Shown here piece by piece: positions 1 through 64,000 of a DNA stretch of 64,000 nucleotides. How positions within the stretch are numbered: the first letter of the stretch is position 1; each line of letters begins with the position of its first letter. The stretch is from a virus. Made by a program: the position numbers and the translations under genes. The DNA lies in IMG/VR virus record IMGVR_UViG_3300032249_001164, positions 1 through 64,000 of that record, one strand, 5' to 3'. The notes below the pieces were generated by a model. The model ran no database searches, was not told the origin of the DNA, and worked only from the letters and a program-made list of their open reading frames with translations.

Positions 1-338
1 CCAGAACTACCAGAACTACCATTATCTTCCTTCTTGGAATTGAGAAGAGTGAAGTTTTGACAGTTGAGCACTAATCGGCTCTTCTCTGCGCCGTCCTTTG
101 TCCAAGACTCCTGCTGAAGCTCGCCGCCGACAATTATCTTCGACCCCTTGCGAACATGGTCAGCGATAACAGAAGCCTGCTTTCCCCAGACTTTGACCGG
201 CATCCAGATAGTAGGACTATCCCTGCGGCCTTCGACGGCAATGCTAAAGTTGGCAATAACATTGCCATTTTCAAAATAGCGGACATCGGGATCCCTGCCA
301 ACATTTCCGCTGAAAGAGCAGCTATTGAAAGATGCCAT
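1..338 (-). CDS. ssb: Single-stranded DNA-binding protein (partial, C-terminus outside window)
   Basis: Reading the minus strand from the ATG at 338 gives an open frame of 112 codons to the window edge, starting MASFNSCSFSGNVGRDPDVR. This is the classic SSB OB-fold start (a beta strand, then G-N-V/L-G-x-D-P-x-x-R), followed by WMPVKVWGKQA and the GSKIIVGGELQQESW strand. SSB coats single-stranded DNA during replication and recombination. The acidic C-terminal tip lies beyond the window; the visible end becomes rich in Ser, Gly and Asn like an SSB linker. It is followed on the same strand by the recombination and replication genes, so a role in phage DNA replication is expected. Family assignment is firm; length is unknown. 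Confidence 0.93.
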   Translation of the reverse strand, partial: MASFNSCSFSGNVGRDPDVRYFENGNVIANFSIAVEGRRDSPTIWMPVKVWGKQASVIADHVRKGSKIIVGGELQQESWTKDGAEKSRLVLNCQNFTLLNSKKEDNGSSGSS

Positions 339-375
339 TGATTTTGGCGATTAAAAAAAACTTCTGACCAATAAA

Positions 376-795
376 TCAGAAGACCACATCATCATACTCC
401 CCGAGGTCGGGAACGTCAAGCCCCCCTCCCGATGTGGCAGATTCAAGGCTTGGGCGAAAGCGGGCCTCCCCTGTCATTTTCGGTGGCAACGTGTAACAAG
501 CATCCTTCAAGTAGATCTGACAATACTTGCCGCCACCGTTGGTTCTTTCCATCTCTTTAATCGAGGTAACACATCCAAACATCGTTATGTAATCCCCGTT
601 ATTGATGTAATCTTCTATAGGCCTGATTTTTCTACCGTAGAACCTTGAAGTAACATAATGCACTTCCTTGCCAGCGGTTGCAACCCTGAGGGTTATATCC
701 ATATACCTCCCGTATTTTCCTTCTTCGGAAACAGGTTGCTTCGTGACGTATCCATCAAAACTTGCTGAAATCATTGGTTGACTCACGATGGCCAA
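376..795 (-). CDS. Second SSB-like OB-fold protein
   Basis: A 139-aa protein. It has no extended SSB signature, but its layout is OB-fold-like: SASFDGYVTKQPVSEEG, then YVTSRFYGRKIRPIEDYINNGDYITMFG, which parallels the SSB pattern of a variable strand followed by 'W-x-x-x-V-x-F-G-K-x-A-E-x-x-x-x-Y-L-x-K-G'. The last residues (DLGEYDDVVF) are acidic with a terminal Phe, like the SSB C-terminal tip that recruits partner proteins. It lies directly upstream of the true SSB gene, and its start overlaps the end of the nuclease gene by 41 nt. A second single-strand binding protein or recombination accessory protein is the best guess (inference). Confidence 0.7.
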   Translation of the reverse strand: MAIVSQPMISASFDGYVTKQPVSEEGKYGRYMDITLRVATAGKEVHYVTSRFYGRKIRPIEDYINNGDYITMFGCVTSIKEMERTNGGGKYCQIYLKDACYTLPPKMTGEARFRPSLESATSGGGLDVPDLGEYDDVVF

Positions 796-1582
796 ACTCT
801 ACCATTGGTCTCGGGAAGACAGAGCTTTCAAGCACCTGATAAGCGCCAAACCTTTCGATAAACTCATGAGCGGCTTCCCTAATCTCACTCATTGGCATTA
901 AGTACAACAATGGTTCGCACCAATCGTAACAAACACAGATGGCGCCTTGCTCAACAGGTGGAAGGTTGCCATCAGGAACAAGCTCAATATTATGAGCAAG
1001 AGCGTGAGAAGCTATTCGGACCTTTGCCTCTGAATAACGGCTGATCGGGTAAAGCTTTTCCTTGGCACCTCTTTCAGAACTTGGTCCTTCAACCTTCCAG
1101 GTCCAAGCCGTGTACTTCCCCTCAAACCAACATCGCCTTTCCGACACGTCGGCAAATCCGTAACGACAGTGAAGCGGGAGCCCAACAAGTGAACTACCTT
1201 CCATGAGACCCGGCCAAAGATGATCCGGTCCGTTTTGATTTTCAATCTCCCTGAGCAAGGGCTCAAGGTAGTGCAAGTAGCGAGGGACACCAAAAGACAT
1301 CATTTCAGCCAAGGAAGGCGTGTCAACAACATCAGCAGAACGAGATGGCTGATCGCCAAGTAAAAACTTTTCAACCTCATGGCGAACCATTCCCGCAAGC
1401 TTGCAATCTCTTGTAATTTTCTCTTGCGCATCTGGATCATTGTCAAGTTTCCACATCAAATGCTTGATTTTACTTGAATGGAAGTGCGCCAAAGTTTTGC
1501 TAAGAATTGCTGAAACGGTGGCATACCTAAAACCACCGACATCATGGAAACAGCGCTGCCACTCGGGCCATTCGTCGCTCAC
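755..1582 (-). CDS. PD-(D/E)XK family nuclease (RecB/Cas4-like exonuclease)
   Basis: A 275-aa protein with the elements of phage PD-(D/E)XK exonucleases: AGMVRHEVEKFLLGD near residue 64 (the helix with a conserved His), LHCRYGFADVSERRCWFEGK near residues 137-156 (G-x-x-D ... E-x-K, the metal-binding core), and AKVRIASHALAHN near residue 188, matching the later Q-x-x-x-Y helix. Such enzymes resect DNA ends to feed single-strand annealing proteins, which fits the Rad52-like gene and SSB genes in the same minus-strand run. The ATG overlaps the TGA of nothing upstream but its own 5' end overlaps the next small gene by an ATGA junction, suggesting coupled translation. Confidence 0.75.
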   Translation of the reverse strand: MSDEWPEWQRCFHDVGGFRYATVSAILSKTLAHFHSSKIKHLMWKLDNDPDAQEKITRDCKLAGMVRHEVEKFLLGDQPSRSADVVDTPSLAEMMSFGVPRYLHYLEPLLREIENQNGPDHLWPGLMEGSSLVGLPLHCRYGFADVSERRCWFEGKYTAWTWKVEGPSSERGAKEKLYPISRYSEAKVRIASHALAHNIELVPDGNLPPVEQGAICVCYDWCEPLLYLMPMSEIREAAHEFIERFGAYQVLESSVFPRPMVEFGHRESTNDFSKF

Positions 1583-1818
1583 TCGTTACCCCGCCATCTG
1601 TAAACAGGCTCCCCTCCCATACCCTGGGTGCGAAAACACCTGACGTAGACAGCTTCCCTGAAGCACACCTCAACATAAAGTCGGAGCGGGTATAAGCATG
1701 GCGGCAGCGGCTCTAGTGGGTAATAGAGCTGGGCAGGCAATGCAGACGAGTCCCAGCCCTCCAACCGCTTGCGCATCCCATCTGCGGGGCCATTAACAAA
1801 AACAACATCAACTGCCAT
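1579..1818 (-). CDS. Small hypothetical protein
   Basis: A 79-aa protein from the ATG at 1818 (a GTG two codons upstream is also possible) starting MAVDVVFVNGPADGM. Its stop overlaps the nuclease start in an ATGA junction, which supports it as a real operon member. The protein contains a Pro- and Tyr-rich middle and an aromatic C-terminus (PVYRWRG). I do not recognise a family. A role in recombination is suggested only by its neighbours. Confidence 0.6.
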   Translation of the reverse strand: MAVDVVFVNGPADGMRKRLEGWDSSALPAQLYYPLEPLPPCLYPLRLYVEVCFREAVYVRCFRTQGMGGEPVYRWRGNE

Positions 1819-1840
1819 AGCCACAAGAGCATTACTTAAT

Positions 1841-2101
1841 TTAAGTGGGTAAAGTGTAATCGCCGTTATACCGCGGCTTCAATACAATGATTTCACGGTA
1901 TTGCCTTTTAAGTTCCATTAAATATCTATCTAAGGGCAAACACGAAGGAGGTCGAAAGATTACACACAATCTCATGTCCACTCCATAAAGCCGTGCTAAC
2001 TGCAGAGCGCTAACATAATGGCCTTGTCCATCATACCTACTTGTGACCATTCCGGGACATAACACGTAGCGGACTTGCCGCCAGTCGGGTGTACGTGGCA
2101 T
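1841..2101 (-). CDS. Hypothetical protein
   Basis: An 86-aa protein starting MPRTPDWRQVRYVLCPG, with a segment DGQGHYVSALQLARLYGVDM that looks like a helical domain and a C-terminal VLKPRYNGDYTLPT. It sits between the coiled-coil gene (stop at 2111) and the 79-aa gene, all in the same direction with short gaps. No family is recognised. Start is an ATG with a weak purine stretch (GGGAA) just upstream. Confidence 0.6.
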   Translation of the reverse strand: MPRTPDWRQVRYVLCPGMVTSRYDGQGHYVSALQLARLYGVDMRLCVIFRPPSCLPLDRYLMELKRQYREIIVLKPRYNGDYTLPT

Positions 2102-2110
2102 TTCCCAGGC

Positions 2111-3181
2111 CTAGAGAGGATGTAATTCTTCAACTTTTAACCAGTCAACATGAATTGCTTCATGAAGCTTGTCGGTAACGATCAAGTCAACAATTTCCCG
2201 CAATTTTTTCCCTGCCATCAAGGAGATAAGCTCCTTCCGCAGGTCTTCAACCCTGCTTACATTGTTGTGTGACCTTAACGCATCAAATCCGCCGATCCTT
2301 CCTGGTCGAGTATTGACAGGTTTACCGTATCCAGCTCCAGGGTTGATGCTGGAGCAATCTCGGATCTCGCTGGCATTGGCGGGCACATCAACGCCCTGGC
2401 GTTCGGGCATAGGACGCGAGCCCCCTTTGCTAACCAGGGGCGCGGGAAAGATGAAGGGTGACCGCTCCTCTAGCTGCCTGGCCTCAGCAATCCTCAACGC
2501 CTCCAGCTCAGCATCCTGCCGGGCCTTTTCAGCCCTCAGCGCCTCCAGTTCAGCATCCTGCTGGGCTTTTACGGCTCTGAGTGCTTTCAGTTCGGCCCTC
2601 TCGGCCTCCTGGGCCAGCAGGGAGTCGCACAGCTCCTTGAGACGCGCTCCGGCCTCCGCCTGGCGGTTCAAACCAGCGGACTGAAACTCTTCGAGAAGAG
2701 TTATGTCAATTGTGGACAGTTCGACCAACCGAGCCTGAGCTTCAGCCGAGGTGGTAACACTATCGGCCAACCTAGAAATACGATCCAACACCGTCCGGTG
2801 AGCTTCAATCCTGGAGCGCTCCTCGGCCTCGACCGCTTCAATCGCCTTTTCGTGGGGCTCGATAAGTCCCAAAACAGCATTCTCCAGTGTTTTGGCTGCT
2901 TCGTCAACAGCCCTGCCGCGCTCAAGATGAACGCTTTTTGCTTCCTTGCGAGCCTTCTCAATTCGGCCCTTCAGCTTACGTAATTTCCATATCCAGGAGC
3001 GAGCACTCTCGCTGCCAGCCGTATCGCGATAATTAAACTCTTTGCAATCAGATTCTTGCGTAACAGTCGCAATTTCAGCTGCCAACGCCTCCCAGCGGGT
3101 AAGCACTGACACCCCAGAGTCGGAAGCAACAATAGCTGATTGATTTTCGGCTTGATCTTTGGCAGAAGCAGTAGCTGTCAT
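2111..3181 (-). CDS. Coiled-coil protein of the recombination block
   Basis: A 356-aa protein. Residues about 60-160 (WKLRKLKGRIEKARKEAK..., IEPHEKAIEAVEAEERSRIEAHR) and 180-240 are strongly helical and charged, consistent with coiled coil. Residues about 200-240 contain a 14-aa tandem repeat (ALRAEKARQDAELE) encoded by an imperfect 42-bp DNA repeat. A Pro/Gly-rich linker follows (SPFIFPAPLVSKGG), then a small helical C-terminal domain. Proteins with this architecture are common next to phage single-strand annealing proteins and are often annotated as DUF1351-like, but function is unknown. It is encoded directly after the Rad52-like gene. Confidence 0.75.
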   Translation of the reverse strand: MTATASAKDQAENQSAIVASDSGVSVLTRWEALAAEIATVTQESDCKEFNYRDTAGSESARSWIWKLRKLKGRIEKARKEAKSVHLERGRAVDEAAKTLENAVLGLIEPHEKAIEAVEAEERSRIEAHRTVLDRISRLADSVTTSAEAQARLVELSTIDITLLEEFQSAGLNRQAEAGARLKELCDSLLAQEAERAELKALRAVKAQQDAELEALRAEKARQDAELEALRIAEARQLEERSPFIFPAPLVSKGGSRPMPERQGVDVPANASEIRDCSSINPGAGYGKPVNTRPGRIGGFDALRSHNNVSRVEDLRKELISLMAGKKLREIVDLIVTDKLHEAIHVDWLKVEELHPL

Positions 3182-3228
3182 AACGGTTTTAGTGGGTTGG
3201 CTTGGTAAAGGTTGACTTGAGGATCGGT

Positions 3229-3999
3229 TTAACTTAACACTCTATCCGCTGCCTCATGTAGATCCGCTGTTAAACGTGTTGCACCTTTTGCAACCACTTG
3301 CACGACTTGCTCGCCCCTGCTATTCTGACCAATATTTAATTTAGCCGCGTACTCCGGTGTTACCGCCGTAAGCACCCTCTCCCTTACCAAATCCTTCACC
3401 TCTTCAAATTCATTGACCTGAAGAATTTTCATAAGTGTTCTGATGCCGTCACGGTTAATACCAGCTTGCTGCATTTTTGTATGCAAAAGTGAGACAAACT
3501 TTTGAGTAGCTTTTTCACTTTCAGAAACTTGCTTGAAGTTGAGCGGTTTGTCTTCTACGTTGCGTTGCTGCTTGTCATATAAAGACAACCCAAACTGATT
3601 ACCGAATGTCATAAAAGCGCGTTTCATTGCATCGGTGGCCGCTTCCTTGATGGCGGATTCGTGGGCCTGTCCAAAATCGACATCAATACCATGTCCGGCG
3701 CCAACGCCGTCACGAAACGTTCCGCTCGTGGTAATGCGAACGGTAGCAATATAGGATACGCCCCAGCCGTCTTTTTTGGCTTGTCCAACCTTTCGTTCGC
3801 GCTCGGAAACACACTTAATGTCACGCAGCTCCTGATCCCAACATCCGTAGCCAAATATACGGTTGGCCTCGCTAATCACATGCCAGCCTTCCACGTAAGA
3901 CAGTGTGCGACCGCTCTGGTCCCTCGTTTTTACGGCTTGAACAGAGAGCGGCTGACTTAGCTCTTGAATTTGGTCCACACTAAAAGCATTTGGATTCAT
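3229..3999 (-). CDS. Rad52/Rad22-type single-strand annealing protein
   Basis: A 256-aa protein. The N-terminal half carries the Rad52 fold signature: SYVEGWHVISEANRIFGYG (residues about 34-52), CWDQELRDI, then the strand pair VSYIATVRITTSGTFRDGVGAG, and EAATDAMKRAFMTFGNQFGLSLYD near residues 120-145. This family anneals complementary single strands and works with a 5' exonuclease and SSB, all of which are encoded just downstream. The C-terminal 100 residues are variable. The ATG at 3999 is preceded by AGGAG lying in a small hairpin (GGAGC-TGC-GCTCC, about 4004-4017), which could mask the ribosome binding site. Confidence 0.9.
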   Translation of the reverse strand: MNPNAFSVDQIQELSQPLSVQAVKTRDQSGRTLSYVEGWHVISEANRIFGYGCWDQELRDIKCVSERERKVGQAKKDGWGVSYIATVRITTSGTFRDGVGAGHGIDVDFGQAHESAIKEAATDAMKRAFMTFGNQFGLSLYDKQQRNVEDKPLNFKQVSESEKATQKFVSLLHTKMQQAGINRDGIRTLMKILQVNEFEEVKDLVRERVLTAVTPEYAAKLNIGQNSRGEQVVQVVAKGATRLTADLHEAADRVLS

Positions 4000-4037
4000 A
4001 GCTGTGGAGCGCAGCTCCTAAGTGGTTTACGTGCATC

Positions 4038-4066
4038 AGTCTAACATGGTGGCAGCCCCACAGCAA
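4038..4066 (-). promoter_or_regulatory. Probable sigma-70 promoter for the recombination genes
   Basis: On the minus strand, TTGCTG and TAGACT are separated by 17 bp, about 40 nt upstream of the Rad52-like ATG. The boxes match four of six consensus positions each. The plus-strand gene at 4071 starts immediately beyond, so this is a compact intergenic control region. Prediction from sequence only. Confidence 0.4.
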
Positions 4067-4070
4067 TCCC

Positions 4071-4385
4071 ATGAGCAGCGCAGGTGCCACAAATCTGAAC
4101 CGGATCTTGCGAATCACCGCGCAACTTCTTTTTGAAAAGGGCGAGGACGTGCCGGCGGTGGCGAACCTGCTGCAGGGGTTCGTAAATCCAAGAATGGTGC
4201 GTAGCTGGTATGAGCGCTACTGCGAAGTCCACGGCCTGCCAAAATCAGCGAACAGCAGAAAAAACCATCGCCGAATGCCGATGCCGCCAATTGATTTCAA
4301 TGCCATCAAGATACAGGAACTGAATGACATGCTTGATCCGCCATCAGGCAAGGGTTCTACGGAAAGCTTCAGACCAGAGCGGTAG
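4071..4385 (+). CDS. Possible small HTH-like protein, opposite strand
   Basis: A 104-aa frame on the plus strand in a gap of the minus-strand genes. Residues about 15-55 (ITAQLLFEKGEDVPAVANLL, then VNPRMVRSWYERY) resemble a helix-turn-helix of the homeodomain-like type, where R-M-V-R-S-W-Y would be the recognition helix. There is no strong ribosome binding site and a minus-strand frame exists in the same place (4217-4513) but looks less protein-like. A small regulator is possible. Confidence 0.45.
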   Translation: MSSAGATNLNRILRITAQLLFEKGEDVPAVANLLQGFVNPRMVRSWYERYCEVHGLPKSANSRKNHRRMPMPPIDFNAIKIQELNDMLDPPSGKGSTESFRPER

Positions 4386-4460
4386 GCGGCGCTAGTCTGC
4401 CAGGGCTGAGCGGAAGGCCAAGCCCCTGACTCAGCAGCGAAATCACTGGAGAGTTTGGCC

Positions 4461-4622
4461 ATGGGCAATATACCGACAATGACGGCAGAAGCCGTTGCAC
4501 TCTTGACAGACATAGCAAAAATTCGTCATACAATTCTTGAAAATGCTCCACAATGCCTACCCCTTCTTGCGCCGACCCTTGTTAGCGCTGAACAGCGAAT
4601 TCGCATTATCTGCGGCCACTAA
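4461..4622 (+). CDS. Possible small protein, opposite strand
   Basis: A 53-codon frame starting MGNIPTMTAEAVALLTDIAK, with a good ribosome binding site (GGAGAG, 7 nt upstream). It continues the direction of the HTH-like frame at 4071 and runs 66 nt into the 3' end of the minus-strand gene at 4557. The peptide is mostly helical. It could form a two-gene unit with the preceding frame. Not recognised. Confidence 0.35.
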   Translation: MGNIPTMTAEAVALLTDIAKIRHTILENAPQCLPLLAPTLVSAEQRIRIICGH

Positions 4623-4820
4623 ACTTCTAGCGGTTGCGATGTGTCGATTCTTGGTTCTCATTCTTTGTTTCTCCTTGTTGATTAACTGCATTTTTGCCTT
4701 CAGCCTCTCGGCTTCGTAATCTGGTCGCCGTTCCTGCATTTGCCTTAAGGCCTCCTGGTAGCCAGGAGCCTCAAGCTCTGGAAATCTCTTAAAAATTTTA
4801 CTCCAGTTAGGTGCTGTCAT
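4557..4820 (-). CDS. Small basic, charged helical protein
   Basis: An 87-aa protein, MTAPNWSKIFKRFPELEAPG, with a long charged helix (residues about 25-65, rich in Glu, Lys, Arg and Gln) and a basic end (NKGRRKKG). Its ATG overlaps the TGA of the helicase gene (ATGA at 4817-4820), so it is translationally coupled to DnaB. Small basic proteins placed beside a phage helicase may be loaders or DNA-binding accessories, but there is no recognisable domain. Confidence 0.65.
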   Translation of the reverse strand: MTAPNWSKIFKRFPELEAPGYQEALRQMQERRPDYEAERLKAKMQLINKEKQRMRTKNRHIATARSLVAADNANSLFSANKGRRKKG

Positions 4821-6253
4821 CTCAGTAAGTTGCTACCCCAGACAACAGAGCTTTGTAGATCTATGCAACACTGCAGCGTACCGCATTCTCCATGCCTGTT
4901 TTTAGCAACAGAAACGGCCAGCTCGTATTTATCTTTTCCCCTGTCATAGTAATGTGGTCGAAGGAGAAACATGACAATATCCGCATCTTCTTCAATTCTA
5001 CCGGAAGCGCGGAGGTCTGACATATTTGGCATTTTATCGGTCCTATTCTCCACGCCCCTGTTAACTTGACTCAACAAGAAAATGTCTATACCTGTACTTG
5101 TTCCGAGCCTTTTCAAAGCTTTTGTAACATGGCCAATATTAGATGCCTCCGTGTTTTGAGCATCACCAGAGCAGCCCTCTATAAGTTGCAGGTAATCAAT
5201 AAAAACAGCTGAAAGATTTTTTCTAGTCTTAGCAAGAAGTTTTATTTTTGCTGAAATACTTTTAATGGTTTCAGATTCATCAAAGACATGCAATCTTTTA
5301 ATCAGCCTGGAGTTCTGGTAACCTTCAAGCCTCGTCCTTTGGGCCGACGTGTAATTCCTTAGCCTCAAATTGTGGGATCGAATTGGATCGGTAAGTTCTC
5401 CCGAAGAACGAAGGCTCATGTAGTCAAGGCAAGCGATTGATTTATACTGAATCTGTTTTTTTGACATTTCTAAACTAAAAAAAGCAACATCACAGTGTAT
5501 ATCGGCTAACACGGTTGCAAGGTAAATTGCAAATGTAGTCTTGCCCATGCCGGGCCTTCCCGCTAGCACCACCAGGCGACCAGAGTACGGTGAATCCCTT
5601 TTTGCAATTCCACCCTGTATTGCATCGTCAAGCACGCTAAGGCCGGTCGGGATTACAATATCCTTGGGTAAAGGTTGAAGGGCTTCTTCAATAGAAGATT
5701 CCCAGTCGTCGTCCCTTTTATCAAGAGTTGAAGCGCTATACCATATTTCCTGCTGCCTCTCTATTAAAGATGGTATGCTTTCTTCAAATACCTTTTGATC
5801 GGGAGTGCTAGTAAGGGCTAAAGCAATCTCCTCTGCATTAGCCTTAAGACTTGTTCTTGCACATTTCAACCTCCAAACAGGAACAATGGAATACAAAGAT
5901 TCAATACTAAAAAACATTGAAGGGGACTCGGCAACCTCTTGGATGTACTGACAATCATCTTGATGCCCCATAGATAGAAGTAACTTTTCTGCCATCACGG
6001 CAATACTGCCAGGCACCACCAGGGAAGATTTGACTGAATCAAGCGCAATCTTTTTAATTACGTGAAACAATGCTTTCCGATGGTTTCCAGTAAACCACTC
6101 TTGATTAACCTGTGTTGCAATATCACAAAGCTCAGCTGTAGAACCTTGTTCACCTTCAAGATAAAAGATGCACGTAGAGAGAAAAGAGTCTTGTATCTCG
6201 CTGGTATCCCAGGTATTCATCTGGGACAGGATTGCAAAATTTCCTTCGCTCAT
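4817..6253 (-). CDS. dnaB: DnaB-like replicative helicase
   Basis: A 478-aa protein with an N-terminal helical domain (FLSTCIFYLEGEQGS... at residues 24-40, a shortened DnaB N domain), linker, and RecA-like motor. Walker A is GRPGMGKTT at residues 232-240, followed by FFSLEMSKKQI (the DnaB H1a pattern F-S-L-E-M). Walker B is AVFIDYLQLIEG, then LLSQVNRGVENR and SDLRASGRIEEDADIVMFLLR (the arginine-finger/H4 region). It unwinds DNA at the phage fork as a hexamer. It is flanked by the replisome-organizer gene upstream and the small basic gene downstream. Confidence 0.95.
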   Translation of the reverse strand: MSEGNFAILSQMNTWDTSEIQDSFLSTCIFYLEGEQGSTAELCDIATQVNQEWFTGNHRKALFHVIKKIALDSVKSSLVVPGSIAVMAEKLLLSMGHQDDCQYIQEVAESPSMFFSIESLYSIVPVWRLKCARTSLKANAEEIALALTSTPDQKVFEESIPSLIERQQEIWYSASTLDKRDDDWESSIEEALQPLPKDIVIPTGLSVLDDAIQGGIAKRDSPYSGRLVVLAGRPGMGKTTFAIYLATVLADIHCDVAFFSLEMSKKQIQYKSIACLDYMSLRSSGELTDPIRSHNLRLRNYTSAQRTRLEGYQNSRLIKRLHVFDESETIKSISAKIKLLAKTRKNLSAVFIDYLQLIEGCSGDAQNTEASNIGHVTKALKRLGTSTGIDIFLLSQVNRGVENRTDKMPNMSDLRASGRIEEDADIVMFLLRPHYYDRGKDKYELAVSVAKNRHGECGTLQCCIDLQSSVVWGSNLLR

Positions 6254-7069
6254 TTAATTTAGTGTGTAGTTAATTGGTGACATCGCGGGTTTACCTTGGT
6301 TTCCCGCTTTGGCTACACCATTCTCCTGTCCCAGCTTGTTAATAGTTTCCTTGTGCCCAGCAAAACCAAGCGACTGCCAATTTTTCTCTGCTACATATTC
6401 GCAATAAAGCTTTAAGGTTCCAGTGCTCTTGGCATACTCAAGAGCACGCATGGTGGAACTTGTAAGTTCAGGTCGAAGCTTGTGTTTTTTTTCTCTGTTG
6501 TCAAGCCATTTAAGCAAATGCTCGCGGTAGGGCTGCAACCACTCGGGCAGCTCGATGGCTGCTGGCTTCGGCTTCTGCGTGGTTCGCCTGGGGGGCAGTG
6601 GGGGGTTTTCTTCTAGATGGTTTTCTTCTAATGGTTTTCTTTCTAATGGTCTTCTATTGCGTCCGGGTTTCCCGGCGTCCGGTTTTCCCGGACACTGGTT
6701 TCCCGGCGTCCGGTTTTCCCGGACGCTGGCTGTGGCTTCTGCCGCAGGGGCCAACGAAGCCACAGCACTCGGATCCGGCCTATCGGTGACGCTGTAATGC
6801 TCGCCAACTATCTGGCCTGCTGGGTTCCTGTTTTTTACATTTACCAAATACCCAAAACATCTCAATTCAGAGAGGCCCGACAAAACCGCATCTCTACCCT
6901 CGGTTCCATGTTCAATAATCCAGGCTCTCGTAAACTTAAAACCCTTGCTGTGCGAAAGACAAACAGCAAGGATACCCTTGGCCTTGTAGCTAAGGCGCTT
7001 ATCCCTCAAGGCGTCATTAAGAACAATTGTAAAACTGTTACCAGCGCCGTTGTTTTCAAAGCTTTCCAT
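6254..7069 (-). CDS. Replisome-organizer / replication initiator-like HTH protein
   Basis: A 271-aa protein. Residues about 10-100 (NSFTIVLNDALRDKRLSYKAKGILAVCLSHSKGFKFTRAWI) form the winged-helix domain common to phage replisome-organizer proteins, which bind the origin and recruit the helicase. The middle is a low-complexity linker (GNQCPGKPDAGKPGRNRR, then repeated LEENPL-type units) encoded by short DNA repeats (CGGTTTTCCCGGAC twice in 6670-6720). The C-terminal 90 residues resemble a DnaD-like helical segment (LPEWLQPYREHLLKWLDNR). Its stop is directly followed by the dnaB ATG. The repeats in the gene could serve as origin binding sites, as in lambda O (inference). Confidence 0.8.
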   Translation of the reverse strand: MESFENNGAGNSFTIVLNDALRDKRLSYKAKGILAVCLSHSKGFKFTRAWIIEHGTEGRDAVLSGLSELRCFGYLVNVKNRNPAGQIVGEHYSVTDRPDPSAVASLAPAAEATASVRENRTPGNQCPGKPDAGKPGRNRRPLERKPLEENHLEENPPLPPRRTTQKPKPAAIELPEWLQPYREHLLKWLDNREKKHKLRPELTSSTMRALEYAKSTGTLKLYCEYVAEKNWQSLGFAGHKETINKLGQENGVAKAGNQGKPAMSPINYTLN

Positions 7070-7109
7070 TGAGATTAGTGTTAGTTAAATTAGAAATAGT
7101 TTCTCCTGT

Positions 7110-7301
7110 TTAGTTGTGGTCAACAATTGCTGCGTTACCATCTTTAATGGCAGTGCGGCGAAGTTCTGAATTTTTCCTTGAAATCATGGCTTCAACAACC
7201 AGATCTACGATATGTTGTGACATTGGGCGATGTGAGGGTTTTGTATTTCTCAGTTGTGCAACAACTTCATCCGAAAGCGAGATTGAAAACCTGGGTGCCA
7301 T
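7110..7301 (-). CDS. Ribbon-helix-helix DNA-binding protein
   Basis: A 63-aa protein from the ATG at 7301, MAPRFSISLSDEVVAQLRN. The beta strand RFSISLS followed by the helices DEVVAQLRNTKPS and MSQHIVDLVVEAMISRK is the Arc/CopG/MetJ ribbon-helix-helix fold, typical of small dimeric repressors. A longer frame from a TTG at 7370 is unlikely because a good promoter (7329-7357) places the transcription start near 7322. It heads the minus-strand replication operon, so it may autoregulate it and act on the divergent plus-strand genes. Confidence 0.75.
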   Translation of the reverse strand: MAPRFSISLSDEVVAQLRNTKPSHRPMSQHIVDLVVEAMISRKNSELRRTAIKDGNAAIVDHN

Positions 7302-7328
7302 TGTGAAAGTGAAGCGCTGTGCCACTGC

Positions 7329-7357
7329 ATCATACTGCTGCGATGTGCAGCGGTCAA
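7329..7357 (-). promoter_or_regulatory. Sigma-70 promoter for the RHH gene and replication operon
   Basis: Minus strand: TTGACC, 17 bp, TATGAT. Predicted start is about 20 nt upstream of the ATG at 7301. The 303-base gap 7302-7604 holds this promoter and a divergent plus-strand promoter, and no further gene that I can support. Confidence 0.6.
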
Positions 7358-7547
7358 CCCCTGACAGCAATCGATCCCTGATGGCCCTCGAACGCCTGGG
7401 GCGGGCAAGTGGTCGCTGGGAGTCGTTTGGCGCGGCTCAGGCCCTGCTAGCGGCCTCTCAGCTGGTGTTGGTGGCCGGGTTGGGTCGAACGTGCGCCAGT
7501 GTCTGGGCGGTTCGCAGCACATACGGGCCTATGCGTTCAGTAGTTTG

Positions 7548-7576
7548 TTGACGGCCAGGCTCGCAAGCCCTAAAAT
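7548..7576 (+). promoter_or_regulatory. Sigma-70 promoter for the plus-strand gene at 7605
   Basis: TTGACG, 17 bp, TAAAAT, ending 29 nt before the ATG at 7605. Together with the promoter at 7329-7357 it makes a divergent switch region between the replication operon and the sigma-factor operon. Confidence 0.6.
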
Positions 7577-7604
7577 TCCCTTGCTTCACTGTTTACTAAA
7601 CGCA

Positions 7605-7883
7605 ATGACGGCACTCCGCAAGTTCAAACAGTTTCACCAGGGCGACACTGTTTACGCAAGATTTTTTGACGACAGAAGTCTTGTGTTTGAGGGAATTGCT
7701 AAAACCAATTCGCCATTCCCGCATTACTTTTGTCGATTGAATGGAATTGTTTATTTGATTCCGAAAATTCATCTTTCGACCAAGAGCTTGGCACCGCTAG
7801 TGGGAGATGGAAACCATCGTCAGCTGGCGATTCCGGGGATTCTCCAGAGGGGCGAGCGCCATCAGGGATTGCTTATGGCTTGA
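7605..7883 (+). CDS. Small hypothetical protein upstream of sigma factor
   Basis: A 92-aa protein from the ATG at 7605, MTALRKFKQFHQGDTVYARF. The first 60 residues have a small beta-barrel look (GDTVYARFFDDRSLVFEGIAK ... YFCRLNGIVYLIPKIHLS). Upstream frame extensions lie within the promoter region and were dropped. No family is recognised. It precedes the sigma factor by 114 nt, which contain the next promoter. Confidence 0.55.
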   Translation: MTALRKFKQFHQGDTVYARFFDDRSLVFEGIAKTNSPFPHYFCRLNGIVYLIPKIHLSTKSLAPLVGDGNHRQLAIPGILQRGERHQGLLMA

Positions 7884-7938
7884 CCGGAGCTTGACCGGAG
7901 CTGGACCGGGCTGTACTGTTTGGACGGCTAGCGCAAGT

Positions 7939-7967
7939 TTGCCGGCTATTCATCGGCAGCTTAAAAT
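7939..7967 (+). promoter_or_regulatory. Promoter for the sigma-factor gene
   Basis: TTGCCG, 17 bp, TAAAAT on the plus strand; predicted start near 7974, 24-48 nt before the possible start codons of the sigma gene. A second weaker candidate (TTGACC, 17 bp, TACTGT) lies about 50 nt upstream, within a short direct repeat of TTGACCGGAGC. Confidence 0.55.
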
Positions 7968-7997
7968 GAAATTGCTTTTTAAGTTAATTCGTTTTAA

Positions 7998-8996
7998 GTG
8001 GCTGCAAGCAGTACAGCACCAATGAGTCTTGATGATTACCTGAAAGACATCGCTCGCGTTCCCCTGTTAACAGGGGACGAAGAAATAGTGCTTGGGAATA
8101 GGGTGCAAGATATGATAAAAATCTTGAGGGAAAACGGTTTAAGTGAAAGCATCTCGCTAAATAATTTTGTTAGTTTCACGAAAGACTTGCGGCCAGAGCA
8201 AAGACGGGTGGTGGAAAAAGGGTTAAAAGCAAGGGATCGCATGATCTCAGCAAACATGAGACTCGTGGCTGCAGTCGCCAATAAGGCAAGATCGATGTGT
8301 GCTCACTTGTCAATCGAAGATTTGATGCAAGAAGGTGCCATTGGTCTTGCTAGAGCTGTTGAAAAGTTTGAACCACAGAAAGGGTATAAGTTTAGTACAT
8401 ACGCCTATTGGTGGATAAGACAGGGAATTACGAGAGCCTGGGAAAACCAGGAAAACACCATAAGAATTCCAGGTAATATTCAAAAAGCAGCCAGATTGAT
8501 TGAGAAAACCAGGGTAAGTCTATCAAAAACACTTAACAGGGAGCCGACTATTCCACAAATTGCCGAAGAGATGGGCGAAAAACCGGAACGAATTAAAAGA
8601 ATTATTTTACAAAGGGTGAAAGTGTTTTCCTTTGATCGTGATTCTTGCGGGCTTAGTCATGATGTTTTTCCTGGGAGGGACACTTTCATGGATTTCCTTA
8701 AGTACAACTGCTTTGCCACCCTTGCTCAAGAGGAAGAATCTGAAAGTATTAAAGAGATCCGTCGCATAGAAAATATTGCAATGACTATTGTCAATGCACT
8801 TCCAGAGCAAGATCAGCGGCTAATCAGACAAAGGTATGGAATAGGTGAACGCCAGCTAACAATCAAAGAGATAGCGGAGAAAAGTGGGGTAAGCCAACGA
8901 CGCATTAAAGATAAGTGCAACGAAGTTATGAGTGGAGTCGTGTTTACAGCCAAGGTATTTGCGCCTGAGGCTTTTGCCAAGGCTAAGCTTTCGTAG
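7998..8996 (+). CDS. RNA polymerase sigma factor, sigma-70 group 2-like
   Basis: A 332-aa protein from the GTG at 7998 (ATG at 8022, MSLDDYLKDIARVPLL, is equally plausible). Region 1.2: SLDDYLKDIARVPLLTGDEE (10-29). Region 2: ANMRLVAAVANKA (85-97), IEDLMQEGAIGLARAVEKFE (106-125), FSTYAYWWIRQGITRAW (132-148), the -10 recognition and melting helix. Region 3: 155-205. Region 4: LPEQDQRLIRQRYGIGE (268-284) and LTIKEIAEKSGVSQRRIKD (287-305). Regions 2 and 3 are close to cyanobacterial group 2 factors, but the region 4.2 recognition helix (VSQRRIKDKCNEV) departs from the usual V-T-R-E-R-I-R-Q-I-E, and an unusual insert follows region 1.2. It may direct host polymerase to phage promoters with altered -35 elements. 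Confidence 0.95.
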   Translation: MAASSTAPMSLDDYLKDIARVPLLTGDEEIVLGNRVQDMIKILRENGLSESISLNNFVSFTKDLRPEQRRVVEKGLKARDRMISANMRLVAAVANKARSMCAHLSIEDLMQEGAIGLARAVEKFEPQKGYKFSTYAYWWIRQGITRAWENQENTIRIPGNIQKAARLIEKTRVSLSKTLNREPTIPQIAEEMGEKPERIKRIILQRVKVFSFDRDSCGLSHDVFPGRDTFMDFLKYNCFATLAQEEESESIKEIRRIENIAMTIVNALPEQDQRLIRQRYGIGERQLTIKEIAEKSGVSQRRIKDKCNEVMSGVVFTAKVFAPEAFAKAKLS

Positions 8997-9011
8997 AAGT
9001 AGTCATCAGAG

Positions 9012-10799
9012 ATGCCAGGCACGAGACTGATCGGGCAAAGCGCTAGCGGTCGCGACAATGCCGCAATGGTCACCGACAGCGGAGCCCTCAAGGTGGAGGT
9101 AGACGGCGGTGGCGCAGGCGGTAGCGACCTTGCTGCTACCAATGCCTTGCTCGGGCCTATTGACGAAGCGGCTCCAACTACTGACACCGCCAGCTCTGGT
9201 CAAAATGGTAGGCTTCAACGGATTGCTCAGCGACTAAGCTCGATTATTCTTAAGTTGCCGGCGTTTGGTACTGCCGGTGCGCCTAGTTCGGATGTGTTGA
9301 CGGTGCAAGGGGCTTCCAGTGGAACCATCCTACCGGTTGCTCCAAGGGTTACCCTTGGTGTTGGTAACGCAGATGGCAGCACTCAGCGAGTGACACTAGC
9401 TAGTGACAGCCCGGCGGTAATATCGCTGGCTGCGATAGCCAGTAGTCAGCCAGACGTGCTAACTGCGCTAGCCGCACCATCCAATCATGGTTCAGTGGTT
9501 CGACATGCGCAGTGTCTTCAGTGGAAAGCGGATTTATCTAGTACTGGGCCTGGCTTATTGGCGCCAGAGCTAACACTGCGGTCACCGTCTTCGCTATTTG
9601 TGTCGCAAGCTAGTGGCAACCTGATTGTTAACCCGGGCACAGTCGCAAATGCTGAAATGCTTTGCAGGTCTTCTATATCATTTAAGGGATCAATAGCTCT
9701 ACGGTGGCGTTTACTGCCATCCCAAAGGATAGCAAACAGTAATTTAATGGTTTTGCTTGCCGATAGGATTGGTGAAAACCTTAGCTATGTATGTACTGCC
9801 ACGAATGTAACCGTAACGCTTCCTGGCCACTCATATACGTCAGCCAACGTTGGCCAGTCTATGATGTTAGGCGCTATTACTGGCTCGGCTGGTATTCCTG
9901 GGCGATACGCTATTGCCAGCGTTAGCGCAAACACTGTTGTCCTTACCGTTGCTGGCTGGCCAGCTACTGGTAGCGGCACGCTTGACTTGTTTGGGCACAG
10001 CTACGTGCAACAACTTTACTCTGGTACTGCAAACGCTGCGCTTGACGCCCAGCGTATGGGTTGGAATACTGGTTCTATAGTAATAACTGCCACTACCTAC
10101 GCCACTGCTCATGCTGCATCTATTCAGTTAGACGGCAGAACCGCTACAACCTGTCGAACGGGAACAGGGGATGTGCTTGTGTTATCGGCATCAAGATCAG
10201 ATATTGTACCAGATGAAAATAAGGATTTATTTTTGTATCTGTGGGCTCACAATGGCTCTACAGCACCAGCTTCTGCAACAACGTGGACTATATCGTCTTT
10301 ATCGCTGGAAGAGAATATTAACATCCCCTTATACCTAGCGGGTATGAAGCAGTCGGGGGTTGGATCCCCAGTAGCGATGACAGGTAGCGTTGCGGTGTCA
10401 GCTTTCTCAACCGGTGCCGCACTATCTAATGACGTTGGTGTTCAATACCGTGCTACCGTCACAGGTGGTGCCACGCCCGCCAAGGTAATATCTTCGGTGG
10501 CAAGCCCAAGCTCAATACTTAAAGTTGGAGCAACACGACCGCTTGGGTGGAACCTGGTAAATACTACGGCTTTGTGGGTATACGGCAAGCTTTACAACTC
10601 AACAACAGCAGGGGCTGGTGCTTTGGGAGTTACTATTCCAATTGCAATTCCACCCAACGGAATTAACTCCCATTTCAGCGAAGGTGGGCTGACAGGCTTT
10701 TCTACCGGCCTTACGCTTACCACCGTAACAGGCGCTGCTGACTCTAGCGCCACGGCAGCGCCTGATGGTGCTATAGTTGGTTCGGTGTTTTTTGCTTAA
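9012..10799 (+). CDS. Virion/tail-associated structural protein
   Basis: A 595-aa protein, low in charge and rich in Ser, Thr, Ala, Gly and Val. The N-terminus (DNAAMVTDSGALKVEV, then LLGPIDEAAPTTDTASSGQN, LQRIAQRLSS, RVTLASDSPAVISL) has the pattern of phage structural proteins with repeated 'P-D-x-A-A-P-x-x-D-T-G' and 'L-A-S-D-x-x-A' motifs. The C-terminal 110 residues (LGWNLVNTTALWVYGKLYN ... GGLTGFSTGLTLTTVTGAAD) match a beta-rich domain often found at the end of virion proteins. It follows the sigma gene by 15 nt on the plus strand, away from the main minus-strand structural block, so it may be a decoration or receptor-binding protein expressed separately. Confidence 0.7.
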   Translation: MPGTRLIGQSASGRDNAAMVTDSGALKVEVDGGGAGGSDLAATNALLGPIDEAAPTTDTASSGQNGRLQRIAQRLSSIILKLPAFGTAGAPSSDVLTVQGASSGTILPVAPRVTLGVGNADGSTQRVTLASDSPAVISLAAIASSQPDVLTALAAPSNHGSVVRHAQCLQWKADLSSTGPGLLAPELTLRSPSSLFVSQASGNLIVNPGTVANAEMLCRSSISFKGSIALRWRLLPSQRIANSNLMVLLADRIGENLSYVCTATNVTVTLPGHSYTSANVGQSMMLGAITGSAGIPGRYAIASVSANTVVLTVAGWPATGSGTLDLFGHSYVQQLYSGTANAALDAQRMGWNTGSIVITATTYATAHAASIQLDGRTATTCRTGTGDVLVLSASRSDIVPDENKDLFLYLWAHNGSTAPASATTWTISSLSLEENINIPLYLAGMKQSGVGSPVAMTGSVAVSAFSTGAALSNDVGVQYRATVTGGATPAKVISSVASPSSILKVGATRPLGWNLVNTTALWVYGKLYNSTTAGAGALGVTIPIAIPPNGINSHFSEGGLTGFSTGLTLTTVTGAADSSATAAPDGAIVGSVFFA

Positions 10800-10806
10800 T
10801 TGATTC

Positions 10807-11067
10807 ATGGCCAAAACATTGAAGCTGCTGGTCAACGGCCCTATTGATGGGGTCGAATACGCGGCCACTCAGCTGGTTGTCTTCGATAACGACGACCAGG
10901 CTGATGGCCTGATCGCTAGTGGAGTTGGCGAAATCTACACCAATGAGTTCGGCACCACCACTAGCCACGATGCCAGGGTCGCGGCACTGCTCGCTTCCTA
11001 CGGGGAAGTGGTTGCTGAACCCGAGCCAGGCGCTTCGTCTTACGAAGAGCCTCAGCCGGAATCCTGA
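10807..11067 (+). CDS. Small hypothetical protein, probable virion accessory
   Basis: An 86-aa acidic protein, MAKTLKLLVNGPIDGVEYAA, with a beta-rich first half (QLVVFDNDDQADGLIASGVG) and an acidic Glu/Pro tail (VAEPEPGASSYEEPQPES). It follows the structural gene by 7 nt and is the last gene before a strong terminator. Similar small proteins accompany phage structural genes, but no family is identified. Confidence 0.6.
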   Translation: MAKTLKLLVNGPIDGVEYAATQLVVFDNDDQADGLIASGVGEIYTNEFGTTTSHDARVAALLASYGEVVAEPEPGASSYEEPQPES

Positions 11068-11095
11068 CAAATCAAGGATTGATGTATTAACGTGG

Positions 11096-11147
11096 CCATC
11101 GACCACTTGCTCTCATGGGCTGGTGGTCGATGGTTTTATTTTGCTTT
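11096..11147 (+). terminator. Rho-independent terminator ending the plus-strand operon
   Basis: An 11-bp perfect inverted repeat, CCATCGACCAC (11096-11106) and GTGGTCGATGG (11123-11133), followed by TTTTATTTTGCTTTT. It terminates the plus-strand sigma/structural operon. It overlaps the end of the convergent endolysin gene (stop at 11136), so the two transcription units meet here. Confidence 0.85.
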
Positions 11148-11894
11148 TGACGTGACATTAGGAAACGTAGCTACGGCGCGAGAAAAGTAAGCTTCGCGAT
11201 CCGTCAAGCCATTGGCCGGATCTCTTCCGTTAACCCTGGCTGACACTTGGCGGCAGGTTGCGCCGGAATCACAATAGGGGTTCATTCCATTGAGATGCCA
11301 CCAAAAGCCAGCGGAAGTAAATGGATAGTTGTTGGCAACATAGGCCGAGCCATCCATTACTGCCGCATCTTTGATAAAATCGGCGAATCGTTGGTAATTG
11401 TAGCGCCCAGTTAACTGAATCGCTCCGGCGCCTTTGTAGCGTTGGCCATCGCCAACTCTTGTATTCCCCAGGTCCGTGCGTCCCTCATAAGCGCTTCCGC
11501 TAGCTAGTTCCGTCATCCAGCGTAATCCACCTGATTCATGTCCAACCTGCGACAGGAAGTGACGAATCCGGGCTGGGGTGTTGATAGCGAAGCGCTGTAG
11601 GCAGGAATTCAAGTCAGCCAGCTGGCTCTCTTCCGGGGCGCGAGTAAATACGGCGGTGGCTTGGGCCATGCTTACCAGTTGAGGCGCCGCCGGAGCGGCG
11701 ACCGTGGAAGCCGTCAAGGGGGCTTTCGCCGTATTCTCGGCCTTCCAGGCGCTCCGAAGCTTTCCGCCCTCCTGGAGGGCCTCTGGATCGAGTTCCATCA
11801 GGCGGTCGAGCACTGCCAGAAGCCAGGCTCGGTGATGGGCTTTGCTTGGATCGTAATAATCAACGTAATCGCGGCTTGGGGTCTTGAATTTCAT
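11136..11894 (-). CDS. Endolysin, glycoside hydrolase family 19 (chitinase-like)
   Basis: A 252-aa protein. Residues 100-250 form a GH19 domain: [19 protein letters not shown] (112-130) holds the catalytic Glu in H-E-S (E120) and a second Glu (E129), then [16 protein letters not shown] (152-167), [14 protein letters not shown] and [10 protein letters not shown]19 enzymes of phages cleave the glycan of peptidoglycan during lysis. The first 90 residues are a Pro/Ala-rich linker preceded by a short helical segment ([19 protein letters not shown]). Its ATG overlaps the stop of the upstream small gene (ATGA), joining it to the holin-like genes. Confidence 0.92.
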
Positions 11895-12166
11895 TTGTGA
11901 TTTAGCAGATAGTTGCGAGCGGCGTTGACGGGATCATAGAGGCCGATTATCGCTTCAACTTGGCTCGGGCTGGCGGGTCTGTTAGTTACGGATGTGATAG
12001 CGCCTGCGATAGCGCCTTGCACCCTGAGTGGAGAGGAGTTGTTGAGAGTTAAGACTAGTAGCTCGGAATCTAGGCGTTTATAAACTTCGGTTAAGCCAAG
12101 TTCCAATACTTTGCCAAGGGCCATGCGAAGCAAGCGCCTGGAAAGAGTAATTAAAAGAGGTCTCAT
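11891..12166 (-). CDS. Small protein of the lysis cassette
   Basis: A 91-aa protein from the ATG at 12166, [20 protein letters not shown]. The start overlaps the stop of the holin-like gene (ATGA, 12163-12166) and its stop overlaps the endolysin start in the same way, so the longer frame starting at 12199 is less likely. The N-terminus is a basic amphipathic helix and the rest is helical with an Ala/Gly patch. It may be an accessory lysis protein; unknown family. Confidence 0.6.
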
Positions 12167-12408
12167 GCTGGTGATTTCGTAAGAATGCCGCCAATCCATC
12201 CAGCAGCGGCGGCAACAGCGGCAGCAACTGCAGTTGTCTGTGGATCGCAGTTGTTAGGAATACGATGGCGGCAGATCGCCAGATCGGTGGCGGAAATTGC
12301 TATCCCAGCCGATAGTATTCCAACTAGACATCGAATTAGGAAAATGCGCTCACTACTTAAAGCTTTTTTTGGGCTTGTACTTTGCCCCTGGGAAGTGGCT
12401 TGGCTCAC
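12163..12408 (-). CDS. Holin-like membrane protein
   Basis: An 81-aa protein with a polar N-terminus (MSQATSQGQSTSPKK), a first hydrophobic segment (IFLIRCLVGILSAGIAISA, residues about 22-40) and a second Ala-rich one (TTAVAAAVAAAAGWIGGIL, about 58-76). Two membrane segments and location directly before the endolysin genes are typical of a class II holin, which opens the inner membrane at the end of infection. Both ends are joined to neighbours by ATGA overlaps. Confidence 0.65.
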   Translation of the reverse strand: MSQATSQGQSTSPKKALSSERIFLIRCLVGILSAGIAISATDLAICRHRIPNNCDPQTTAVAAAVAAAAGWIGGILTKSPA

Positions 12409-12671
12409 CGTCTGTCCTCCACCGTTGGATGAAGTCCAAAGCTGATCTTAGGGGCGACTGCTACTACAAAAAGCGGCACCGTGAATGATACGACTACCGC
12501 AAGGATAACACCTTGGGCAATTCGTTTCTCGGCTTCACTTAGCCGACGAAAAGCCTCTCCCACATCTGCGCGTTGCTGCGCCATGGTTGTGACTAAAGCG
12601 TCGAGCTTCCCCTGCATGTTGCCAATCGCCAGCAGCAGGTCGCCGTGGCTCACATCGCGTTCGTTGGTCAT
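12405..12671 (-). CDS. XhlA-like membrane-associated lysis protein
   Basis: An 88-aa protein: an N-terminal helical, probably coiled-coil part (LLLAIGNMQGKLDALVTTMA ... VGEAFRRLSEAEKRI) and one C-terminal membrane segment (GVILAVVVSFTVPLFVVAVA, residues about 54-73). This matches the XhlA/hemolysin-like layout seen beside phage holins and endolysins. It starts the lysis cassette 12671-11136, in which every junction is an ATGA overlap. A spanin-like or anti-holin role cannot be excluded. Confidence 0.6.
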   Translation of the reverse strand: MTNERDVSHGDLLLAIGNMQGKLDALVTTMAQQRADVGEAFRRLSEAEKRIAQGVILAVVVSFTVPLFVVAVAPKISFGLHPTVEDRR

Positions 12672-12798
12672 GGGAGGGTGCGCTACTAGGACAGGTTAGC
12701 GGGTTTGTCGAATTATCCTCTTTCGCTGCCATGGTGCCGTGGTTACAGGGTCCTCCGTTACCTACAGCCTCGTCTCTGTGTGCTAATACTTCCAGTAC

Positions 12799-13233
12799 CT
12801 ATCCAGCTCCAGGCAGCTGATAGGTGTCCGCCAGGCCATTAGCTGCCAGCAACCCCCCGATCTCGGCCCAGTGGGCTGCGGTTAGGTTGGTGGCTGCAAC
12901 GGCTACGTCTGCCAGCGACTGCTGCAGGGCGGCGACATTAGCAAAGCCTAACTTTGCATCGCTCAAATTAGCGACTAGTTCCAGGTTGGCTGTTAGTAAC
13001 TGCGATGAAGTTGCAGTTTGATCTTTGATTGCCTGATAGGCGGCAGTCGTGATCAGTCCATCGTAGAACTGACGGTAGGGAGCGCCAGGGTCGCTAATGC
13101 GTGGGCCGACAATCCAAGCTTGGCGATAAAGACCGTCGGCCCCGCGAATAGGCGGGCCTTCAAACAACTGCTCTGTAGCGGAGTTGTACTCAGGGGCAGC
13201 GGTGGGGGCAATAATCGGGAGGTGAAGAATCAT
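12799..13233 (-). CDS. Hypothetical protein following the tail fibre
   Basis: A 144-aa protein. The N-terminal 60 residues are Pro-rich and aromatic (EQLFEGPPIRGADGLYRQAW), and the rest is helical and Ala-rich (LLTANLELVANLSDAKLGFA). The start overlaps the fibre gene stop (ATGA, 13230-13233), so it is translationally coupled to it. Genes at this position often encode fibre chaperones or fibre-attached proteins; that is inference from position. The 127 bases after its stop (12672-12798) show no gene. Confidence 0.6.
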   Translation of the reverse strand: MILHLPIIAPTAAPEYNSATEQLFEGPPIRGADGLYRQAWIVGPRISDPGAPYRQFYDGLITTAAYQAIKDQTATSSQLLTANLELVANLSDAKLGFANVAALQQSLADVAVAATNLTAAHWAEIGGLLAANGLADTYQLPGAG

Positions 13234-16200
13234 ACAAAAAATGCAGGAGGACTGCCGACAATACGGCCAATGTGTTGGGTGGCAGTGTTAACGTCAACTC
13301 CTTGGTAGTTTGCGTTTACTACTAAGTTTAAGGCATTAGAAGATGACAAGTCATATGAAATCTGCCTACCCCCAGGGGCGTAGGTAAGCGTTACATTGCT
13401 GGCTAGCATAGTTCCACTAGTAGCCATTCTCCATAAGCCAGGGTGCCCAGTTGCCCCGGATGCAACCACAGTCCTACCTGCTTGATTGGTTATGCCCAAG
13501 GGGCCAGACGCCGACGTTCCGTCGTTCCCAAATGCACCCGCCATTCCAGCGGATTTATTTGCAATCACAAAGCTATTATCAAAGGTTTTAAGCGACAAGA
13601 CAGATCCAGCGTTAAACGTGTGTATAAACGATTGCATAGAGGCACCTTTCACGGTCCCTGTACTTGCACGGTCGGAAACCAAAGCGTAATTGCCTAGATT
13701 GTTAAGAATATGAATGCAGTTAGTATCTCTGTTCCTTTCCAGGGCAAACACATTTGAATTTGGCAAGAAGGAGTACGGAGTAGCCATGGTCAGCGATACT
13801 TTCTGTTGTTTGCCATCACTCATAGAACCTACAAAACTATGACAGTTTCTGGATCCAGGTATTCCTAGTGGAAAAGTGGCACCCTTTAGCAGCGCTTTAG
13901 GTAAGCTATCAATTCTTGTATTGCCAAGGAAATATATTCCACTGCAAAACACATCTATGTCACCTTCACAAGATACAATGCTTGGTGGCAGGTTCGGGTT
14001 GACTGGTCCAGGAGATTTTCCACCTAATATAACATTCCTAAACGTAAAGATCCCGCTTTTCACAGATACACAGCCCTTGGTAAAAGGACCTTGCACCACA
14101 AACCCATTTGAAATCGTGGCATCAAGGTAATTATCCAGGAAATTGCGGAACGTAACGCCACTGGGCCGGTACGCCGGAATTCTCATATCTGACGGATAGA
14201 GCGTTGATGGAAAAATTTCTGGGTTTTCGGCTACCGCATCCATTGACAACCAGCAAACTCCATTAACTGAGCCACCTACTCTGAATTCTGGAAAAAACGA
14301 ATTTTCAAAAAAATTCATCCCCGCGTCATAGCTGGTATAACTTCCCCGATCGTGGGCTAATCCACCAGCAAAGCATGGCACAAGAAATGGGCTTCTAGCA
14401 TCGTGCAGTGCTTTTGCATCAGTGGTGGGTTTTGTGTTGGCTGCTGTGTAATCTGCAACAATATTGGTTACTGGGAATTGGTTGGTCGCGCCAACCCAGT
14501 TAGCGATATGGTTAAATGGTTCGAGTTGGTTCCAGTAAGGCCCGTCGGCCAGCTGATAGTTGACTGTTTCTGTTGAGTCAAAAGTTGCATTTGCATAGAC
14601 AACAGCAATCGCAAATGTGACCGCAGTTTCCCTGGCTAGAGGTGGTACAGCAAATACGTCAGCGGCAGACCTAACCGGACTGAGTATTAGCTCGGCAGAC
14701 GTGCCGTTAAATACAAAACTCTGTCCTGCTGCTGTTGCGCTGTCTGGCACAACATAAAGCGTGGTATCCCCAGTTTTGCGGGTGAGTACGCCCTTCTGTT
14801 TCGCCCAGTAGTTCAAGCCTTTAAGATTTACAATTTCAGGCGAGTTGTCCAAACTTGCGTTTAGCTCTCCGTCATTTGCGCCGATGGGAATGTTGTTAGA
14901 ACGCAGTGTAGCAGCATTGGCTAACCTAAACGTCCCTAGGCTCGTAGTCTTGCCCGCACTGGAGCTTGGGAATAGCAAGCTAGCTAAAGAGCTTAGGTTC
15001 CATACTCCAGAGCCAGTCAACCCATTGACTGAGATATTGGAAAAACTCTCTTGCTGGCTATTTTCCGTTCCAGCCTGGTCGCCAGCCAACACTGTTTCAC
15101 CTGTTTCGGTATCAGTAAGGCCTCTATTTGTCACAACTTGCCCGTTTTCGTTTACGCCATTTACCACTACTCGGCCGCCGCCGCCATTCGTGAAATACAG
15201 CGAAAATAGATTTGACGCTGAAATCGGCTTCTGCGCCTTCGGCAAAGCGGTGCTGTAATTACCATGCCCAGCGCCTTGATCATAGGTAAAGTTTGAAAGT
15301 GTGATTGTAGTAGGCCGGCGAAACTCCACAGCCCACGAAGCGAGGCCAGACGCGGCGCCACCAGATGGCGGCAAAGGAAAATCCGCTGCGCTAGCCGGAT
15401 TGAGCCTCCGGGTAGCTGTGGCCCGAGGTGTCAGGGCTGTCCAGGTAGCACTTTCCGAAAAACCTAATGCCCGGAGCAGTGCATAGAGGCCTAGTACGTC
15501 GGAGCCCGTGCGGTATTGATCCCGGACAGGGCCGGAACTAGCAAAAATTGTTGTCCAGTTTATACCGCAACTTGTGGTTATGTCATTCGGGTCTGTATCA
15601 GTATTAAAAACAATTTGAGGTGCTTCGTTGGTAATGGGTTCTTCTGGGTTATAGGCTTCCGGCATGTGCACGTAGGCTTCATCCCAGTCAGCGAGTGGCG
15701 GGGTTGATGCGGTGGCGTAATTATTGCGAATAGCCTTGAAGTGCTTATTGACAGCCTTAACTACTACACCTTTTCGATAGAACGTGCCAACTGTGTACGT
15801 GGTGCTGGGACAGCTGCGCCGCAGCGTCACCCGCGCACCAAATTCTGTTTTAGAGGTGCTGGTAACAGCCAGCACCTCTTCCCCATCTGGGGCCAAAGGC
15901 CTGTTAATGCCGCCACCCGATACGCCTGCCGATGTCTGCAATATTGCAGACCGATTTGGCGTGCGACTAGAATATGTTGTCAATTCCAGGGATGCTGAGC
16001 GCTCTGCCAAAGTGCGGTTATCTACCACGCGGCGGATGTAGACTGATTTCCCAATAGCGTTGCTAATACCAAAGCTGCTGGGTACGTCTGCATTGGTTCC
16101 ACTTTGGCTCAACGCCGCTGTGATATTGATTCGAGCAGGGGTGCCAGGGGCCCAGGCTGTCGAGGTCAATAACGCTCGCCAATCGTCGCCGTCAGGGTTT

Positions 16201-17783
16201 TCAACCCATACATAGGTGCCGCCCGGCAACGAATAACCGTCTGTGGCCAGCAGCTGAGGGGTCGTACCTGTGGTATCAGCAGACAAAGCCTGCAACAGGG
16301 TGATGTTCGAGGCGCTATGGCTCGCCACCGTCCCCAGTGTGATTCGCCTGATTGCAGGTGTTTTATCAGATAGATTGACTGGCACGCTGATTCGATTTAT
16401 CAGCCAGCCTGTATCCAGCGGAACAGCCGTTCGCGCATAGCCGGTAGCAAGCGCAGCGCAGCTGCCAAACGTGAAATTGCCGTTGGATGAAACAATCTCG
16501 CCCCCCAAGTCAGCTCGCGCTCTCGCAGTGTGGCAAAGGCCAAAAACACTAACCTCGCTGCAGAAAGCGTCTCTGATTACCAGCAAATGGCAGTGAGCGC
16601 GCTGCGGCTTGATCCGCCGATTGTCGGGAATCGTGTCAATGTAGGCCTGAAGGCTGGAAGGGGTGATCCAACTGCCACCAGAATAAACCTGCAGGCTGTT
16701 TACGTCTTTTTGGAGGGAAATTCCAGTAAACTGGGCTGTGATTGTAGATTTCAGACCACCTAAGTTGTCCCCATTGATGAATAAACCACCCATACCCCAT
16801 TCACTACGCACGCTGATGCGCTCAGGGTAGGGGGATGATCCCTTCACCGTGTCATAGGCGGGGCTTGGGCTGCCCTCAAACGGGCCAACAGTTTGATATT
16901 CGCTGGCTCGCGCCTGGCTGAGCGCAGCCGACAGGTTGGCGCTAGAGCCCAGGGCGGTGAAGGCCTTGGCGTAAAACGAATTTAGATGCGATTGAGATGG
17001 GTAGCCTAAGCAATAAAGCAAGTGTAATGATTGACTTTGGCCGATGGGGTCACGAAATGTAAAGTCAACCGCATGTACGTCGGGCGTTAGGTATAAAACG
17101 CAGCGGATATTGCTGTAGTCGCTAGCGATGTCTGCGGGGGCTGGCGCCCACATTGGTATCAGTACAGTCTTGCGTAAATCTTCGCCATCAAAAGCAGCAC
17201 CGCGAGGCAGAATTAGTCCCCCAAGAATATCGTCGTTAAATGCAATCAACTCCTGCCAGGTGGGGACCTTGCCATCAGCCCACGCACTGATGGCAACGGC
17301 ACTGGAGTGAGAGCCTGGGTGGTTGTAAATAAACTGCGGCCCCGAACCCATGTGAATAATCACACAGTCGCGGTGGGCCCGAACGTCTGTGAATGTATAC
17401 CAGTTTAGGGATGTAATTATGTGAGCTTCTAGGACTGCTCTGTTAGGAGTCTTGAAGGGGGCGGCTCTTGTATAGCCACACTCCAGTCGCTGCTCGCGAA
17501 TGCGCTTGAGCTTTTGCGCAATTTTCTGTTCGTCAGTGCCGGTTGACTCAAAGCTATTAAAATCTCCAGTTACATATGTGTCTCGGCCAAGATTATCATC
17601 AACGTAGAGATGAAACGGAGCCGTAAGCGGATCCGTAGATTCACTGGAGCCGCTAGCGATATTTGGATTGCCGATCAGCTGCCGAACTATATTTACCAAC
17701 GCCGCCAGCTGACTTTTGGCTACATTCTGCGACTCGGCTACATCAATTGCGCCGCTCTCTCCCGCCCTCCTCAGCTTGGTCAT
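13230..17783 (-). CDS. Large tail fibre / host-recognition protein
   Basis: A 1517-aa Ser/Thr/Asn/Gly-rich protein with few charged residues. The start (residues about 50-140: LYVDDNLGRDTYVTGDFNSF ... AHRDCVIIHMGSGPQFIYNH) is like the beginning of pectate-lyase-type beta-helix fibre proteins (a header repeating 'V-D-x-x-x-G-x-D'). Many predicted beta strands and repeated Asn/Ser turn motifs (for example VSCEGDIDVFCSGIYFLGNT) support right-handed beta-helix segments. It lies after the tip and tail-tube-like genes, the usual fibre position, and probably binds the host surface. No enzymatic motif was seen. Confidence 0.75.
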   Translation of the reverse strand: MTKLRRAGESGAIDVAESQNVAKSQLAALVNIVRQLIGNPNIASGSSESTDPLTAPFHLYVDDNLGRDTYVTGDFNSFESTGTDEQKIAQKLKRIREQRLECGYTRAAPFKTPNRAVLEAHIITSLNWYTFTDVRAHRDCVIIHMGSGPQFIYNHPGSHSSAVAISAWADGKVPTWQELIAFNDDILGGLILPRGAAFDGEDLRKTVLIPMWAPAPADIASDYSNIRCVLYLTPDVHAVDFTFRDPIGQSQSLHLLYCLGYPSQSHLNSFYAKAFTALGSSANLSAALSQARASEYQTVGPFEGSPSPAYDTVKGSSPYPERISVRSEWGMGGLFINGDNLGGLKSTITAQFTGISLQKDVNSLQVYSGGSWITPSSLQAYIDTIPDNRRIKPQRAHCHLLVIRDAFCSEVSVFGLCHTARARADLGGEIVSSNGNFTFGSCAALATGYARTAVPLDTGWLINRISVPVNLSDKTPAIRRITLGTVASHSASNITLLQALSADTTGTTPQLLATDGYSLPGGTYVWVENPDGDDWRALLTSTAWAPGTPARINITAALSQSGTNADVPSSFGISNAIGKSVYIRRVVDNRTLAERSASLELTTYSSRTPNRSAILQTSAGVSGGGINRPLAPDGEEVLAVTSTSKTEFGARVTLRRSCPSTTYTVGTFYRKGVVVKAVNKHFKAIRNNYATASTPPLADWDEAYVHMPEAYNPEEPITNEAPQIVFNTDTDPNDITTSCGINWTTIFASSGPVRDQYRTGSDVLGLYALLRALGFSESATWTALTPRATATRRLNPASAADFPLPPSGGAASGLASWAVEFRRPTTITLSNFTYDQGAGHGNYSTALPKAQKPISASNLFSLYFTNGGGGRVVVNGVNENGQVVTNRGLTDTETGETVLAGDQAGTENSQQESFSNISVNGLTGSGVWNLSSLASLLFPSSSAGKTTSLGTFRLANAATLRSNNIPIGANDGELNASLDNSPEIVNLKGLNYWAKQKGVLTRKTGDTTLYVVPDSATAAGQSFVFNGTSAELILSPVRSAADVFAVPPLARETAVTFAIAVVYANATFDSTETVNYQLADGPYWNQLEPFNHIANWVGATNQFPVTNIVADYTAANTKPTTDAKALHDARSPFLVPCFAGGLAHDRGSYTSYDAGMNFFENSFFPEFRVGGSVNGVCWLSMDAVAENPEIFPSTLYPSDMRIPAYRPSGVTFRNFLDNYLDATISNGFVVQGPFTKGCVSVKSGIFTFRNVILGGKSPGPVNPNLPPSIVSCEGDIDVFCSGIYFLGNTRIDSLPKALLKGATFPLGIPGSRNCHSFVGSMSDGKQQKVSLTMATPYSFLPNSNVFALERNRDTNCIHILNNLGNYALVSDRASTGTVKGASMQSFIHTFNAGSVLSLKTFDNSFVIANKSAGMAGAFGNDGTSASGPLGITNQAGRTVVASGATGHPGLWRMATSGTMLASNVTLTYAPGGRQISYDLSSSNALNLVVNANYQGVDVNTATQHIGRIVGSPPAFFV

Positions 17784-17812
17784 TCAGGGGCTGCTCTGTG
17801 ACTAGTGCTAGT

Positions 17813-18850
17813 CTACACCTCCCTGGCCAACCGAATCCGGCCCGTCGCAACAAAATCGGCATTCATTCTGATTACGTCATCGAACTGAGTATTTACAGTT
17901 GTTTTACTTAACAGAATATCTGTTTCATAAAATAAACGTTCTGGTATAGATAAAGAGCCGGAATTGCGCTGATCAGCAATTTGAAACCTAGCTTTAGCCT
18001 TGCTGCCTTGATTCGTCAACATAATAAGACGCAGCATCCCAACGCTACTGTTTGAACTAGACATAAATCCATGGCTAATGATGGCGCTAAAGCTTCCAGC
18101 GCCGCGAAGCATTCCTTTCGCAGACTCCCCAAAAGTTTGTCCAATCGCTGTTTCGTCCAGTTGAGTTACATCTGTTTCAAAAACCCAGTTAGTCAGGTCG
18201 CATTGCATTAGCCAGCCGCGTTCTTCTGCGTCTGCAGCGATGTCGGTAAGGATTTCTGGCACTGGCGCCAGGTTTTCAGCTGGCTGCTCGCCATCTGGGA
18301 TCTCAAGGCCGGCAATCGACTGGAGTAATTGCAGTGCTGCGGCGTTGTAGCCAGTCGCTGCGGATGCCGGCAGTATCAGTATCGGGCCTGGTGACACGTT
18401 GCGCAGCGGTATCAGTCCTTGAGCCCCTCCATTGATTGCGTCAACCTCGTTAGAGTAAAACCTTGCGTTATCCAGCTCATCACGACTGATAAAAGCAGTA
18501 GCTGATTGGACAAAGCCAACAGTCGCTTGCGACTCCCAGAATGGCGCACCCGTGTCCGCGCTCCAAAACATGCCGCCGGTTGTCCTGGCGGCCAGCGCAA
18601 GGCCTACTGCGGTCTCGCCGCCCGTCCAAAACGCATGACCATCGGGGCATGGTGCAAAACCAGCAGTGCCAATGCCAAGTGGCACACCGCGAAGCGCAAT
18701 AACAACCACTTCATCGCCAGCCTGAAAGGCTTGATCGCTTAGGTCTAGTGATGGCGAGGTGCCACGTTGCAAGCGCCAGTCAGCCAATGCTGTTGGTGCC
18801 GGCCATTCACGACTTAGCTCAACAATCCCTTCGTATCCAAGAATTGCCAT
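17813..18850 (-). CDS. Tail protein with C-terminal tail-tube-like domain
   Basis: A 345-aa protein. Residues about 215-345 (LTNWVFETDVTQLDETAIGQ, FGESAKGMLRGAGSFSAIIS, VGMLRLIMLTNQGSKAKARF, FYETDILLSKTTVNTQFDDV) follow the tail-tube pattern 'W-x-F ... D-V-T-x-I-G-x ... F-x-G-x-G-S-F-x-A' shared with the major tail protein at 32368 and the protein at 18850. The N-terminal 200 residues are a separate beta-rich domain. TAATG joins it to the upstream gene. It may extend the tail tip or form a fibre-attachment ring; function is inferred. Confidence 0.65.
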   Translation of the reverse strand: MAILGYEGIVELSREWPAPTALADWRLQRGTSPSLDLSDQAFQAGDEVVVIALRGVPLGIGTAGFAPCPDGHAFWTGGETAVGLALAARTTGGMFWSADTGAPFWESQATVGFVQSATAFISRDELDNARFYSNEVDAINGGAQGLIPLRNVSPGPILILPASAATGYNAAALQLLQSIAGLEIPDGEQPAENLAPVPEILTDIAADAEERGWLMQCDLTNWVFETDVTQLDETAIGQTFGESAKGMLRGAGSFSAIISHGFMSSSNSSVGMLRLIMLTNQGSKAKARFQIADQRNSGSLSIPERLFYETDILLSKTTVNTQFDDVIRMNADFVATGRIRLAREV

Positions 18851-19245
18851 TAGATTGAATAAGAAGATTTTCCGCTGATAACAAAAGAAATACTAACACT
18901 TGTATTTTCGTTGACACTCTCACTCAAGCCTAAAGAGCGCATCAGGACTGACCCGGAAATAACCCTGCCCTTACCCTTATGAAGAATAATCTCTATGTTG
19001 TCCGGCTCCTCGTCATCCTCAAAGATTCTTGCCATAAGCTCGCGGCTTACCTCGTTATCTGTTTCGTAGAGAAGAGTTGCCGAGCCGGACGTACTTCGTT
19101 TTCCGTATGCAAACTCGCTGTCCATCTCTCCGATACCGGTAGTATCTAAAATGTCACGCTGAACGTCAAGAGTAACGTTGGTCACTTTGGCGACTTTTTG
19201 CCCGTCAAAACGAACTTCTCCGTGGACGCTGTTTGCAACCGCCAT
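18850..19245 (-). CDS. Tail-tube-like protein
   Basis: A 131-aa protein: MAVANSVHGEVRFDGQKVA, VTNVTLDVQRDILDTTGIGE, FAYGKRSTSGSATLLYETDN, ELMARIFEDD, IIFH-like strand IEIILHKGKGRVISGSVLMR, VNENTSVSISFVISGK. The order strand-helix-strand, the motif L-D-T-T-G-I-G-E, and S-G-S-A-T-L-L match the tail tube fold of phage major tail proteins. It is much shorter than the major tail protein at 32368 and lacks its inserted loop. Located after protein J, so it is probably a specialised tip or fibre-base component. Confidence 0.65.
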   Translation of the reverse strand: MAVANSVHGEVRFDGQKVAKVTNVTLDVQRDILDTTGIGEMDSEFAYGKRSTSGSATLLYETDNEVSRELMARIFEDDEEPDNIEIILHKGKGRVISGSVLMRSLGLSESVNENTSVSISFVISGKSSYSI

Positions 19246-19261
19246 TTGAATGAGCTAGCCT

Positions 19262-19651
19262 CTAATCCATTCTAAGCTCGGCCCTGAACTGAACCTTGAC
19301 GGATATTCTTTTCCCGCCTTGCGAACGGCTTCCCTGGGGTTCGCCCAAAAAGTACCAACGCAAGCCTGGGCCAGGATTTAGCAAGTCAGCCTGCTCAAGA
19401 TTCCTTCCAACAATCGCTGGGAATGCTACATCTTCTGTCGGTCCTCGTGCTGCGGTATAAGCCGCCTTAATTTGTGCGTAGGCCGCTTGGGTAATGTTAT
19501 CGAATGTCAGGGTCATGGGCGCATCACTAGCTTTGTCGCCCCACTGCCGGATCGAACGGACACCGCTTTGCGCTCGCCGCTCTGTTATCGGCCAGCCAGG
19601 TTCACCGAAATCGTGAGCAGTGGGCTGAATCGCTGGGAACTGAACTGTCAT
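19262..19651 (-). CDS. Tail-associated hypothetical protein
   Basis: A 129-aa protein from the ATG at 19651, which overlaps the tip protein stop (ATGA); the longer frame from 19666 is less likely. MTVQFPAIQPTAHDFGEPGW, then ITERRAQSGVRSIRQWGDKA and a helical stretch FDNITQAAYAQIKAAYTAA. The layout (short strand, 'R-x-x-G-x-R-x-I-R-Q-W-G' segment, then 'M-T-L-T-F-D-N-I' strand and helix) is like small phage tail proteins that compute a ring interface. Not firmly assigned. Confidence 0.65.
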   Translation of the reverse strand: MTVQFPAIQPTAHDFGEPGWPITERRAQSGVRSIRQWGDKASDAPMTLTFDNITQAAYAQIKAAYTAARGPTEDVAFPAIVGRNLEQADLLNPGPGLRWYFLGEPQGSRSQGGKRISVKVQFRAELRMD

Positions 19652-22600
19652 CGTTGAATCACCCACGCTGCAGTGCTATCCCAGTCTAATACTGCCAGCA
19701 TCATTCCGTTTTCATTGGTTGGCATGTGGACGGCTTCGATAGCATAGGCGCCGTCATCAGTTGGCGAGATCTTGGAAATTTGATAACTGCGGACCTCGGT
19801 AGTGGTGCGCTTGACCGTGAAGATTATTCCAGCAGGGGAGCCGATACCGCCCGAGATCGTGAGCGATCCCGCATCATTCACGTCACCAGTGCCACTCCAG
19901 CTCACCACGTCGTAGAGGCCATCGCCAAGCACCTGGGAACTCACCACCGTACCATCAGTTAGTACGGCGCCGTTGTTGAACTCGTCATAAGACGTGGCAT
20001 CCATGGCCACCCGAATCAGGTCGCCGGGGCCTACGCCAGTGGTGATACCCTCCAGCCCATCGTAAGTAGTTTCAAAGCTGATCACATGATCACGCAGCCG
20101 CCGCAACCTCAAAGTGAATTTTGCTAAGTCGATCGCATGGTTTTCGTTAGTACAAAACTCGCTCATTTTGATTGGCTCAATCTGCAGCGTCTCATTGCCG
20201 TGTGGCTCCGCCTCTCTGACCAACACCTCCTTCACCTGAGGGAACATGCCGGGGTTGACAGGGTTGGTCGAGCTACGCTCCTGGCGCCATATGACACTGA
20301 TCTGAGATGCCTGCCTGTCCTCCAGTGGGATGGTCTCAAACTTAAAGGTGCCCTCGGCAATGTTGCCAGCAGTGAACAGAGCTACATGCCTGACCGGCTC
20401 AAAACTGATAAACGGCACCAGATCGAATTGGCCGTTTACCTCGCGGAAGTCCAATAACATGAAGCCGGCGTGATCAGCGATCCATTGACGCGGCGACTCT
20501 TGACTGATAATTACACCACCATCGAAGAAGTAGCACCGGTCAAAGCACCATTGCGCAGATTTCCTGAAGTTGTTAATTTTGATCATGTCATCGGATATAT
20601 TTTCTGGGCCATACTTTGGATTGGTTAAGCGATCTAGCGCTAGATCAGGCAGTAGGTGCGACGGGCCCTTGGTCATGCCCCCGAGCAGCCTGCGTACTTC
20701 GGTGCCGCCCGTTACATAGGGCGATAGCTGGCTAAATTGCTGCCACTCAAAAGCCGATGCAACATTAACGCCAATTAAAGCAATGCCGTCGTACAAAGGC
20801 GTAGTTTGATTTTCTACAATCTCATTGATGTAGACAATCTCGTGCTCGGGCTGGGTGGCGCTTGAGGTGATCTCTTCGTAGACAAACGCTTCGGCTAACT
20901 TCCCCCAGGCGTCGGCGTAGTTGTTGTCGGTGTCGGGGTGCGGAGTGCCGATGTTCTCCCTGTCGGCCTGCTGTAACTTAAAGGTCGCCTGGTTGCGAGT
21001 AACGGTTCGTCCGTTAAACGTTGCCTTAAGCGTTCTGCCTCCCGCAGTAGTAGTGACTGTGATCACGTCAGACAGGCGAGAGTCCACCACGTACAGGGTC
21101 GCGTCTGTTACTACATTGCGAATCTCCCAGCCGCTAAGCGGCTCAATTGTCCAGTCCCAAGAGTCTTGGAATGGAAATTCAAGGCGCAGGTAGTTAAACA
21201 TTGACTGTTGTTCAATACCAGCGAAGCCAAATACCTGAGCAAGCGGTATGAACGTCGCCTCTGACTGCCTTTTATAGGAAACGCGATAAAAGGAGTAACG
21301 CTCTTCAGATCCCGCTACTTGACCACTTTGATAGTTGTCTACTTTAAGTGTGTTGCCTTTTGCGATAATATTGCCATCTTTGTTGAAACATGCGCGTCCA
21401 TCAGTGTCGGCATAGGTGAGCGTTGCGCGGAATCTCAGTAAGCCGTTATACCTAATGCCAAGGCTGGACCTAAACCCAAACTCGATAATGCGGCATTCTT
21501 TTTCAGTGGTACCGCTTGCGATTACGACTCGCATAATGTGTGGGCCGCTGGTAGCAGTCCTTCGCGCTGCATAGGTAGTGCCCGGAAGCTCCAGGTTCGC
21601 AACAGTTGTAGTGGCAGCGCTACCAGCTCGCACGATCCTGAACGTTGCATCAATGCCCTGGCCGCTGCCAGCAGTGCCAAGGCTCGCCTCAGAGCGGAAT
21701 ACCTCATTGGATGGCGTCCTGGCAGTACATACGGCAAGAGCTGAGCCAATCTTGTAAAGATCGCCGATTACAATCGCGTCGTCCCATACTGCCTGTCGAT
21801 TAGCGATTGAAGATGCTGCATCATTGGCGGACTCGCTATAGGAATCCATCTCTTCATATCCAAACGTCAGTACAGCCCTGAGCCTGTTGGGGCTGGTGAG
21901 GGCTTGAACCGCCGCAAACCCTGGGTCTCCACTTATCGTGACTGTGACGGCGCGGGGAGCGGTACCGCTAAAGACAACCACCGCAGCAATTACCGTGGTC
22001 TGAAAGGTGACGTTTTCGGAGTCGCTTGCGATTGTAACGATCCATTGTATTTCATAGCTGGCGGCATTTGCGTTCTCGTACAGGCTCGTAATAGTATCTG
22101 TGTTTACGTCTGCATTAACTGAAACCGTTTTTGCTGTTGAGTTTACGTTAGTAGTGCTAACCTCCAGTGCAGGCATGACATCGGCCTCGTAAATGCCTTC
22201 ACTTAAAATGCTTGCGGCATCAAGACTGCCGAATGATTTAGCGCTGCCCCATGTTTGGGCCTCGCTGTGCGTGAAATTAGTTTCAAAGTCACTGCTGGGC
22301 AGCAAGCTATAAGTAACACTTCCGCCTACCGCGTTGAGTGCTCCCGCTGTTATTCCTGATCGCGTCGAAAAGTATGCTGCGTACTTAGCCCGCTCTACTA
22401 CTACTGTGTTTTCAATATTGCAGACTACGCGAGCATTACCTTCATCGCCACTTGGTACGAGTTGTGCCGACACTTTTGGTCTTACCGATGGATTCAACTT
22501 GAACCCCATGTCATTGCCAATCAATGTATAAACGCCGAATGTCGTACTGGTTGCTGGTTTAGCCGTAGAGCAAAAATCGGGCCGTAGGACATTGTTTACT

Positions 22601-23313
22601 GATGGCACTTGAAATACATCAGTGGCGCCGGCCCTCATCGCATTACCTGGATCTGTTGCAGCAGAGCGTCCCAAGACGCGATCACCAGCAACGATGCGAC
22701 CGCCATTGTTGCGGTAATAGATCGTCAAGCGGCCACCAATTTCATTGGCCTCGGCGCTGCCTAGGTCGTAGACGCTGATGCTGCTATCGCCAATAGCAAA
22801 GCCGTTTGGGTCGATGCTTGCAACAGGCCCCTCGGCCAGCATAAATACTGCGCGAAGCATTTGCGATCCACCCAGGCTAATGATCTGCGACCACAGCAGC
22901 GACGTGTTAACCCTGATGCCACCGTAGGCGATGCCGTTGATGGTTTCGCGATGAGCGTAAACGACAGGTATCGGCTCACCCAGCGATGCTACCGATTGCG
23001 TTGAGTTAAAACCTGCTCGCGGTGCAAATGCTTGCAAGCTGTTCTGCGATTGGCCGTTTTCGTTGCTAGTTTTCAGTTTGACAGGATTCCTATCTTTAGC
23101 TTGATACCTCGGCGCCAGTAATGAGCTGATTAACTGGAATCCAATAGACAGAACTGTTAAAACGATTGAAACGATAATGGCAGTCTCTAGCCCACACACC
23201 ACTGCTGGCCGTGGACCTTCTGCTGAGCGCTTGCGCACTTTGTCTTTCCAGAATTCATACTGCTCCTCGGACAAGCCAAGGAGATCTGCTAGGTAGCGAT
23301 CAGATGGCAGCAT
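19648..23313 (-). CDS. Tail tip / host-specificity protein J-like
   Basis: A 1221-aa protein. The N-terminus (residues 1-40) is charged, followed by a hydrophobic segment IVSIVLTVLSIGFQLISSLL (residues about 48-67) and then SLGEPIPVVYAHRETINGIA (about 110-130), a common start of J-like proteins in phages of cyanobacteria and other bacteria. Later parts are beta-rich, with TCW-like repeats and a region near 880-1150 (LDFREVNGQFDLVPFISFEP, TAGNIAEGTFKFETIPLEDRQ, VISFETTYDGLEGITTGVGPG) that matches the hub domains of gpJ. It forms the tail tip that contacts the receptor and follows gpL-like and gpK-like genes as in lambda. Confidence 0.85.
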   Translation of the reverse strand: MLPSDRYLADLLGLSEEQYEFWKDKVRKRSAEGPRPAVVCGLETAIIVSIVLTVLSIGFQLISSLLAPRYQAKDRNPVKLKTSNENGQSQNSLQAFAPRAGFNSTQSVASLGEPIPVVYAHRETINGIAYGGIRVNTSLLWSQIISLGGSQMLRAVFMLAEGPVASIDPNGFAIGDSSISVYDLGSAEANEIGGRLTIYYRNNGGRIVAGDRVLGRSAATDPGNAMRAGATDVFQVPSVNNVLRPDFCSTAKPATSTTFGVYTLIGNDMGFKLNPSVRPKVSAQLVPSGDEGNARVVCNIENTVVVERAKYAAYFSTRSGITAGALNAVGGSVTYSLLPSSDFETNFTHSEAQTWGSAKSFGSLDAASILSEGIYEADVMPALEVSTTNVNSTAKTVSVNADVNTDTITSLYENANAASYEIQWIVTIASDSENVTFQTTVIAAVVVFSGTAPRAVTVTISGDPGFAAVQALTSPNRLRAVLTFGYEEMDSYSESANDAASSIANRQAVWDDAIVIGDLYKIGSALAVCTARTPSNEVFRSEASLGTAGSGQGIDATFRIVRAGSAATTTVANLELPGTTYAARRTATSGPHIMRVVIASGTTEKECRIIEFGFRSSLGIRYNGLLRFRATLTYADTDGRACFNKDGNIIAKGNTLKVDNYQSGQVAGSEERYSFYRVSYKRQSEATFIPLAQVFGFAGIEQQSMFNYLRLEFPFQDSWDWTIEPLSGWEIRNVVTDATLYVVDSRLSDVITVTTTAGGRTLKATFNGRTVTRNQATFKLQQADRENIGTPHPDTDNNYADAWGKLAEAFVYEEITSSATQPEHEIVYINEIVENQTTPLYDGIALIGVNVASAFEWQQFSQLSPYVTGGTEVRRLLGGMTKGPSHLLPDLALDRLTNPKYGPENISDDMIKINNFRKSAQWCFDRCYFFDGGVIISQESPRQWIADHAGFMLLDFREVNGQFDLVPFISFEPVRHVALFTAGNIAEGTFKFETIPLEDRQASQISVIWRQERSSTNPVNPGMFPQVKEVLVREAEPHGNETLQIEPIKMSEFCTNENHAIDLAKFTLRLRRLRDHVISFETTYDGLEGITTGVGPGDLIRVAMDATSYDEFNNGAVLTDGTVVSSQVLGDGLYDVVSWSGTGDVNDAGSLTISGGIGSPAGIIFTVKRTTTEVRSYQISKISPTDDGAYAIEAVHMPTNENGMMLAVLDWDSTAAWVIQR

Positions 23314-23704
23314 TCTTTGGTCTCCAGAAATTGAGGGGTTGTATTACACGGGCGGCAACGTCCAGCGGCAGCCATTGTGCGCCACGTCGATGATGGACAA
23401 TCAAAACGCCGTCGCCAATCACCACACCAACACCTATTATTCCACCTGGCTGCACATGCAGCACTAGAGCGTATGACTCCAGTTTGCATGGCTCGCACAT
23501 TCGCTTCCATTCAGCCTCCAGCTCTGGCCACCGCCCCTCTACTGCTAAATCAAACCAGCAGGGATCAAGTAGTGGTGTATCTAGGCCGGCGTCCCTGCGC
23601 ACCTTGGCCGTCATCACCAAGCAGTCGATGCCTTCGCCGTCGTCCGGGTCGGCGCCGATCTGGTGCGGTAGTTTTGCGTTTACCCAGCGAATCCAATCAG
23701 CCAT
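23300..23704 (-). CDS. Tail assembly protein K-like, NlpC/P60 fold
   Basis: A 134-aa protein, MADWIRWVNAKLPHQIGADP. GEGIDCLVMTAKV near residues 24-36 puts a Cys (C28) in the position of the NlpC/P60 catalytic Cys (usually D-C-x-G-L-x), and GVLIVHHRRGAQWLPLD has the later His (H-H-x-x-G). This family includes lambda gpK, a tail tip cysteine peptidase-like protein. TAATG links it to the upstream gene and 14 nt overlap links it to the J-like gene. The Gly after Cys in the usual D-C-W-G-L is Leu here, so activity is uncertain. Confidence 0.7.
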   Translation of the reverse strand: MADWIRWVNAKLPHQIGADPDDGEGIDCLVMTAKVRRDAGLDTPLLDPCWFDLAVEGRWPELEAEWKRMCEPCKLESYALVLHVQPGGIIGVGVVIGDGVLIVHHRRGAQWLPLDVAARVIQPLNFWRPKNAAI

Positions 23705-24171
23705 TACTGCATCGTCAGGTTGCCGCTGGTAGGTAACGCGCCAACCAGCCGCTGCGATAGCACCCGGCCACCAGGGGCACGCACAGCATCGAGCGGGCTC
23801 GCTAATTGCAGCGCTACAACTGGCTCCTTGCTGTCGTGCTGGACCCTAAGCGCTGCCCAGTATTCAAGTGTCAGCATCGGGCCTAGCGAATTGTCAACTC
23901 GATTGACGGTAACAGTCTTCACCTCAAGCAGCCATCTTTCTCTAGCGGCTTCGGTGAAGACATTTAGGCTGAGTGCTGATATTCCAGCGCCGATCGCCGC
24001 TTCTGACCGATCGCCGCCACGGGCGCTGCTGTTGGTCGCAACGCCAACTGGCAAATACGGATACTGTAGTCCGTTGTAAGCGACGACCTCGCCGATAAAG
24101 TAATTTTGCGCCAACCAACCCGTGTAGGTTCCGTCACGGCGCTTGAAGCGTAGAAAATTGCAGTTTTTCAT
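23704..24171 (-). CDS. Minor tail protein L-like (DUF1833/DUF2163-type)
   Basis: A 155-aa protein beginning MKNCNFLRFKRRDGTYTGWL. The C-terminal part (VALQLASPLDAVRAPGGRVL, followed by QRLVGALPTSG) resembles the 'L-x-S-P-L-D-x-x-x-x-x-x-P-R-x' signature of gpL-like proteins. Position between the tape measure and the K-like gene matches the lambda order H-M-L-K-J. Such proteins connect the tail tube to the tip and may bind an iron-sulfur cluster in lambda, but no Cys cluster is visible here. Confidence 0.65.
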   Translation of the reverse strand: MKNCNFLRFKRRDGTYTGWLAQNYFIGEVVAYNGLQYPYLPVGVATNSSARGGDRSEAAIGAGISALSLNVFTEAARERWLLEVKTVTVNRVDNSLGPMLTLEYWAALRVQHDSKEPVVALQLASPLDAVRAPGGRVLSQRLVGALPTSGNLTMQ

Positions 24172-27100
24172 CAGCTAAGGCCTACCGCACGCCTAGCGCT
24201 TGGGCTGTTGCGATAACGCTTATGAGCAAGCTCGGCGCCGCGTTGCGCAGACTCCCTGCCGATTTGCTCAGCTTCTTCGCGAGTGACATAATCGACACTC
24301 CTAATTCTTACTGTCTCAAACTTCACGTCGATGGTTGCATTCATGCTGTCGCCTACTGTATCACCTGCAGACTTTAGATACGGCACGGCCAGGGCTGGCC
24401 CGCTGCGCCGATAGGGCACTTCCATTTCCGGGGTTGTAGCGGCTGCAGCTGAGCGCTGGTAGGGCACTTCCATTTCCGGGGTTGTAGCGGCTGCAGCTGA
24501 GCGCTGGTAGGGCACTTCCATGCCGCTGGCATCGACCCCCAGCCGGCCGTCAGGACCGCGCTTGAGGGGCATGATCGCTTCGGGGCCAGCCTCGCCCATC
24601 TCACCCATCTTCGTAACGCCGCCATCAGCGAATTGGAACAGGGTGGGAGAGCTGACGATCGAGTTGGTGAAGGTGCCGCCCTTGGCGAAGGCGGCGGTGC
24701 CATTAGCAAAGTAGGCGCCGTTTGCCGCAAAATTAGCACTAAGTGGCGTGACCGAGAAATCCCCCCAGTTAGATGGTGTCGCTTGAGCAGAGCCCGCCGA
24801 ACCGCCACTACTCCCCGCAACCGCCCCAAGCGCCTTGAGGATTGTCTGTAAAACAATCATTGCCATCTGTTTTGCTATAATTTCAGCCGCCATACTGAGA
24901 AATGCCTCGCCAGTGCTTTTGAAGAAAGAGGCGAGAGCCTCTTGGGCTGACATCGATCCGCTAATCAGGCCCTGGAAGGCTTGGGTAAATGCATTGCCGA
25001 TGCCGTCAGCAACTGTTATCGCTATATTACCTACATTAGTGAGTTCGGTAAGCTCTTCCTTTAGCTTGCCAATTTTTTCATCAATTTTTTCGCTGGGGGG
25101 CATGACAGACTTTTTGGCCACGCCCCTAGCTTCCTCTACGACCGTCGCCGCCCGCCCTTCCACCTTGTCGGCCAACTGATTCCTGAGATCGAGAATTGCC
25201 TGAAGTTTAGCTCTTAACTCTTCTTGTTTTTTGGTATCCTCAGTTGTTGCAACAAGGCTTGCCAATGTGGCTTCGGTCAAAGCAAAAGTAGAGTCAACAA
25301 GGCTTGGGTTCAGCTTGAGTCTTTCCAGCTCGCTCCTAACAGCTTGATTGGTACTGATCGTAAGGCCTGTTAAAACGCTGTTCAGGTCTCTTCTGATCTC
25401 AAGGATGCGCAACTCGCCTTCAATTATTTCCGGGGCAACCCCTTCAAGCGCTAGTCGATTGCGCTCTTTACGTTTTTGAATTTCAAGCTCAAGTTCTCGA
25501 TTTTGCTCTGTGTATTGCAGTATCGGAGCTAGGGTTTGCTGTTCAAGTGCAAAGCTGGCAGCCTCAGACTGAACAGCAAGCCTTTGCCTATCGGCAGCGG
25601 TGGCGCCTACGGTAGCTGCTTTAGTTTTTTCCACCAACTGAAGGTATTGCTGTAGTAGGTCATTGATACCAACAAGCCGTGGTGCGCCTGGAAGCTCAGG
25701 CATAGTCATGGTGCCCTTGAACACTGGAGCAGCGCCAACAGAAGTGGCCTGGCCGGCCCCAGCAGTGAGCCCCCTAACCATCCTTCCGTTCTTCCTGCTG
25801 AAATAGCCAACACCTGGCTGAAGGTAGGTGTCTATGTCTGGCTTGATGCCAGATACCACGCCTTGCACCTGCCCCCGTACCAGCATGTCGGCGCTTCGTC
25901 GTGCTGCTGCGGTTTCCCGGTTGCGTTGCAGCGCTCCGTTTGTTCCAGGTGAGTTAATATCAATACTGTTATGCGCCCCAAACGTGCGCCCAGAGGCATC
26001 GAACCTCCCTATCGTTTGTCCGCCAACAACTGACTGCCCCATTTTCACTGCGGCGGCAACATGGCTATAGGTGGCTTCCAGCTTGTTACCCAGATCGTCT
26101 AAGAACTGAACTACAACGTAATTGCCATTGTTTCCGGCTTTATTTATTTCGGTTACAACGCCGTTGTGATAACTACGCATTATATTATTCAGTGCAACTG
26201 GCATGTCAGCTCCATTTTGCCCTGATGCGTCAAGCCTGCCACTAATAGAACCGGGTAGCCTTGATGCACCAGTGCCATTAGTTGCCTGAACTGCTTGCCT
26301 GATGGCCGAAGCCTGGATAGCAGCATCATCTAGTCCGTTTTGCACTACAATTTGCTTCTTCTTTTCCAGGTCGATTTCCACTTCGTAGCGATACTTGGCC
26401 ATCGCTAAGCGATGATCCTCGGCTTGCACGGCATAATCGACAATCTGCCTCTCGATTTGAAGGCGAGCGCGAGAAACATCACGCGAAAATTCATCGCGCT
26501 GAATCGCCATCTGGGAAACTCGGTTTTCAACTTGGAGTTTGTAACGGCTAGCCTCTTGGTCTATTTTCTGTAGTTCTAGCTTGAGTTGTTTTTCGGCTTG
26601 CTGGAGATCGGCTTCGCCTTCGGCTCTGATACGCAGATAGTCTCTGGCGGCGTCAACCACTCCTTGGGCGATTGGATCCAGACCTGTGGATGCTTTCTGA
26701 AGCTGAAGGTCAAAAGCGTCGATTGCATTTTGCTGACGCTTCCTTTCATTTTCAATAAGCTTTTGCTCAAGCTCCTGTCGCTTGCCAAATACCTGATCTT
26801 CAACAGAGCGGCGAAATTCGGTCGCCTCGCGCTCCATATCAATTACACGCTTGCGAAGACCGTAAACAGTTTCTTCAGTGCTTAGGCGAAGATCGATTCC
26901 GCTGCGCTCAAATGCTATGCCTTGTTGGATGATAGAGCGAGCTTTTTCGGTTTTTTCAATTGTTTTATCAAGTGCCTGCAGCTCTTGTTCTGGAGTAGGT
27001 TTTCCGCCTTTGACTGTGGTTGGCTTGGCAAGAGGTCTGTAAAACTCAGCTAAGGCGGTTCGCTGCTTAGCGGCCTCTTCTTTGCTTATCCCGCCAAGCA

Positions 27101-30100
27101 AAGGTCCGAACGTAGTTCCAATCTGCTCCCTGGAATCTATTCCAATCAATCCGATCTCAAATCGATCCTTAGCTTTACCGCTGAGCCCCCCCAGCACATC
27201 TTTTGCAAGCTGTCTCGAACTAGATGATTGGTTGCTAACCGAAACAATACTGGTTACCCACTGCAGCAGTCCAGCCATTGGCCCAGCAAGCGCTGCCTGA
27301 AGCTGCAGGTTAAACTCAGCCCATGATTTACTCAATTTATAGGAAGCGTCGCCAAGATTCGTCAAATCATTGACGCCAGAGACGCCAATCTTCTTAATCA
27401 TCTCAGCTTGTATTTCAGCTGTGGCCTTGGCGGTTTCACCTGTTTCAATCAGCTTAGATATATAGTATTCTTGTTGACGGCTTGCAAACAGCCCGGCTGT
27501 TTTTAAACTCTCAAATCCTTCAATTGGATAGCCGAGCGCCTTACCCGTATCCTGTGCGGCCTGCGCCAAGGTGTCAAACACTGTGCCAAGGGCTGTGCCG
27601 GCCAGCGACAAGCCAAAGCCAAGGCCACCGCCAAGGAAGCCGCCACCGGCGCCACCAGCAAGGCCGCCAAGGGAAGCCCCAAGGCCCTGGCCAAACAGCA
27701 GTGGGAATGCACCACCGATCAGGCCCTCGCTGATCGCTCTGCCACCCCTAGGGCCAAACCGGCGAGTCAGGAAATCCGCATCAGGTGCGCGGCGCTCGAT
27801 CTGGCGATCAAGGTTGGCCGCCGTTTCACGTAATTGATTGTCAAGCCGATCGAATCCTTGGATAGTTGGATCAAGGACGGAACGGAATTCTTTTAAGACA
27901 GCGCTTAGTGCTTCCAGTTCAGCGGTTGAGGCCTTCGCGGGCTTGGCCAGTTCCGCGAGGCCCAGTAGCGCCTCAGGCCCCTGCTGGGCTGCTGCAGCTG
28001 CTCGGGAAGCCAGGTCGCTTCGCCCACCTGCCATTGACTTGCCTGTATTAAACTCGCGAGCAATCTTGTCGATCGCTTCGGCGGGAGATGCGCCGCCAAA
28101 AAAGTCTTGACGTGCGCGGCGAGCTTCTTGAAGTTTTTGCAGTGCCGCCTGAAGGCCAACACCAGGAAGCGCACCAGCTTTTAAGTCAATTGCCATTGCA
28201 CTGGCAAAATTCCTGGCAGCAACAACTTTGGACGCTAAGGTGGCAAGTTCTTGCTGACTAGCTTTATTGCGAAGTGACTGAATATCGCTAATAGCCTGCT
28301 CGATTTCCAGTTTTTGACTAGAAACAGTTACACCCTTGCCTTCAAGGGTAATAAGCTGACTTAGGCCGCCTCTCGCCAAATTGAGCAGCCTCTCTCTCCT
28401 GGCTTCCAACTGCTGCGCAGTCGTTTCGGTTGCTTTATTGCCACTGCTATTACCGCCGTAGCTATCATTCAGTATTGCTTCATTTTTGCGATAGCGACCA
28501 GAAGCGTTGAAAACACGTATACCTTCTCCTATTGCTTTTGTATTGGCTATGGTCAGACTAAGTTCATTATTTTTTATCTGGTTAATAAGATTGCTCAGGT
28601 TTACTTTTTCACCAAGAAACTGAACGCCCTTCTTTTCTTCGATTGCGTACCGATTTTGTATGTCTCGAAGAGCTGAAAGCTGATTCATCATTATCCCTTG
28701 CGCTTTATTCCTTTCTTGCAAGCTTTCCGCGCCCATGTCCTGCCGCATGTCTTTGGCCTTCTCAAAAGCAAGGCCCCACGACGATTCTGTAAGCTTCTTC
28801 TTGGTGGTGCCTGCTTGCATGGCAGTTTCAAGCCCTAGCTGCTTGCTTATCTCCTTGGTAATCATCTGAGCGCTTTCGAGTCTATTTTCGTAAAGCTCGT
28901 TTCTTGCCTGGTCAATACCAAAGGAGAGAGCAAGTTTTTGAGCTTCTGGGATGGAAGCCTTGCCGATGCTCGTCAGAATTTCTTCAGTTTTTTGATAAGT
29001 GTCGTTAATTTCAATTGCGTACTTTTGCTGAGCAGCCAAGTCGTTAATCTTTTTACTTGGGCCGCCAACAGCTCCACGTAGAACATCGGCTATTTTGCCG
29101 TCAATCTTGGCTTGGCTTTGAGATATGCCGAGACGAGCGCGGGCATCCTTCAACTCCTTGGCAACCAAGTCAACGGATTGTTTGCTCGTTGGTATTTGGC
29201 CGGATTTAATATCAGCTATTAGCTTCTCAACCCTAGCCTTGTTTTGTGAAACGTCAACACCATCAATTTCAACCTCTACAAGTCTTTTTTGAAGTTTTTC
29301 AAGTTGTAGGGTCTGAGAGGAGAGTTGTTTGCTGGCACCATTGCCTTCTACCGCAGCTTTCAGCCTGTCGTCGAAGTCTTTCAGGCTACTCTGCTCTGTT
29401 CCAGGAACAGTAGATAGTTTTTTTAGGAGTTCGTCGGTACCCCGCTCGATGTTTGATAGATCCGCCAGGTATTCGTCCAAGGCCCCTGTTAACTTACCTC
29501 TATCGTAGCTGGCCTGCAGTTTCTGAGCATTTCGCTCTGCCTTTTCTGTGTACTTTTTTAAATCGTTAAAAGCTTTTGAGCCTCTCTCAAACTCCCGGTC
29601 AGCAGCCTTTCTTTCTTCTTCGGCGATTCGATTCTTTGCTGCCGGAGAGCCCGGAACCAAGTCCCCTCCCGTTAGCTTGCCGGTGATAGGCAGGAAGTCC
29701 TTACCAGGAACGCCGAAGAACTGGGGTGGCTTGGGTTTTGCAAGATCTACCGCAGCTTTGAGCTGCCGTTCAATCAAGCGTGTCATCTCCCTCGAATCTT
29801 CCAGCCTATTTTCGATTAGTGCATTTACCGCTCTTTCTGCACGCTCTCTCAGGTCTACCTTCTGATCGCCAGAAAGCCTGGAAGAGTTAATTTTATCAAT
29901 TAAATCGTTTTGCTTTCCAAAAACATCGTTAATATCTTTTTGTCTTTTTTCCTGAACTTTTTGCTCTCTATCCTCAAACCTTTGCCGCTGAGTAACAGCC
30001 TGCAAGCTACCAAGGCGGCTGGAAGGGGCATCAACAATGCCAAGCTGAGCGCTTCGCATTTCTTCGTTTGCCCTGGCGATCCCTTCCTCAAGAGCCCGGT

Positions 30101-31505
30101 ACTCAATGCTAAGCGCTGGAACCAATGTTTTCAGGTTTTGCAGCATGTTGATGTAGCTGCCGAGGGCTGCTTCACTTGCGCCAGTGGCGATGGTTGGCAT
30201 CTCCGTGAGCACTTGGCCAACCATGCTTCTGGCGCCGGCTACATCGGATGCTCGCCTCAATCCTTCCGGTATACTCGAACCACCGCCGCCGGAAAAACCA
30301 GCAGCAAGGGCTGTGAACGTATTCTGCTGCGCTCTTGCAAGCTTGATCGACGCCATCTCAGCCGCAACCGTAAATCGATTGTAAGCTGTGCTAGCAATTG
30401 CAGAATTGTTTGCAATTAGTGCGAGCGACTCGGCCTGTGCTTGAATCTGATTGAGAGAAGCCGAAAGCCCAGTTTGGTTAGCTGGGTTGCGGTTCGCCAT
30501 CATTCGGCTTACGGATTCCTGGTTTCTGGCAATAACCCTGCCCAGTCCCCCGGCTCTCGTCTCAAGACTGGCAAGATTTGCTTCCTGAGCCGCAATCTCA
30601 CTGGCAACTTCCCCTCTTCTTGCGTTCCTCTGTTGCCTTAGTATGTTCTCCTGTTGAATTCGCTGAGATTCAGCCGCTTGTTGAGCCACCTGGGCCATAC
30701 CAGCCGGCGACGTAAGCTCTCTTTGGCTAACAGGGCGAACAGGTATGTCAATGGCCACCTCGGTGCTACCAAGTTGACGCAATTGCGCCCTAAGGCTGTT
30801 TAATGAAGTTTCTGCTTGTTCAATCTGGTTTCTTAGATCACCAAAGGCAGCAACCTGGCGTGGCAGTGTTCTGTCTGTCAGTCCAGACTCTCTCGTAGAT
30901 CTCCTGAGAGAGTCCCCATATCTGTTGTACTCTCTTGCTAAAGCATTAACAGCGTTTGCAGCGGACAGGGTTTGGTTTACATCTATCAAGCCACTAGCAG
31001 CTGAAATTGCGTTTCTAGTCGCCTGTCTGATCTGATTAAGCCTTGACTGTAGTGTCGTCGCTGACGCCGAAGCCTCCGCCATTCGGTCGCCAAATTGTTC
31101 CGCTTGGCCGGCGCTTTCACGTAAAGCATCTCTCAGTTCACTTACTCGCCTACTTGCCAGCTCGTCTCGCCTACCAAGCCTCACAAGCTCTTTCTCCGTT
31201 GACGCTGCTTTTTCAATTGCCCGCTGTTGAGACAACTGCGCCTGCGTCAACCTTTCAATCGCTTGCCTTTGTTGCAATAGTATTTGATTCCTGTCCCTGC
31301 CAAGATCATTCGCTCTTGCGGCGGAACCTTCCATTACAGCCGCAAGACTATTTGCGCGTCTCTGTAAATTTGCAGGCCCAACATCAAGTGTTCTGCTGTT
31401 AATTCTGTCAACTGCGCTTTGCAGTTGATTTACGTCTTGAACTAATTTGTTTACAGCGTTCGACCCCCTTACAACAAGATCGATAGTTGCTTGGGTGCTG
31501 GCCAC
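24171..31505 (-). CDS. Tape measure protein
   Basis: A 2444-aa protein from a GTG at 31505, the longest gene in the window, as expected for a tape measure. Long charged coiled-coil stretches fill residues 1-1250 and 1450-1700. A hydrophobic Gly/Ala-rich segment (about 1265-1310, FPLLFGQGLGASLGGLAGGA) is the likely membrane-interacting part. Residues about 1780-1850 (GNYVVVQFLDDLGNKLEATY, SHVAAAVKMGQSVVGGQTIG, GAHNSIDINSPG) resemble an M23 peptidase core. Residues 2332-2364 hold a perfect tandem repeat (MEVPYQRSAAAATTPE). It sets tail length and may help DNA entry. A terminator-like hairpin lies just upstream (31547-31571). Confidence 0.92.
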   Translation of the reverse strand: MASTQATIDLVVRGSNAVNKLVQDVNQLQSAVDRINSRTLDVGPANLQRRANSLAAVMEGSAARANDLGRDRNQILLQQRQAIERLTQAQLSQQRAIEKAASTEKELVRLGRRDELASRRVSELRDALRESAGQAEQFGDRMAEASASATTLQSRLNQIRQATRNAISAASGLIDVNQTLSAANAVNALAREYNRYGDSLRRSTRESGLTDRTLPRQVAAFGDLRNQIEQAETSLNSLRAQLRQLGSTEVAIDIPVRPVSQRELTSPAGMAQVAQQAAESQRIQQENILRQQRNARRGEVASEIAAQEANLASLETRAGGLGRVIARNQESVSRMMANRNPANQTGLSASLNQIQAQAESLALIANNSAIASTAYNRFTVAAEMASIKLARAQQNTFTALAAGFSGGGGSSIPEGLRRASDVAGARSMVGQVLTEMPTIATGASEAALGSYINMLQNLKTLVPALSIEYRALEEGIARANEEMRSAQLGIVDAPSSRLGSLQAVTQRQRFEDREQKVQEKRQKDINDVFGKQNDLIDKINSSRLSGDQKVDLRERAERAVNALIENRLEDSREMTRLIERQLKAAVDLAKPKPPQFFGVPGKDFLPITGKLTGGDLVPGSPAAKNRIAEEERKAADREFERGSKAFNDLKKYTEKAERNAQKLQASYDRGKLTGALDEYLADLSNIERGTDELLKKLSTVPGTEQSSLKDFDDRLKAAVEGNGASKQLSSQTLQLEKLQKRLVEVEIDGVDVSQNKARVEKLIADIKSGQIPTSKQSVDLVAKELKDARARLGISQSQAKIDGKIADVLRGAVGGPSKKINDLAAQQKYAIEINDTYQKTEEILTSIGKASIPEAQKLALSFGIDQARNELYENRLESAQMITKEISKQLGLETAMQAGTTKKKLTESSWGLAFEKAKDMRQDMGAESLQERNKAQGIMMNQLSALRDIQNRYAIEEKKGVQFLGEKVNLSNLINQIKNNELSLTIANTKAIGEGIRVFNASGRYRKNEAILNDSYGGNSSGNKATETTAQQLEARRERLLNLARGGLSQLITLEGKGVTVSSQKLEIEQAISDIQSLRNKASQQELATLASKVVAARNFASAMAIDLKAGALPGVGLQAALQKLQEARRARQDFFGGASPAEAIDKIAREFNTGKSMAGGRSDLASRAAAAAQQGPEALLGLAELAKPAKASTAELEALSAVLKEFRSVLDPTIQGFDRLDNQLRETAANLDRQIERRAPDADFLTRRFGPRGGRAISEGLIGGAFPLLFGQGLGASLGGLAGGAGGGFLGGGLGFGLSLAGTALGTVFDTLAQAAQDTGKALGYPIEGFESLKTAGLFASRQQEYYISKLIETGETAKATAEIQAEMIKKIGVSGVNDLTNLGDASYKLSKSWAEFNLQLQAALAGPMAGLLQWVTSIVSVSNQSSSSRQLAKDVLGGLSGKAKDRFEIGLIGIDSREQIGTTFGPLLGGISKEEAAKQRTALAEFYRPLAKPTTVKGGKPTPEQELQALDKTIEKTEKARSIIQQGIAFERSGIDLRLSTEETVYGLRKRVIDMEREATEFRRSVEDQVFGKRQELEQKLIENERKRQQNAIDAFDLQLQKASTGLDPIAQGVVDAARDYLRIRAEGEADLQQAEKQLKLELQKIDQEASRYKLQVENRVSQMAIQRDEFSRDVSRARLQIERQIVDYAVQAEDHRLAMAKYRYEVEIDLEKKKQIVVQNGLDDAAIQASAIRQAVQATNGTGASRLPGSISGRLDASGQNGADMPVALNNIMRSYHNGVVTEINKAGNNGNYVVVQFLDDLGNKLEATYSHVAAAVKMGQSVVGGQTIGRFDASGRTFGAHNSIDINSPGTNGALQRNRETAAARRSADMLVRGQVQGVVSGIKPDIDTYLQPGVGYFSRKNGRMVRGLTAGAGQATSVGAAPVFKGTMTMPELPGAPRLVGINDLLQQYLQLVEKTKAATVGATAADRQRLAVQSEAASFALEQQTLAPILQYTEQNRELELEIQKRKERNRLALEGVAPEIIEGELRILEIRRDLNSVLTGLTISTNQAVRSELERLKLNPSLVDSTFALTEATLASLVATTEDTKKQEELRAKLQAILDLRNQLADKVEGRAATVVEEARGVAKKSVMPPSEKIDEKIGKLKEELTELTNVGNIAITVADGIGNAFTQAFQGLISGSMSAQEALASFFKSTGEAFLSMAAEIIAKQMAMIVLQTILKALGAVAGSSGGSAGSAQATPSNWGDFSVTPLSANFAANGAYFANGTAAFAKGGTFTNSIVSSPTLFQFADGGVTKMGEMGEAGPEAIMPLKRGPDGRLGVDASGMEVPYQRSAAAATTPEMEVPYQRSAAAATTPEMEVPYRRSGPALAVPYLKSAGDTVGDSMNATIDVKFETVRIRSVDYVTREEAEQIGRESAQRGAELAHKRYRNSPSARRAVGLS
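24413..24521. repeat. 48-bp tandem repeat inside the tape measure gene
   Basis: Two identical 48-bp units (24413-24460 and 24461-24508) plus the first 13 bp of a third. They encode the 16-aa unit MEVPYQRSAAAATTPE on the minus strand. The exact identity of the copies points to a recent duplication or slippage event, so the copy number may vary between related phages. Confidence 0.9.
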
Positions 31506-31546
31506 GTCTCAAGGCTTCTTCGTGAACCAAGTCTAGCCATAGCCAG

Positions 31547-31571
31547 AAAAAAGCCGCCCATGCGGACGGCT
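31547..31571 (-). terminator. Terminator or attenuator between tail chaperones and tape measure
   Basis: On the minus strand the hairpin AGCCGTCC-GCAT-GGGCGGCT (one G-U pair) is followed by a run of U's. It lies 14 nt after the T-like chaperone stop (31585) and about 42 nt before the tape measure start, so it probably lowers tape-measure transcription relative to the chaperones. Confidence 0.7.
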
Positions 31572-31584
31572 AGCAAGCACGAAC

Positions 31585-31740
31585 TCAGCGCCTCCCTTTG
31601 GTCTTCTTGATCTTCTCCATCTCCTCCCTTTGGAGTTTTGCCTTTCGTTCAAAGTGAAGACTCCAGAGGATCATCTCTTCTTCAGTCATACGAGACTTTA
31701 GATCAAACAAAGTGAGGTGAAGGCTCTCCGCCAAGCTCAT
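31585..31740 (-). CDS. Tail assembly chaperone T-like extension
   Basis: A 51-codon frame from the ATG at 31740, MSLAESLHLTLFDLKSRMTE. The pattern 'L-A-E-S-L ... M-T-E-E-E-M-x-L-W-x-x-x-F-E' followed by a basic helix is like the T domain of lambda-type GT chaperones. The same frame is open upstream to 31785, inside the G-like gene, so it may be reached by frameshifting rather than (or besides) its own ATG. Sits directly before the tape measure gene, the conserved place for this protein. Confidence 0.75.
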   Translation of the reverse strand: MSLAESLHLTLFDLKSRMTEEEMILWSLHFERKAKLQREEMEKIKKTKGRR

Positions 31741-31771
31741 CTGGAACTGAAGCCTACTGTCCGCTTCAAAT

Positions 31772-32161
31772 TCAATCCTTAGCGCTTTTCATATCTGGTT
31801 GTTTATCACCGGACTCGCCGCGAGGCTTAAGAACGCAAAGAATTAGTTTCTGAAGGTCTTCGTCTTCAACTTCGCATTTCAGGACGGGAATGTCCCCAGC
31901 CTTAAAAATTCGTTCGCCATTTTCATTCAGGGCTTTGTTGATCAGCAACTGCATTGCAAAATCATTGGCGCCGTCAGTCTTAGCGTCTTTTTGCGCTTGT
32001 TCTCGCTCAATCGCTTTCAAGGGGGCAGCGTAGAAACTGAACTCACTGCCATCAGCGAGAGTGACTTCCTGCTTGATTGGCGTGAAATTGGCAGCCTTGA
32101 TCAGAGTGTCAATTGCCCGACCGAAACCAGGGGTTGCAGCGGGGGTCGAAGTGGTGGCCAT
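31772..32161 (-). CDS. Tail assembly chaperone G-like
   Basis: A 129-aa protein, MATTSTPAATPGFGRAIDTL. Strand-rich EVTLADGSEFSFYAAPLKA and helix REQAQKDAKTDGANDFAMQL then LNENGERIFKAGDIPVLKC match phage tail assembly chaperones. These proteins coat the tape measure before tube assembly. The end KPRGESGDKQPDMKSAKD overlaps another open frame that leads into the T-like protein, the usual place for a programmed frameshift. Confidence 0.85.
   Translation of the reverse strand: MATTSTPAATPGFGRAIDTLIKAANFTPIKQEVTLADGSEFSFYAAPLKAIEREQAQKDAKTDGANDFAMQLLINKALNENGERIFKAGDIPVLKCEVEDEDLQKLILCVLKPRGESGDKQPDMKSAKD
31784..31792 (-). promoter_or_regulatory. Candidate programmed frameshift site (G to GT)
   Basis: Minus-strand ATG AAA AGC (31792-31784) at the end of the G-like gene. 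The frame that encodes the T-like protein is open from just after this site (last stop in that frame, TGA, overlaps ATG AAA). Moving from the G frame to the T frame needs +1 (skip one A) or -2 (re-read AAA) slippage on the A-AAA run; the more usual -1 shift leads to a stop within four codons. Frameshifting of tail chaperones is widely conserved in long-tailed phages. Confidence 0.5.
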
Positions 32162-32322
32162 AGGAAACTCGTAACGTGCGGACTCTACCGCTTAGGTGAG
32201 CTGAAGTCAATTCGAGGTGGATTAGAGAATTCCACCCCAAGCAAGCGTAGCTCAGTTAGCGCTGCCGTGTTTAGCCGTAAATACAAGCTTTTGCTACCAC
32301 AGGTCAACAAAGTTATTTGGCC

Positions 32323-32347
32323 AATAAAAAACCCTGCCGAAGCAGGG
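32323..32347 (-). terminator. Strong terminator after the major tail protein gene
   Basis: Minus strand: GCCCTGC-TTCG-GCAGGG followed by TTTTTTATTGG. A UUCG-type tetraloop closes the stem and a six-U tract follows. It lies about 20 nt after the major tail protein stop and should limit transcription into the chaperone genes. The rest of the gap 32162-32367 has no gene I can support. Confidence 0.85.
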
Positions 32348-32367
32348 CATCGCAGTTGCTGATTGAA

Positions 32368-33138
32368 TCAGGTGGTGGCAAAGTCAAAGTTTACATTGTC
32401 GAATGGTCGGAAGTTGATGGCCACCGACTGAGCATCATCTGGATTCACGTTCAGTGAAGCCGAGGTAAGTACAATGTCCATCTCAATAGAGCGTGACTTG
32501 GCATCATCGACAACGCCAGCGGATTCAATCCGTTCAACATATAGTTTTACCTGAGCACCAATTTGCTTGCGCAGTAACACGTCCTGAACCATGCGATTAG
32601 CCATGGCCAAGTCTTCATCCGTCATATAGATATTGGCACTGCCATTTGCGTCACCAAAACCAGAAATATAGTTTCGGAAAGGCGCAAACTGTCCAAGAGT
32701 TTTACCAATAGTTGTAACATCGATTTCCGCCCGGCTGAACTCAATGGTCCAGTCCCGGCACTCCGCAACAACAGCGAGGCTACCATAAAATATCTCGAAC
32801 CTGTTGGGAGCTGCAAGAGTTCCGGCGCTTGTCAGCGTTACGATAGGAGACAGTGTTGCGCTACTGGAAACCGTCAGCACGCCGGTTGAACTGTTGTAGC
32901 CAATGACGTAGTAGGTGGTGCCAGCGGTGATACCAGCAGGAAGAGTGCCAGTGCCAATGGCGCCTGTCAGTGCATTGCGAATCCTGAACTGAACAGGATC
33001 GCCGGGCTTGAAGTTAAAGTTGACGCCAACGTTGAATAAAGCAGTAGCAAAAGTAACGTCAGACGTGCCAAACGTAGCAAGCGTACCGGCGGGCTTGTAG
33101 TAAAAGGCGCCGGAAACGCCAGACAAAACGGTAGACAT
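32368..33138 (-). CDS. Major tail protein (tail tube)
   Basis: A 256-aa protein, MSTVLSGVSGAFYYKPAGTL. The C-terminal half carries the tube fold: CRDWTIEFSRAEIDVTTIGK, LGQFAPFRNYISGFGDANGS, NRMVQDVLLRKQIGAQVKLY and SMEMDIVLT-like SRSIEMDIVLTSASLNV. Residues about 50-120 (DPVQFRIRNALTGAIGTGTL ... TYYVIGYNSSTGVLTVSSSA) form an inserted beta domain absent from the two shorter relatives at 18850 and 17813. Followed by a strong terminator, as fits a highly expressed structural gene. Confidence 0.85.
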   Translation of the reverse strand: MSTVLSGVSGAFYYKPAGTLATFGTSDVTFATALFNVGVNFNFKPGDPVQFRIRNALTGAIGTGTLPAGITAGTTYYVIGYNSSTGVLTVSSSATLSPIVTLTSAGTLAAPNRFEIFYGSLAVVAECRDWTIEFSRAEIDVTTIGKTLGQFAPFRNYISGFGDANGSANIYMTDEDLAMANRMVQDVLLRKQIGAQVKLYVERIESAGVVDDAKSRSIEMDIVLTSASLNVNPDDAQSVAINFRPFDNVNFDFATT

Positions 33139-33196
33139 CGTGGGTCGGGGGGTAGTGGCTTGGCGGGCACTGCCCAGCTAGACACAGGTTAGCGAC

Positions 33197-33625
33197 TTAC
33201 TTTGCGCTTGCCTGCCAACTCGCATCAACCCTACCAACGAAATGAGGAAAATTTTCTGGAGCCTGAAACGATGGTCCTGTTATTTGACCTACGCGAACAT
33301 AGGTAGAGCTGGAGGTTTTTCTTGTTGAGTTGAGGGTATCAATAACCTGCTTAGCAAGGGCGATCATCTGCTGGCATCTTGCTGGCCCACTGCCTTTCGG
33401 AGCAAAGCACCTAACAATAAGAGCGCCCCTTGCGTAATCAAGCGATCCATCAAGGGTGGGCTCCGTTGTCAGGCCAAAGGTAATGTTGATCCTGACATAT
33501 TCTTTTGGCGGATCTGGCGGAACCGCCGTTACGTTGTCAAAGTAAACAGGAATTTGAGGTGATTGAGAATTGTAAGCTGTCAGCAATGGTGCTTCAAGCT
33601 TTGCTCGAATGGATTGGTAATTCAT
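33197..33625 (-). CDS. Tail terminator / completion protein (DUF4128-like)
   Basis: A 142-aa protein, MNYQSIRAKLEAPLLTAYNS. The segment IPVYFDNVTAVPPDPPKEYV, RINITFG matches the 'P-V-x-W/F-D-N ... P-P-x-x-x-Y-V-R' pattern of tail terminator proteins (lambda gpU-like/DUF4128), and a mid-helix QMIALAKQVIDTLN follows. It caps the tail tube before it joins the head. The stop and start with neighbours overlap (TAATG-like at 33625). Confidence 0.75.
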   Translation of the reverse strand: MNYQSIRAKLEAPLLTAYNSQSPQIPVYFDNVTAVPPDPPKEYVRINITFGLTTEPTLDGSLDYARGALIVRCFAPKGSGPARCQQMIALAKQVIDTLNSTRKTSSSTYVRVGQITGPSFQAPENFPHFVGRVDASWQASAK

Positions 33626-34266
33626 TAAGATAGTCCCGGTGTCTTAATTTGCATTCCTCGGGCCAGGTCTCTTTGCAAGCTACCACCCCGAGCATACGTT
33701 GGAAACCAGTCCTTCTCCGCCGTTATTGCGGAGTCAAATTCCATGGGATTTCCCTTTGCGTCATATCTTGGGGCTTGGCTTAATTGATACCTGTAGTGCT
33801 CTACTTGAGCCCCTTCTGCAAAGTTATAGGGACGGAAACCCTCTTCAACAAAATTTTTGATTGGAGGGTCTGCGGGTCGATAAAAATTACCCTCAACCAT
33901 GTCCAGGGCTTCAGCAGCATAAGGAGCGGTGTTAACTATGTTGAAAACTGTGGCCTGCCTGCTTTCGAGAGCTTTTTCAAAAATTTTTAATGGGAAGTTT
34001 CTGTATGTGTATTCATAAACGCTGCTCAGCTCTGGAATCCTGCGCTGTCGAGGGCTTCCACCAGCTGGAACAATATCCCAGGAGGCCGAGAACTCACCAG
34101 ACCAGGCAGGGCCAGCCTCTGATAACCCGTTGCAAATTTCGACGCCTGCATTCCTGATTTGCTTGGCAAGCTCTGTGTTGATTTGTTTCATTAGGTCTCT
34201 GGCTATGGATTTCTCCATGCCGCCACGGCTGCCACTGAAGCGGCCTCGGCCATTGGAACGTGCCAC
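33625..34266 (-). CDS. Head-tail joining or minor tail protein (HK97 gp10/lambda gpZ-like)
   Basis: A 213-aa protein from a GTG (34266). A basic N-terminus (MARSNGRGRFSGSRGGMEKS) is followed by helices and SGEFSASWDIVPAGGSPRQR, NIVNTAPYAAEALDMVEGN, the latter like the 'N-x-x-P-Y-A-x-x-x-E' segment of neck/tail-completion proteins. Located between the head-closure gene and the tail terminator, the gpZ position. The start codon directly follows the upstream stop (TAAGTG). Confidence 0.65.
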   Translation of the reverse strand: MARSNGRGRFSGSRGGMEKSIARDLMKQINTELAKQIRNAGVEICNGLSEAGPAWSGEFSASWDIVPAGGSPRQRRIPELSSVYEYTYRNFPLKIFEKALESRQATVFNIVNTAPYAAEALDMVEGNFYRPADPPIKNFVEEGFRPYNFAEGAQVEHYRYQLSQAPRYDAKGNPMEFDSAITAEKDWFPTYARGGSLQRDLARGMQIKTPGLS

Positions 34267-34644
34267 TTAACTCACCTTTGCGATAACAGTGTGCATGATC
34301 GGGTTGTCGCCTCGATAATGATTCTGATCAACGATTTTTGCGGTACGAATGACACCGGCCTCGGTGTAGCGAATCGAATCAGTTGACTGTGGGTAGTAGC
34401 TTCCCAGGTAAGTGGCTGGAATAATGAATTTAATCACTCGCTGCTGGTAAAAGCCTTCCCTCTCTTTCGCTGTCAACTTTGCAGGTGAAGCTTTTATCGG
34501 AATTTCTGTGCTGGTTCCAAGTACAACGCCGCTTTGAGGGTCGTAGCTTTGGCTTTGGGAAGCCTTGATATAGACAGCGCTGATTCCCCACTGATCGATC
34601 AGTGGACCAGGTAGCGACCCAAATACATCATCAACAAGAGACAT
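34267..34644 (-). CDS. Head closure / stopper protein
   Basis: A 125-aa beta-rich protein. IKASPAKLTAKEREGFYQQR is a helical stretch, then VIKFIIPATYLGSYYPQSTD, SIRYTEAGVIRTAKIVDQNHYR. This layout of a small beta-barrel that ends in a strand with a conserved Y/H resembles head-tail connector (stopper) proteins. It is directly followed by the tail completion gene with no spacing. Confidence 0.6.
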   Translation of the reverse strand: MSLVDDVFGSLPGPLIDQWGISAVYIKASQSQSYDPQSGVVLGTSTEIPIKASPAKLTAKEREGFYQQRVIKFIIPATYLGSYYPQSTDSIRYTEAGVIRTAKIVDQNHYRGDNPIMHTVIAKVS

Positions 34645-34646
34645 GG

Positions 34647-35309
34647 CTAGAACCTGTTGCTCCAGCTGCCACCATAGGGCCAGAGCTGGCCGTTGATGTA
34701 GCGCACGCTTGACGCCCTCTGCCCCGAAATAAATCCTCTATAGCCAATGCGAGCCGTTGAACTGCGCTTAAGCCTTGGTTGACTGAAATCTCCACTAATC
34801 ATGTATCTGGCAAAAATATCCATCGAGAAGGGAGGAATGAATAGCATTCCCGCTTGCGTCACTTGGTTTTTGTTGAATTTGACCGTCAGGCCTTCGCTGG
34901 TGCCGCCAAGAGTAACTTCGTCGTATTCACTGTTTTTATACCTAGTTGCGCCGCCATCGGCATTAGGGATTCCCGTGTAGCCACCACTGCTACCCAGGAA
35001 TGCCGCCATGTAAGCAACGGCAACACCAAAATCAATTGGTAGTTCGTCGTCGGGAGCAAAATAGTAGTCTGCGACAATCCGCCTCGGCCAAGCCAGACTC
35101 TGTTCCTTCGATGCAGGTTGCCCCTTCCATCGCAAAGGATTGACTGCCATTGCTGTAGCAACCAGGCTTTGCTCTTTTTGGGTGTTTGTCAGCGCAAGCC
35201 AGGCTGAAACCCCGAAGCTGGCCGGCAGCTCGGAGAGCAGGGTAGTGGCCTTCGCCACCGACAGGTAGGAGTTGGCGTCAGTCGCCCCCAGCGTCGAGAC
35301 AAAGGCCAT
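34647..35309 (-). CDS. Head-tail adaptor (gp6-like / DnaT-like family)
   Basis: A 220-aa protein. The N-terminus (ATDANSYLSVAKATTLLSEL, then VSAWLALTNTQKEQSLVATA, MAVNPLRWKGQP, QSLAWPRRIV) is a clear match to the phage family that databases label 'DnaT-like ssDNA-binding', now viewed as a head-tail connector: A-N-S-Y-x-S-x-A-x-A, W-L-A-L-T-x-x-Q-K-E, and L-A-W-P-R. The rest carries a variable middle and a Lys/Arg-rich tail. Its place after the capsid gene agrees. Confidence 0.8.
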   Translation of the reverse strand: MAFVSTLGATDANSYLSVAKATTLLSELPASFGVSAWLALTNTQKEQSLVATAMAVNPLRWKGQPASKEQSLAWPRRIVADYYFAPDDELPIDFGVAVAYMAAFLGSSGGYTGIPNADGGATRYKNSEYDEVTLGGTSEGLTVKFNKNQVTQAGMLFIPPFSMDIFARYMISGDFSQPRLKRSSTARIGYRGFISGQRASSVRYINGQLWPYGGSWSNRF

Positions 35310-35318
35310 GATTCATCC

Positions 35319-35558
35319 TCAGGCGGCTCTAGGAGGAGCCTTGGGCTTAGGTTTTGCCACAGCAGCCGCAGTCTCCTTGTTGAGGGGCTCTGGCTGCCCA
35401 GCAAGGGGCTCCTCTGCCCTCGCGGACGACATCGGGTAAGCCTGCTCGGCCTGGGCCGCTTCAGCGGCTAGCTGCTCAGCCTGGCGTTTAATAGCAGCTT
35501 CAGCCTCTATCGCTTGCTCTGCGGCCTCGCGGCGCATTCTGAAAATACCGGCGCTCAT
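35319..35558 (-). CDS. Small Ala/Glu-rich protein
   Basis: A 79-aa protein, MSAGIFRMRREAAEQAIEAE, followed by an Ala/Gln/Glu helix and a Lys/Pro-rich tail (VAKPKPKAPPRAA). It lies between the major capsid gene and the adaptor gene, where small helical or linker proteins are common. Low complexity prevents family assignment. Confidence 0.55.
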   Translation of the reverse strand: MSAGIFRMRREAAEQAIEAEAAIKRQAEQLAAEAAQAEQAYPMSSARAEEPLAGQPEPLNKETAAAVAKPKPKAPPRAA

Positions 35559-35618
35559 GATTTGTCGTGGATAGTTGAAAAGCCCCGGAGAGCCGGGGCC
35601 ACGATCTTAATCGTTGGA

Positions 35619-36608
35619 TCAGATGTAGCACCGCATCCGGGTGATCCGAATGTTGCGATCGTCATCAAATACCTTGACCCAGTTACCGGGAGTTGCGAGT
35701 TCCGCGTTAGTAGGGCCGGCGGGGGCTGCGGCATTACCCCTCCAGCTCACGCCATTCGGATGAATGAGGTAATAGGCCCTGTTTATCAAAAATTCAATAC
35801 CCAGGAACTTGTCTCGATCGGTCTCTACCGGGTACTTGGGTTGGTCGTTTGCATAGGAAAAAGCACCCTTACCGAAGAAAAAGGTCTGATAAATGGGAAG
35901 GCTACCACCACCACCACCAGTGGTGTCAAATGGCAGCTTGTCGTCTACAAACACTGGGCGACCCAAATAGCTACCTTTTTCCAGGGTTTCGCCACTCACC
36001 CTGGTATCTGTCTGAGAGGCGGATGAAGACGGAACAATCAAGTCCAGTTTCATTAACGCATAGTATATAGCTGAGTGCATCATCACACCTGTTAGCTCGT
36101 CGCCAGCGTCGCCAAGTTTGGCGATACCGTCAACCATCAGGCTCTGGGAAAGCTGGGCAGATGCACCGCCTACGGCGTGACTGGTTGCGAGGGGGCCACC
36201 AGTGCTAAACAGACCATTCATGATACTGCGAGCCGTAACCTGCATATCACGAATCCAGTAGCGACCAGTGCTACGGGCAATAGCTTGAGCCGGGTCGCTA
36301 CCGGAGATAGCTGCGGCGAGGTCGCTGGAGCGAAACGACTTTCGACGCTTGTTCCTGACGCCAACCTGAACGTCACCGCCGATGTCAGCTGGGTTAGATG
36401 CGGTAGTATCGGAGTCGATTTCCGAATCGCCAGTCAAGTCGCCATAGAAGGGCAGATCGACAGTCTTACCACCTTTGGCAAATTCAGCCTGAATAGCCGG
36501 GTTTGTGGCCATTAAACCAGATGTCACCAAAGCATTTTTGTCACGAATCTCTTCTTGCTGATAGCTGAAGAAAAGCTCAGGAATGAGGGGAACGCCCGAG
36601 AGGAGCAT
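35619..36608 (-). CDS. Major capsid protein
   Basis: A 329-aa protein, MLLSGVPLIPELFFSYQQEE. The sequence has the features of the gp13-like capsid family: LPFYGDLTGDSEIDSDT, VGVRNKRRKSFRSSDLAAAI, GRYWIRDMQVTARSIMNGLF, GVMMHSAIYYALMKLDLI, GRPVFVDDKLPF and LGIEFLINRAYYLIHPNGVS, then the strand ITRMRCYI at the end. No N-terminal delta domain or obvious cleavage site and no prohead protease gene was seen. The scaffold gene lies upstream and adaptors downstream. Confidence 0.85.
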   Translation of the reverse strand: MLLSGVPLIPELFFSYQQEEIRDKNALVTSGLMATNPAIQAEFAKGGKTVDLPFYGDLTGDSEIDSDTTASNPADIGGDVQVGVRNKRRKSFRSSDLAAAISGSDPAQAIARSTGRYWIRDMQVTARSIMNGLFSTGGPLATSHAVGGASAQLSQSLMVDGIAKLGDAGDELTGVMMHSAIYYALMKLDLIVPSSSASQTDTRVSGETLEKGSYLGRPVFVDDKLPFDTTGGGGGSLPIYQTFFFGKGAFSYANDQPKYPVETDRDKFLGIEFLINRAYYLIHPNGVSWRGNAAAPAGPTNAELATPGNWVKVFDDDRNIRITRMRCYI

Positions 36609-36717
36609 TGTCTTGGTAGCGGAGAACGGATTCGCGGCCTAGCCGCTTTTGATTCAGCTTCACAGCACCGCTGCCCTTGCTGCGAGGCACCGCCTCTCTT
36701 GCCAAGATAATAGCCAA

Positions 36718-36743
36718 GAAAAAACCGGGCCCTCCAGCCCGGT
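36718..36743 (-). terminator. Terminator between the 99-aa gene and the capsid gene
   Basis: Minus strand: ACCGGGC-TGGAGG-GCCCGGT followed by a six-T run. It lies between 36842 (stop of the upstream gene) and the capsid start at 36608. The 233-base gap 36609-36841 otherwise shows no gene; a TATTAT box follows the T-run, but no -35 partner was found. Confidence 0.8.
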
Positions 36744-36841
36744 CCGTATCTCATGCCAGATCCAATGTAATCCGGCTAGCTGCTTGCGAAAAACAAAGTG
36801 TGCAAACCAAGAAAATACAGGTCTGTAGCCTGGGATACAAA

Positions 36842-37141
36842 TCAGTTGAGAGTGTAGCCCTTTGCAAGAAAAGCAGCCACCATGGCAGTTCGCTTGCCAG
36901 CGGTCATTGCAGTAAAACCAGCAGTGCCGGTATATGTAATAGTTTTGGTGCCGGTGACAGTGGGAGCGGCGGCGAGCAGTTCATCAAGCTGAGCCTCGGT
37001 GAAAGCATCAGGCAGGACAAACGTCCAGTTCTTCATGCCACGAGTGCAAAGAACGATGGAGGACAGGATTTCATCGACTGCGGTGGCCGACTGGAGGCCG
37101 CGCATGTTGGTGGAGGAACGGTAAACGCCGGAGACGGTCAT
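36842..37141 (-). CDS. Hypothetical protein of the head operon
   Basis: A 99-aa protein, MTVSGVYRSSTNMRGLQSAT, with helical TAVDEILSSIVLCTRGMKNW and a C-terminal TGTKTITYTGTAGFTAMTAG, then AAFLAKGYTLN (a GTxG-strand-helix pattern like the C-terminus of phage or BspA-type surface repeats). It sits between the small basic genes and the capsid gene and is followed by a terminator. A decoration or virion protein is possible. Confidence 0.6.
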   Translation of the reverse strand: MTVSGVYRSSTNMRGLQSATAVDEILSSIVLCTRGMKNWTFVLPDAFTEAQLDELLAAAPTVTGTKTITYTGTAGFTAMTAGKRTAMVAAFLAKGYTLN

Positions 37142-37273
37142 CGAGCAGGAATGTGACTATGGGCCAAGTCTAGCCGCTTGAAGGGTGTTGATAGTCCTAG
37201 CGAAACGCATCCTCAAGCGCCCGTTGGATAGCACTCGCTGAAGGTAGAGAGGCTGAGCCAATGCCTAGCTGAG

Positions 37274-37606
37274 TTAGAACAAATAGTTCAAGGGAATGAA
37301 AAATAAAATTACGCTCCATTTTACCCTATGGCTCCAGTATTTTGCGCTTAACTTAGTTGTAGGTTTACCCTGTGCATCATGCCTTGCGTAATACCTCCGC
37401 TTTCTCGCTTTATCCTCTTTTGTTTTGGGGTTGCTGCCGGCACCCTCAACGCCTTGTTGGCCAAAACGAATCACTTTGTAAGTCTCGCCCTCCTTGGCCA
37501 TCACTACATGGGACTTGGTGCGATGACCCGGAGTTTTCTTGGGCTTGTTTATTCCAGACAGCCCAAGTTCTTTTATTTTGTTTTTGACGCGCTCGGGGAC
37601 TGCCAT
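37274..37606 (-). CDS. Small basic protein, DUF5872-like
   Basis: A 110-aa protein, MAVPERVKNKIKELGLSGIN. The segment KPKKTPGHRTKSHVVMAKEG, then KVIRFGQQGVEGAGSNPK and YYARHDAQGKPTTKLSAKYW closely match a conserved family in phages of cyanobacteria and other bacteria (Lys/Arg-rich, ends A-x-Y-W-x-x-x-V-K-W). Function is unknown; it is probably DNA-associated. The last 14 residues extend past the family end. Confidence 0.8.
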   Translation of the reverse strand: MAVPERVKNKIKELGLSGINKPKKTPGHRTKSHVVMAKEGETYKVIRFGQQGVEGAGSNPKTKEDKARKRRYYARHDAQGKPTTKLSAKYWSHRVKWSVILFFIPLNYLF

Positions 37607-37608
37607 GG

Positions 37609-37899
37609 CTACGCTCTTTTTTTGAGTTTGACTGATTCTAGCGCTTGCATCTCTTGCCGAATCAGCGCTTCTGCTCGCTTCATTCGTCCGCTGTCATTCG
37701 TGATCTCCTGGGATGCTCGCAAAGTGCGCAAATCGTCCTGGGCTTGCCACAGAGCCATCTTTCGCTTCTCGGCGGCAGAGGTTCCGGGAACTGATTCAGT
37801 CCCCAAGTTCTTGGTCGAAGATGTTTGAGGCTTCTTCGTTTGAGGCTTCTTCGCTGAAGGCTTCTTCGTTGATGGTTTTCTTTGTGGCATGAAAAGCAT
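37609..37899 (-). CDS. Small Lys/Pro-rich basic protein
   Basis: A 96-aa protein. The first half is a Lys/Pro/Ser/Thr-rich low-complexity stretch with an imperfect repeat (KKPSAKKPQTKKPQTSS), the second half is a helix (AEKRKMALWQAQDDLRTLRA, then RMKRAEALIRQEMQALESVK). The start could also be the ATG at 37890; the upstream AGG motif fits 37899. Histone-like low-complexity tails suggest DNA or RNA binding. Confidence 0.55.
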   Translation of the reverse strand: MLFMPQRKPSTKKPSAKKPQTKKPQTSSTKNLGTESVPGTSAAEKRKMALWQAQDDLRTLRASQEITNDSGRMKRAEALIRQEMQALESVKLKKRA

Positions 37900-37919
37900 T
37901 GAGCCGACCTCGCCAAAGT

Positions 37920-38222
37920 CTAGCGACGTGACCTTCGCCCGCTAGATGCCAGCCTGCGATTGTTGCCGTGACCATTTCTAGCCCTATTGGTTGATGGATT
38001 CTCCCTTCTAAGCCCGCCACCTACCGTGTGGCTTAGGTCGCCGCCACCCTTGCCAGCAATGCCGCGAGCACGGCGCTCCCTAGAAAGTTCAGCCCTGTAT
38101 TTTTTGCGTTCAGGGGTCGAGTGATACTCCTTGTCATAGACAGCTTTCTTTTTGCGAGCTTCTGGGTTGCTGGCGTAGAAAACAGCGGTCCTGCGTTTGT
38201 TTTTGACAGGCTTTGGCGCCAT
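37920..38222 (-). CDS. Small basic HNH-like protein (degenerate)
   Basis: A 100-aa protein from the ATG at 38222 (MAPKPVKNKRRTAVFYASNP); the longer frame to 38345 would cross a terminator. YDKEYHSTPERKKYRAELSR and RERRARGIAGKGGG resemble the Lys/Arg-rich region of small phage HNH-like proteins, which carry D-x-x-H-x-x-G-x-x ... N-x-x-x-N-L-R. Here GGDLSHTVGGGLRRENPSTN keeps only D and H and a few Asn. It may be a remnant or non-enzymatic version, and lies in the head operon like its relatives. Confidence 0.6.
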   Translation of the reverse strand: MAPKPVKNKRRTAVFYASNPEARKKKAVYDKEYHSTPERKKYRAELSRERRARGIAGKGGGDLSHTVGGGLRRENPSTNRARNGHGNNRRLASSGRRSRR

Positions 38223-38284
38223 GGTAAATCCCCCCCCCTTGAGCGGTATCGGAGCTTTGGTAGTACAAAAGAATTTTAGCCAAG

Positions 38285-38315
38285 AAAAAAGCCCCATTCC
38301 AAAACTGGAACAGAG
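38285..38315 (-). terminator. Terminator after the scaffold gene
   Basis: Minus strand: CTCTGTTCCA-GTTT-TGGAATGGGG (a 10-bp stem with several G-U pairs) followed by CTTTTTTC. It lies about 30 nt after the stop of the scaffold gene (38347). Confidence 0.65.
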
Positions 38316-38346
38316 CCCTTTCTTCCTTCCAGCCAAGCTTGGCACA

Positions 38347-39186
38347 TTAGTAGCCGATTACCGAAGCAAGAATTGGATCAAGGTTGCCACGGGCGCGAGC
38401 CTGCTGCACCAGACGCTGTGCTAGCGCTCTATCACGCATGATGATTTCAGTCGCTTTGGTTGCATTGCCGGAGCCGCTCGGTCCCCTCATAAATGGATTC
38501 TCGTTTACGGGTGTGGATGAGCGAGAAGTGGGTAGCCCTGAGCCAGATGCAACGACGCCGGGAAAGTAAATCGAGTATTCATCGTCTCTTTCGAGATTAC
38601 TAATAGCATCCGAAACATTTACCGGATTCTCTTCTGATCCGTAAACAACTGTTTCGTCGTCATCAAGGAGCCGAAACTGACTGCCTTGCAAAGCGTACAC
38701 ATGCGCCGGGCGCTTGCAGCCGGCTTTTTCTAGTTCCTGCATCACAACGGATCGCTTAAATCCATCAAGTCGCGCTTTTCGCTCCTGTTGTTTTTCCTGC
38801 TCCGTTTGCTGCAGCTTCGTGTTTAATTGATCCATCTGCTTTTGCATCGAAGTGAGGGTGGCACGTAAGACCTCATCAGCGGCACTGGAAGTGGTGCCCG
38901 GAGCCGAAGGTTCACCGGATGCAGAGGCCGGAGGGGTGCCGGCAGGAGTGCCATCAGCGCTAGATGCGGCCCTGGCTGCAAGTAGTTCCGCGATTCGGTC
39001 TTCAGCATCTTCGCTTGATAGGTCGATCCCAGCCGCCTTGACCAAGCGATCAACGCCTTTCTTTTTCTGTAGATCGCTCAGTAAGCCGGTCTTGGTGCGC
39101 TCCAGCGCCTGCAGCTTTGTTTCACTCTCTTGCCGCTTTGCCTCGCTCTCCTCTAGTAGCGCTTGCAGTTCTTCGATGGTCAGCAC
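38347..39186 (-). CDS. Scaffolding-like protein
   Basis: A 279-aa protein from a GTG (39186). It starts LTIEELQALLEESEAKRQE, highly charged and helical, followed by an Ala/Ser/Pro linker and another coiled coil (LTSMQKQMDQLNTKLQQTEQ), then YALQGSQFRLLDDDETVVYG and a disordered C-terminal region. This layout is standard for phage scaffold proteins, which organise capsid assembly. Upstream of it is the portal gene and downstream is the capsid gene. Confidence 0.8.
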   Translation of the reverse strand: MLTIEELQALLEESEAKRQESETKLQALERTKTGLLSDLQKKKGVDRLVKAAGIDLSSEDAEDRIAELLAARAASSADGTPAGTPPASASGEPSAPGTTSSAADEVLRATLTSMQKQMDQLNTKLQQTEQEKQQERKARLDGFKRSVVMQELEKAGCKRPAHVYALQGSQFRLLDDDETVVYGSEENPVNVSDAISNLERDDEYSIYFPGVVASGSGLPTSRSSTPVNENPFMRGPSGSGNATKATEIIMRDRALAQRLVQQARARGNLDPILASVIGY

Positions 39187-39217
39187 AGATTAAAGGTGTA
39201 ACTACCTGAACTATAGC

Positions 39218-40891
39218 TCAAGACTCGCTTTGCTCATCCACATGCTCGGGTAGCTCCCCATCGGCCCCGCCACCTACTGACTCCTGGGGATCGTTTTGGA
39301 CGTAGAGCCTGTTATTGGCATCGCCCTGCGCTGGCCTTGGCTTGACAATCTCGGACCTGCGCTCCGAGCCTTTGAGGCCCATTTTCTCAAGCAGGGTTTT
39401 GACACTGAAACCATGCATTCCCTCAAACATTTCACCAGCCTCAAGCATTTCAAGGAAAGTTTGAATGGGGATAGCCTCAGAATCTTTATAGAGAGAGTTG
39501 ATAGCGATAACTTGTTGGCTATGGAGCTTAGCTGGAATAAAATTCTTGCTAAGCGCAACTTTTACGAATGGATATGCGTCAGCCCTGTATCCAGACGCAT
39601 ACCACAATGCTCGATTGAGGCAGTCTTGTAGCGAACCGATCAAAACAGCAAGCTGGGAGTCCGATTGCGACCTATCAAGAAGCTTTGCAACGCCAGACTC
39701 TATCTGATTCTTACCTGAGGCGATTGCAATGGCGGCAAGGCGGTCCATCGCGTTTTCGATTCTACCAAGCTGCTTGAGTGTCGTCTCGGCGCCATCCATA
39801 CCAGGGGATACCATACCAAATCTTGCATTTTCATTTCTACTGAAAAGACTGCGACCAGACCCAGCCCATACCTCTTCATCAGGACTGACGCCAGTGCCAG
39901 TTAAAAGCGGAGAAGAATTTAAGTGAATCGTTTCCGTTAAGTCAGCAGATGTCGCCCAGTGATGCAAATTTAGCCTTGCAATGTCAAATAGCAGAGGTCT
40001 TGCGCGGCAAAAAGCTTCTTCTTTCCCGCCGTAACAAGGCACAAACGGAATGTAGTTAATCGAAAGGAATGTTTCGCCGTTTTCCGGTATAATGTAACTG
40101 TCGGCAGCCCCTGAGGCATTTTTTTCGTAAATACGTACACGAACATTTCCGCTTTTCTCTGGAATGTCATAAACCACAACAGTTGGCACCACTTCCTCGT
40201 AATGCTCGTTATCGAGGCTGGCTCTCCTGATTTCTGATTTAATCCTCAAGTAAACAACTCTTGCCTCGTAAGACGTAATATTGTTGATAGTAACAGGACC
40301 GTTTTCATGCCTGCAATCCAGAATATCATCAACCTTAATAATTGTAAAGTATGGGCGCAGCTCCATACTACGTTGAACCGCTTTGTCGTCAGTGTCAACC
40401 CTGGGGTAATCTGCTATTAAGCCAGCAATTCCGCCGTTCAATGCTTCCGTGAACAGGGTTTTGGCGAAAGATGTGATCGACCTTCCTTCAAGGTTTACGT
40501 TTTCAAAAAACTTTTTCCATTCTTCTGTGAGTTCCTGTGGAAGAACTACGCCTTTCCTGAGAGCGGTACCGACGATGATGTCTACGTAGTGCGAATAAAA
40601 CGGCTGAAAACAGGTCATCGCTCGCGTCATGCGAACGTTGTAACTCTCTTTTTGCTCTTGGAAGTCCTGTGGGATGTACTCGTCTATCGCTTCATCAAGA
40701 TAAAACTCTGGTAGCGTGCAAAACTTGATAGGCAGAATCCGTGAAACTTGTTCTGCCTGGTCAGGTGAATATATGTCTACGCCCGTAACCTCTGCGTAAA
40801 CTTTTTCTGTTTCAGGCGCCCTTCTGTCGAAAGGGGCTGGCAGATCATCGGCACTCAAGACGATGGAATTAGGAACGCCAATTGAGGGCAC
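39218..40891 (-). CDS. Portal protein (DUF4055-like)
   Basis: A 557-aa protein from a GTG (40891). DQAEQVSRILPIKFCTLPEF, LDEAIDEYIPQDFQEQKESY, then MTRAMTCFQPFYSHYVDIIV, NGGIAGLIADYPRVDT and LHHWATSADLTETIHLNSSP match the DUF4055 family of phage portal proteins. An acidic C-terminus (GGGADGELPEHVDEQSES) follows. It forms the dodecameric ring for DNA packaging and lies next to the large terminase. Confidence 0.85.
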   Translation of the reverse strand: MPSIGVPNSIVLSADDLPAPFDRRAPETEKVYAEVTGVDIYSPDQAEQVSRILPIKFCTLPEFYLDEAIDEYIPQDFQEQKESYNVRMTRAMTCFQPFYSHYVDIIVGTALRKGVVLPQELTEEWKKFFENVNLEGRSITSFAKTLFTEALNGGIAGLIADYPRVDTDDKAVQRSMELRPYFTIIKVDDILDCRHENGPVTINNITSYEARVVYLRIKSEIRRASLDNEHYEEVVPTVVVYDIPEKSGNVRVRIYEKNASGAADSYIIPENGETFLSINYIPFVPCYGGKEEAFCRARPLLFDIARLNLHHWATSADLTETIHLNSSPLLTGTGVSPDEEVWAGSGRSLFSRNENARFGMVSPGMDGAETTLKQLGRIENAMDRLAAIAIASGKNQIESGVAKLLDRSQSDSQLAVLIGSLQDCLNRALWYASGYRADAYPFVKVALSKNFIPAKLHSQQVIAINSLYKDSEAIPIQTFLEMLEAGEMFEGMHGFSVKTLLEKMGLKGSERRSEIVKPRPAQGDANNRLYVQNDPQESVGGGADGELPEHVDEQSES

Positions 40892-40934
40892 GGTGCCACG
40901 CTGTCAGGTGATCACAGTTTAACCAAAGCACAAA

Positions 40935-40956
40935 GGCCTTGGATTTCTCCAAAGCC
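40935..40956 (-). terminator. Weak terminator between TerL and portal
   Basis: Minus strand: GGCTTTGGA-GAAA-TCCAAGGCC (one G-U pair), followed by TTTGTGCTTT. The U-run is short and broken, so it may be an attenuator or simple RNA hairpin. Confidence 0.4.
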
Positions 40957-41054
40957 CTCAAACAGCGAAGGCGATTGCGAACCTTCGCGCTTAACGTTTC
41001 AGCAGCCTTTTGTCATGCCCGCCGAAAGGCGACTGCTGGTGCATAGAAATCCTA

Positions 41055-42458
41055 TCATCTCCAGCGGCCACCATAACCAGCCCTAGCGCTAGCGCGTGGA
41101 AAGACCTGCCACAGTAAGTACCTTAAAGCATCTCCGATGTGCGAATGGTCAACAGCACCACCCTTTGATGGCTTCAATGTTTTGGAATCGTAAGACCAGC
41201 GCTCAGCCACGTTCATAGTGTTGTGACACGTTGTTGGATTGAAAAGCACTAAATCGCGACGCATGTGAACGTTTGCGTGAGCCAGTGTATCCGCAATGTA
41301 TGGGTTTTTGCTTTCTGTCAGAATTCTGACGCCAGCAGCAAGGAGGATCTCGTGATCAGTTTGTGTTGATGAAGTGGAATCATGGGAGCCGCTTGCATCT
41401 GGACAGCAAGTAATCAGGCCAGCCGCAAGGTGTCGTGGATACTTTTGCTGAAGATGGGTTACTAGCGAGAAAGTGTCAGCCACTTTCGACTCTGCAAAAC
41501 AGTGCAGCTCTTGACCCATTCGACCAGCCCTGACAACCCCGTACAGAGCGTGGCACTGGCCAACGTTGAAGTCCGCTCCAAATATAATCCGCTCTTCTGG
41601 TTCTGGTAGAAACACGCCAGTTGTATGCCTAGCCCTGTTGAATTCAAAGAAAACTGTAGCCGATTCAAGATTTACAAACTCACCATTAAGATAGGCTTTG
41701 ACGAGCTGTGGATGGTACTTGCTTTTAAGATCTTCAACAAAACTTTTATCGAGGTAAGGATTGTCTTCCGATTTTCCGCGATACAACTCTTTGTTGTCTG
41801 CTTTCTGTTCCTCGAAGAATGTGTACATAAAGCCATAGCCCTCTGGCGTAGAAGCTGCGGCGATCTGAGGGCAGTTACCAACCCGTACACGACCCTGAAG
41901 CTTGATCATCGCCTTTTCCGCAATCTCCTGGGGAGTAGTATCTGTTTCGTCAGAAGCAATGCTTGCTGCGTTGACACCAATTAGGCGTTGGTAGTTCTCC
42001 ATTGAGCGAAGGAGAACAGGTGTTGGGCCACCGGGGAGAAGTAGCTTAAAGACTGGCCTGGGGGATACCTTAAAGGTGTGGGGAATGCTATACTTCTCCA
42101 GAAGTATGTTCCACTCTGGCAACGCAACGTCGTCAATTAGTGGAATTGTGGGTTCAAGGAATAAATGCGTAAACCCCTGGGACCTGAAACAAAGTAGAAG
42201 CTGCTTGCAAATCAAGGATCTTGTCTTTCCGCTGCCATAGCCTCCACAGAAACCCACGTACTTATGGCTAAAGTCTGTAACAAAGTTGCGCTGGTACGGA
42301 AGTAGGCCTTCAATAATTTTTACTTCAGCCGCTTTTACGTCAAATGTTGAATTGGCTCGGCGCTTAAACTTTTGCTTGACGCTTGCATCTGCCAGCAAGC
42401 CAAGACCGTTGGCTGCCGCTCGGTCGGCATAGGCACTGGATCTTGATCGTGCTGGCAT
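41055..42458 (-). CDS. terL: Terminase large subunit
   Basis: A 467-aa protein. Walker A is GGYGSGKTR at residues 72-80; SIASDETDTTPQEIAEK holds the Walker B/catalytic acidic cluster; coupling motif AASTPEGYGFMY follows. The nuclease domain shows IIFGADFNVGQCHALYG (first Asp), ITCCPDASGSHDS (second Asp) and HSHIGDALRYLLW near the end (third Asp). It packages DNA into the prohead. The small subunit-like gene is not next to it but lies near 56 kb. Confidence 0.93.
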   Translation of the reverse strand: MPARSRSSAYADRAAANGLGLLADASVKQKFKRRANSTFDVKAAEVKIIEGLLPYQRNFVTDFSHKYVGFCGGYGSGKTRSLICKQLLLCFRSQGFTHLFLEPTIPLIDDVALPEWNILLEKYSIPHTFKVSPRPVFKLLLPGGPTPVLLRSMENYQRLIGVNAASIASDETDTTPQEIAEKAMIKLQGRVRVGNCPQIAAASTPEGYGFMYTFFEEQKADNKELYRGKSEDNPYLDKSFVEDLKSKYHPQLVKAYLNGEFVNLESATVFFEFNRARHTTGVFLPEPEERIIFGADFNVGQCHALYGVVRAGRMGQELHCFAESKVADTFSLVTHLQQKYPRHLAAGLITCCPDASGSHDSTSSTQTDHEILLAAGVRILTESKNPYIADTLAHANVHMRRDLVLFNPTTCHNTMNVAERWSYDSKTLKPSKGGAVDHSHIGDALRYLLWQVFPRASARAGYGGRWR

Positions 42459-42760
42459 TGCTACGTGTTACTGTCTTCAGGAATTTTTAGGCTTTGAACG
42501 TAAAAGCCAGTTTTGCATACTTTTAAGCAGAAATGACCGTGATGTTTGATGATTGCCTGATTGGACCTCAGTAATAACAACAGAAGGTCTCCACCGAAAT
42601 TTAACACCAAAAATTAACGAAAGATTGCTCAGGTCTTGCCTTGGGCATGGACTTTTTGCGCTTGCAACACTGCCTAAAAACTGTAGCGCATCCCCACCGC
42701 CATCCCGCCCTCCGTGAATACAGGTAATTACCAAAACTCAATTGCATGACAGGCCGGCGT
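42459..42760. other. Stretch upstream of terminase without a supported gene
   Basis: About 300 bases. The only frame is an 85-codon one on the minus strand (42477-42734) with a TTG start, no ATG or GTG start and no ribosome binding site. It holds no recognised motif. The part next to the terL start could contain its promoter, but no host-type boxes stand out. Confidence 0.4.
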
Positions 42761-42955
42761 TCAGTTGTTGCGCACGGGTCCCGCTGACAGGGTTTGCTTC
42801 ATTACCCAACCTGTAGCAGCTTTTTACATTATCCACGCTTGGAGTAACTGCTTAGCAATGGCTCTCAGTGTTGCTACGTCGCCCGTAGTATCGATGGCTC
42901 TCGAAAATCTTTCAATCTCAAATTCTTGGGAAGCAGTGAGCGCAAGTGGCTCCAT
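42761..42955 (-). pseudogene. Small protein frame with in-frame ochre stop
   Basis: From the ATG at 42955 the frame reads MEPLALTASQEFEIERFSRA, then IDTTGDVATLRAIAKQLLQAW and IM, then TAA (42824-42826). After the TAA the same frame continues KAATGWVMKQTLSAGPVRNN to a TGA at 42761. From memory, small cyanobacterial proteins have a continuous 'A-W-x-x-Q-K-A-A-T-x-W-V-M-x-Q' here, so TAA would replace a Gln codon (CAA). If so this is a 64-aa gene broken by one base change. It overlaps the end of the next upstream gene. Either a broken gene or a shorter 43-aa protein. Confidence 0.4.
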
Positions 42956-43355
42956 CGTTTGATTTCTGCTGATGAAGTTGAATTTTACCATTGATCTCGG
43001 TTTTATCGCCAGCACAGCCAAGATTGGTGGCCTTGCGTTCGGCGTTCCAAGCGGCCCGCTCTGACCTGGCGGTGCAGGAGGCCCAGGCGGCAGCGTTGTT
43101 GATGGTGTCGGACAGTTCGGCGGCTGCACCGCCTGCAAGTCGCTGCTCCAGTAGACCCCCAGCCTGGCTCATCCGATCAGCGCTTTTTAGATCCCGGCCA
43201 CCCCAGGCTCTGCGTCGCGTCTCCAGTCGCTGAAGTACAGCGATTAAAAAACGATCCCTAGTTGCATCCAAATCGATTACCACACCTAAGTGTGCAATGT
43301 GAACAAAGCCTAGTTCCTGTTGTAGCCGCTTAAACCAGTAGGGCTGTTCAGTCAT
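42918..43355 (-). CDS. Hypothetical protein
   Basis: A 145-aa protein, MTEQPYWFKRLQQELGFVHI. Residues about 25-110 (DLDATRDRFLIAVLQRLETR, AWGGRDLKSADRMSQAGGLL, AAAELSDTINNAAAWASCTA) are helical with an Ala-rich core; the C-terminal 30 residues look like read-out into another frame. I see no known domain. It lies between thyX and terL and could be a separate transcription unit. Confidence 0.5.
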   Translation of the reverse strand: MTEQPYWFKRLQQELGFVHIAHLGVVIDLDATRDRFLIAVLQRLETRRRAWGGRDLKSADRMSQAGGLLEQRLAGGAAAELSDTINNAAAWASCTARSERAAWNAERKATNLGCAGDKTEINGKIQLHQQKSNDGATCAHCFPRI

Positions 43356-43395
43356 TGCAAGATTGTGAGTAAGTGGGGATTAGTAATCTGTAGCT

Positions 43396-44124
43396 TTACG
43401 GCGCCAGTCTCGCCTTAGCCCAGCGGTGCTGGTGATACCAGGCGGCGATTTCAGGAGCCCAACTTTGCAGGTGGGGCCACATCAAATCGCAGAGATAGCG
43501 AATTTCATCCTGGGCATCGAGCTTGACCCGCAGGTCGAGGAAGTGCAGGAAGGCCCGCAGGCTGAAGCTCACCACGAAGTGTTGGCGGTAATCGAATGGC
43601 AGGCAACCACGAGCCTGCTCGAATGGTTCACCGTTGGCTACTCGGCAGGCGTAGTGCTCAGCGGCAGCGTGGCAGCGCCTAATATCCTCCTCGCGGAGTT
43701 CAAATGTGTAATCGTAAACGCTTCCGTTGTTCGGGTCGCGGTATTGCCCCACGGGGCGCAGGTAAAACACTTCCTCTAGCGGTAATTCCCAGTTAGCGGC
43801 ACGCACGATACGTAAGCCTGTGAATCGTGCACTCTGAACATCGAAGCTAGTCCCGATCCGATGAGTTCGGGCTTGCTGTATGACTGAATGGGGAAACCAG
43901 CCTACATTGAGCACGATCTGGCCGTGCTCCAGGGGGCCGTAATGGCCGCGATCGCCCGCCAGTAGGCGCTTGATGCAGATCTCGCCAGCGCGGCTTTCCT
44001 CGGGCCAGTTGGCGCGGTCGTCCACCACGTAGCCCTCGCTGTAGTCCTGGTGCATCGCCGCGTAGATGACCTGCTGGGGGTTGGGGGTGGCGGCGATCAA
44101 GTCAACTCGAAAAAGTGGGTCCAT
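43396..44124 (-). CDS. thyX: Flavin-dependent thymidylate synthase
   Basis: A 242-aa protein from the ATG at 44124, MDPLFRVDLIAATPNPQQVI. Residues 86-100, RTHRIGTSFDVQSAR, are the ThyX signature in the form found in cyanobacterial and phage enzymes; GPLEHGQIVLNVGWFPHSV precedes it with the conserved His of the E-H motif; FSLRAFLHFLDLRVKLDAQD holds the R-x-x-x-H-F-x-x-L-R segment. It makes dTMP from dUMP using FAD and methylene-tetrahydrofolate. The frame extends upstream only from a TTG. Fits with dCTP deaminase and thymidylate kinase nearby. Confidence 0.95.
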   Translation of the reverse strand: MDPLFRVDLIAATPNPQQVIYAAMHQDYSEGYVVDDRANWPEESRAGEICIKRLLAGDRGHYGPLEHGQIVLNVGWFPHSVIQQARTHRIGTSFDVQSARFTGLRIVRAANWELPLEEVFYLRPVGQYRDPNNGSVYDYTFELREEDIRRCHAAAEHYACRVANGEPFEQARGCLPFDYRQHFVVSFSLRAFLHFLDLRVKLDAQDEIRYLCDLMWPHLQSWAPEIAAWYHQHRWAKARLAP

Positions 44125-44128
44125 GGAA

Positions 44129-44572
44129 TTAGTGCCAGAGAATTGATATTGCGCCGCAGATCCCCAGGGCAACTAGCACCCTGACCACTGCAGCTTGCTG
44201 CCATGAACGGTCAGCTCGTAGCGCAGCGATTGCCGCATTGCGATTAGCGAGATCTTCCTCCGCCCGATCTAGTCGGTCAGCTAGCTGCAGGCCAAGCGCT
44301 ACTGCCGTGTCTCGCTCGCTGCGCAGGCGGGCATGGTGCGACGGAAGGGGGTGGTTCCTTCCCTGCTCAAACGCTTTGCATGCGACATAGGTAAACGCAG
44401 CTTCGTCGGGACGCTTGCAACCTCTGCTTTCTCTATATGCCTCTTGAACCCAGTCGGCGACAAGGCCCCTCAGGGCCTCACCCATCTCCAGATCGCAAGC
44501 CCCCCCGCACTCGGCAATCTGCAAGGGCCCAAGGAGGGGGTGGTCGTCGGGATTTGTTTCCGGGGTTGGCAT
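44129..44572 (-). CDS. Protein with C-terminal membrane anchor
   Basis: A 147-aa protein from the ATG at 44572 (MPTPETNPDDHPLLGPLQIA); a longer frame from 44629 would begin inside the promoter. The middle has CGGACDLEMGEALRGLVADW and a Glu/Arg/Ala coiled coil (LADRLDRAEEDLANRNAAIA). The C-terminal 22 residues (AAVVRVLVALGICGAISILW) form one membrane segment. This resembles a spanin or small phage membrane protein, but no family is recognised. A near-consensus promoter lies just upstream. Confidence 0.6.
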   Translation of the reverse strand: MPTPETNPDDHPLLGPLQIAECGGACDLEMGEALRGLVADWVQEAYRESRGCKRPDEAAFTYVACKAFEQGRNHPLPSHHARLRSERDTAVALGLQLADRLDRAEEDLANRNAAIAALRADRSWQQAAVVRVLVALGICGAISILWH

Positions 44573-44600
44573 GTCGATAGCTAATTGGTTAACAGCAGGT

Positions 44601-44629
44601 ATTTTACTGGCAAGGCTGGAATCTGTCAA
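44601..44629 (-). promoter_or_regulatory. Sigma-70 promoter for the membrane-anchored gene and thyX
   Basis: Minus strand: TTGACA, 17 bp, TAAAAT, a near-perfect host-type promoter. Predicted start is about 22 nt upstream of the ATG at 44572. It is back to back with the plus-strand promoter at 44644-44673. Confidence 0.75.
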
Positions 44630-44643
44630 GAAACGTGAGCCCC

Positions 44644-44673
44644 TTGACAGCCGGCCAGCTTAAGAGATAAAGT
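44644..44673 (+). promoter_or_regulatory. Sigma-70 promoter for the primase zinc-ribbon operon
   Basis: Plus strand: TTGACA, 18 bp, TAAAGT, ending 23 nt before the ATG at 44697. The two divergent -35 boxes are 14 bp apart, so a regulator bound between them could control both units. Confidence 0.7.
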
Positions 44674-44696
44674 GGTGAAGCCGTTATTAGTAATTT

Positions 44697-45338
44697 ATGG
44701 ATTTTGATACAGCGTTCTCCTCCCAGCCGTTGCGCCGAGACATCCTCAGTAAAGCCTCTGGCCAGTGGCCACACCTTTTGCGAACCTTGGGCGGCCTTCA
44801 GGAACATTACCTAAGCGGCGCTCACCAGCCATGTCCGTGCTGCCATGGAGATGATCGTTATCGCTGGATCACGGATGATGGCCCAGGTGGCTGGTTTTGT
44901 ACGCATTGCGCAGGCAAGGATCAGAGGGGTGGCGGAGGCAGCGGTATTGATCTTTTAATGCGTTTACGCAACTGGTCTTTCCGGCAAGCAATTAAACAGG
45001 TTAAACTCTATTACGATGGACTGCCGTTTCAGCCTACCGTTAAACAAGTGGCTCCACTCCCAAAGCCATCAACTGCTGGCCTCAAGCACTCTGAACTTGA
45101 GCGGTTTTTATTGCTAGAGCTTGCTGGTCAATTAACTGATAACGAGTTTTTTTCGCCAGCAGGGGCGAGGCAGCGAATTTACTCTAGGCGCTGGGCTGCC
45201 TACGCATCAGTAAACTACGACCAAGCCAGATCAGCTGTTTTGCAGTTTGAGACGGAGCGTGGTATTGTGGATGAGCTGGAGGTGTGGCCAGGCAGCTCCA
45301 TTCCAGCGGTCCGACAGATTTTCGCTATCAATCCATGA
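44697..45338 (+). CDS. Primase-type zinc-ribbon protein
   Basis: A 213-aa protein. C46-x-x-C49 (QPCPCCHGDD) and C68-x-x-C71 (GGWFCTHCAGKD) make the zinc ribbon of phage primases, with the usual RYRWITDDGPGGWFC strand between and GSGIDLLMRLRNWSFRQAIK after it. There is no TOPRIM or primase catalytic domain in the remaining 100 residues, so it is a stand-alone zinc-binding domain (a template-recognition part, or a remnant). The TGA overlaps the next ATG (ATGA). Confidence 0.75.
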   Translation: MDFDTAFSSQPLRRDILSKASGQWPHLLRTLGGLQEHYLSGAHQPCPCCHGDDRYRWITDDGPGGWFCTHCAGKDQRGGGGSGIDLLMRLRNWSFRQAIKQVKLYYDGLPFQPTVKQVAPLPKPSTAGLKHSELERFLLLELAGQLTDNEFFSPAGARQRIYSRRWAAYASVNYDQARSAVLQFETERGIVDELEVWPGSSIPAVRQIFAINP

Positions 45339-45595
45339 AACGCGACCCGCTTTTACCATCGCCCGAAGTTTGCGACTGGCTATTAAACCAGGAGTGGTCA
45401 ACGCCCGTAACTGTTCATATTGGCAGCGACCATTGCAAAAGCGAAATCTATGACTGCTGCGAGGCTCGCGCAGCTGTCGGAGCTGACGAGTGTATTGACC
45501 TGCATCTGCCGGCATTCGGCTTGCAGCTCCTTCGCGATGATGCGGTAGCTCGCAAAGCTGGTGAATATGAAATAGGGGAAAACTTTGCCAGGTAG
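45335..45595 (+). CDS. Hypothetical protein
   Basis: An 86-aa protein from the ATG at 45335 that overlaps the TGA of the zinc-ribbon gene (ATGA): MKRDPLLPSPEVCDWLLNQE, then TPVTVHIGSDHCKSEIYDCC and an acidic second half. It contains four Cys (including the pair C-C at the middle) that could bind metal. No family is recognised. Coupling to the zinc-ribbon gene suggests a shared role. Confidence 0.55.
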   Translation: MKRDPLLPSPEVCDWLLNQEWSTPVTVHIGSDHCKSEIYDCCEARAAVGADECIDLHLPAFGLQLLRDDAVARKAGEYEIGENFAR

Positions 45596-45693
45596 GCCGA
45601 CTCGACTGACCAAGAGCAGTAATTGGTGATAGACATCAGCGAAGTAATTAGATTCTCCAACGTTTCTGCACCTATCTCCATCGCTAAATTTGC

Positions 45694-45915
45694 ATGAACA
45701 GGGAAGGCATCGGTAAAGCGATTTTTGCGATTGGTATCGCGCTGTGGCTAGGATTAGCTATCGTACTTATTACAGCACCAGGACCTCGGAATTGCACGCG
45801 AACCGGAACTACCCGCTCGGTCGCGTCATCTATAATTCCTGGAACAACCGTTATGCCGTATACATATCAGCAGTCGATATACAAGTGTTCAGCAAAGGAG
45901 GGCGCTGGTGATTGA
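45694..45915 (+). CDS. Small membrane protein
   Basis: A 73-aa protein, MNREGIGKAIFAIGIALWLG, with one membrane segment (AIFAIGIALWLGLAIVLITA, residues about 9-28) and a Thr/Ser-rich exterior part with two Cys (NCTRTGTTRS, YKCSAKEGAGD). Its stop overlaps the next GTG by 8 nt. Not recognised. Confidence 0.55.
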   Translation: MNREGIGKAIFAIGIALWLGLAIVLITAPGPRNCTRTGTTRSVASSIIPGTTVMPYTYQQSIYKCSAKEGAGD

Positions 45916-46363
45916 GCCAGATTTTTTGGCGTCTCTTCGCCAGTGCCAGAGAGCTGAAATGGTCTTGGTTATGGTTCAGCTTGAACAGCTCATCCCTGGC
46001 TGGTGGGAATCTGTAAATGATTTAGCGTTGCAGCTGGGAACTGATCGCGCTACATTGAACCGCAGCCTTCGCCATCTCAGGGAACGAGATTTAATCCGCT
46101 ACTACAGTATTTCAAACAAAAGCGGTACCTGGGTCTGGTGGGTTAAACGTCACGCAACTGACGTACCCAAGCCAACGGATGAGCCAGGTTGGGATCTTGC
46201 AACCACGCCCAGCACGGGTAAAACCAGAATCCCCATCAGCAAAAGAAGGGAATGGGCAAGGGCTAGGGGCATCTCAATGTCAACCCTATGTGGTTTTTTG
46301 TACGGCAGGCAAAAAATACTGAAAGGTAGGTGGCGGCTGCTAAGGAGCCCCATTGACATATAA
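45908..46363 (+). CDS. Winged-helix/HTH DNA-binding protein
   Basis: A 151-aa protein from GTG 45908, with the strong ribosome binding site AAAGGAGGG 5-6 nt upstream. ESVNDLALQLGTDRATLNRS, LRHLRERDLIRYYSISNKSG is a winged helix (HTH then wing) of the MarR/ArsR kind. The C-terminal 50 residues are basic with a second helix pair (ISKRREWARARGISMSTLCG, FLYGRQ) resembling an HTH. Probably a phage regulator; its plus-strand operon starts at the divergent promoter at 44.65 kb. Confidence 0.65.
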   Translation: MIEPDFLASLRQCQRAEMVLVMVQLEQLIPGWWESVNDLALQLGTDRATLNRSLRHLRERDLIRYYSISNKSGTWVWWVKRHATDVPKPTDEPGWDLATTPSTGKTRIPISKRREWARARGISMSTLCGFLYGRQKILKGRWRLLRSPIDI

Positions 46364-46382
46364 GTAGCGTACAAGTAGGTGT

Positions 46383-46412
46383 GACCATTTCCCTGGCGCT
46401 ACGGAAATGGTC
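46383..46412. terminator. Perfect hairpin before the L,D-transpeptidase gene
   Basis: GACCATTTCC (46383-46392) and GGAAATGGTC (46403-46412) form a 10-bp perfect stem with a 10-nt loop, in the gap between the HTH gene and the next plus-strand gene. There is no U-run, so it may be a regulatory hairpin or operator rather than a terminator. Confidence 0.4.
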
Positions 46413-46435
46413 GTCACGGCGTCAACCGCAGTACC

Positions 46436-46996
46436 ATGGAAGCAGCCAGCGAGCCAGTCACCATGCCCGCCCTTGTAGGCCCCAAGAAAACGCCCCACGA
46501 TTTTGGCTTTGGCCCCAAGGATTCCCATCTGGTGGTGAATGACCAAGCCGAAACACTGACGGCTTACGACTTCAAGGGGGCCAAGCTGTTCACCATCCGC
46601 TGCCTGGCACGGGGGCAGGGCAAAGACAATGAATGGCAGTCACCCAACACCGACACCCCTCCGGGCCTCTATCAAGTGGGAACTGTGTGGCGTGATTACG
46701 ACCGACTGGGGGACTGTCCGGCAGTCGTGCCACATGAACTACTGCCCTATGGCTGGTATACGCTTGACCTGATCGAGCTAGAAACCCAGGAGCGCCGCTA
46801 CGGGCGGGCCGGCATTGCCATCCACGGTGGCGGGTCGGCGCTGGGGCATCGCGGCTGCTGGCAGCCATATCAGGGTTTGCTGCCAACCCACGGCTGCGTA
46901 AGGGTCCATAACGCTGATGTGCGTGATAAAATTATGCCCTTGGTAGACAAGGGGAAGGTGTTTGTTTCTGTTTACCAGGAGGCAGGTTCCCTGTAA
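46436..46996 (+). CDS. L,D-transpeptidase (YkuD fold)
   Basis: A 186-aa protein. SPNTDTPPGLYQVG (residues 69-82) is the 'T-P-x-G-x-Y' strand of this family; AIHGGG (H130) and LLPTHGCVRV (148-157, catalytic C154) match the H-x-n-[ST]-H-G-C-x-R active site. Such enzymes form or exchange peptide cross-links in peptidoglycan. There is no signal peptide, so it would act only after lysis or as a virion or superinfection factor. On the plus strand, followed by minus-strand genes. A second start (M10) is possible. Confidence 0.8.
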   Translation: MEAASEPVTMPALVGPKKTPHDFGFGPKDSHLVVNDQAETLTAYDFKGAKLFTIRCLARGQGKDNEWQSPNTDTPPGLYQVGTVWRDYDRLGDCPAVVPHELLPYGWYTLDLIELETQERRYGRAGIAIHGGGSALGHRGCWQPYQGLLPTHGCVRVHNADVRDKIMPLVDKGKVFVSVYQEAGSL

Positions 46997-47003
46997 AAAA
47001 TAG

Positions 47004-47255
47004 TCACTCCCTGGGCCTCTCCAGCTTGGTAACAATGGTGTTGATGTGATCGACACGCACAGCGGGGAGTTCCCCGTCCGTTGGGCAGTACAGCTGTTCG
47101 CTTTGGTCCGCCAGCGCTTTTAGTACAGCAGCAGCACCAGCGCGGCAATCTGCGCATGTGACCGTGCAAGGGCGTGAAGTGTAGCCGCAAAGAAGGAACA
47201 AGAAAGTGTTGCATATTGCGCGGGCTAAGTTGTCAGCGGATTCAGCGTCGATCAT
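47004..47255 (-). CDS. Small Cys-containing hypothetical protein
   Basis: An 83-aa protein, MIDAESADNLARAICNTFLF, containing C-x-x-x-C-x-x-C (RPCTVTCADC) that could bind a metal. Its start is joined to the stop of the next gene by an ATGA overlap (47252-47255). No family is recognised. Confidence 0.55.
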   Translation of the reverse strand: MIDAESADNLARAICNTFLFLLCGYTSRPCTVTCADCRAGAAAVLKALADQSEQLYCPTDGELPAVRVDHINTIVTKLERPRE

Positions 47256-47467
47256 TCGATGATGGTTTGAGTGTCCAGGGAAAATCTAACAGATTTGACA
47301 ATTTTTTCCCATGAGGCGTCATCCTTGATCCATTTGGGGCGACGTAGGTAGGCCAATGGGCTAACGCAATGCTCTGAGTGTCCCCAGATCGCCAAACTGC
47401 CGTTAATAGCTTCCACGCTGTAACTATTTGGGATGAAGGCTCGTAGGGTGTTTGGTTGTTCGGTCAT
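47252..47467 (-). CDS. Small hypothetical protein
   Basis: A 71-aa protein, MTEQPNTLRAFIPNSYSVEA, upstream in the same two-gene unit. It begins with MTEQP, like the protein at 42918, and has a Trp/Lys-rich end (PKWIKDDASWEKIVKSVRFS). Not recognised. Confidence 0.55.
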   Translation of the reverse strand: MTEQPNTLRAFIPNSYSVEAINGSLAIWGHSEHCVSPLAYLRRPKWIKDDASWEKIVKSVRFSLDTQTIIE

Positions 47468-47524
47468 GACATAGTTGCAGAAAGAATCACAGGAAGGATT
47501 ACGGCAAGACGTACTTACGGTTTG

Positions 47525-47785
47525 TCACGATCCCTCCCCCACATCCCCCACCTCCGGCACAGGCGAGGCGGCGGGGTGGCCCCAGCGGGCGAGGGCGGCG
47601 CGGGCAAAAGCTCGGAAGGCTTCGATCTGCCACCGCGTTGATCCTGTTTTGCTGTATAAGTTCCACGCCAGCTCGTCTAATTCCTCATCGCTCGGCCCCT
47701 CTTCCACCGGCTCAGTCGCCAGGACGGCGCGGGCGGGGAAAGCGACCATCAATGCTATCTGGCAGGCCGCCGTGACGGCTTCCAT
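47525..47785 (-). CDS. Distal part of a split thymidylate kinase frame, with cyanobacterial C-terminal tail
   Basis: An 86-aa annotated frame from the ATG at 47785, but the same frame is open upstream to the amber codon at 47942. The residues before the ATG (for example LADRIESVGGTFLDRVVQGY and then SAIDASQGMEAVT) continue the thymidylate kinase C-terminal domain (D-R-I-E..., I-D-A-S-Q). After residue about 15 it becomes a separate segment ending in RAALARWGHPAASPVP, a typical C-terminus of picocyanobacterial unknown proteins. It may be translated from the internal ATG or be a pseudogene part. Confidence 0.55.
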   Translation of the reverse strand: MEAVTAACQIALMVAFPARAVLATEPVEEGPSDEELDELAWNLYSKTGSTRWQIEAFRAFARAALARWGHPAASPVPEVGDVGEGS

Positions 47786-47941
47786 CCCTTGGCTGGCATC
47801 AATCGCTGACCAGCCATTGGCAGACCACAGCTGGCAGTAGCCCTGTACAACTCGATCCAGGAAAGTCCCGCCGACCGATTCGATGCGATCAGCAAGGCGA
47901 TGGCCCCGACGCCGCAGCGAATCGGTCAGAGGTAGGTTTAA

Positions 47942-48382
47942 CTAAAGGGTGAGATCGGGCTCCAGCCCAGAGGTGGCCATTTGATTGAGCTGCTTGATCA
48001 GCGCCAGGTCGAGTCCACGGCCATAGCCCTGGTAGGCCATCGTCGAGCCGGTGTAGCGGTCACACAGCACCCAGTTGCCCGCTGCTAAGGCAGGCTCGAT
48101 GATCTGTGCCGTGAGCTGGCTAATGTCGGCGGCATAGAGCATTAGCCCGGCGATGGGGCATGGCTCGGCACCGCTCGGAGGATGCAGTAGCAGCCCCCGC
48201 AAGGCCTGGCCCAGGACCGTGCCGCCCGGTGCTCGGGTGGTGATCAACCTGGCACCCTGGGGCATTAGGCCGCTGGTGGGCAACCAGTCAACCAGGGCCT
48301 GCAGCTGGGTGGTCTTGCCGGAGCCATCGACACCCTCTAGGGCAATGAAGCGCCCACGGGGTAAAGGTGTGGTGAGTGTCAT
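47942..48382 (-). CDS. tmk: Thymidylate kinase, N-terminal part ending at an in-frame amber codon
   Basis: A 146-aa protein. P-loop GVDGSGKTTQ near residues 17-26; TRAPGGTVLGQALRG (the TREPGGT motif with A for E); LCDRYTGSTMAYQGYGRG (the D-R-Y/S motif). It makes dTDP from dTMP. A complete family member is about 205 aa; this ends at DLTL followed by TAG (47942-47944). Beyond the TAG the frame reads LNLPLTDSLRRRGHRLADR, which is the missing C-terminal half, so a TGG (Trp) to TAG change is likely. Its start overlaps the next gene (ATGA, 48379-48382). Confidence 0.85.
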   Translation of the reverse strand: MTLTTPLPRGRFIALEGVDGSGKTTQLQALVDWLPTSGLMPQGARLITTRAPGGTVLGQALRGLLLHPPSGAEPCPIAGLMLYAADISQLTAQIIEPALAAGNWVLCDRYTGSTMAYQGYGRGLDLALIKQLNQMATSGLEPDLTL

Positions 48383-48807
48383 GAATAATAAAAAACGGGG
48401 GAACTGGTTTTTGGTTGTTGGGGCATCGGCCCATTAGCGGCCTTTAGTGCAGATTTAGCTAGGTCAAGTTGCTCATGCAAAATGGCATGGCGTCGTCGCG
48501 TTCGCGCTGCAAAACTTTCCCACGCCTCTTCTCTTGTCGGATAAGCAAGGCGTTTCCTGCCAGACGCAAGAACGAATTTAGGTTTTGGGAAGAGCGCTCC
48601 GATTCGAGTTACCCAGCCGCCTGCTGGCGTCACCTTTTTTACCGTAAACTCAGTCAGGATCAGTTCAATGACGGGAAAAACAGGACTAGCGCGTTTCTCG
48701 TCAAAACTGTAATTGTCTTCAAGTTTCCTGAAAGCATCAAACCGATACAGGATTTGTCCAACTACAAACGATTCTTTTTTAGTGTCTTTAGCGTCGAATT
48801 GAAACAT
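48379..48807 (-). CDS. Hypothetical protein upstream of tmk
   Basis: A 142-aa protein. SFVVGQILYRFDAFRKLEDN, ELILTEFTVKKVTPAGGWVT, RKRLAYPTREEAWESFAART and a C-terminal charged helix (LHEQLDLAKSALKAANGPMP). This looks like a small phage protein of the 'T-x-E-E-A-x-x-x-F' type. The end is joined to tmk by ATGA. No function is known. Confidence 0.6.
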   Translation of the reverse strand: MFQFDAKDTKKESFVVGQILYRFDAFRKLEDNYSFDEKRASPVFPVIELILTEFTVKKVTPAGGWVTRIGALFPKPKFVLASGRKRLAYPTREEAWESFAARTRRRHAILHEQLDLAKSALKAANGPMPQQPKTSSPVFYYS

Positions 48808-48905
48808 GTCGAGGTGATGGCGAGGGTCGGGAGGGTGGTAACTGCGATTACGATTGCATAAACCAGCAGCCAGGAAAATCCAATTGCCAGCAGGCTGTTG
48901 ATCAC
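48762..48905 (-). CDS. Possible small single-membrane-span protein
   Basis: A 47-aa frame from a GTG (48905), six bases after the dcd stop. The N-terminal half is strongly hydrophobic (LLAIGFSWLLVYAIVIAVTT) and the end is basic (TLKTLKKNRL). It overlaps the first 46 bases of the next gene. Its spacing supports it as an operon member, but the start is GTG and no ribosome binding site stands out. Confidence 0.4.
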   Translation of the reverse strand: MINSLLAIGFSWLLVYAIVIAVTTLPTLAITSTCFNSTLKTLKKNRL

Positions 48906-48910
48906 TGTTT

Positions 48911-50557
48911 TCAAGCCCTCGCCAGCGTTACGCTCTCGATCTGACCCTGGTACTTACCTGACCGATCCTCGTAGCTAGTGCCGCATGGCTCACCACTGAA
49001 GAACAGAGCCTGTACGATTCCTTCGTTGGCATAAATTCGTACATCGGCATCGCTACTATTGCTGAACTCCAGTGTTAAATGGCCATGCCACGAGTTACCT
49101 GTCCATGAAACCCTGCCTCGATGGCGCATTAAGAAAACGTGTGACGGCACCGTTAAGTCGTACACAAAGCCAGAGTACGGAATTTCTTCACAGTTTTCGG
49201 GTGAAATCCTTGACGGACTCGGATTGCGAGAGGAAAAGCGACAAACGTGGCTGGCAAATGTTTTTCCGTTAATGGTGCTTTCTTTTGCCCAGCATGTGGC
49301 GTAGTCTCCAATCTTGAGGCATATCTCCTGAAAGTCGTCAACCAACTGCTTGCTAACGCTGACATAGGTAGAGGTTTGGATATTTCCGTCAGAATGCATC
49401 ATGCCCTCGCGGATCAAGGCGAGTTGATCAGCTGGAAGATTGATATACTCCCTGGGAATGCGCTTATTGCGAGCGCCCCTGAATTGCATTAAGTAAAGGC
49501 AAGTTGCCTTGTGGTGAAATGCAAAACCGTACCCTGTCTCACTAAAGTTGACACCAAGAGATTGCAGGACTTCCTTGAAATAGGCTCGTTTGCGCTCTTT
49601 CGTGACAACAGCGAGCTTGATGACGTAGTTGCCGCCTGATTGCACATAGGTCGAGCCATCCCCCAGCCAGCACCCCAAGAATCTGAGCCATGCATTTGTC
49701 GGATATTCGCGCTCACCAATGGTCACAGTATTGCCAATCCTGGAGCCAAGCCAGTCAACATCCCGAGACAGGTAGAGATTGTGCTTGCCAAATACTGTCT
49801 GAGCCTCAACACGCTCAAACGGGTAGGCCATTGACGCCTTGCGACGGACGCCTGCAACTCGTCCAGGTGCATAGCCCGCCTCGGCCTCAATCCGCCGCTT
49901 GGAGATCGCTGCCCACATCATGTGGCCCGGAGTTACAACCTGCGAAACCACTTTGCTCTGAAATGAGAGCATTTTGCCATTAAAGTGATAGCGGTGGAAA
50001 TCTTGCACCGGCTGGTAGACGGCTTTCGTGTTATCCAGACACATAACCTCCTCGCCAGTGAGAACTTCTGAAATTAACTTCCATCCAGTTCTGCAGAGGA
50101 CTTCGGTATCTTCAGAGAGACACGCTTCACCCGGAGTTAGATTAGCAATTACCCCGCACCTAGCGTATGTACTTTTTCCAATGAAGAGAGCTGTAATATT
50201 AGGTGGTATTCTTAGGTGTTCTAGCGCTACGCCTAACCCGTAACTATGGTGCGGCAAGACGAAAAACTTTCCCCACCTGTCTTCCTGGAGTTCTACTGGC
50301 TGCAGGTTGATTTCACTGAATGCTTTTGGGTTGACCACCGTACCAGGTACGTGCCTGAAAACCAAAAACTCTTTTGGAGATAAGCGCAAGTCATAGCCGT
50401 AGCTACTGGCGCCGTAGCTAATGGCGGGTATCACAAGCTGACTGGCACCGTCTAGCGTTTCGCCGTGCTCAATACGACGAATCAGTTTAGGCACGAAGGG
50501 CGTAATCATGCCCTTTTCTGCCAGTAGCTTAATGGCTGTGTCGTTAAGGATGGTCAC
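48911..50557 (-). CDS. dcd: dCTP deaminase containing an intein
   Basis: A 548-aa protein from a GTG (GTGA overlap with the upstream gene). Residues 1-145 and 489-548 join to a normal dCTP deaminase of 205 aa: YDLRLSPKEFLVF, SYGLGVALEHLRIPPNITAL, IGKSTYARCGVIANLTPGEA, then SWHGHLTLEFSNSSDADVRI, YANEGIVQALFF, GKYQGQ. The intein interrupts between GEA and SWHGH, in the active-site region. The extein product would turn dCTP into dUTP (or dUMP in bifunctional forms) and so feed ThyX. Protein splicing is needed for activity. Confidence 0.92.
   Translation of the reverse strand: MTILNDTAIKLLAEKGMITPFVPKLIRRIEHGETLDGASQLVIPAISYGASSYGYDLRLSPKEFLVFRHVPGTVVNPKAFSEINLQPVELQEDRWGKFFVLPHHSYGLGVALEHLRIPPNITALFIGKSTYARCGVIANLTPGEACLSEDTEVLCRTGWKLISEVLTGEEVMCLDNTKAVYQPVQDFHRYHFNGKMLSFQSKVVSQVVTPGHMMWAAISKRRIEAEAGYAPGRVAGVRRKASMAYPFERVEAQTVFGKHNLYLSRDVDWLGSRIGNTVTIGEREYPTNAWLRFLGCWLGDGSTYVQSGGNYVIKLAVVTKERKRAYFKEVLQSLGVNFSETGYGFAFHHKATCLYLMQFRGARNKRIPREYINLPADQLALIREGMMHSDGNIQTSTYVSVSKQLVDDFQEICLKIGDYATCWAKESTINGKTFASHVCRFSSRNPSPSRISPENCEEIPYSGFVYDLTVPSHVFLMRHRGRVSWTGNSWHGHLTLEFSNSSDADVRIYANEGIVQALFFSGEPCGTSYEDRSGKYQGQIESVTLARA
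49094..50122 (-). other. Intein of 343 residues with LAGLIDADG-type homing endonuclease
   Basis: Encoded residues 146-488 of the dcd gene. Splicing block A: CLSEDTEVLCRTGWKLI (Cys1); block B: near VVSQVVTPGHMM (T-x-x-H). The endonuclease blocks are FLGCWLGDGS (first LAGLIDADG helix) and IREGMMHSDGN (second). Block F/G: SGFVYDLTVPSHVFLM ... VSWTGN followed by Ser+1. The penultimate residue is Gly rather than His, and the +1 residue is Ser. Such inteins spread by homing. Confidence 0.9.
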
Positions 50558-51009
50558 TTTGTTTTTGGGGGTTGTGGAAGAATGGGCAGTATTCCATCAG
50601 CGACTAAGGCTTGACGAATTAGTTCGCTAATGGTTGTGTGACGGGATTTTGCGGCATTGCAAAGGCGCTTGCGCTCATTTGTGTTGACACTTATTACAAC
50701 ACGTAGCGACCTTTTGGTGCCCCGTTCATCTGTTTTTTGCTTTTCCTGCAAGTCTTGTTGTTTGAGGAGTAGATAGCGGAGGAAAGAGGTTGTTCTAGGC
50801 TTGACTGGGGCATGGCTTTTGTTATTTGAGTTTTGTGTAGTTTGGTTGATGTGTTCGCATGGTGGGCCGAACCATGCCTCATCCTTTTCCCTGGTTCGCC
50901 AGACGTGGCCACAGGATCTACAGCATCGACGGCGAACTATGCTTTCAAAAGTGTCGTGCCTGCTTTCTTTGACGCAGATCGACACACTTCCGCATTCAGG
51001 GCAAAGCAT
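50554..51009 (-). CDS. Zinc-ribbon plus ribbon-helix-helix regulator
   Basis: A 151-aa protein. Residues 1-40 (MLCPECGSVSICVKESRHDT, then IVRRRCCRSCGHVWRTRE) match the N-terminal zinc ribbon of NrdR, the ribonucleotide reductase repressor (C3/C6 and C30/C33; R-R-R-x-C-x-x-C-x-x-x). No ATP-cone follows. Instead, after a linker, residues about 98-140 (SLRVVISVNTNERKRLCNAA, SRHTTISELIRQALVADG) form a ribbon-helix-helix. It lies just before the dCTP deaminase, so a role in nucleotide gene control is plausible. Confidence 0.7.
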   Translation of the reverse strand: MLCPECGSVSICVKESRHDTFESIVRRRCCRSCGHVWRTREKDEAWFGPPCEHINQTTQNSNNKSHAPVKPRTTSFLRYLLLKQQDLQEKQKTDERGTKRSLRVVISVNTNERKRLCNAAKSRHTTISELIRQALVADGILPILPQPPKTK

Positions 51010-51050
51010 TATTCAGGGGGTACATGGTCAATTAGTGCTTACGGGAGTTG

Positions 51051-51497
51051 TCACATCAATGGCTGATTGCTTCCTGAATTTTTAAATCGGAATCTTGATA
51101 GCTTTAGGTGATCTGGTATTGGTATGATGACTTCCATGTCACGCAGGGCGTCATTAGTAGTACGCCTTAGTTCCACAATGTCTTCGTGAGTCCAGGTTGC
51201 CCCGGAGAGACCCTGTACTGACAGGATTTCGGAGAGAATCTGCAGCTGCTTACGGGTGAACATTGTTGTTTCTTGGTGGGTTGGAGTAGTTTTCGTCTTC
51301 AGCTGGGCCAGAGTTGCCAGCAATGTGTCTACCTTTGCATTGTGCTCATCGGCACCACAGTCGCATTCATAGCCCTTTTGCTCATTACTGGAGCCGCCAT
51401 CAGCCTTGGGACAGGTATACCAGCTGTCTTCGCAGCAATAATGGTTGCGGCGAGCAAGTGTGGCTATTTCAGCGCAGAGCTGTTCGAGGTTGTTCAT
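51051..51497 (-). CDS. Cys/His-rich hypothetical phage protein
   Basis: A 148-aa protein from the ATG at 51497, MNNLEQLCAEIATLARRNHY. CCEDSWYTCPKADGGSSNEQ and YECDCGADEHNAKVDTLLAT match a phage family with the pattern 'C-x-D-x-W-Y-x-C-P-K ... C-x-C-G-A-D-x-H-N-A-x-V', probably zinc binding. The second half (ILSEILSVQGLSGATWTHED, IVELRRTTNDAL) is helical. The stop joins a neighbour by overlap (51494-51497). Confidence 0.65.
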   Translation of the reverse strand: MNNLEQLCAEIATLARRNHYCCEDSWYTCPKADGGSSNEQKGYECDCGADEHNAKVDTLLATLAQLKTKTTPTHQETTMFTRKQLQILSEILSVQGLSGATWTHEDIVELRRTTNDALRDMEVIIPIPDHLKLSRFRFKNSGSNQPLM

Positions 51498-51730
51498 GGA
51501 TAGAAAGGGCTTCTGTCTTGATTGGCTAGCCAGTTCCACCACTCACCCATCGTGTTGATAAATGCAAACATTCCAGGTTTGTCGTGATCATGGGCAATGA
51601 TCTCGTTCGTTAGCGGGTGAACGGAAGTCAAGCGCTTTTGGTTGCTCCAGTAAAAGCGACCAATGTGGCCGCCGTCACAGCCAATAGCCATCAATTCGGC
51701 TGGGGCGAAAGGTTTATCAAGGCAAGACAT
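51494..51730 (-). CDS. Small hypothetical protein
   Basis: A 78-aa protein, MSCLDKPFAPAELMAIGCDG, with IAHDHDKPGMFAFINTMGEW and a Trp-rich end. Its stop overlaps the next ATG by 4 nt and its start is 3 nt after the small membrane gene. Not recognised. Confidence 0.55.
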   Translation of the reverse strand: MSCLDKPFAPAELMAIGCDGGHIGRFYWSNQKRLTSVHPLTNEIIAHDHDKPGMFAFINTMGEWWNWLANQDRSPFYP

Positions 51731-51733
51731 GGA

Positions 51734-51868
51734 TTACTTATTTTTGTTGGAAGAGAGGATCAAGATGGTCATGACGCAGAGGCAAGTAAGTAAAGTAATT
51801 ACCACGAATGCGTTAAAAACTTTTTCAGCCGCTAGGAGCCAAAAGGTAATTGATAGCGGATCTATCAT
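51734..51868 (-). CDS. Small membrane protein (44 aa)
   Basis: MIDPLSITFWLLAAEKVFNA, then FVVITLLTCLCVMTILILSS and NKNK. One or two membrane segments fill the peptide. The ATG overlaps the stop of the next upstream gene (ATGA, 51865-51868) and the TAA lies 3 nt before the downstream ATG, so it fits exactly into the operon. It could act as a holin-like or host-membrane protein, but function is unknown. Confidence 0.55.
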   Translation of the reverse strand: MIDPLSITFWLLAAEKVFNAFVVITLLTCLCVMTILILSSNKNK

Positions 51869-52440
51869 TGCGTCTTCTCGGCGTGTCGGCTTTCAACTTG
51901 CTTGAGCAGCAGCGCCATCCTGTCAAGGGTTTCTTTTCGTTGCCAGTAATTAACGGTAGTGTGGCTCATGGTACCCAGCCACGCCCTAAGCACGTCAACC
52001 ATGACACAAAAATCCACAGCATCTATGGTAACTGGAAGTGAATTCGGAAGAAGTGGTGCCGAGATGGGTAACGGGGAGCTTGAGCCAACAGAAACACCAT
52101 CCACGTGATCAACTGTGTTTGCTTTTTTGACTTGCTCAGGGGTGAACGTCTCCCTGGCTTCAACAAGGTGAAAGATGCGTTTTTTGTATTTCCTCAGCAT
52201 CAGAACAATTTTCTTTGCTTCTTCAAGTGTGTCAAATCTTTGTGTGATCTCCCCGCCTCTGATGTTTTCTGACTTATGAATAGCAAACCTAACTCTCAGT
52301 AAATCTGTGTCAAAATATTCTTCAATGCGATAGTCGGGTTCTACACTGGCCTCGGGCTCCGAAAGGTGGCAGGGCTGGATCTCTGGGGAAGGCTTGTCTT
52401 GCGGAAGTGGCAGTTCGCCGAATGAAAGCTTTTGAGACAT
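51865..52440 (-). CDS. Hypothetical protein
   Basis: A 191-aa protein from the ATG at 52440, MSQKLSFGELPLPQDKPSPE; a longer frame to 52527 would start inside the promoter. The middle (YRIEEYFDTDLLRVRFAIHK, RFDTLEEAKKIVLMLRKYKK) looks like a small alpha/beta domain, and the C-terminal TVNYWQRKETLDRMALLLKQ is helical. Not recognised. It is the first gene of the operon driven from 52498-52527. Confidence 0.6.
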   Translation of the reverse strand: MSQKLSFGELPLPQDKPSPEIQPCHLSEPEASVEPDYRIEEYFDTDLLRVRFAIHKSENIRGGEITQRFDTLEEAKKIVLMLRKYKKRIFHLVEARETFTPEQVKKANTVDHVDGVSVGSSSPLPISAPLLPNSLPVTIDAVDFCVMVDVLRAWLGTMSHTTVNYWQRKETLDRMALLLKQVESRHAEKTQ

Positions 52441-52497
52441 GAGCGTGACTTTTCCTGAAATCGGGTTGCGTGGTATCGCGAGCCCGCTGGCACTTTG

Positions 52498-52527
52498 ATT
52501 ATCCCACACCCATAGGTGGCCTGTCAA
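52498..52527 (-). promoter_or_regulatory. Sigma-70 promoter for the operon 52440 to 51051
   Basis: Minus strand: TTGACA, 18 bp, GATAAT. Predicted start is about 50 nt upstream of the ATG at 52440. The plus-strand gene at 52626 reads away from it. Confidence 0.7.
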
Positions 52528-52625
52528 GACATTCGCCAGCAGGGATCACTGATGGCAGATCGAGGCGTTGACGAGCGGGATACGGGTGCTGGAAGAAAAA
52601 AAATGCAGTCCATGCCAGCCGTGAG

Positions 52626-53102
52626 GTGATTGGCTCGCAAAAACACGGAAAGGCTGTTTTCAATGGTAAACTGGTGCTGCCCGTTCAAAAAGAGCATTTT
52701 GCCGTGAAGCCTTGTAATTCCTTTCAGGTCAAGAAAATTTCTTTTGGCGACTGCGTAGCCTGGATATTACAGCTTAAAACTTTGGATGGTGATTTGTATT
52801 CCAGAACCTATAGACAAACGAAAGCCGCTCTCATGTCTGATGGTAGACAGGCTGCTGCTATAGGACTACTGGAAGCTCGTCGTGCTCTTCGGGAGTGCGT
52901 AAGGCAGGCTGATGCCGAGGACAGCACCAAAACTATTTACGATAGGTGGGAGACTAGGTGGTTAAACAATCTCCATAATTTCCATAGGCTTACATGGCAA
53001 GTCGATGCCGGGAATAACGCTAAGAATAATGCTAGAATTCTTGAGGTTGGGCTGACAGTTAGGCGGCCAGACAGTCCTTTTAGGTTTACGGGGGCAGGTT
53101 AA
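52626..53102 (+). CDS. Hypothetical protein
   Basis: A 158-aa protein from GTG 52626, whose G-T-G-A overlaps the stop of a 25-codon frame starting at 52551 (MADRGVDERDTGAGRKK...). It contains SFGDCVAWILQLKTLDGDLY, SRTYRQTKAALMSDGRQAAA, IGLLEARRALRECVRQADAE. Helical and basic, no known domain. It points away from the minus-strand genes. Confidence 0.55.
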   Translation: MIGSQKHGKAVFNGKLVLPVQKEHFAVKPCNSFQVKKISFGDCVAWILQLKTLDGDLYSRTYRQTKAALMSDGRQAAAIGLLEARRALRECVRQADAEDSTKTIYDRWETRWLNNLHNFHRLTWQVDAGNNAKNNARILEVGLTVRRPDSPFRFTGAG

Positions 53103-53203
53103 TGAGGAGTGGCTTGGGGTACGGTAATACTGGGGTGTAGGGTAATGTAATGATAATGGGGTAAGTTGTAAGCTAGGTTAGTTGTAAGGAAGGTGGTGGT
53201 GGA

Positions 53204-53440
53204 ATGGGGAAAAAAGTTAGGGAGGGGGGTAACCGTACACCACGCCCTCTCCAACCTCCCACCCCCCCTACATCCAACCTGCAAGATGTAACCTCATTTT
53301 TCGCAACCGCAAACCTATTAGACTTGACATACATTAAGCCAGATGGTGACTCAGGACATAGCATAACATATTGTTTGACTACATCTAACGGTGGTAGTGT
53401 AAGCTTGCACATGTTTGTGGGTCGAGTTAGGTTGAGATAG
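53204..53440 (+). CDS. Possible small hypothetical protein
   Basis: A 78-aa frame, MGKKVREGGNRTPRPLQPPT, preceded by AAGGAAGG about 10 nt upstream. The first 25 residues come from a G-rich/C-rich inverted-repeat tract and are low complexity; the rest (LQDVTSFFATANLLDLTYIK, PDGDSGHSITYCLTTSNGGS) is protein-like. A minus-strand frame in the same place (53173-53412) is a competing option. A hairpin lies downstream. Confidence 0.45.
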   Translation: MGKKVREGGNRTPRPLQPPTPPTSNLQDVTSFFATANLLDLTYIKPDGDSGHSITYCLTTSNGGSVSLHMFVGRVRLR

Positions 53441-53463
53441 AGAGAGGAGGGTTAGGTTGGGCT

Positions 53464-53483
53464 GGGGCCTATTGCTAGGCCCC
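53464..53483. terminator. Convergent hairpin
   Basis: GGGGCCTA-TTGC-TAGGCCCC is a perfect 8-bp stem between the convergent plus-strand gene ending at 53440 and the minus-strand gene ending at 53497. On the plus strand a T-rich tract (TTTACTTTTTA) follows about 12 nt later. Probably a bidirectional terminator. Confidence 0.55.
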
Positions 53484-53496
53484 GCAATTCTAGGGT

Positions 53497-54099
53497 TTAC
53501 TTTTTAGCGTAGAAGTCTCGAACTAATGCGATGCCACTAGGTCGCATAACAGCGAAGCGACCGGCCACGTTAGCCACTTGAGCTAACAGGTTAGTCTGAC
53601 CGCTGCCTGTCAGAACTTGCGACCATTTACGGGCTTTTTGTAGTTGGGGCGCTGTAGCTAGGACCGTCAGTAGTACCGGGACTGGCAGTAAGCCACCATT
53701 GGCAGCGCTTTCGCCAGCGTGCAGGCGGTGCCCTGCCCAGTCATTTTGCAATGCCGCCCAAATGACTAACAGCAATGGATCATGGCGCCTTGGCGGACAT
53801 ACAGGGCCGTCTAGGGCCGATAAATCCTTTGGCGCTGCCACAAAGGCCGGCTCACCCGCGATCTGGGCGCCCGGTCCTCTGGCGGGGAACCGTGCGGGAA
53901 GCTCCATGGGAACGGCAAGCGCTGCGGCAGCCGATACGGTGGCCGGTGACCAGGCCACGGGGAGAACCGCTGGCTTTGGCTTGGCAGATGCAACAACAGC
54001 AGACTGTCTCATTGCAGCGATCATCGCATCGAGCGATAGCAGCAGTCCAGAATCATCAGGTTCTGGCGCAGATACAACTTTCTTGGGTGCGCTGGTCAT
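53497..54099 (-). CDS. Hypothetical protein with helical hydrophobic C-terminal domain
   Basis: A 200-aa protein. The first 100 residues are Ala/Pro/Val-rich and poorly structured (SAAAALAVPMELPARFPARG), then RHDPLLLVIWAALQNDWAGH, LLPVPVLLTVLATAPQLQKA and LLAQVANVAGRFAVMRPSGI are hydrophobic helices. It ends FYAKK. Unlike neighbouring proteins in composition. A good promoter lies upstream. Not recognised. Confidence 0.6.
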   Translation of the reverse strand: MTSAPKKVVSAPEPDDSGLLLSLDAMIAAMRQSAVVASAKPKPAVLPVAWSPATVSAAAALAVPMELPARFPARGPGAQIAGEPAFVAAPKDLSALDGPVCPPRRHDPLLLVIWAALQNDWAGHRLHAGESAANGGLLPVPVLLTVLATAPQLQKARKWSQVLTGSGQTNLLAQVANVAGRFAVMRPSGIALVRDFYAKK

Positions 54100-54154
54100 G
54101 GCATGGTTTGCTAGGTGGATACAGCTTCGCCCTTGTGGCCGTTGCTGCCCTCAA

Positions 54155-54184
54155 ATTATAGGCGGTGAACCTGTTAGGTGGCAA
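54155..54184 (-). promoter_or_regulatory. Sigma-70 promoter for the 200-aa gene
   Basis: Minus strand: TTGCCA, 18 bp, TATAAT (perfect -10). Predicted start is about 50 nt upstream of the ATG at 54099. The rest of the gap 54100-54352 holds no gene I can support. Confidence 0.7.
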
Positions 54185-54352
54185 GCCCTGGCAGCTTTTA
54201 AGGTCTGGCGGTTCGCAAACCGTAACATTAGCCGGCTTCCAGCCTTTGCTTTTTCGCAATTTTGCTTGTGCTGCCAACGTGCTACCTGTCACCAGCTGCG
54301 GCCAGAATCGACCAAAAATGGCAAACTACAAACAATCGGAGCCGTGCTCCAA

Positions 54353-54550
54353 TTAACCTAAATCTCTTAAAGTCTTCAGTTCAGTAGCAACGGCGAGCCG
54401 CCAAACTATCACTACGCCAAACCACAATTCAATCAGCCAACGTGCAACGTATAAAGTATAGCCGAGCGGGATAGTGAACATAACAATTATCGCGTACTTT
54501 GTAGCGCAAACCCTATGTAAATACAGTTTGATGTAGGACCTGTAACCCAT
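54353..54550 (-). CDS. Small membrane protein
   Basis: A 65-aa protein, MGYRSYIKLYLHRVCATKYA, with two membrane segments (IIVMFTIPLGYTLYVARWLI and LWFGVVIVWRLAVATEL). Its first codons lie within the start of the heptanucleotide array (54542-54550). It may be real and its coding start was fixed by the array, or the frame may be chance; the strong hydrophobic pattern favours a real gene. Confidence 0.5.
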   Translation of the reverse strand: MGYRSYIKLYLHRVCATKYAIIVMFTIPLGYTLYVARWLIELWFGVVIVWRLAVATELKTLRDLG

Positions 54551-54891
54551 AAGCTGTAAGGTGTCAATCGTAACTTATGCCACGTAAAGTGCAAGGCATA
54601 AGGTGTAACTAGTAACCAGTAGCTAATAGTTTGTAAACTGTAAACTGTAAACTGTAACCTGTAAGGTGTAACCTACAACATGTAACCTGTAACCTACAAC
54701 ATGTAACCTACAACCTGCAACGTGTAACCTGTAAGGCGTAACGTGTAACCTGTAAGGCGTAACCTACAAGGTGCAACGTGTAACCTACAACCTACAACCT
54801 ACAACCTACAACCTGCAACCTACAGCCCGTAGCGTGCAAGGTGCAAGGTGCAGGGTGTGGCGTGTGGCGTGTGGCGTGTGGCGTGTGGCGT
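54542..54891. repeat. Heptanucleotide repeat array (50 consecutive units, consensus GTAACCT)
   Basis: From 54542 the plus strand can be read as 50 successive 7-mers with no insertion or deletion (54542 + 49x7 = 54885). Most fit G/A-T/C-A-A-C/G-C/G-T: GTAACCT (the commonest), GTAAACT x3, GTAAGGT, ACAACCT (five, four of them consecutive), GCAACGT, GCAAGGT x2; the last five are GTGGCGT. The array begins within the 65-aa gene's first codons. It resembles the short tandemly repeated heptamers (STRR) known from cyanobacteria. Confidence 0.92.
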
Positions 54892-55125
54892 GAATGATTT
54901 AATGTGTAAGGTGAATGGCTAAGCGAATGCAATTCAAGGCGCATACTGAGTGAATGGCTTTTAAGCTGTAATCCTGAATGAATGGTGAATGGCCGCGGCA
55001 TGTAACATCAAATGAATGGCCTCGGCAGATAATATTGCATGAATGGCTTTAGGGTTAAATGGGTGAATGCAATTTTGAATGAATGGCCTCAGGGTTGAAT
55101 GGGTGAATGAATGGCCGCGATACTG
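54892..55125. repeat. GAATGGC-rich repeat cluster
   Basis: Directly after the GTGGCGT units, the motif GAATGGC occurs about eight times, often in the form TGAATGAATGGCC followed by GCGG, TCGG or TCAGG. Spacing is irregular (roughly 14-49 nt), unlike the strict heptads before it. The cluster ends at 55125, and a few GTAACCT-type heptads (GCAACCT GTAACCT GTAGAG) follow before the 55152 gene stop. Confidence 0.75.
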
Positions 55126-55151
55126 AACCTGCAACCTGTAACCTGTAGAGT

Positions 55152-55724
55152 TCAGGGTTCATCGAAAGTCCCTGGATCTTCTAAATCGTTGCCATCAGGA
55201 TCAAGATCAGGCGATGGCAAGGCAGAAGGTCGATTCTTCTCAATTGCATTAAAGTAAGTGCTAACTAGGAAACCTCTTACCTGTCCAGATCCAGCCCTGA
55301 GCAAGAAAGGACTGAGAATGTAAAGTTTTTCCCCTGTTCTTGAGTCTGTAATAGGAACCAGTAAGTACCGCTCTTTTAGTCTCCTAATACTTGGGTACAA
55401 TGTTTTTCGCTTATGTCCAAGTATTTCAGCAACTTTTTGTGTCGTTAACCTGCAACGTCCTGTTCTCCAGTCTGAGTGAATAATGTATACCATCAAGACG
55501 ACAAAATCTTTATTTTGAAGTTTATTCGCTGAAATATCTAAAATTAAACTGCGAAGTCCACCAACCTGAAGGCTTAGGAACCTATCTCCATCGTCGGGGT
55601 CCAACCCCGAATCCTCAAGGTCCAAGCCTTGACCAATGCCGTTTTGGTATAAATTGATACCGTTTTCGCTGGATTCAGTCACAATCGAGTCATACCAAGG
55701 GGTTTGGGCTCTGTGCCGCAACAC
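55152..55724 (-). CDS. Winged-helix protein, replication initiator/RepL-like
   Basis: A 190-aa protein from a GTG (55724). Residues about 75-170 (NKDFVVLMVYIIHSDWRTGR, LTTQKVAEILGHKRKTLYPS, IRRLKERYLLVPITDSRTGE, KLYILSPFLL) form a winged helix: a first helix pair, HTH, then wing. The order 'L-x-x-x-D-F-x-V-L-x-Y-I ... Q-x-x-A-x-x-L-x-x-x-x-x-T-x-x-x-S-I-R-R-L-K-E' and the wing R-T-G-E-K-L-Y-I-L-S-P resembles RepL-type plasmid initiators and phage HTH regulators. Ends are acidic and disordered. It borders the heptad array on its 3' side. Confidence 0.55.
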   Translation of the reverse strand: MLRHRAQTPWYDSIVTESSENGINLYQNGIGQGLDLEDSGLDPDDGDRFLSLQVGGLRSLILDISANKLQNKDFVVLMVYIIHSDWRTGRCRLTTQKVAEILGHKRKTLYPSIRRLKERYLLVPITDSRTGEKLYILSPFLLRAGSGQVRGFLVSTYFNAIEKNRPSALPSPDLDPDGNDLEDPGTFDEP

Positions 55725-55977
55725 TAAGGTACCACGTTAGATGGAACAAAGTCTATCCAGACGGGGTTGATTTTCCGATGGTACAGAGCTGAGATCCCTT
55801 GGTATGACAGGGCCGTTTTGCAGTCCTCTTAATTCTCTATCTAATGTCTGGATCGGAAATTTCCCAGCAGGCAGCCCGAAGGTCGTTCTCGACCCCCTCG
55901 AAGGTCCAACCCGCAAGGTCGAAAGTGCAGCCTGCAGGGTCGGGGTAAGAGGCCAGCAGGGGTGGAATAGCCTGGAA
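55725..55977. other. Gap with short repeats, no supported gene
   Basis: The only frame (55737-56006, minus) begins with TTG and has no features. The sequence contains many short AAGGTC/GGTCGAA-type words (for example CCCGAAGGTCG, CGAAGGTCCAACCCGCAAGGTCGAAAG in parts) and a ggtcgaa-rich stretch, some of which also occur in the 55.6 kb coding end. It could hold the leader of the winged-helix gene. Confidence 0.35.
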
Positions 55978-56772
55978 TTAGTCACTATCAGCTTCTTCCA
56001 GGGCAATTAGCAAATTATCGACACCAAGGGCACTACTTTGAAGGCTCTTACCAACATCAGCAAGCTTGGCTGCAACATTTAACATACCAGGTAAATCTCT
56101 TGTATCTAGCGGTTTATCGTCATCTAACATTTTGGACAGTGTAGAATTCGCCAGTAATGCAATACGTGCAGCATTCAGGGTTAATTGCTGACCTAAAGCC
56201 TCTTGTTCTTGGCGATATTTCTCTAATTTACGAATATGAAGGTCATGTTTAGCATCTTGAGACTGTTTCATCTTCTTTACAAGCTCTGCCCTGTCGTAAT
56301 CCTCGGTTCTACGCTTCCAACTGTTCTTTGCACTTACTTTACTTAGTGCCGAGGGTGTAACGTTGGATACCACTGAGATATATTGAAGGGAACGCCCCCC
56401 ACCGTACATACAATAAAGTTTGAACAGCTCGAATTCCTTGTCAGTTTCGTTAGTAGCGAGGTAGCTTCTCTTATCCCAAGAGTTGCTAGAAGAGGTGGTG
56501 GTAGTTAGGGTGTGATGTACCGCGAGTAAATCTTTAGTAGTTGGGGGTGCATCGTCAGGGTCAACCTCGATAGATTCATCATCCATCAGGGCTTCCTCAA
56601 GTGCGTCCTTAAATGTTTCACCTTCACCTTCCTTAACATCATCCTCAATCTCTCCGTATTCATTGAGATTTCCTGTAAATTCTTCAACTTCACCTTCGTC
56701 GGTGAATCCCTGTAGATCATTCCTTAAGGTATCAGCAGCTTCATTCAGGTGCTCAAAATCTTGGGGGTTCAC
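55978..56772 (-). CDS. Terminase small subunit-like HTH protein
   Basis: A 264-aa protein from a GTG (56772). The first 85 residues are acidic and disordered. Residues about 100-170 (RSYLATNETDKEFELFKLYC, GGGRSLQYISVVSNVTPSAL, SKVSAKNSWKRRTEDYDRAE) match the terminase small subunit pattern 'E-x-x-x-A-F-x-x-Y-x-x-x-G-x-x-R-S-L-x-x-V-A ... W-x-x-R-x-x-x-Y-D'. A helical C-terminal part follows (LHIRKLEKYRQEQEALGQQL). Small subunits recognise the packaging site. It lies 13.5 kb from terL and is transcribed with the tiny-gene operon. Confidence 0.6.
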   Translation of the reverse strand: MNPQDFEHLNEAADTLRNDLQGFTDEGEVEEFTGNLNEYGEIEDDVKEGEGETFKDALEEALMDDESIEVDPDDAPPTTKDLLAVHHTLTTTTSSSNSWDKRSYLATNETDKEFELFKLYCMYGGGRSLQYISVVSNVTPSALSKVSAKNSWKRRTEDYDRAELVKKMKQSQDAKHDLHIRKLEKYRQEQEALGQQLTLNAARIALLANSTLSKMLDDDKPLDTRDLPGMLNVAAKLADVGKSLQSSALGVDNLLIALEEADSD

Positions 56773-56843
56773 GTTGGGTAATCAGCTTCCAGGATTCTAA
56801 CAACAATCATCAGCGGTAGTGTCGGGGTTTACGTTGGGGCTGG

Positions 56844-57056
56844 TTAATCAGCTTTTATCAACTTAACATCCTCTAAGCCGTAAGCCACTACCATGTCAGG
56901 ATTCCGAAGGTAGGAACGTGTAGCCCGGAAGACATTTTCTGCACCCTTGAGAGTCTTAAAGTATTCATGGCTCCAGCGGCCCCTGGACTTTGTTGCAACA
57001 CAGAAGGTTGCATCCTTCTCGACTTGCCTTCCTGATGGAAGCGTGAAACTAGCCAT
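56844..57056 (-). CDS. Small hypothetical protein
   Basis: A 70-aa protein, MASFTLPSGRQVEKDATFCV, then KSRGRWSHEYFKTLKGAENV and an end VVAYGLEDVKLIKAD. Small alpha/beta fold is likely. It is preceded by the conserved leader element (57096-57119). Not recognised. Confidence 0.6.
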   Translation of the reverse strand: MASFTLPSGRQVEKDATFCVATKSRGRWSHEYFKTLKGAENVFRATRSYLRNPDMVVAYGLEDVKLIKAD

Positions 57057-57095
57057 AGCAAAAACAAAACAAGGTAACTAAGGTTTACAGTGCAG

Positions 57096-57119
57096 GTTTC
57101 CGGTACTCCTACAAACTTA
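57096..57119 (-). promoter_or_regulatory. Conserved leader element, copy 1
   Basis: Minus strand core TAAGTTTGTAGGAGTACCGG then AAAC. It lies 40 nt upstream of the ATG at 57056. Copies 2 and 3 are at 60812-60835 and 61160-61184. All have AAGTTT and CCGGAAA flanking a purine-rich middle; GUUU and AAAC can pair. In one frame all copies read K-F-x-x-V-P-E, so a short leader peptide is also possible. Confidence 0.55.
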
Positions 57120-57130
57120 CTCATCAAAGT

Positions 57131-57367
57131 TTAAGCAATATCCCTAAGATGCCGAAACTGATGGTTAAAGACCATTTTTTGATCCAAGTCGTAGATCGTC
57201 AACGGGCCGAATTCGGCCACGAAAGACTGAGGTGTGGAAAAAGTCTGGCGATTACAATTTCCCACTTGCTGGCATCCGAATCGAAGGTATTTCGCAAACC
57301 TTCGAGTTTTTTTCTTGTTACGTGAAATTGCAATATCGAAATTACTGACAGCAAAGTAAATTGTCAT
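57131..57367 (-). CDS. Small hypothetical protein
   Basis: A 78-aa protein from the ATG at 57367, MTIYFAVSNFDIAISRNKKK. The start is 50-60 nt after the predicted transcription start of promoter module A, which makes it the first gene of that unit. Contains QQVGNCNRQTFSTPQSFVAE. Not recognised. Confidence 0.6.
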   Translation of the reverse strand: MTIYFAVSNFDIAISRNKKKTRRFAKYLRFGCQQVGNCNRQTFSTPQSFVAEFGPLTIYDLDQKMVFNHQFRHLRDIA

Positions 57368-57400
57368 AGCCTGTAATGTGTAAAGTGTGGAGCCGGACAA

Positions 57401-57490
57401 GCTGTAACTTCCCCGGCTGATCTAATAATACCCCAGCGGCGCCATTTTGTCAAGCCAGGATGCCTGCAAAGTTAGCGGACTGTAACAATA
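57401..57490 (-). promoter_or_regulatory. Promoter module A (one of three conserved modules)
   Basis: Minus strand: TTGACA (57453-57448), 17-bp spacer, TATTAT (57430-57425), both near consensus. Upstream palindrome GTTAGCGGACTGTAAC at 57471-57486 (plus-strand reading), 18 nt from the -35 box. Transcribed leader AGCCGGGGAAGTTACAG can pair with the later CCGGCT. The rest of the gap (57491-57627) shows a TTGCGGGATAGTGAA element shared with the region near 61390. Drives 57367 and the genes after it. Confidence 0.8.
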
Positions 57491-57627
57491 ATTTCCAGGG
57501 CTACCCGTGAGGTTAAGGGCCGTTTGCCTGTAAAACCAGGCCCGCCCCATCGCTTAACCTGTAGATTTAGCGATCACAACATGTGAGGTTGCGGGATAGT
57601 GAATATACAAGCTTTAGCCCTTAGCCT

Positions 57628-58047
57628 TCAACCCATGACCCGTGGGCTGTTATCGACAGCAACAAAATCCCTTGTCGCAACTGGTACGCCAGCAGCATCG
57701 TAATCTGGATGCCGGTCTCCATCTGCGTCTACGATCCAACAATCAACCATGTGACATCTACCGGAACAAACTGGCACCATATACCTGAAAGTCGGCTTGC
57801 TTTTGTTAAAAATCCAGCCCTGGATCTCGTACATTAAATGTTTACTGACAAATGGTGGCAAGCCTTGCTCCAGAATCCAATCAAGGCTTTGCCCCTTCTC
57901 TAATGCAAAACTGGCGCGATAACTGTTTGAACTACTACAAAAGTCTTCAATCTTTACGCCAGACAAATCAACAAGATACGCACTGCTGATTCCAAAGTAA
58001 AGACTGTCAGTGTTGACAACTGTGAGGCTTGGGGATGTGAGATCCAT
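57628..58047 (-). CDS. Hypothetical protein
   Basis: A 139-aa protein, MDLTSPSLTVVNTDSLYFGI. Contains FRYMVPVCSGRCHMVDCWIV, which has three Cys/His residues near each other, and GDRHPDYDAAGVPVATRDFV. Possibly a small metal-binding protein. No family is recognised. Confidence 0.6.
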   Translation of the reverse strand: MDLTSPSLTVVNTDSLYFGISSAYLVDLSGVKIEDFCSSSNSYRASFALEKGQSLDWILEQGLPPFVSKHLMYEIQGWIFNKSKPTFRYMVPVCSGRCHMVDCWIVDADGDRHPDYDAAGVPVATRDFVAVDNSPRVMG

Positions 58048-58098
58048 AATACAAAAAAGCGAAAGCGATGGTAGAATTGTAAATCCTGTAGACGACTT

Positions 58099-58170
58099 TT
58101 ACTGCTCAACCTCTTTAGCTGAACCTGCATACTCCCGGCACAACTCAATCAACTTTCTGCCTGAGATCAT
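58099..58170 (-). CDS. Possible tiny peptide gene (23 aa)
   Basis: MISGRKLIELCREYAGSAKE then VEQ. Its ATG overlaps the TGA of the gene at 58167 (ATGA), the junction type found throughout this operon. Very short, so low confidence; could be a leader for the 57628 gene. Confidence 0.3.
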   Translation of the reverse strand: MISGRKLIELCREYAGSAKEVEQ

Positions 58171-58532
58171 GCAATCTTCATTGATCGAAAAGTGATGCAC
58201 TCAGGCATCATGAATATCTCGCCACCTGCGAGCTGATCCCACCGCGCTGGGTACATAGCCTCCAGCATGTCCTGCCAGCGCTCCTTCGTGACCCTGGAAG
58301 GGCCCGTGCAGTACCTTTGACGTGCAAGGTCCTGGCTTAACCTTTGAGCCTCCTCCCAGGGGCACAGGAAGGCATCTGGCGAAACCAATCCCCGTGACTT
58401 CAGTTCGTCCAATGTCTGCTTTCCGAACATGCAGACAGGAACGTTAGGGTCGGGACCTGGAACCATGAAACTGTAAATGCCGGTGCTGTACTTTGACTTT
58501 GGATCAAAACAACATACTTCAGAGGTTGTCAT
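58167..58532 (-). CDS. Hypothetical protein
   Basis: A 121-aa protein, MTTSEVCCFDPKSKYSTGIY, with PNVPVCMFGKQTLDELKSRG and WEEAQRLSQDLARQRYCTGP, TKERWQDMLEAMYPARWDQL. The alternating helical blocks with Trp look like a small helical domain. Start overlaps the stop of the next gene (58529-58532). Not recognised. Confidence 0.6.
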   Translation of the reverse strand: MTTSEVCCFDPKSKYSTGIYSFMVPGPDPNVPVCMFGKQTLDELKSRGLVSPDAFLCPWEEAQRLSQDLARQRYCTGPSRVTKERWQDMLEAMYPARWDQLAGGEIFMMPECITFRSMKIA

Positions 58533-58726
58533 TGCGGAAACAGAATGTGTGGGGTAATTTCAAAGGTTGCACCTGGAAACTGATCGGCATAAACGCCTGA
58601 CCTACAAGTAGCATCCTCATAAGTCACCCGAGAAGCAAGAAGCTTCCAGTTACCTTCGTCATCCAAAACCGAGAGATTATACTCCTCGTAACTAACGTCT
58701 AAATCCTTCATGAATTTGGGGCACAT
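58529..58726 (-). CDS. Small hypothetical protein
   Basis: A 65-aa acidic protein, MCPKFMKDLDVSYEEYNLSV, beta-rich (NWKLLASRVTYEDATCRSGV). The start is 2 nt after the previous stop. No family is recognised. Confidence 0.55.
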   Translation of the reverse strand: MCPKFMKDLDVSYEEYNLSVLDDEGNWKLLASRVTYEDATCRSGVYADQFPGATFEITPHILFPQ

Positions 58727-58727
58727 G

Positions 58728-58910
58728 TCAGTAAATAGCTTTTGGTTTTGGGGTCTTACTCTTCCAGTGTGGCTTGGAAGAGCTAACTATCATGTAGCAA
58801 GCTCCAATACCAGGAAGCCAACCTGTAACCAACCTTTTACCAGCAGGAAGGCGATCTTCCAGGCTCCTGAGATCAACCTTTCCTGCTGGCTTCCAGTTTT
58901 GCTGCTTCAT
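58728..58910 (-). CDS. Small basic hypothetical protein
   Basis: A 60-aa protein, MKQQNWKPAGKVDLRSLEDR, LPAGKRLVTGWLPGIGACYM, with a Lys/Pro-rich end (SKTPKPKAIY). The ATG overlaps the end of the next gene (58907-58910). Its small size and operon fit support reality; function is unknown. Confidence 0.5.
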   Translation of the reverse strand: MKQQNWKPAGKVDLRSLEDRLPAGKRLVTGWLPGIGACYMIVSSSKPHWKSKTPKPKAIY

Positions 58911-59230
58911 CGGTTTAAGCTCCCAATCGCAAATGGAACATTCCCTGGATTAACCCCTGCTCTAAGCGGCCTAATTCTTTCGACTAGAGCCTTGATTCTG
59001 TCAATTCGACGCCAGTAACGTTCAGCTCCGAACTTGCGGTAAAACTCTTCATGCCTGTAATCATGACGCTGTGCGCTCCAAAGCCATAAAAAACAATAAT
59101 GACCGTACACCTTGTCAGATATACGGTCCCATTGCTTTAAGCTCTCCATTTGGGCTAGAGAGTGATCCAAGAAATAGGAAAGTTCAGTGGAAACTGGAAA
59201 GAGTTGTCTCCAGCGTTCAGCGATAGCCAT
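58907..59230 (-). CDS. Hypothetical helical protein
   Basis: A 107-aa protein from the ATG at 59230, MAIAERWRQLFPVSTELSYF. Rich in aromatic and basic residues (DKVYGHYCFLWLWSAQRHDY, RKFGAERYWRRIDRIKALVE), probably a helical bundle. Joined by ATGA overlap to the basic gene. Not recognised. Confidence 0.6.
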   Translation of the reverse strand: MAIAERWRQLFPVSTELSYFLDHSLAQMESLKQWDRISDKVYGHYCFLWLWSAQRHDYRHEEFYRKFGAERYWRRIDRIKALVERIRPLRAGVNPGNVPFAIGSLNR

Positions 59231-59257
59231 AACAAGCAAGCGAGTGGATGGTTGAAG

Positions 59258-59812
59258 CTAGGCGAGTTCACCTAGTTCAGTAAACAGGTAATCATTAGCC
59301 TTGATGGTTTCGACTACCTGCTCTCGGCTGGTTTGGTACTCGTATTCATCACGCAAAATTAGCAAATAATCTTCAAGCAGCTCCTTAGCAAAGTCGGCTT
59401 CAATCTCTTCGGCTTCGTCTTCACGCTTGAAATCTGCAAGCCAGTCTTTAGGCTTCCAGTGACTGGCAGAAGGGTCAGCCTGCTGGGTTTGAGTTCCGTA
59501 CCATTCTACAAAGGCTGCAATGTATTGCTTATGGTATGCAATGGCAGTTTGGAAAGTGCGCCATTCCTTGCCGTGATTTTTTCGTATTGACTTGCAAACA
59601 TCAAGCAGGTATTCGTTAAGCTTTCCCTCGATTGTTCTGCGTTCAATGTCGAACTCTACAATCTTTAGCCCAATAAGCTCGGCGTTCTCGTACGTTGAAT
59701 CCCGCCAATCATAATGTACGTTGACATCATGCAAGTTGGAGATTGCTGCCTCTTGAGCTTCTTTACTAAGCTCATCGAACCTGTAAAGCGTGATTAGCTT
59801 GATGACTGGCAT
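59258..59812 (-). CDS. Phage protein with FDELS-type domain
   Basis: A 184-aa protein from the ATG at 59812. LITLYRFDELSKEAQEAAIS, NLHDVNVHYDWRDSTYENAE at the start and EDYLLILRDEYEYQTSREQV, VETIKANDYLFTELGEL at the end match a phage family widely found in environmental phages ('Y-x-F-D-E-L-S-x-x-A-x-x-x-A ... Y-x-W ... E-Y-E-Y-x-x-S-x-x-x-V-x-x-x-I-x-A-N-x-Y-x-F'). Function is unknown, but such proteins are typical of early or accessory regions. Confidence 0.7.
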   Translation of the reverse strand: MPVIKLITLYRFDELSKEAQEAAISNLHDVNVHYDWRDSTYENAELIGLKIVEFDIERRTIEGKLNEYLLDVCKSIRKNHGKEWRTFQTAIAYHKQYIAAFVEWYGTQTQQADPSASHWKPKDWLADFKREDEAEEIEADFAKELLEDYLLILRDEYEYQTSREQVVETIKANDYLFTELGELA

Positions 59813-59849
59813 GGCTGTAAATAACAAGGTGTGAGGGTGCGATAAAAGC

Positions 59850-60368
59850 TCAATTATACAAACGAAAGTCTTTGAACGGGAGAATACGGCTCTTTATTTC
59901 GTCAACCTGCTTAGCTAGTCTGTCAATTTCGTTCATATCGTCTAATACGGCTTCAGGCTCGTAACCTGTCTGCAAGATGCCATCGCCCATTTCATCGCCC
60001 AGGATACCGTTACTGATGGCCGCAACATATATATAGCCCTTCATGTACGACGTTCTGCCCTGAAACTGATAGCATTTATCAATCTCAAGATTTAGCCAGT
60101 AGGAGTTTACAAGAAAGTGGAACCTAAAACCTTCATTGTAAGACCCTGAGTCTTTATCAAAAAACAAGTCACAATCCCTAAGTGCTTGATCTACAACTGC
60201 AGCACACTTTTTTGTAAGTGAGCCGCTCGCAAGCTGCACTTTTTTGCCCTTGAACCCCTCAAGCGCAAGCTTAAGCTTGGCTCTCGCTTCGTTAAGCTTT
60301 GCGTGAACAGCGTTGCGTGTTGCAACCTCTAACCTTAGCTTGTCAAGATAGGCTTGCGAAGTTTTCAT
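59850..60368 (-). CDS. Hypothetical protein
   Basis: A 172-aa protein. A helical basic N-terminus (MKTSQAYLDKLRLEVATRNA, ARAKLKLALEGFKGKKVQLA) precedes SGSYNEGFRFHFLVNSYWLN and a C-terminal helix (DMNEIDRLAKQVDEIKSRIL). Not recognised. Confidence 0.6.
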   Translation of the reverse strand: MKTSQAYLDKLRLEVATRNAVHAKLNEARAKLKLALEGFKGKKVQLASGSLTKKCAAVVDQALRDCDLFFDKDSGSYNEGFRFHFLVNSYWLNLEIDKCYQFQGRTSYMKGYIYVAAISNGILGDEMGDGILQTGYEPEAVLDDMNEIDRLAKQVDEIKSRILPFKDFRLYN

Positions 60369-60407
60369 GACAGTGTGATGATGATTTTAACAAATTAGAG
60401 ATAAAAC

Positions 60408-60767
60408 TCAAGTATTGATCGTGCCATCCGCACGAATGCACATCAACATCCCTTGCATGGTGCCTGTAATGCTGCCCTCAGGAATGTAGAAAGTTTCGCC
60501 GCCAACCTTTAAAGCCTTTTGTTCGTAGTAAAAACTATCAATTACCTCTGGTAGGGTTTTACCCTTGAGACTGTCGTAGGACAGTATCCGAACTGCAATC
60601 TTTGCCCACTGAGCGTCAGTAACAAAAAATGGATTAACTCTTAAATACCAGTGACCGGGTTTCATGTCACGTCCAACGTAAGAGCTAAAGTTGCTGCATT
60701 TTACGAGTAACTCGTAGGTTGTAGGATCCTGCCGCTTAAGTGCTGTGAAATCGCTGTAAATAGCCAT
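60408..60767 (-). CDS. Hypothetical protein
   Basis: A 119-aa protein from the ATG at 60767, MAIYSDFTALKRQDPTTYEL. Contains SSYVGRDMKPGHWYLRVNPF, FVTDAQWAKIAVRILSYDSL and ends GMLMCIRADGTINT. It follows leader element copy 2 by 45 nt. The longer frame from 60845 includes the leader and is unlikely. Not recognised. Confidence 0.6.
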   Translation of the reverse strand: MAIYSDFTALKRQDPTTYELLVKCSNFSSYVGRDMKPGHWYLRVNPFFVTDAQWAKIAVRILSYDSLKGKTLPEVIDSFYYEQKALKVGGETFYIPEGSITGTMQGMLMCIRADGTINT

Positions 60768-60811
60768 CGCTGAAATGAGTAAAGAATGAGTAAGATTGGT
60801 TTGGAGGGCGG

Positions 60812-60835
60812 ATTTCCGGCACTTCCGCAAACTTA
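60812..60835 (-). promoter_or_regulatory. Conserved leader element, copy 2
   Basis: Minus strand TAAGTTTGCGGAAGTGCCGG then AAAT, 45 nt upstream of the ATG at 60767. It shares 19 of 24 positions with copy 1. In the frame matching the others it reads K-F-A-E-V-P-E. Confidence 0.55.
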
Positions 60836-60845
60836 CGGGACGCAA

Positions 60846-61037
60846 TCAGGTCCAACCAGTGTTTAAGCTGTAAGATTCGTAGCCAGATCGGCTAGACACC
60901 CACTTCCAGTAGTCAAGCTCCGATGTCCGACCATCGAGTAGGCAAGCCTTATGCACTGAGCGTGCAAAAGTTGGGTGGCCATCTTCGCAACCGCCCCACG
61001 TAGCCTCAAGTTCATCAGCAGACAGAGTGCAAGACAT
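60846..61037 (-). CDS. Small hypothetical protein
   Basis: A 63-aa protein from the ATG at 61037, MSCTLSADELEATWGGCEDG. The A of the upstream TGA is the A of this ATG (TGATG), so translation is coupled to the 30-aa frame. Ends SRSGYESYSLNTGWT. The longer frame starting at 61055 is therefore less likely. Confidence 0.55.
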   Translation of the reverse strand: MSCTLSADELEATWGGCEDGHPTFARSVHKACLLDGRTSELDYWKWVSSRSGYESYSLNTGWT

Positions 61038-61129
61038 CACACATCCCTGTGACAAACTTCGGCTGCAATGAAACGAAGCGCAACGTAGCTATCACAGGTA
61101 GAACCCGCGATTTGCCCTTTAGTAGTCAT
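61037..61129 (-). CDS. Small peptide gene (30 aa)
   Basis: MTTKGQIAGSTCDSYVALRF, then IAAEVCHRDV and TGA, which overlaps the next ATG. It is the first frame after promoter module B and leader element copy 3 (31 nt upstream). It may be a regulatory leader peptide or a real small protein. Confidence 0.4.
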   Translation of the reverse strand: MTTKGQIAGSTCDSYVALRFIAAEVCHRDV

Positions 61130-61159
61130 AGCAATAAAGCGCAAAGTGTAAGGTCGCGA

Positions 61160-61184
61160 GTTTCCGGTACTCTCGTAAACTTCA
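61160..61184 (-). promoter_or_regulatory. Conserved leader element, copy 3
   Basis: Minus strand TGAAGTTTACGAGAGTACCGG in two parts (AAGTTT and CCGGAAAC kept), 31 nt upstream of the ATG at 61129 and 65 nt after the start region of promoter module B. The frame that matches the other copies reads K-F-T-R-V-P-E-T. Confidence 0.5.
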
Positions 61185-61248
61185 AGGTTGAATCAGAGCA
61201 TTGAAAACCTCCCGCAAGATGTAAACTGTGAAGTTGGTTGGGGCTTGG

Positions 61249-61340
61249 CCTGCAAGCTCCCCGACCTGACACCATAATAACCGATTGGCTTGCGGATGTC
61301 AAGCGCAAAACCCTGTAAAGTTAGCACACCGTAACAATAA
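61249..61340 (-). promoter_or_regulatory. Promoter module B
   Basis: Minus strand: TTGACA (61302-61297), 17-bp spacer, TATTAT (61279-61274). Upstream palindrome GTTAGCACACCGTAAC at 61320-61335 in plus-strand reading, again 18 nt from the -35 box. The leader GGGGAGCTTG-CAGGC-CAAGCCCC can form a hairpin. The gap 61130-61409 holds this module and leader copy 3, and no further gene; TTGCGGGATAGTGAA near 61386 is shared with module A's region. Confidence 0.8.
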
Positions 61341-61409
61341 AATTGCCCCGATTTTGCCTCCAAATCTGTCTCGATTGCCTGCAAAGTTGCGGGATAGTGA
61401 ACCTGTAGC

Positions 61410-61667
61410 CTACAGCCTTGAACTTACTGGCGCTCCCTGCCAAACCTCAATATCTCCGCTCCAGGAGCTAACAGCAGCAATTGCAACAGTCATGCCAATT
61501 TTTATGTCAAACAGTAACTTGCGATCATCCGTCGTGCAACGATAGATAAATTCGTCGCGAACAGAAGTTGCGGCCCTGTTGCGAGCAATGGAGAACGTGA
61601 GACCCGTCTTATTGTCGTAACATGTAACTTTTTCGATGGAGCGCAGCCACCTGGGAGTCTTATCCAT
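61410..61667 (-). CDS. Small hypothetical protein
   Basis: An 85-aa protein, MDKTPRWLRSIEKVTCYDNK, beta-rich with TGLTFSIARNRAATSVRDEF and KLLFDIKIGMTVAIAAVSSW. Its start overlaps the next gene by 8 nt. Not recognised. Confidence 0.55.
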   Translation of the reverse strand: MDKTPRWLRSIEKVTCYDNKTGLTFSIARNRAATSVRDEFIYRCTTDDRKLLFDIKIGMTVAIAAVSSWSGDIEVWQGAPVSSRL

Positions 61668-62196
61668 TGCAGCTGACCCCCCAGCCTTGGTGCCAGGTTT
61701 TTGACTCTTTAATCTGATTAAGCATCGTGTCGCACAGCAACTTTGCTTTTTCAGGTGTTAACATACGAGGCTCATTTCCAGTAAAACTTGATGCTCCCCA
61801 ACAACGCACAGCATCCATGTACGCAAGAGCACGTACTACTGGCGACTCAGCAAGAAACTCCATCAACAAGCCTTCGTAAGTCGCATCACAGATTTTACTC
61901 TGCTGGAGCAATTTTACAGGATTGCCGAACCAAGCTTCATGGTCAGGGTGGAAATTGTTGTCAGACAAACCATCAAGGCCGTTCTCATGTTTAATCCTGG
62001 TGACTCGATCCAGTAGGATCGTCTCTATCTGGTGCTGGCATTCGCCCACACTACCTGAAAGGTGCTCCAGAATCAATAACTCAGGAGTGTAAATCCCTGT
62101 CCTATCAACCAGGACAAAACCACCTCCATGTTCAAATGGATCGCCCTGATCTTTAATGTTTGCAACGCACCAGTAGCTTGGCTGATCTGTCGTCAT
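61660..62196 (-). CDS. Hypothetical protein
   Basis: A 178-aa protein, MTTDQPSYWCVANIKDQGDP. Contains GGGFVLVDRTGIYTPELLIL and EHLSGSVGECQHQIETILLD, RVTRIKHENG; ends in a helical CDTMLNQIKESKTWHQGWGV. The Cys/His content is scattered. No family is recognised. Confidence 0.6.
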   Translation of the reverse strand: MTTDQPSYWCVANIKDQGDPFEHGGGFVLVDRTGIYTPELLILEHLSGSVGECQHQIETILLDRVTRIKHENGLDGLSDNNFHPDHEAWFGNPVKLLQQSKICDATYEGLLMEFLAESPVVRALAYMDAVRCWGASSFTGNEPRMLTPEKAKLLCDTMLNQIKESKTWHQGWGVSCNG

Positions 62197-62221
62197 AGTT
62201 AAGCCGCAATGAGTTCAGCGT

Positions 62222-62389
62222 TTAGGTGTAAAATGGGTTATCCCAGGACTGAGCCTGGTGATCGGTGATTCGACCATCACGGTGCAGGGTGTCAATGAAA
62301 ATGCACCAAGCCTCGGCGGCTTCTGGCTTGTCTTGTGGATCAAACCTAAAGCGCTCGTTAAAAAGCCTTTTGGCTAGCGACTTGTTCAT
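62222..62389 (-). CDS. Small hypothetical protein
   Basis: A 55-aa protein from the ATG at 62389, MNKSLAKRLFNERFRFDPQD, then KPEAAEAWCIFIDTLHRDGR and ITDHQAQSWDNPFYT. The last part ('D-G-x-I-T-x-x-Q-x-x-x-W-x-N-P') is a recurring pattern of small phage proteins. The ATG overlaps the stop of the membrane gene (ATGA, 62386-62389). Confidence 0.6.
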   Translation of the reverse strand: MNKSLAKRLFNERFRFDPQDKPEAAEAWCIFIDTLHRDGRITDHQAQSWDNPFYT

Positions 62390-62568
62390 TTGATTTTGCA
62401 GCGAAGTACGTTGCCAAAGATTGGATGTATAAACGCAAGCTCTGGCGTACCAGAGCCACAAGCAAGCATTCGATTATTCATTTCAACGACCAACTTAATA
62501 ATAACGAACCAAGTCAATAAAATAATCAACCCAGAAATCGCAACTTCAGTAAAAACTCGTTTAAGCAT
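62386..62568 (-). CDS. Small membrane protein
   Basis: A 60-aa protein, MLKRVFTEVAISGLIILLTW, with one membrane segment (ISGLIILLTWFVIIKLVVEM) near residues 11-30 and a hydrophilic end (NNRMLACGSGTPELAFIHPI). It overlaps its neighbours by one and four bases. Host-membrane targeting is likely; function unknown. Confidence 0.55.
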   Translation of the reverse strand: MLKRVFTEVAISGLIILLTWFVIIKLVVEMNNRMLACGSGTPELAFIHPIFGNVLRCKIK

Positions 62569-62846
62569 TAGTGGTATGCAGTGGGAGCAAGTACAAAATA
62601 GTAGCCTTCGTGATCACTCCCCCTAGCAACGATCTTGTAGCTAGCAAGATAGCCGGCAGATTCTGGCCCCGTAAATTTATCCATCCAAATTTTGACGACT
62701 TCTATTGGATCTGTATTTGAGTCAATAGAGTCCATTGTGCAAACCTTCCAAGTCGTGCTTGCGTCACGCTTGTGTTTAGCGATTAACTTGAAACGCCCGG
62801 CTGAGCTACAAGAATTTTCGACTCGAACGCAAATGCCAATGTCCAT
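62568..62846 (-). CDS. Hypothetical protein
   Basis: A 92-aa protein, MDIGICVRVENSCSSAGRFK. Contains RDASTTWKVCTMDSIDSNTD and PIEVVKIWMDKFTGPESAGY, ending YYFVLAPTAYH. Alpha/beta mixture with three Cys in the N-terminal half. Not recognised. Confidence 0.55.
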   Translation of the reverse strand: MDIGICVRVENSCSSAGRFKLIAKHKRDASTTWKVCTMDSIDSNTDPIEVVKIWMDKFTGPESAGYLASYKIVARGSDHEGYYFVLAPTAYH

Positions 62847-62880
62847 AGCAATGAAATGTGAAATGTGAAACTGAAAGTAA

Positions 62881-63033
62881 TCAGTAATTGTCGGTTAAAA
62901 TATCAAGCACATCTTGCACGTCGTCCGTAGAATTAGCTTGAATAAACTCTCTGGCGATAAGCTCCCAACTAAACCGACCCTCTTCGGCAAGTTCAACTAA
63001 GGTGGAACGTGGATCTTGTGTTTTGTGTGGCAT
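62881..63033 (-). CDS. Small acidic helical protein
   Basis: A 50-aa protein from the ATG at 63033, MPHKTQDPRSTLVELAEEGR, then FSWELIAREFIQANSTDDVQ and DVLDILTDNY, an acidic helix pair. It is the first gene after promoter module C (predicted start near 63083). Not recognised; small acidic phage proteins often bind host proteins. Confidence 0.6.
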   Translation of the reverse strand: MPHKTQDPRSTLVELAEEGRFSWELIAREFIQANSTDDVQDVLDILTDNY

Positions 63034-63067
63034 GACCTGGAAAGTGCAAACAGTGGATGTGCCGAGG

Positions 63068-63155
63068 CTGTAATTTCCCCGACCCATCTACTATACCACG
63101 GCGACCCGCTTTTAGCAAGCCCAGAACCCTGTAAAGTTAGCAAAATGTAACAATA
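63068..63155 (-). promoter_or_regulatory. Promoter module C
   Basis: Minus strand: TTGCTA (63118-63113), 17-bp spacer, TATAGT (63095-63090). Upstream palindrome GTTAGCAAAATGTAAC at 63136-63151, again 18 nt from the -35 box; leader GGTCGGGGAAATTACAGCC. The module is followed upstream by a GCAAGGTTAAGG element also seen near module A. Drives 63033 and the following genes. Confidence 0.8.
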
Positions 63156-63216
63156 AAATTCTCGATTTTCGCAAGGTTAAGGACGCCGAGCCTGCAGATT
63201 CCAGCCGCCTCAACCC

Positions 63217-63750
63217 TTAAGCTTTAGCGGAGGTAGTCGGCTTGCCACTTTTCTTTTTTTCTTCCAGCAACCTGACAAGCTCTGACATCGAAAGTCCATT
63301 GAGCGGCTTATGGTTGAATTGACCCGCCGCCATCCGCTTTAAGTTTTCACCTGTGTTTCCTGGTGGAATTCCCCAGTCCAGAATCTGGCCTTTATCCCCC
63401 AACGTCATCAGCGTATTCTTGCACCTTTGCAGCAGCTCAAACGCTACAAAGTGCAATTTAATCCATTCGTGTAAGCTAGCTTCCGTTGCATCATGCCTTG
63501 CGTCATCGAATTTGTGGTCTGGAACCTGCGATTCCCAGCCCTCTTTCAGTTCAACTGGCTGAAGCTCTGCAACTCTCAAGCCCTCCTTGGTAGCATACCA
63601 GGTCAAAACATCAATTCTTCTTGAGTGGCTGGTCCATTCAAAAATGCCTGGACCTATAAACGCAACCTTTTTGCCGTTCACGTTCAAGTTGCATGTGTGC
63701 CCCCCTTCGCAACGGCGAACGCTTTTGACTTCGAGTAGCAAGTTTTGCAT
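63217..63750 (-). CDS. Hypothetical protein
   Basis: A 177-aa protein, MQNLLLEVKSVRRCEGGHTC. Residues about 8-50 hold VRRCEGGHTCNLNVNGKKVA and FIGPGIFEWTSHSRRIDVLT (mixed strands with two Cys and a His). The middle is a helix (SLHEWIKLHFVAFELLQRCK), and the end is basic (LEEKKKSGKPTTSAKA). Not recognised. The upstream gene at 63759 ends 8 nt before its ATG. Confidence 0.6.
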   Translation of the reverse strand: MQNLLLEVKSVRRCEGGHTCNLNVNGKKVAFIGPGIFEWTSHSRRIDVLTWYATKEGLRVAELQPVELKEGWESQVPDHKFDDARHDATEASLHEWIKLHFVAFELLQRCKNTLMTLGDKGQILDWGIPPGNTGENLKRMAAGQFNHKPLNGLSMSELVRLLEEKKKSGKPTTSAKA

Positions 63751-63758
63751 TGTTGAGT

Positions 63759-64000
63759 TCAGTGAATAAGATCGATGTACCGAGGTAAAAAGTCAACACT
63801 GATTTTACTGCCATCATTCCAAGCGGCTACTGGGGCATGGTGCCAAGTACCAAGCCACAAAGCTGCAACCTTTGACACCTTGCTTTCATCCCTCCAAGGG
63901 TAGAAAACGACAACTATGGATACTCCAATGGAAACTCCATTGCCAAGCGTTTGCTCCGTAAACTCAATCGAGTTAACTGCCTTGAACCTGTCGTCCGCCT
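63759..64000 (-). CDS. Hypothetical protein (partial, N-terminus outside window)
   Basis: The minus-strand frame is open from the window edge to a TGA at 63759. The visible 80 residues include DRFKAVNSIEFTEQTLGNGV, SIGVSIVVVFYPWRDESKVS, ALWLGTWHHAPVAAWNDGSK and ISVDFLPRYIDLIH. Mixed alpha/beta with several Trp and two adjacent His. No family is recognised. Confidence 0.65.
   Translation of the reverse strand, partial: ADDRFKAVNSIEFTEQTLGNGVSIGVSIVVVFYPWRDESKVSKVAALWLGTWHHAPVAAWNDGSKISVDFLPRYIDLIH

Follow-up and report, generated by a model that had tools for sequence, protein, structure and literature searches.

The sequence analysed here (hereafter the window) comprises 64 kb of a virus record of 79,539 bp, whose terminase, capsid and helicase genes bear out the phage origin that the preliminary description had assumed. 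Its large terminase is closest to that of Cyanophage KBS-S-2A, with 38% identity. The locus of interest is a non-coding gap between two genes of the minus strand. One encodes a winged-helix DNA-binding protein (55152-55724) that weakly resembles RepL and phage O-like initiators as well as MarR-like proteins, and that has homologues at the same place in related phages; beyond it lies the gene for the small terminase subunit, TerS (55978-56772, also minus strand). The other, with its start on the downstream side of the gap, encodes the 200-residue "DFYA" protein, which has no assigned function (53497-54099). Six relatives have matches to the DFYA gene, at 33-65% and over a large part of it, and G026 has a positional counterpart; it is a real gene, and the competing plus-strand open reading frame is its shadow.

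Within this gap the plus strand from 54542 to 54891 reads as 50 successive heptamers in register, as had been described, the number being that of the assembled contig. The consensus is RYAANST (R = A/G, Y = C/T, S = C/G): position 1 is only G or A and position 2 only T or C, A prevails at positions 3 and 4, C or G at positions 5 and 6, and T at position 7. At least four of the five diagnostic bases of RYAA..T are present in 41 of the 50 units (background 4.7%), including every one of the 28 contiguous units of the array core (54626-54821, plus strand). Units 1-13 are degenerate but phased, and 10 of these 13 still reach four diagnostic positions or more against the same 4.7% background. The unit GTAACCT, which had been said to dominate, is indeed the commonest, but it accounts for only 9 of the 50 units, and there are 27 distinct 7-mers in the array. 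Mismatches to it at positions 1 to 7 number 13, 16, 7, 11, 17, 28 and 10, and the variation is thus mainly at positions 1, 2, 5 and 6, as previously noticed. The last five units are the identical GTGGCGT copies (54857-54891, plus strand) already reported, and they are probably the most recent local expansion. The heptamer phase extends shortly beyond 54891 (GAATGAT, TTAATGT, GTAAGGT, GAATGGC), and three extra units (GCAACCT, GTAACCT and GTAGAGT; 55131-55151, plus strand) abut the winged-helix gene at its stop codon.

The autocorrelation that had been proposed as a check gave an identity of 0.70 at lag 7 for 54542-54891, with 0.62-0.68 at lags 14, 21 and 28 and about 0.19-0.26 at the remaining lags up to 30. 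This 0.70 is also the value of the best real 350-bp window at lag 7, compared with a maximum of 0.38 among 100 Markov-simulated windows at lags 5-11. Tandem Repeats Finder counts 27 copies of a 7-nt period at 54632-54821, and at 54855-54892 it finds GTGTGGC repeated perfectly. The array has stop codons in all six frames of its two strands, on which ground a coding role was rejected, and neither Rfam families nor tRNAs were found in the window. Outside the locus there is merely a slight lag-7 excess, and the idea that intergenic DNA is built of heptamers throughout was rejected on that account; the phage genomes each have one main tract and a few mini-arrays, not many dispersed copies.

The heptamers have companions. 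An array of 14 TGAATG(G/C) boxes, all on one strand, occupies 54891-55113 (plus strand), and such boxes are found at the locus in all eight relatives examined, including G020, which has no heptamers. There are 8-14 boxes per locus; over the nine loci one strand has 106 of them and the opposite strand 4, and TGAATGGC is rare outside these loci. The second companion is a 14-bp element, GCGGGATAGTGAAC (54466-54479, plus strand), which reads GTTCACTATCCCGC along the direction of transcription and is dispersed on one strand only, mostly in intergenic positions. A degenerate copy, CCGCGATACTGAAC, read from the sequence and compared with the other elements, lies at the opposite end of the locus (55115-55128, plus strand). 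The element is asymmetric; in the array-bearing phages it is always on one strand, often just past a stop codon, and in most relatives one copy is at the array or close to it. The window has this element or a close variant at 54466, 57591 and 61389, and the full record has another near 66754. By analogy it looks stoperator- or promoter-like. The stoperators of mycobacteriophages (PMC9283540) are likewise short, asymmetric, situated in intergenic gaps and in one orientation relative to transcription; their sequence differs from GCGGGATAGTGAAC, however. The AT content beside the array, where an iteron-type origin would have its AT-rich unwinding region, is 0.7-0.77 in G003, G015, G002 and G026, and just about 0.6 in the window. 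The GC skew changes sign at the locus in all eight array-bearing records, but we have not used this as evidence because much of it may stem from the C-rich DFYA gene next door.

A scan with the large terminase yielded 32 loci, whose whole records were then taken and oriented alike. Nine records, the window's own (G000) included, cover the locus, and the search for the same array in related contigs that had been suggested found a 7-periodic tract in eight of them: G000, G002, G003, G012, G015, G024, G025 and G026. The ninth, G020, has the boxes without the heptamers. In the eight, lag-7 identity is 0.39-0.51 over 0.4-0.9 kb, with other lags at about 0.2-0.3; the excess is confined to multiples of 7, and lags 4-11 offer no comparable family-wide alternative period. 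In all of them the tract is 3' of the winged-helix gene and holds one constant position with respect to the small terminase, although in G012 the winged-helix gene is a positional counterpart only. Of 44 runs detected with a position weight matrix, 43 are on one strand and 1 on the other; in the related phages there are +1 register breaks between runs. Since the contigs stem from different metagenomes, the assembly artefact that the preliminary description had kept in reserve is very unlikely. Moreover, the retention of the tract at the same place and in the same orientation in related viruses suggests that it is probably a DNA control site, and not a product of chance or of assembly.

Some of the history of the array can be read from its units. 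Exact identity between units at a distance of one to three units is about 0.22, compared with 0.05 in shuffled order, and this greater likeness of neighbors implies that the units multiply locally. The closest pair of relatives, G003 and G015, is instructive. Their loci align without a gap over 474 bp at 92% identity, with 32 transitions and 6 transversions; their coding DNA is 91-96% identical, the region of the DFYA gene about 71%, and their winged-helix genes have no nucleotide match at all. That 474 bp should remain free of indels despite the diverged flanking genes speaks in favor of constraint and makes an assembly artefact less likely, although the shared locus could instead reflect recent recombination. 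The two winged-helix genes belong to different subfamilies although the regions are near-identical in other respects, and the boundary at the 3' end of the gene is sharp, a sequence pattern that suggests a cassette exchange. The array is nearly unchanged while this gene differs, which argues against the array being the partner of one particular winged-helix protein. The preliminary description had concluded from the unbroken register that there must be either recent expansion or selection. The clustering of like units and the preservation of place, strand and closest-pair length lend substance to that pair of options, but an intact register does not in itself require selection: duplication of whole units keeps it as well, as in orthologous cyanobacterial arrays whose lengths differ by 7 and 14 nt, and the related phages do have the +1 breaks.

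Cyanobacteria, like some other bacteria, have an over-representation of heptamer repeats, whose function is not settled (PMC4692102, PMC4679880). The STRR, GGGNATC and TAACTGA arrays described there resemble the phage array in their 7-nt unit, intergenic location and mixture of unit types. On the other hand, STRR-type arrays are dispersed over chromosomes, whereas the phages have one main tract that is fixed in place and strand, has boxes alongside and consists of degenerate units that keep to a narrow consensus. The likeness to cyanobacterial heptamers that had been proposed is real at the level of the unit. An Anabaena metagenome-assembled genome has many GTAACCT arrays, a unit type common to phage and cyanobacteria, and RYAASST arrays occur in 12 of 291 sampled cyanobacterial genomes, 5 of the 12 having phage-like mixed units. 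In one orthologous cyanobacterial pair (L277/L278, from genomes G275 and G249), a mixed heptamer array directly follows a stop codon and forms a hairpin in the longer copy; the two copies differ in length by whole units (7 and 14 nt, in the two arms). As for the claim that such an array is unusual in a phage, it holds for the length, but short heptamer arrays are present in dozens of viral contigs; in the unrelated ones they adjoin various genes, two of them replication-related and several unidentified. No comparable tract is present in the inspected stretches of the isolated cyanophages S-SRP02, S-CBS2, S-CRES3 and KBS-S-2A, which have homologous TerS, TerL or winged-helix genes, although KBS-S-2A does have one 57-bp lag-7 stretch. 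A limited literature search found no description of a cyanophage with such an array.

All this considered, we regard the array as real, conserved, strand-fixed and non-coding, and probably a cis-acting control locus. The fuller reading that we favor from the sequence comparisons, though we would give it not quite an even chance, is that the array belongs to a protein-binding control locus of a cyanophage lineage, 0.4-0.9 kb long, non-coding and one-directional, with the heptamers as contiguous putative binding sites; the locus is possibly origin-like. The units of a predicted DNA-binding protein would then align on the DNA every 7 bp, so that three heptamers would make 21 bp, or two helical turns, and the locus would act, for instance, as an origin-type iteron array or by controlling the next gene from upstream. 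The heptamers themselves would arise via local whole-unit copying, after which selection would hold the degenerate consensus RYAANST. What speaks against such a control locus is the probable presence of an ordinary origin elsewhere (4817-7069), the retention of the boxes without heptamers in G020, and the turnover of unit sequences between distant relatives. A bolder version, which we consider rather improbable, would see here phage control DNA of a new kind, namely a long one-directional lattice of 28-50 contiguous degenerate 7-bp sites, cooperatively coated by a phage or host protein, that starts replication or switches downstream genes. Most of the variation among the lattice units falls on two pairs of positions, purine-pyrimidine at 1-2 and C/G at 5-6.

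The alternative that deserves most attention, although it too is on balance unlikely, is that the array is a selfish or neutral satellite: STRR-like host heptamers would have entered the phage and spread by slippage or unequal exchange, without function, whole-unit copying keeping the register. The local clustering of like units, the five identical GTGGCGT copies at one edge with a degenerate edge opposite, the wide distribution of similar arrays in bacteria and cyanobacteria, and the 7- and 14-nt differences between orthologous cyanobacterial arrays are all what one would expect of it. Yet place and strand are fixed in eight phages, not a single unit has been gained or lost across the 474 bp of G003 and G015, and while most bacterial arrays that share the consensus are homogeneous, those of the phages stay degenerate inside narrow limits of sequence. 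The conserved neighborhood of TerS, which is better conserved among the relatives than the winged-helix protein, brings to mind a pac-type DNA packaging site recognised by the small terminase one gene away; short heptamer runs of the same consensus are nevertheless found elsewhere in these phage genomes, and we think such a site improbable. Much the same small likelihood attaches to an RNA-level element, in which the array would form a transcribed leader to the DFYA gene that an RNA-binding protein recognises. The strict orientation relative to the genes and the position upstream of the conserved DFYA start agree with this, and a role of this sort has been proposed for the TAACTGA repeats of Beggiatoaceae (PMC4679880), but the structure signal does not exceed that of unit-shuffled or column-shuffled controls (z mostly -1.6 to +1.2; the exception is a short run in G026, with z about -2). 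In addition, GCGGGATAGTGAAC stands between the array and the DFYA gene, and were it a promoter the array would not be co-transcribed with that gene.

If selection acts on exact 7-bp contiguity, its closest mechanistic parallel is the omega (ParB-pSM) site of plasmid pSM19035, where the parS heptads (5'-WATCACW-3') are unspaced 7-bp sites in non-coding control regions, their phasing matters, and the protein needs at least four ungapped contiguous repeats (PMC9499535). That site has 7-10 heptads in mixed orientation, as opposed to 28-50 in a single orientation and with another consensus in the phages. A heptad centromere or repressor site of the same kind, bound by a ribbon-helix-helix protein, could draw on an RHH-like domain encoded in the window (50605-50700; E 0.0013, below the family cut-off). 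The Omega family (PF07764) and the ParA-type ATPase (PF13614), however, are absent from all nine records, which contain only a weak match to another RHH in G000 and a 45-residue fragment match in G012; that fragment apart, the RHH domain is missing in the array-bearing relatives. Such a site is very improbable, and a binder of the RHH/omega type was rejected because the RHH protein is not conserved in the relatives. Least credible of all is the earlier model, titration by the array of a protein with binding sites in GTAAC palindromes of three promoter modules. GTAAC does occur 84 times on the plus strand compared with 32 for GTTAC, part of this excess coming from the array itself, but the palindrome GTTAC-N0-12-GTAAC is present once in the window, at 9348 and inside a gene, and an inverted-repeat scan of 53-64 kb, the region of the array, revealed one unrelated palindrome only and none of the GTAAC type near promoters.

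The winged-helix protein has a faint but recurring likeness to replication initiators: its homologue in G002 matches RepL (PF05732, E 0.0028), the gene of G012 matches phrog_428, "replication initiation protein" (E 1.4e-5), and several others match O-like PHROGs, with MarR-type regulators scoring about equally. An AlphaFold2 model of the protein is a winged helix, confident just for about residues 50-167; among its fold matches the solved structures are mostly of the MarR type, and the viral ones include RepL-annotated proteins. On these sequence and model matches the protein is a putative replication initiator at most, and as binder of the adjacent array it is a candidate only; its homologue in Synechococcus phage S-SRP02 has no such array nearby. 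Iteron arrays of lambda O and RepL-type plasmids are also direct repeats beside a gene, here of the winged-helix type and with a weak initiator resemblance. Iterons, though, usually have units longer than 7 nt. Furthermore, the window already has a gene for an O-like initiator with internal direct repeats (6254-7069, minus strand; repeats at 6604-6729), adjoining a DnaB helicase gene (4817-6253), and the winged-helix gene swaps without a change in the array. The initiator-DnaB region (4817-7069) is a likelier candidate for an ordinary, lambda-type origin than the array locus.

While heptamer arrays of cyanobacteria are decades-old knowledge, the novelty here is a conserved phage locus in which they keep to one strand. 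A compact phage lineage with the array at a fixed place and strand makes a tractable system, with one locus and known flanking genes, and if a binder were found this would be a first lead on the role of 7-nt phased arrays.

Three other genes attracted our attention. The dCTP deaminase gene at 48911-50557 (minus strand) is interrupted by a long insert, the profile match covering mainly the first 145 residues; the insert is probably an intein, to judge by eye from intein-like residues. Next to it, a gene at 50554-51009 (minus strand), not found in the relatives, encodes an NrdR-like zinc ribbon fused to a ribbon-helix-helix domain. Finally, beyond the window, the full record (G000:C1:77188-77817, minus strand) encodes an AbrB-like (cyAbrB) regulator that scores below the curated cut-off and has homologues in G002, G012, G026 and G020.
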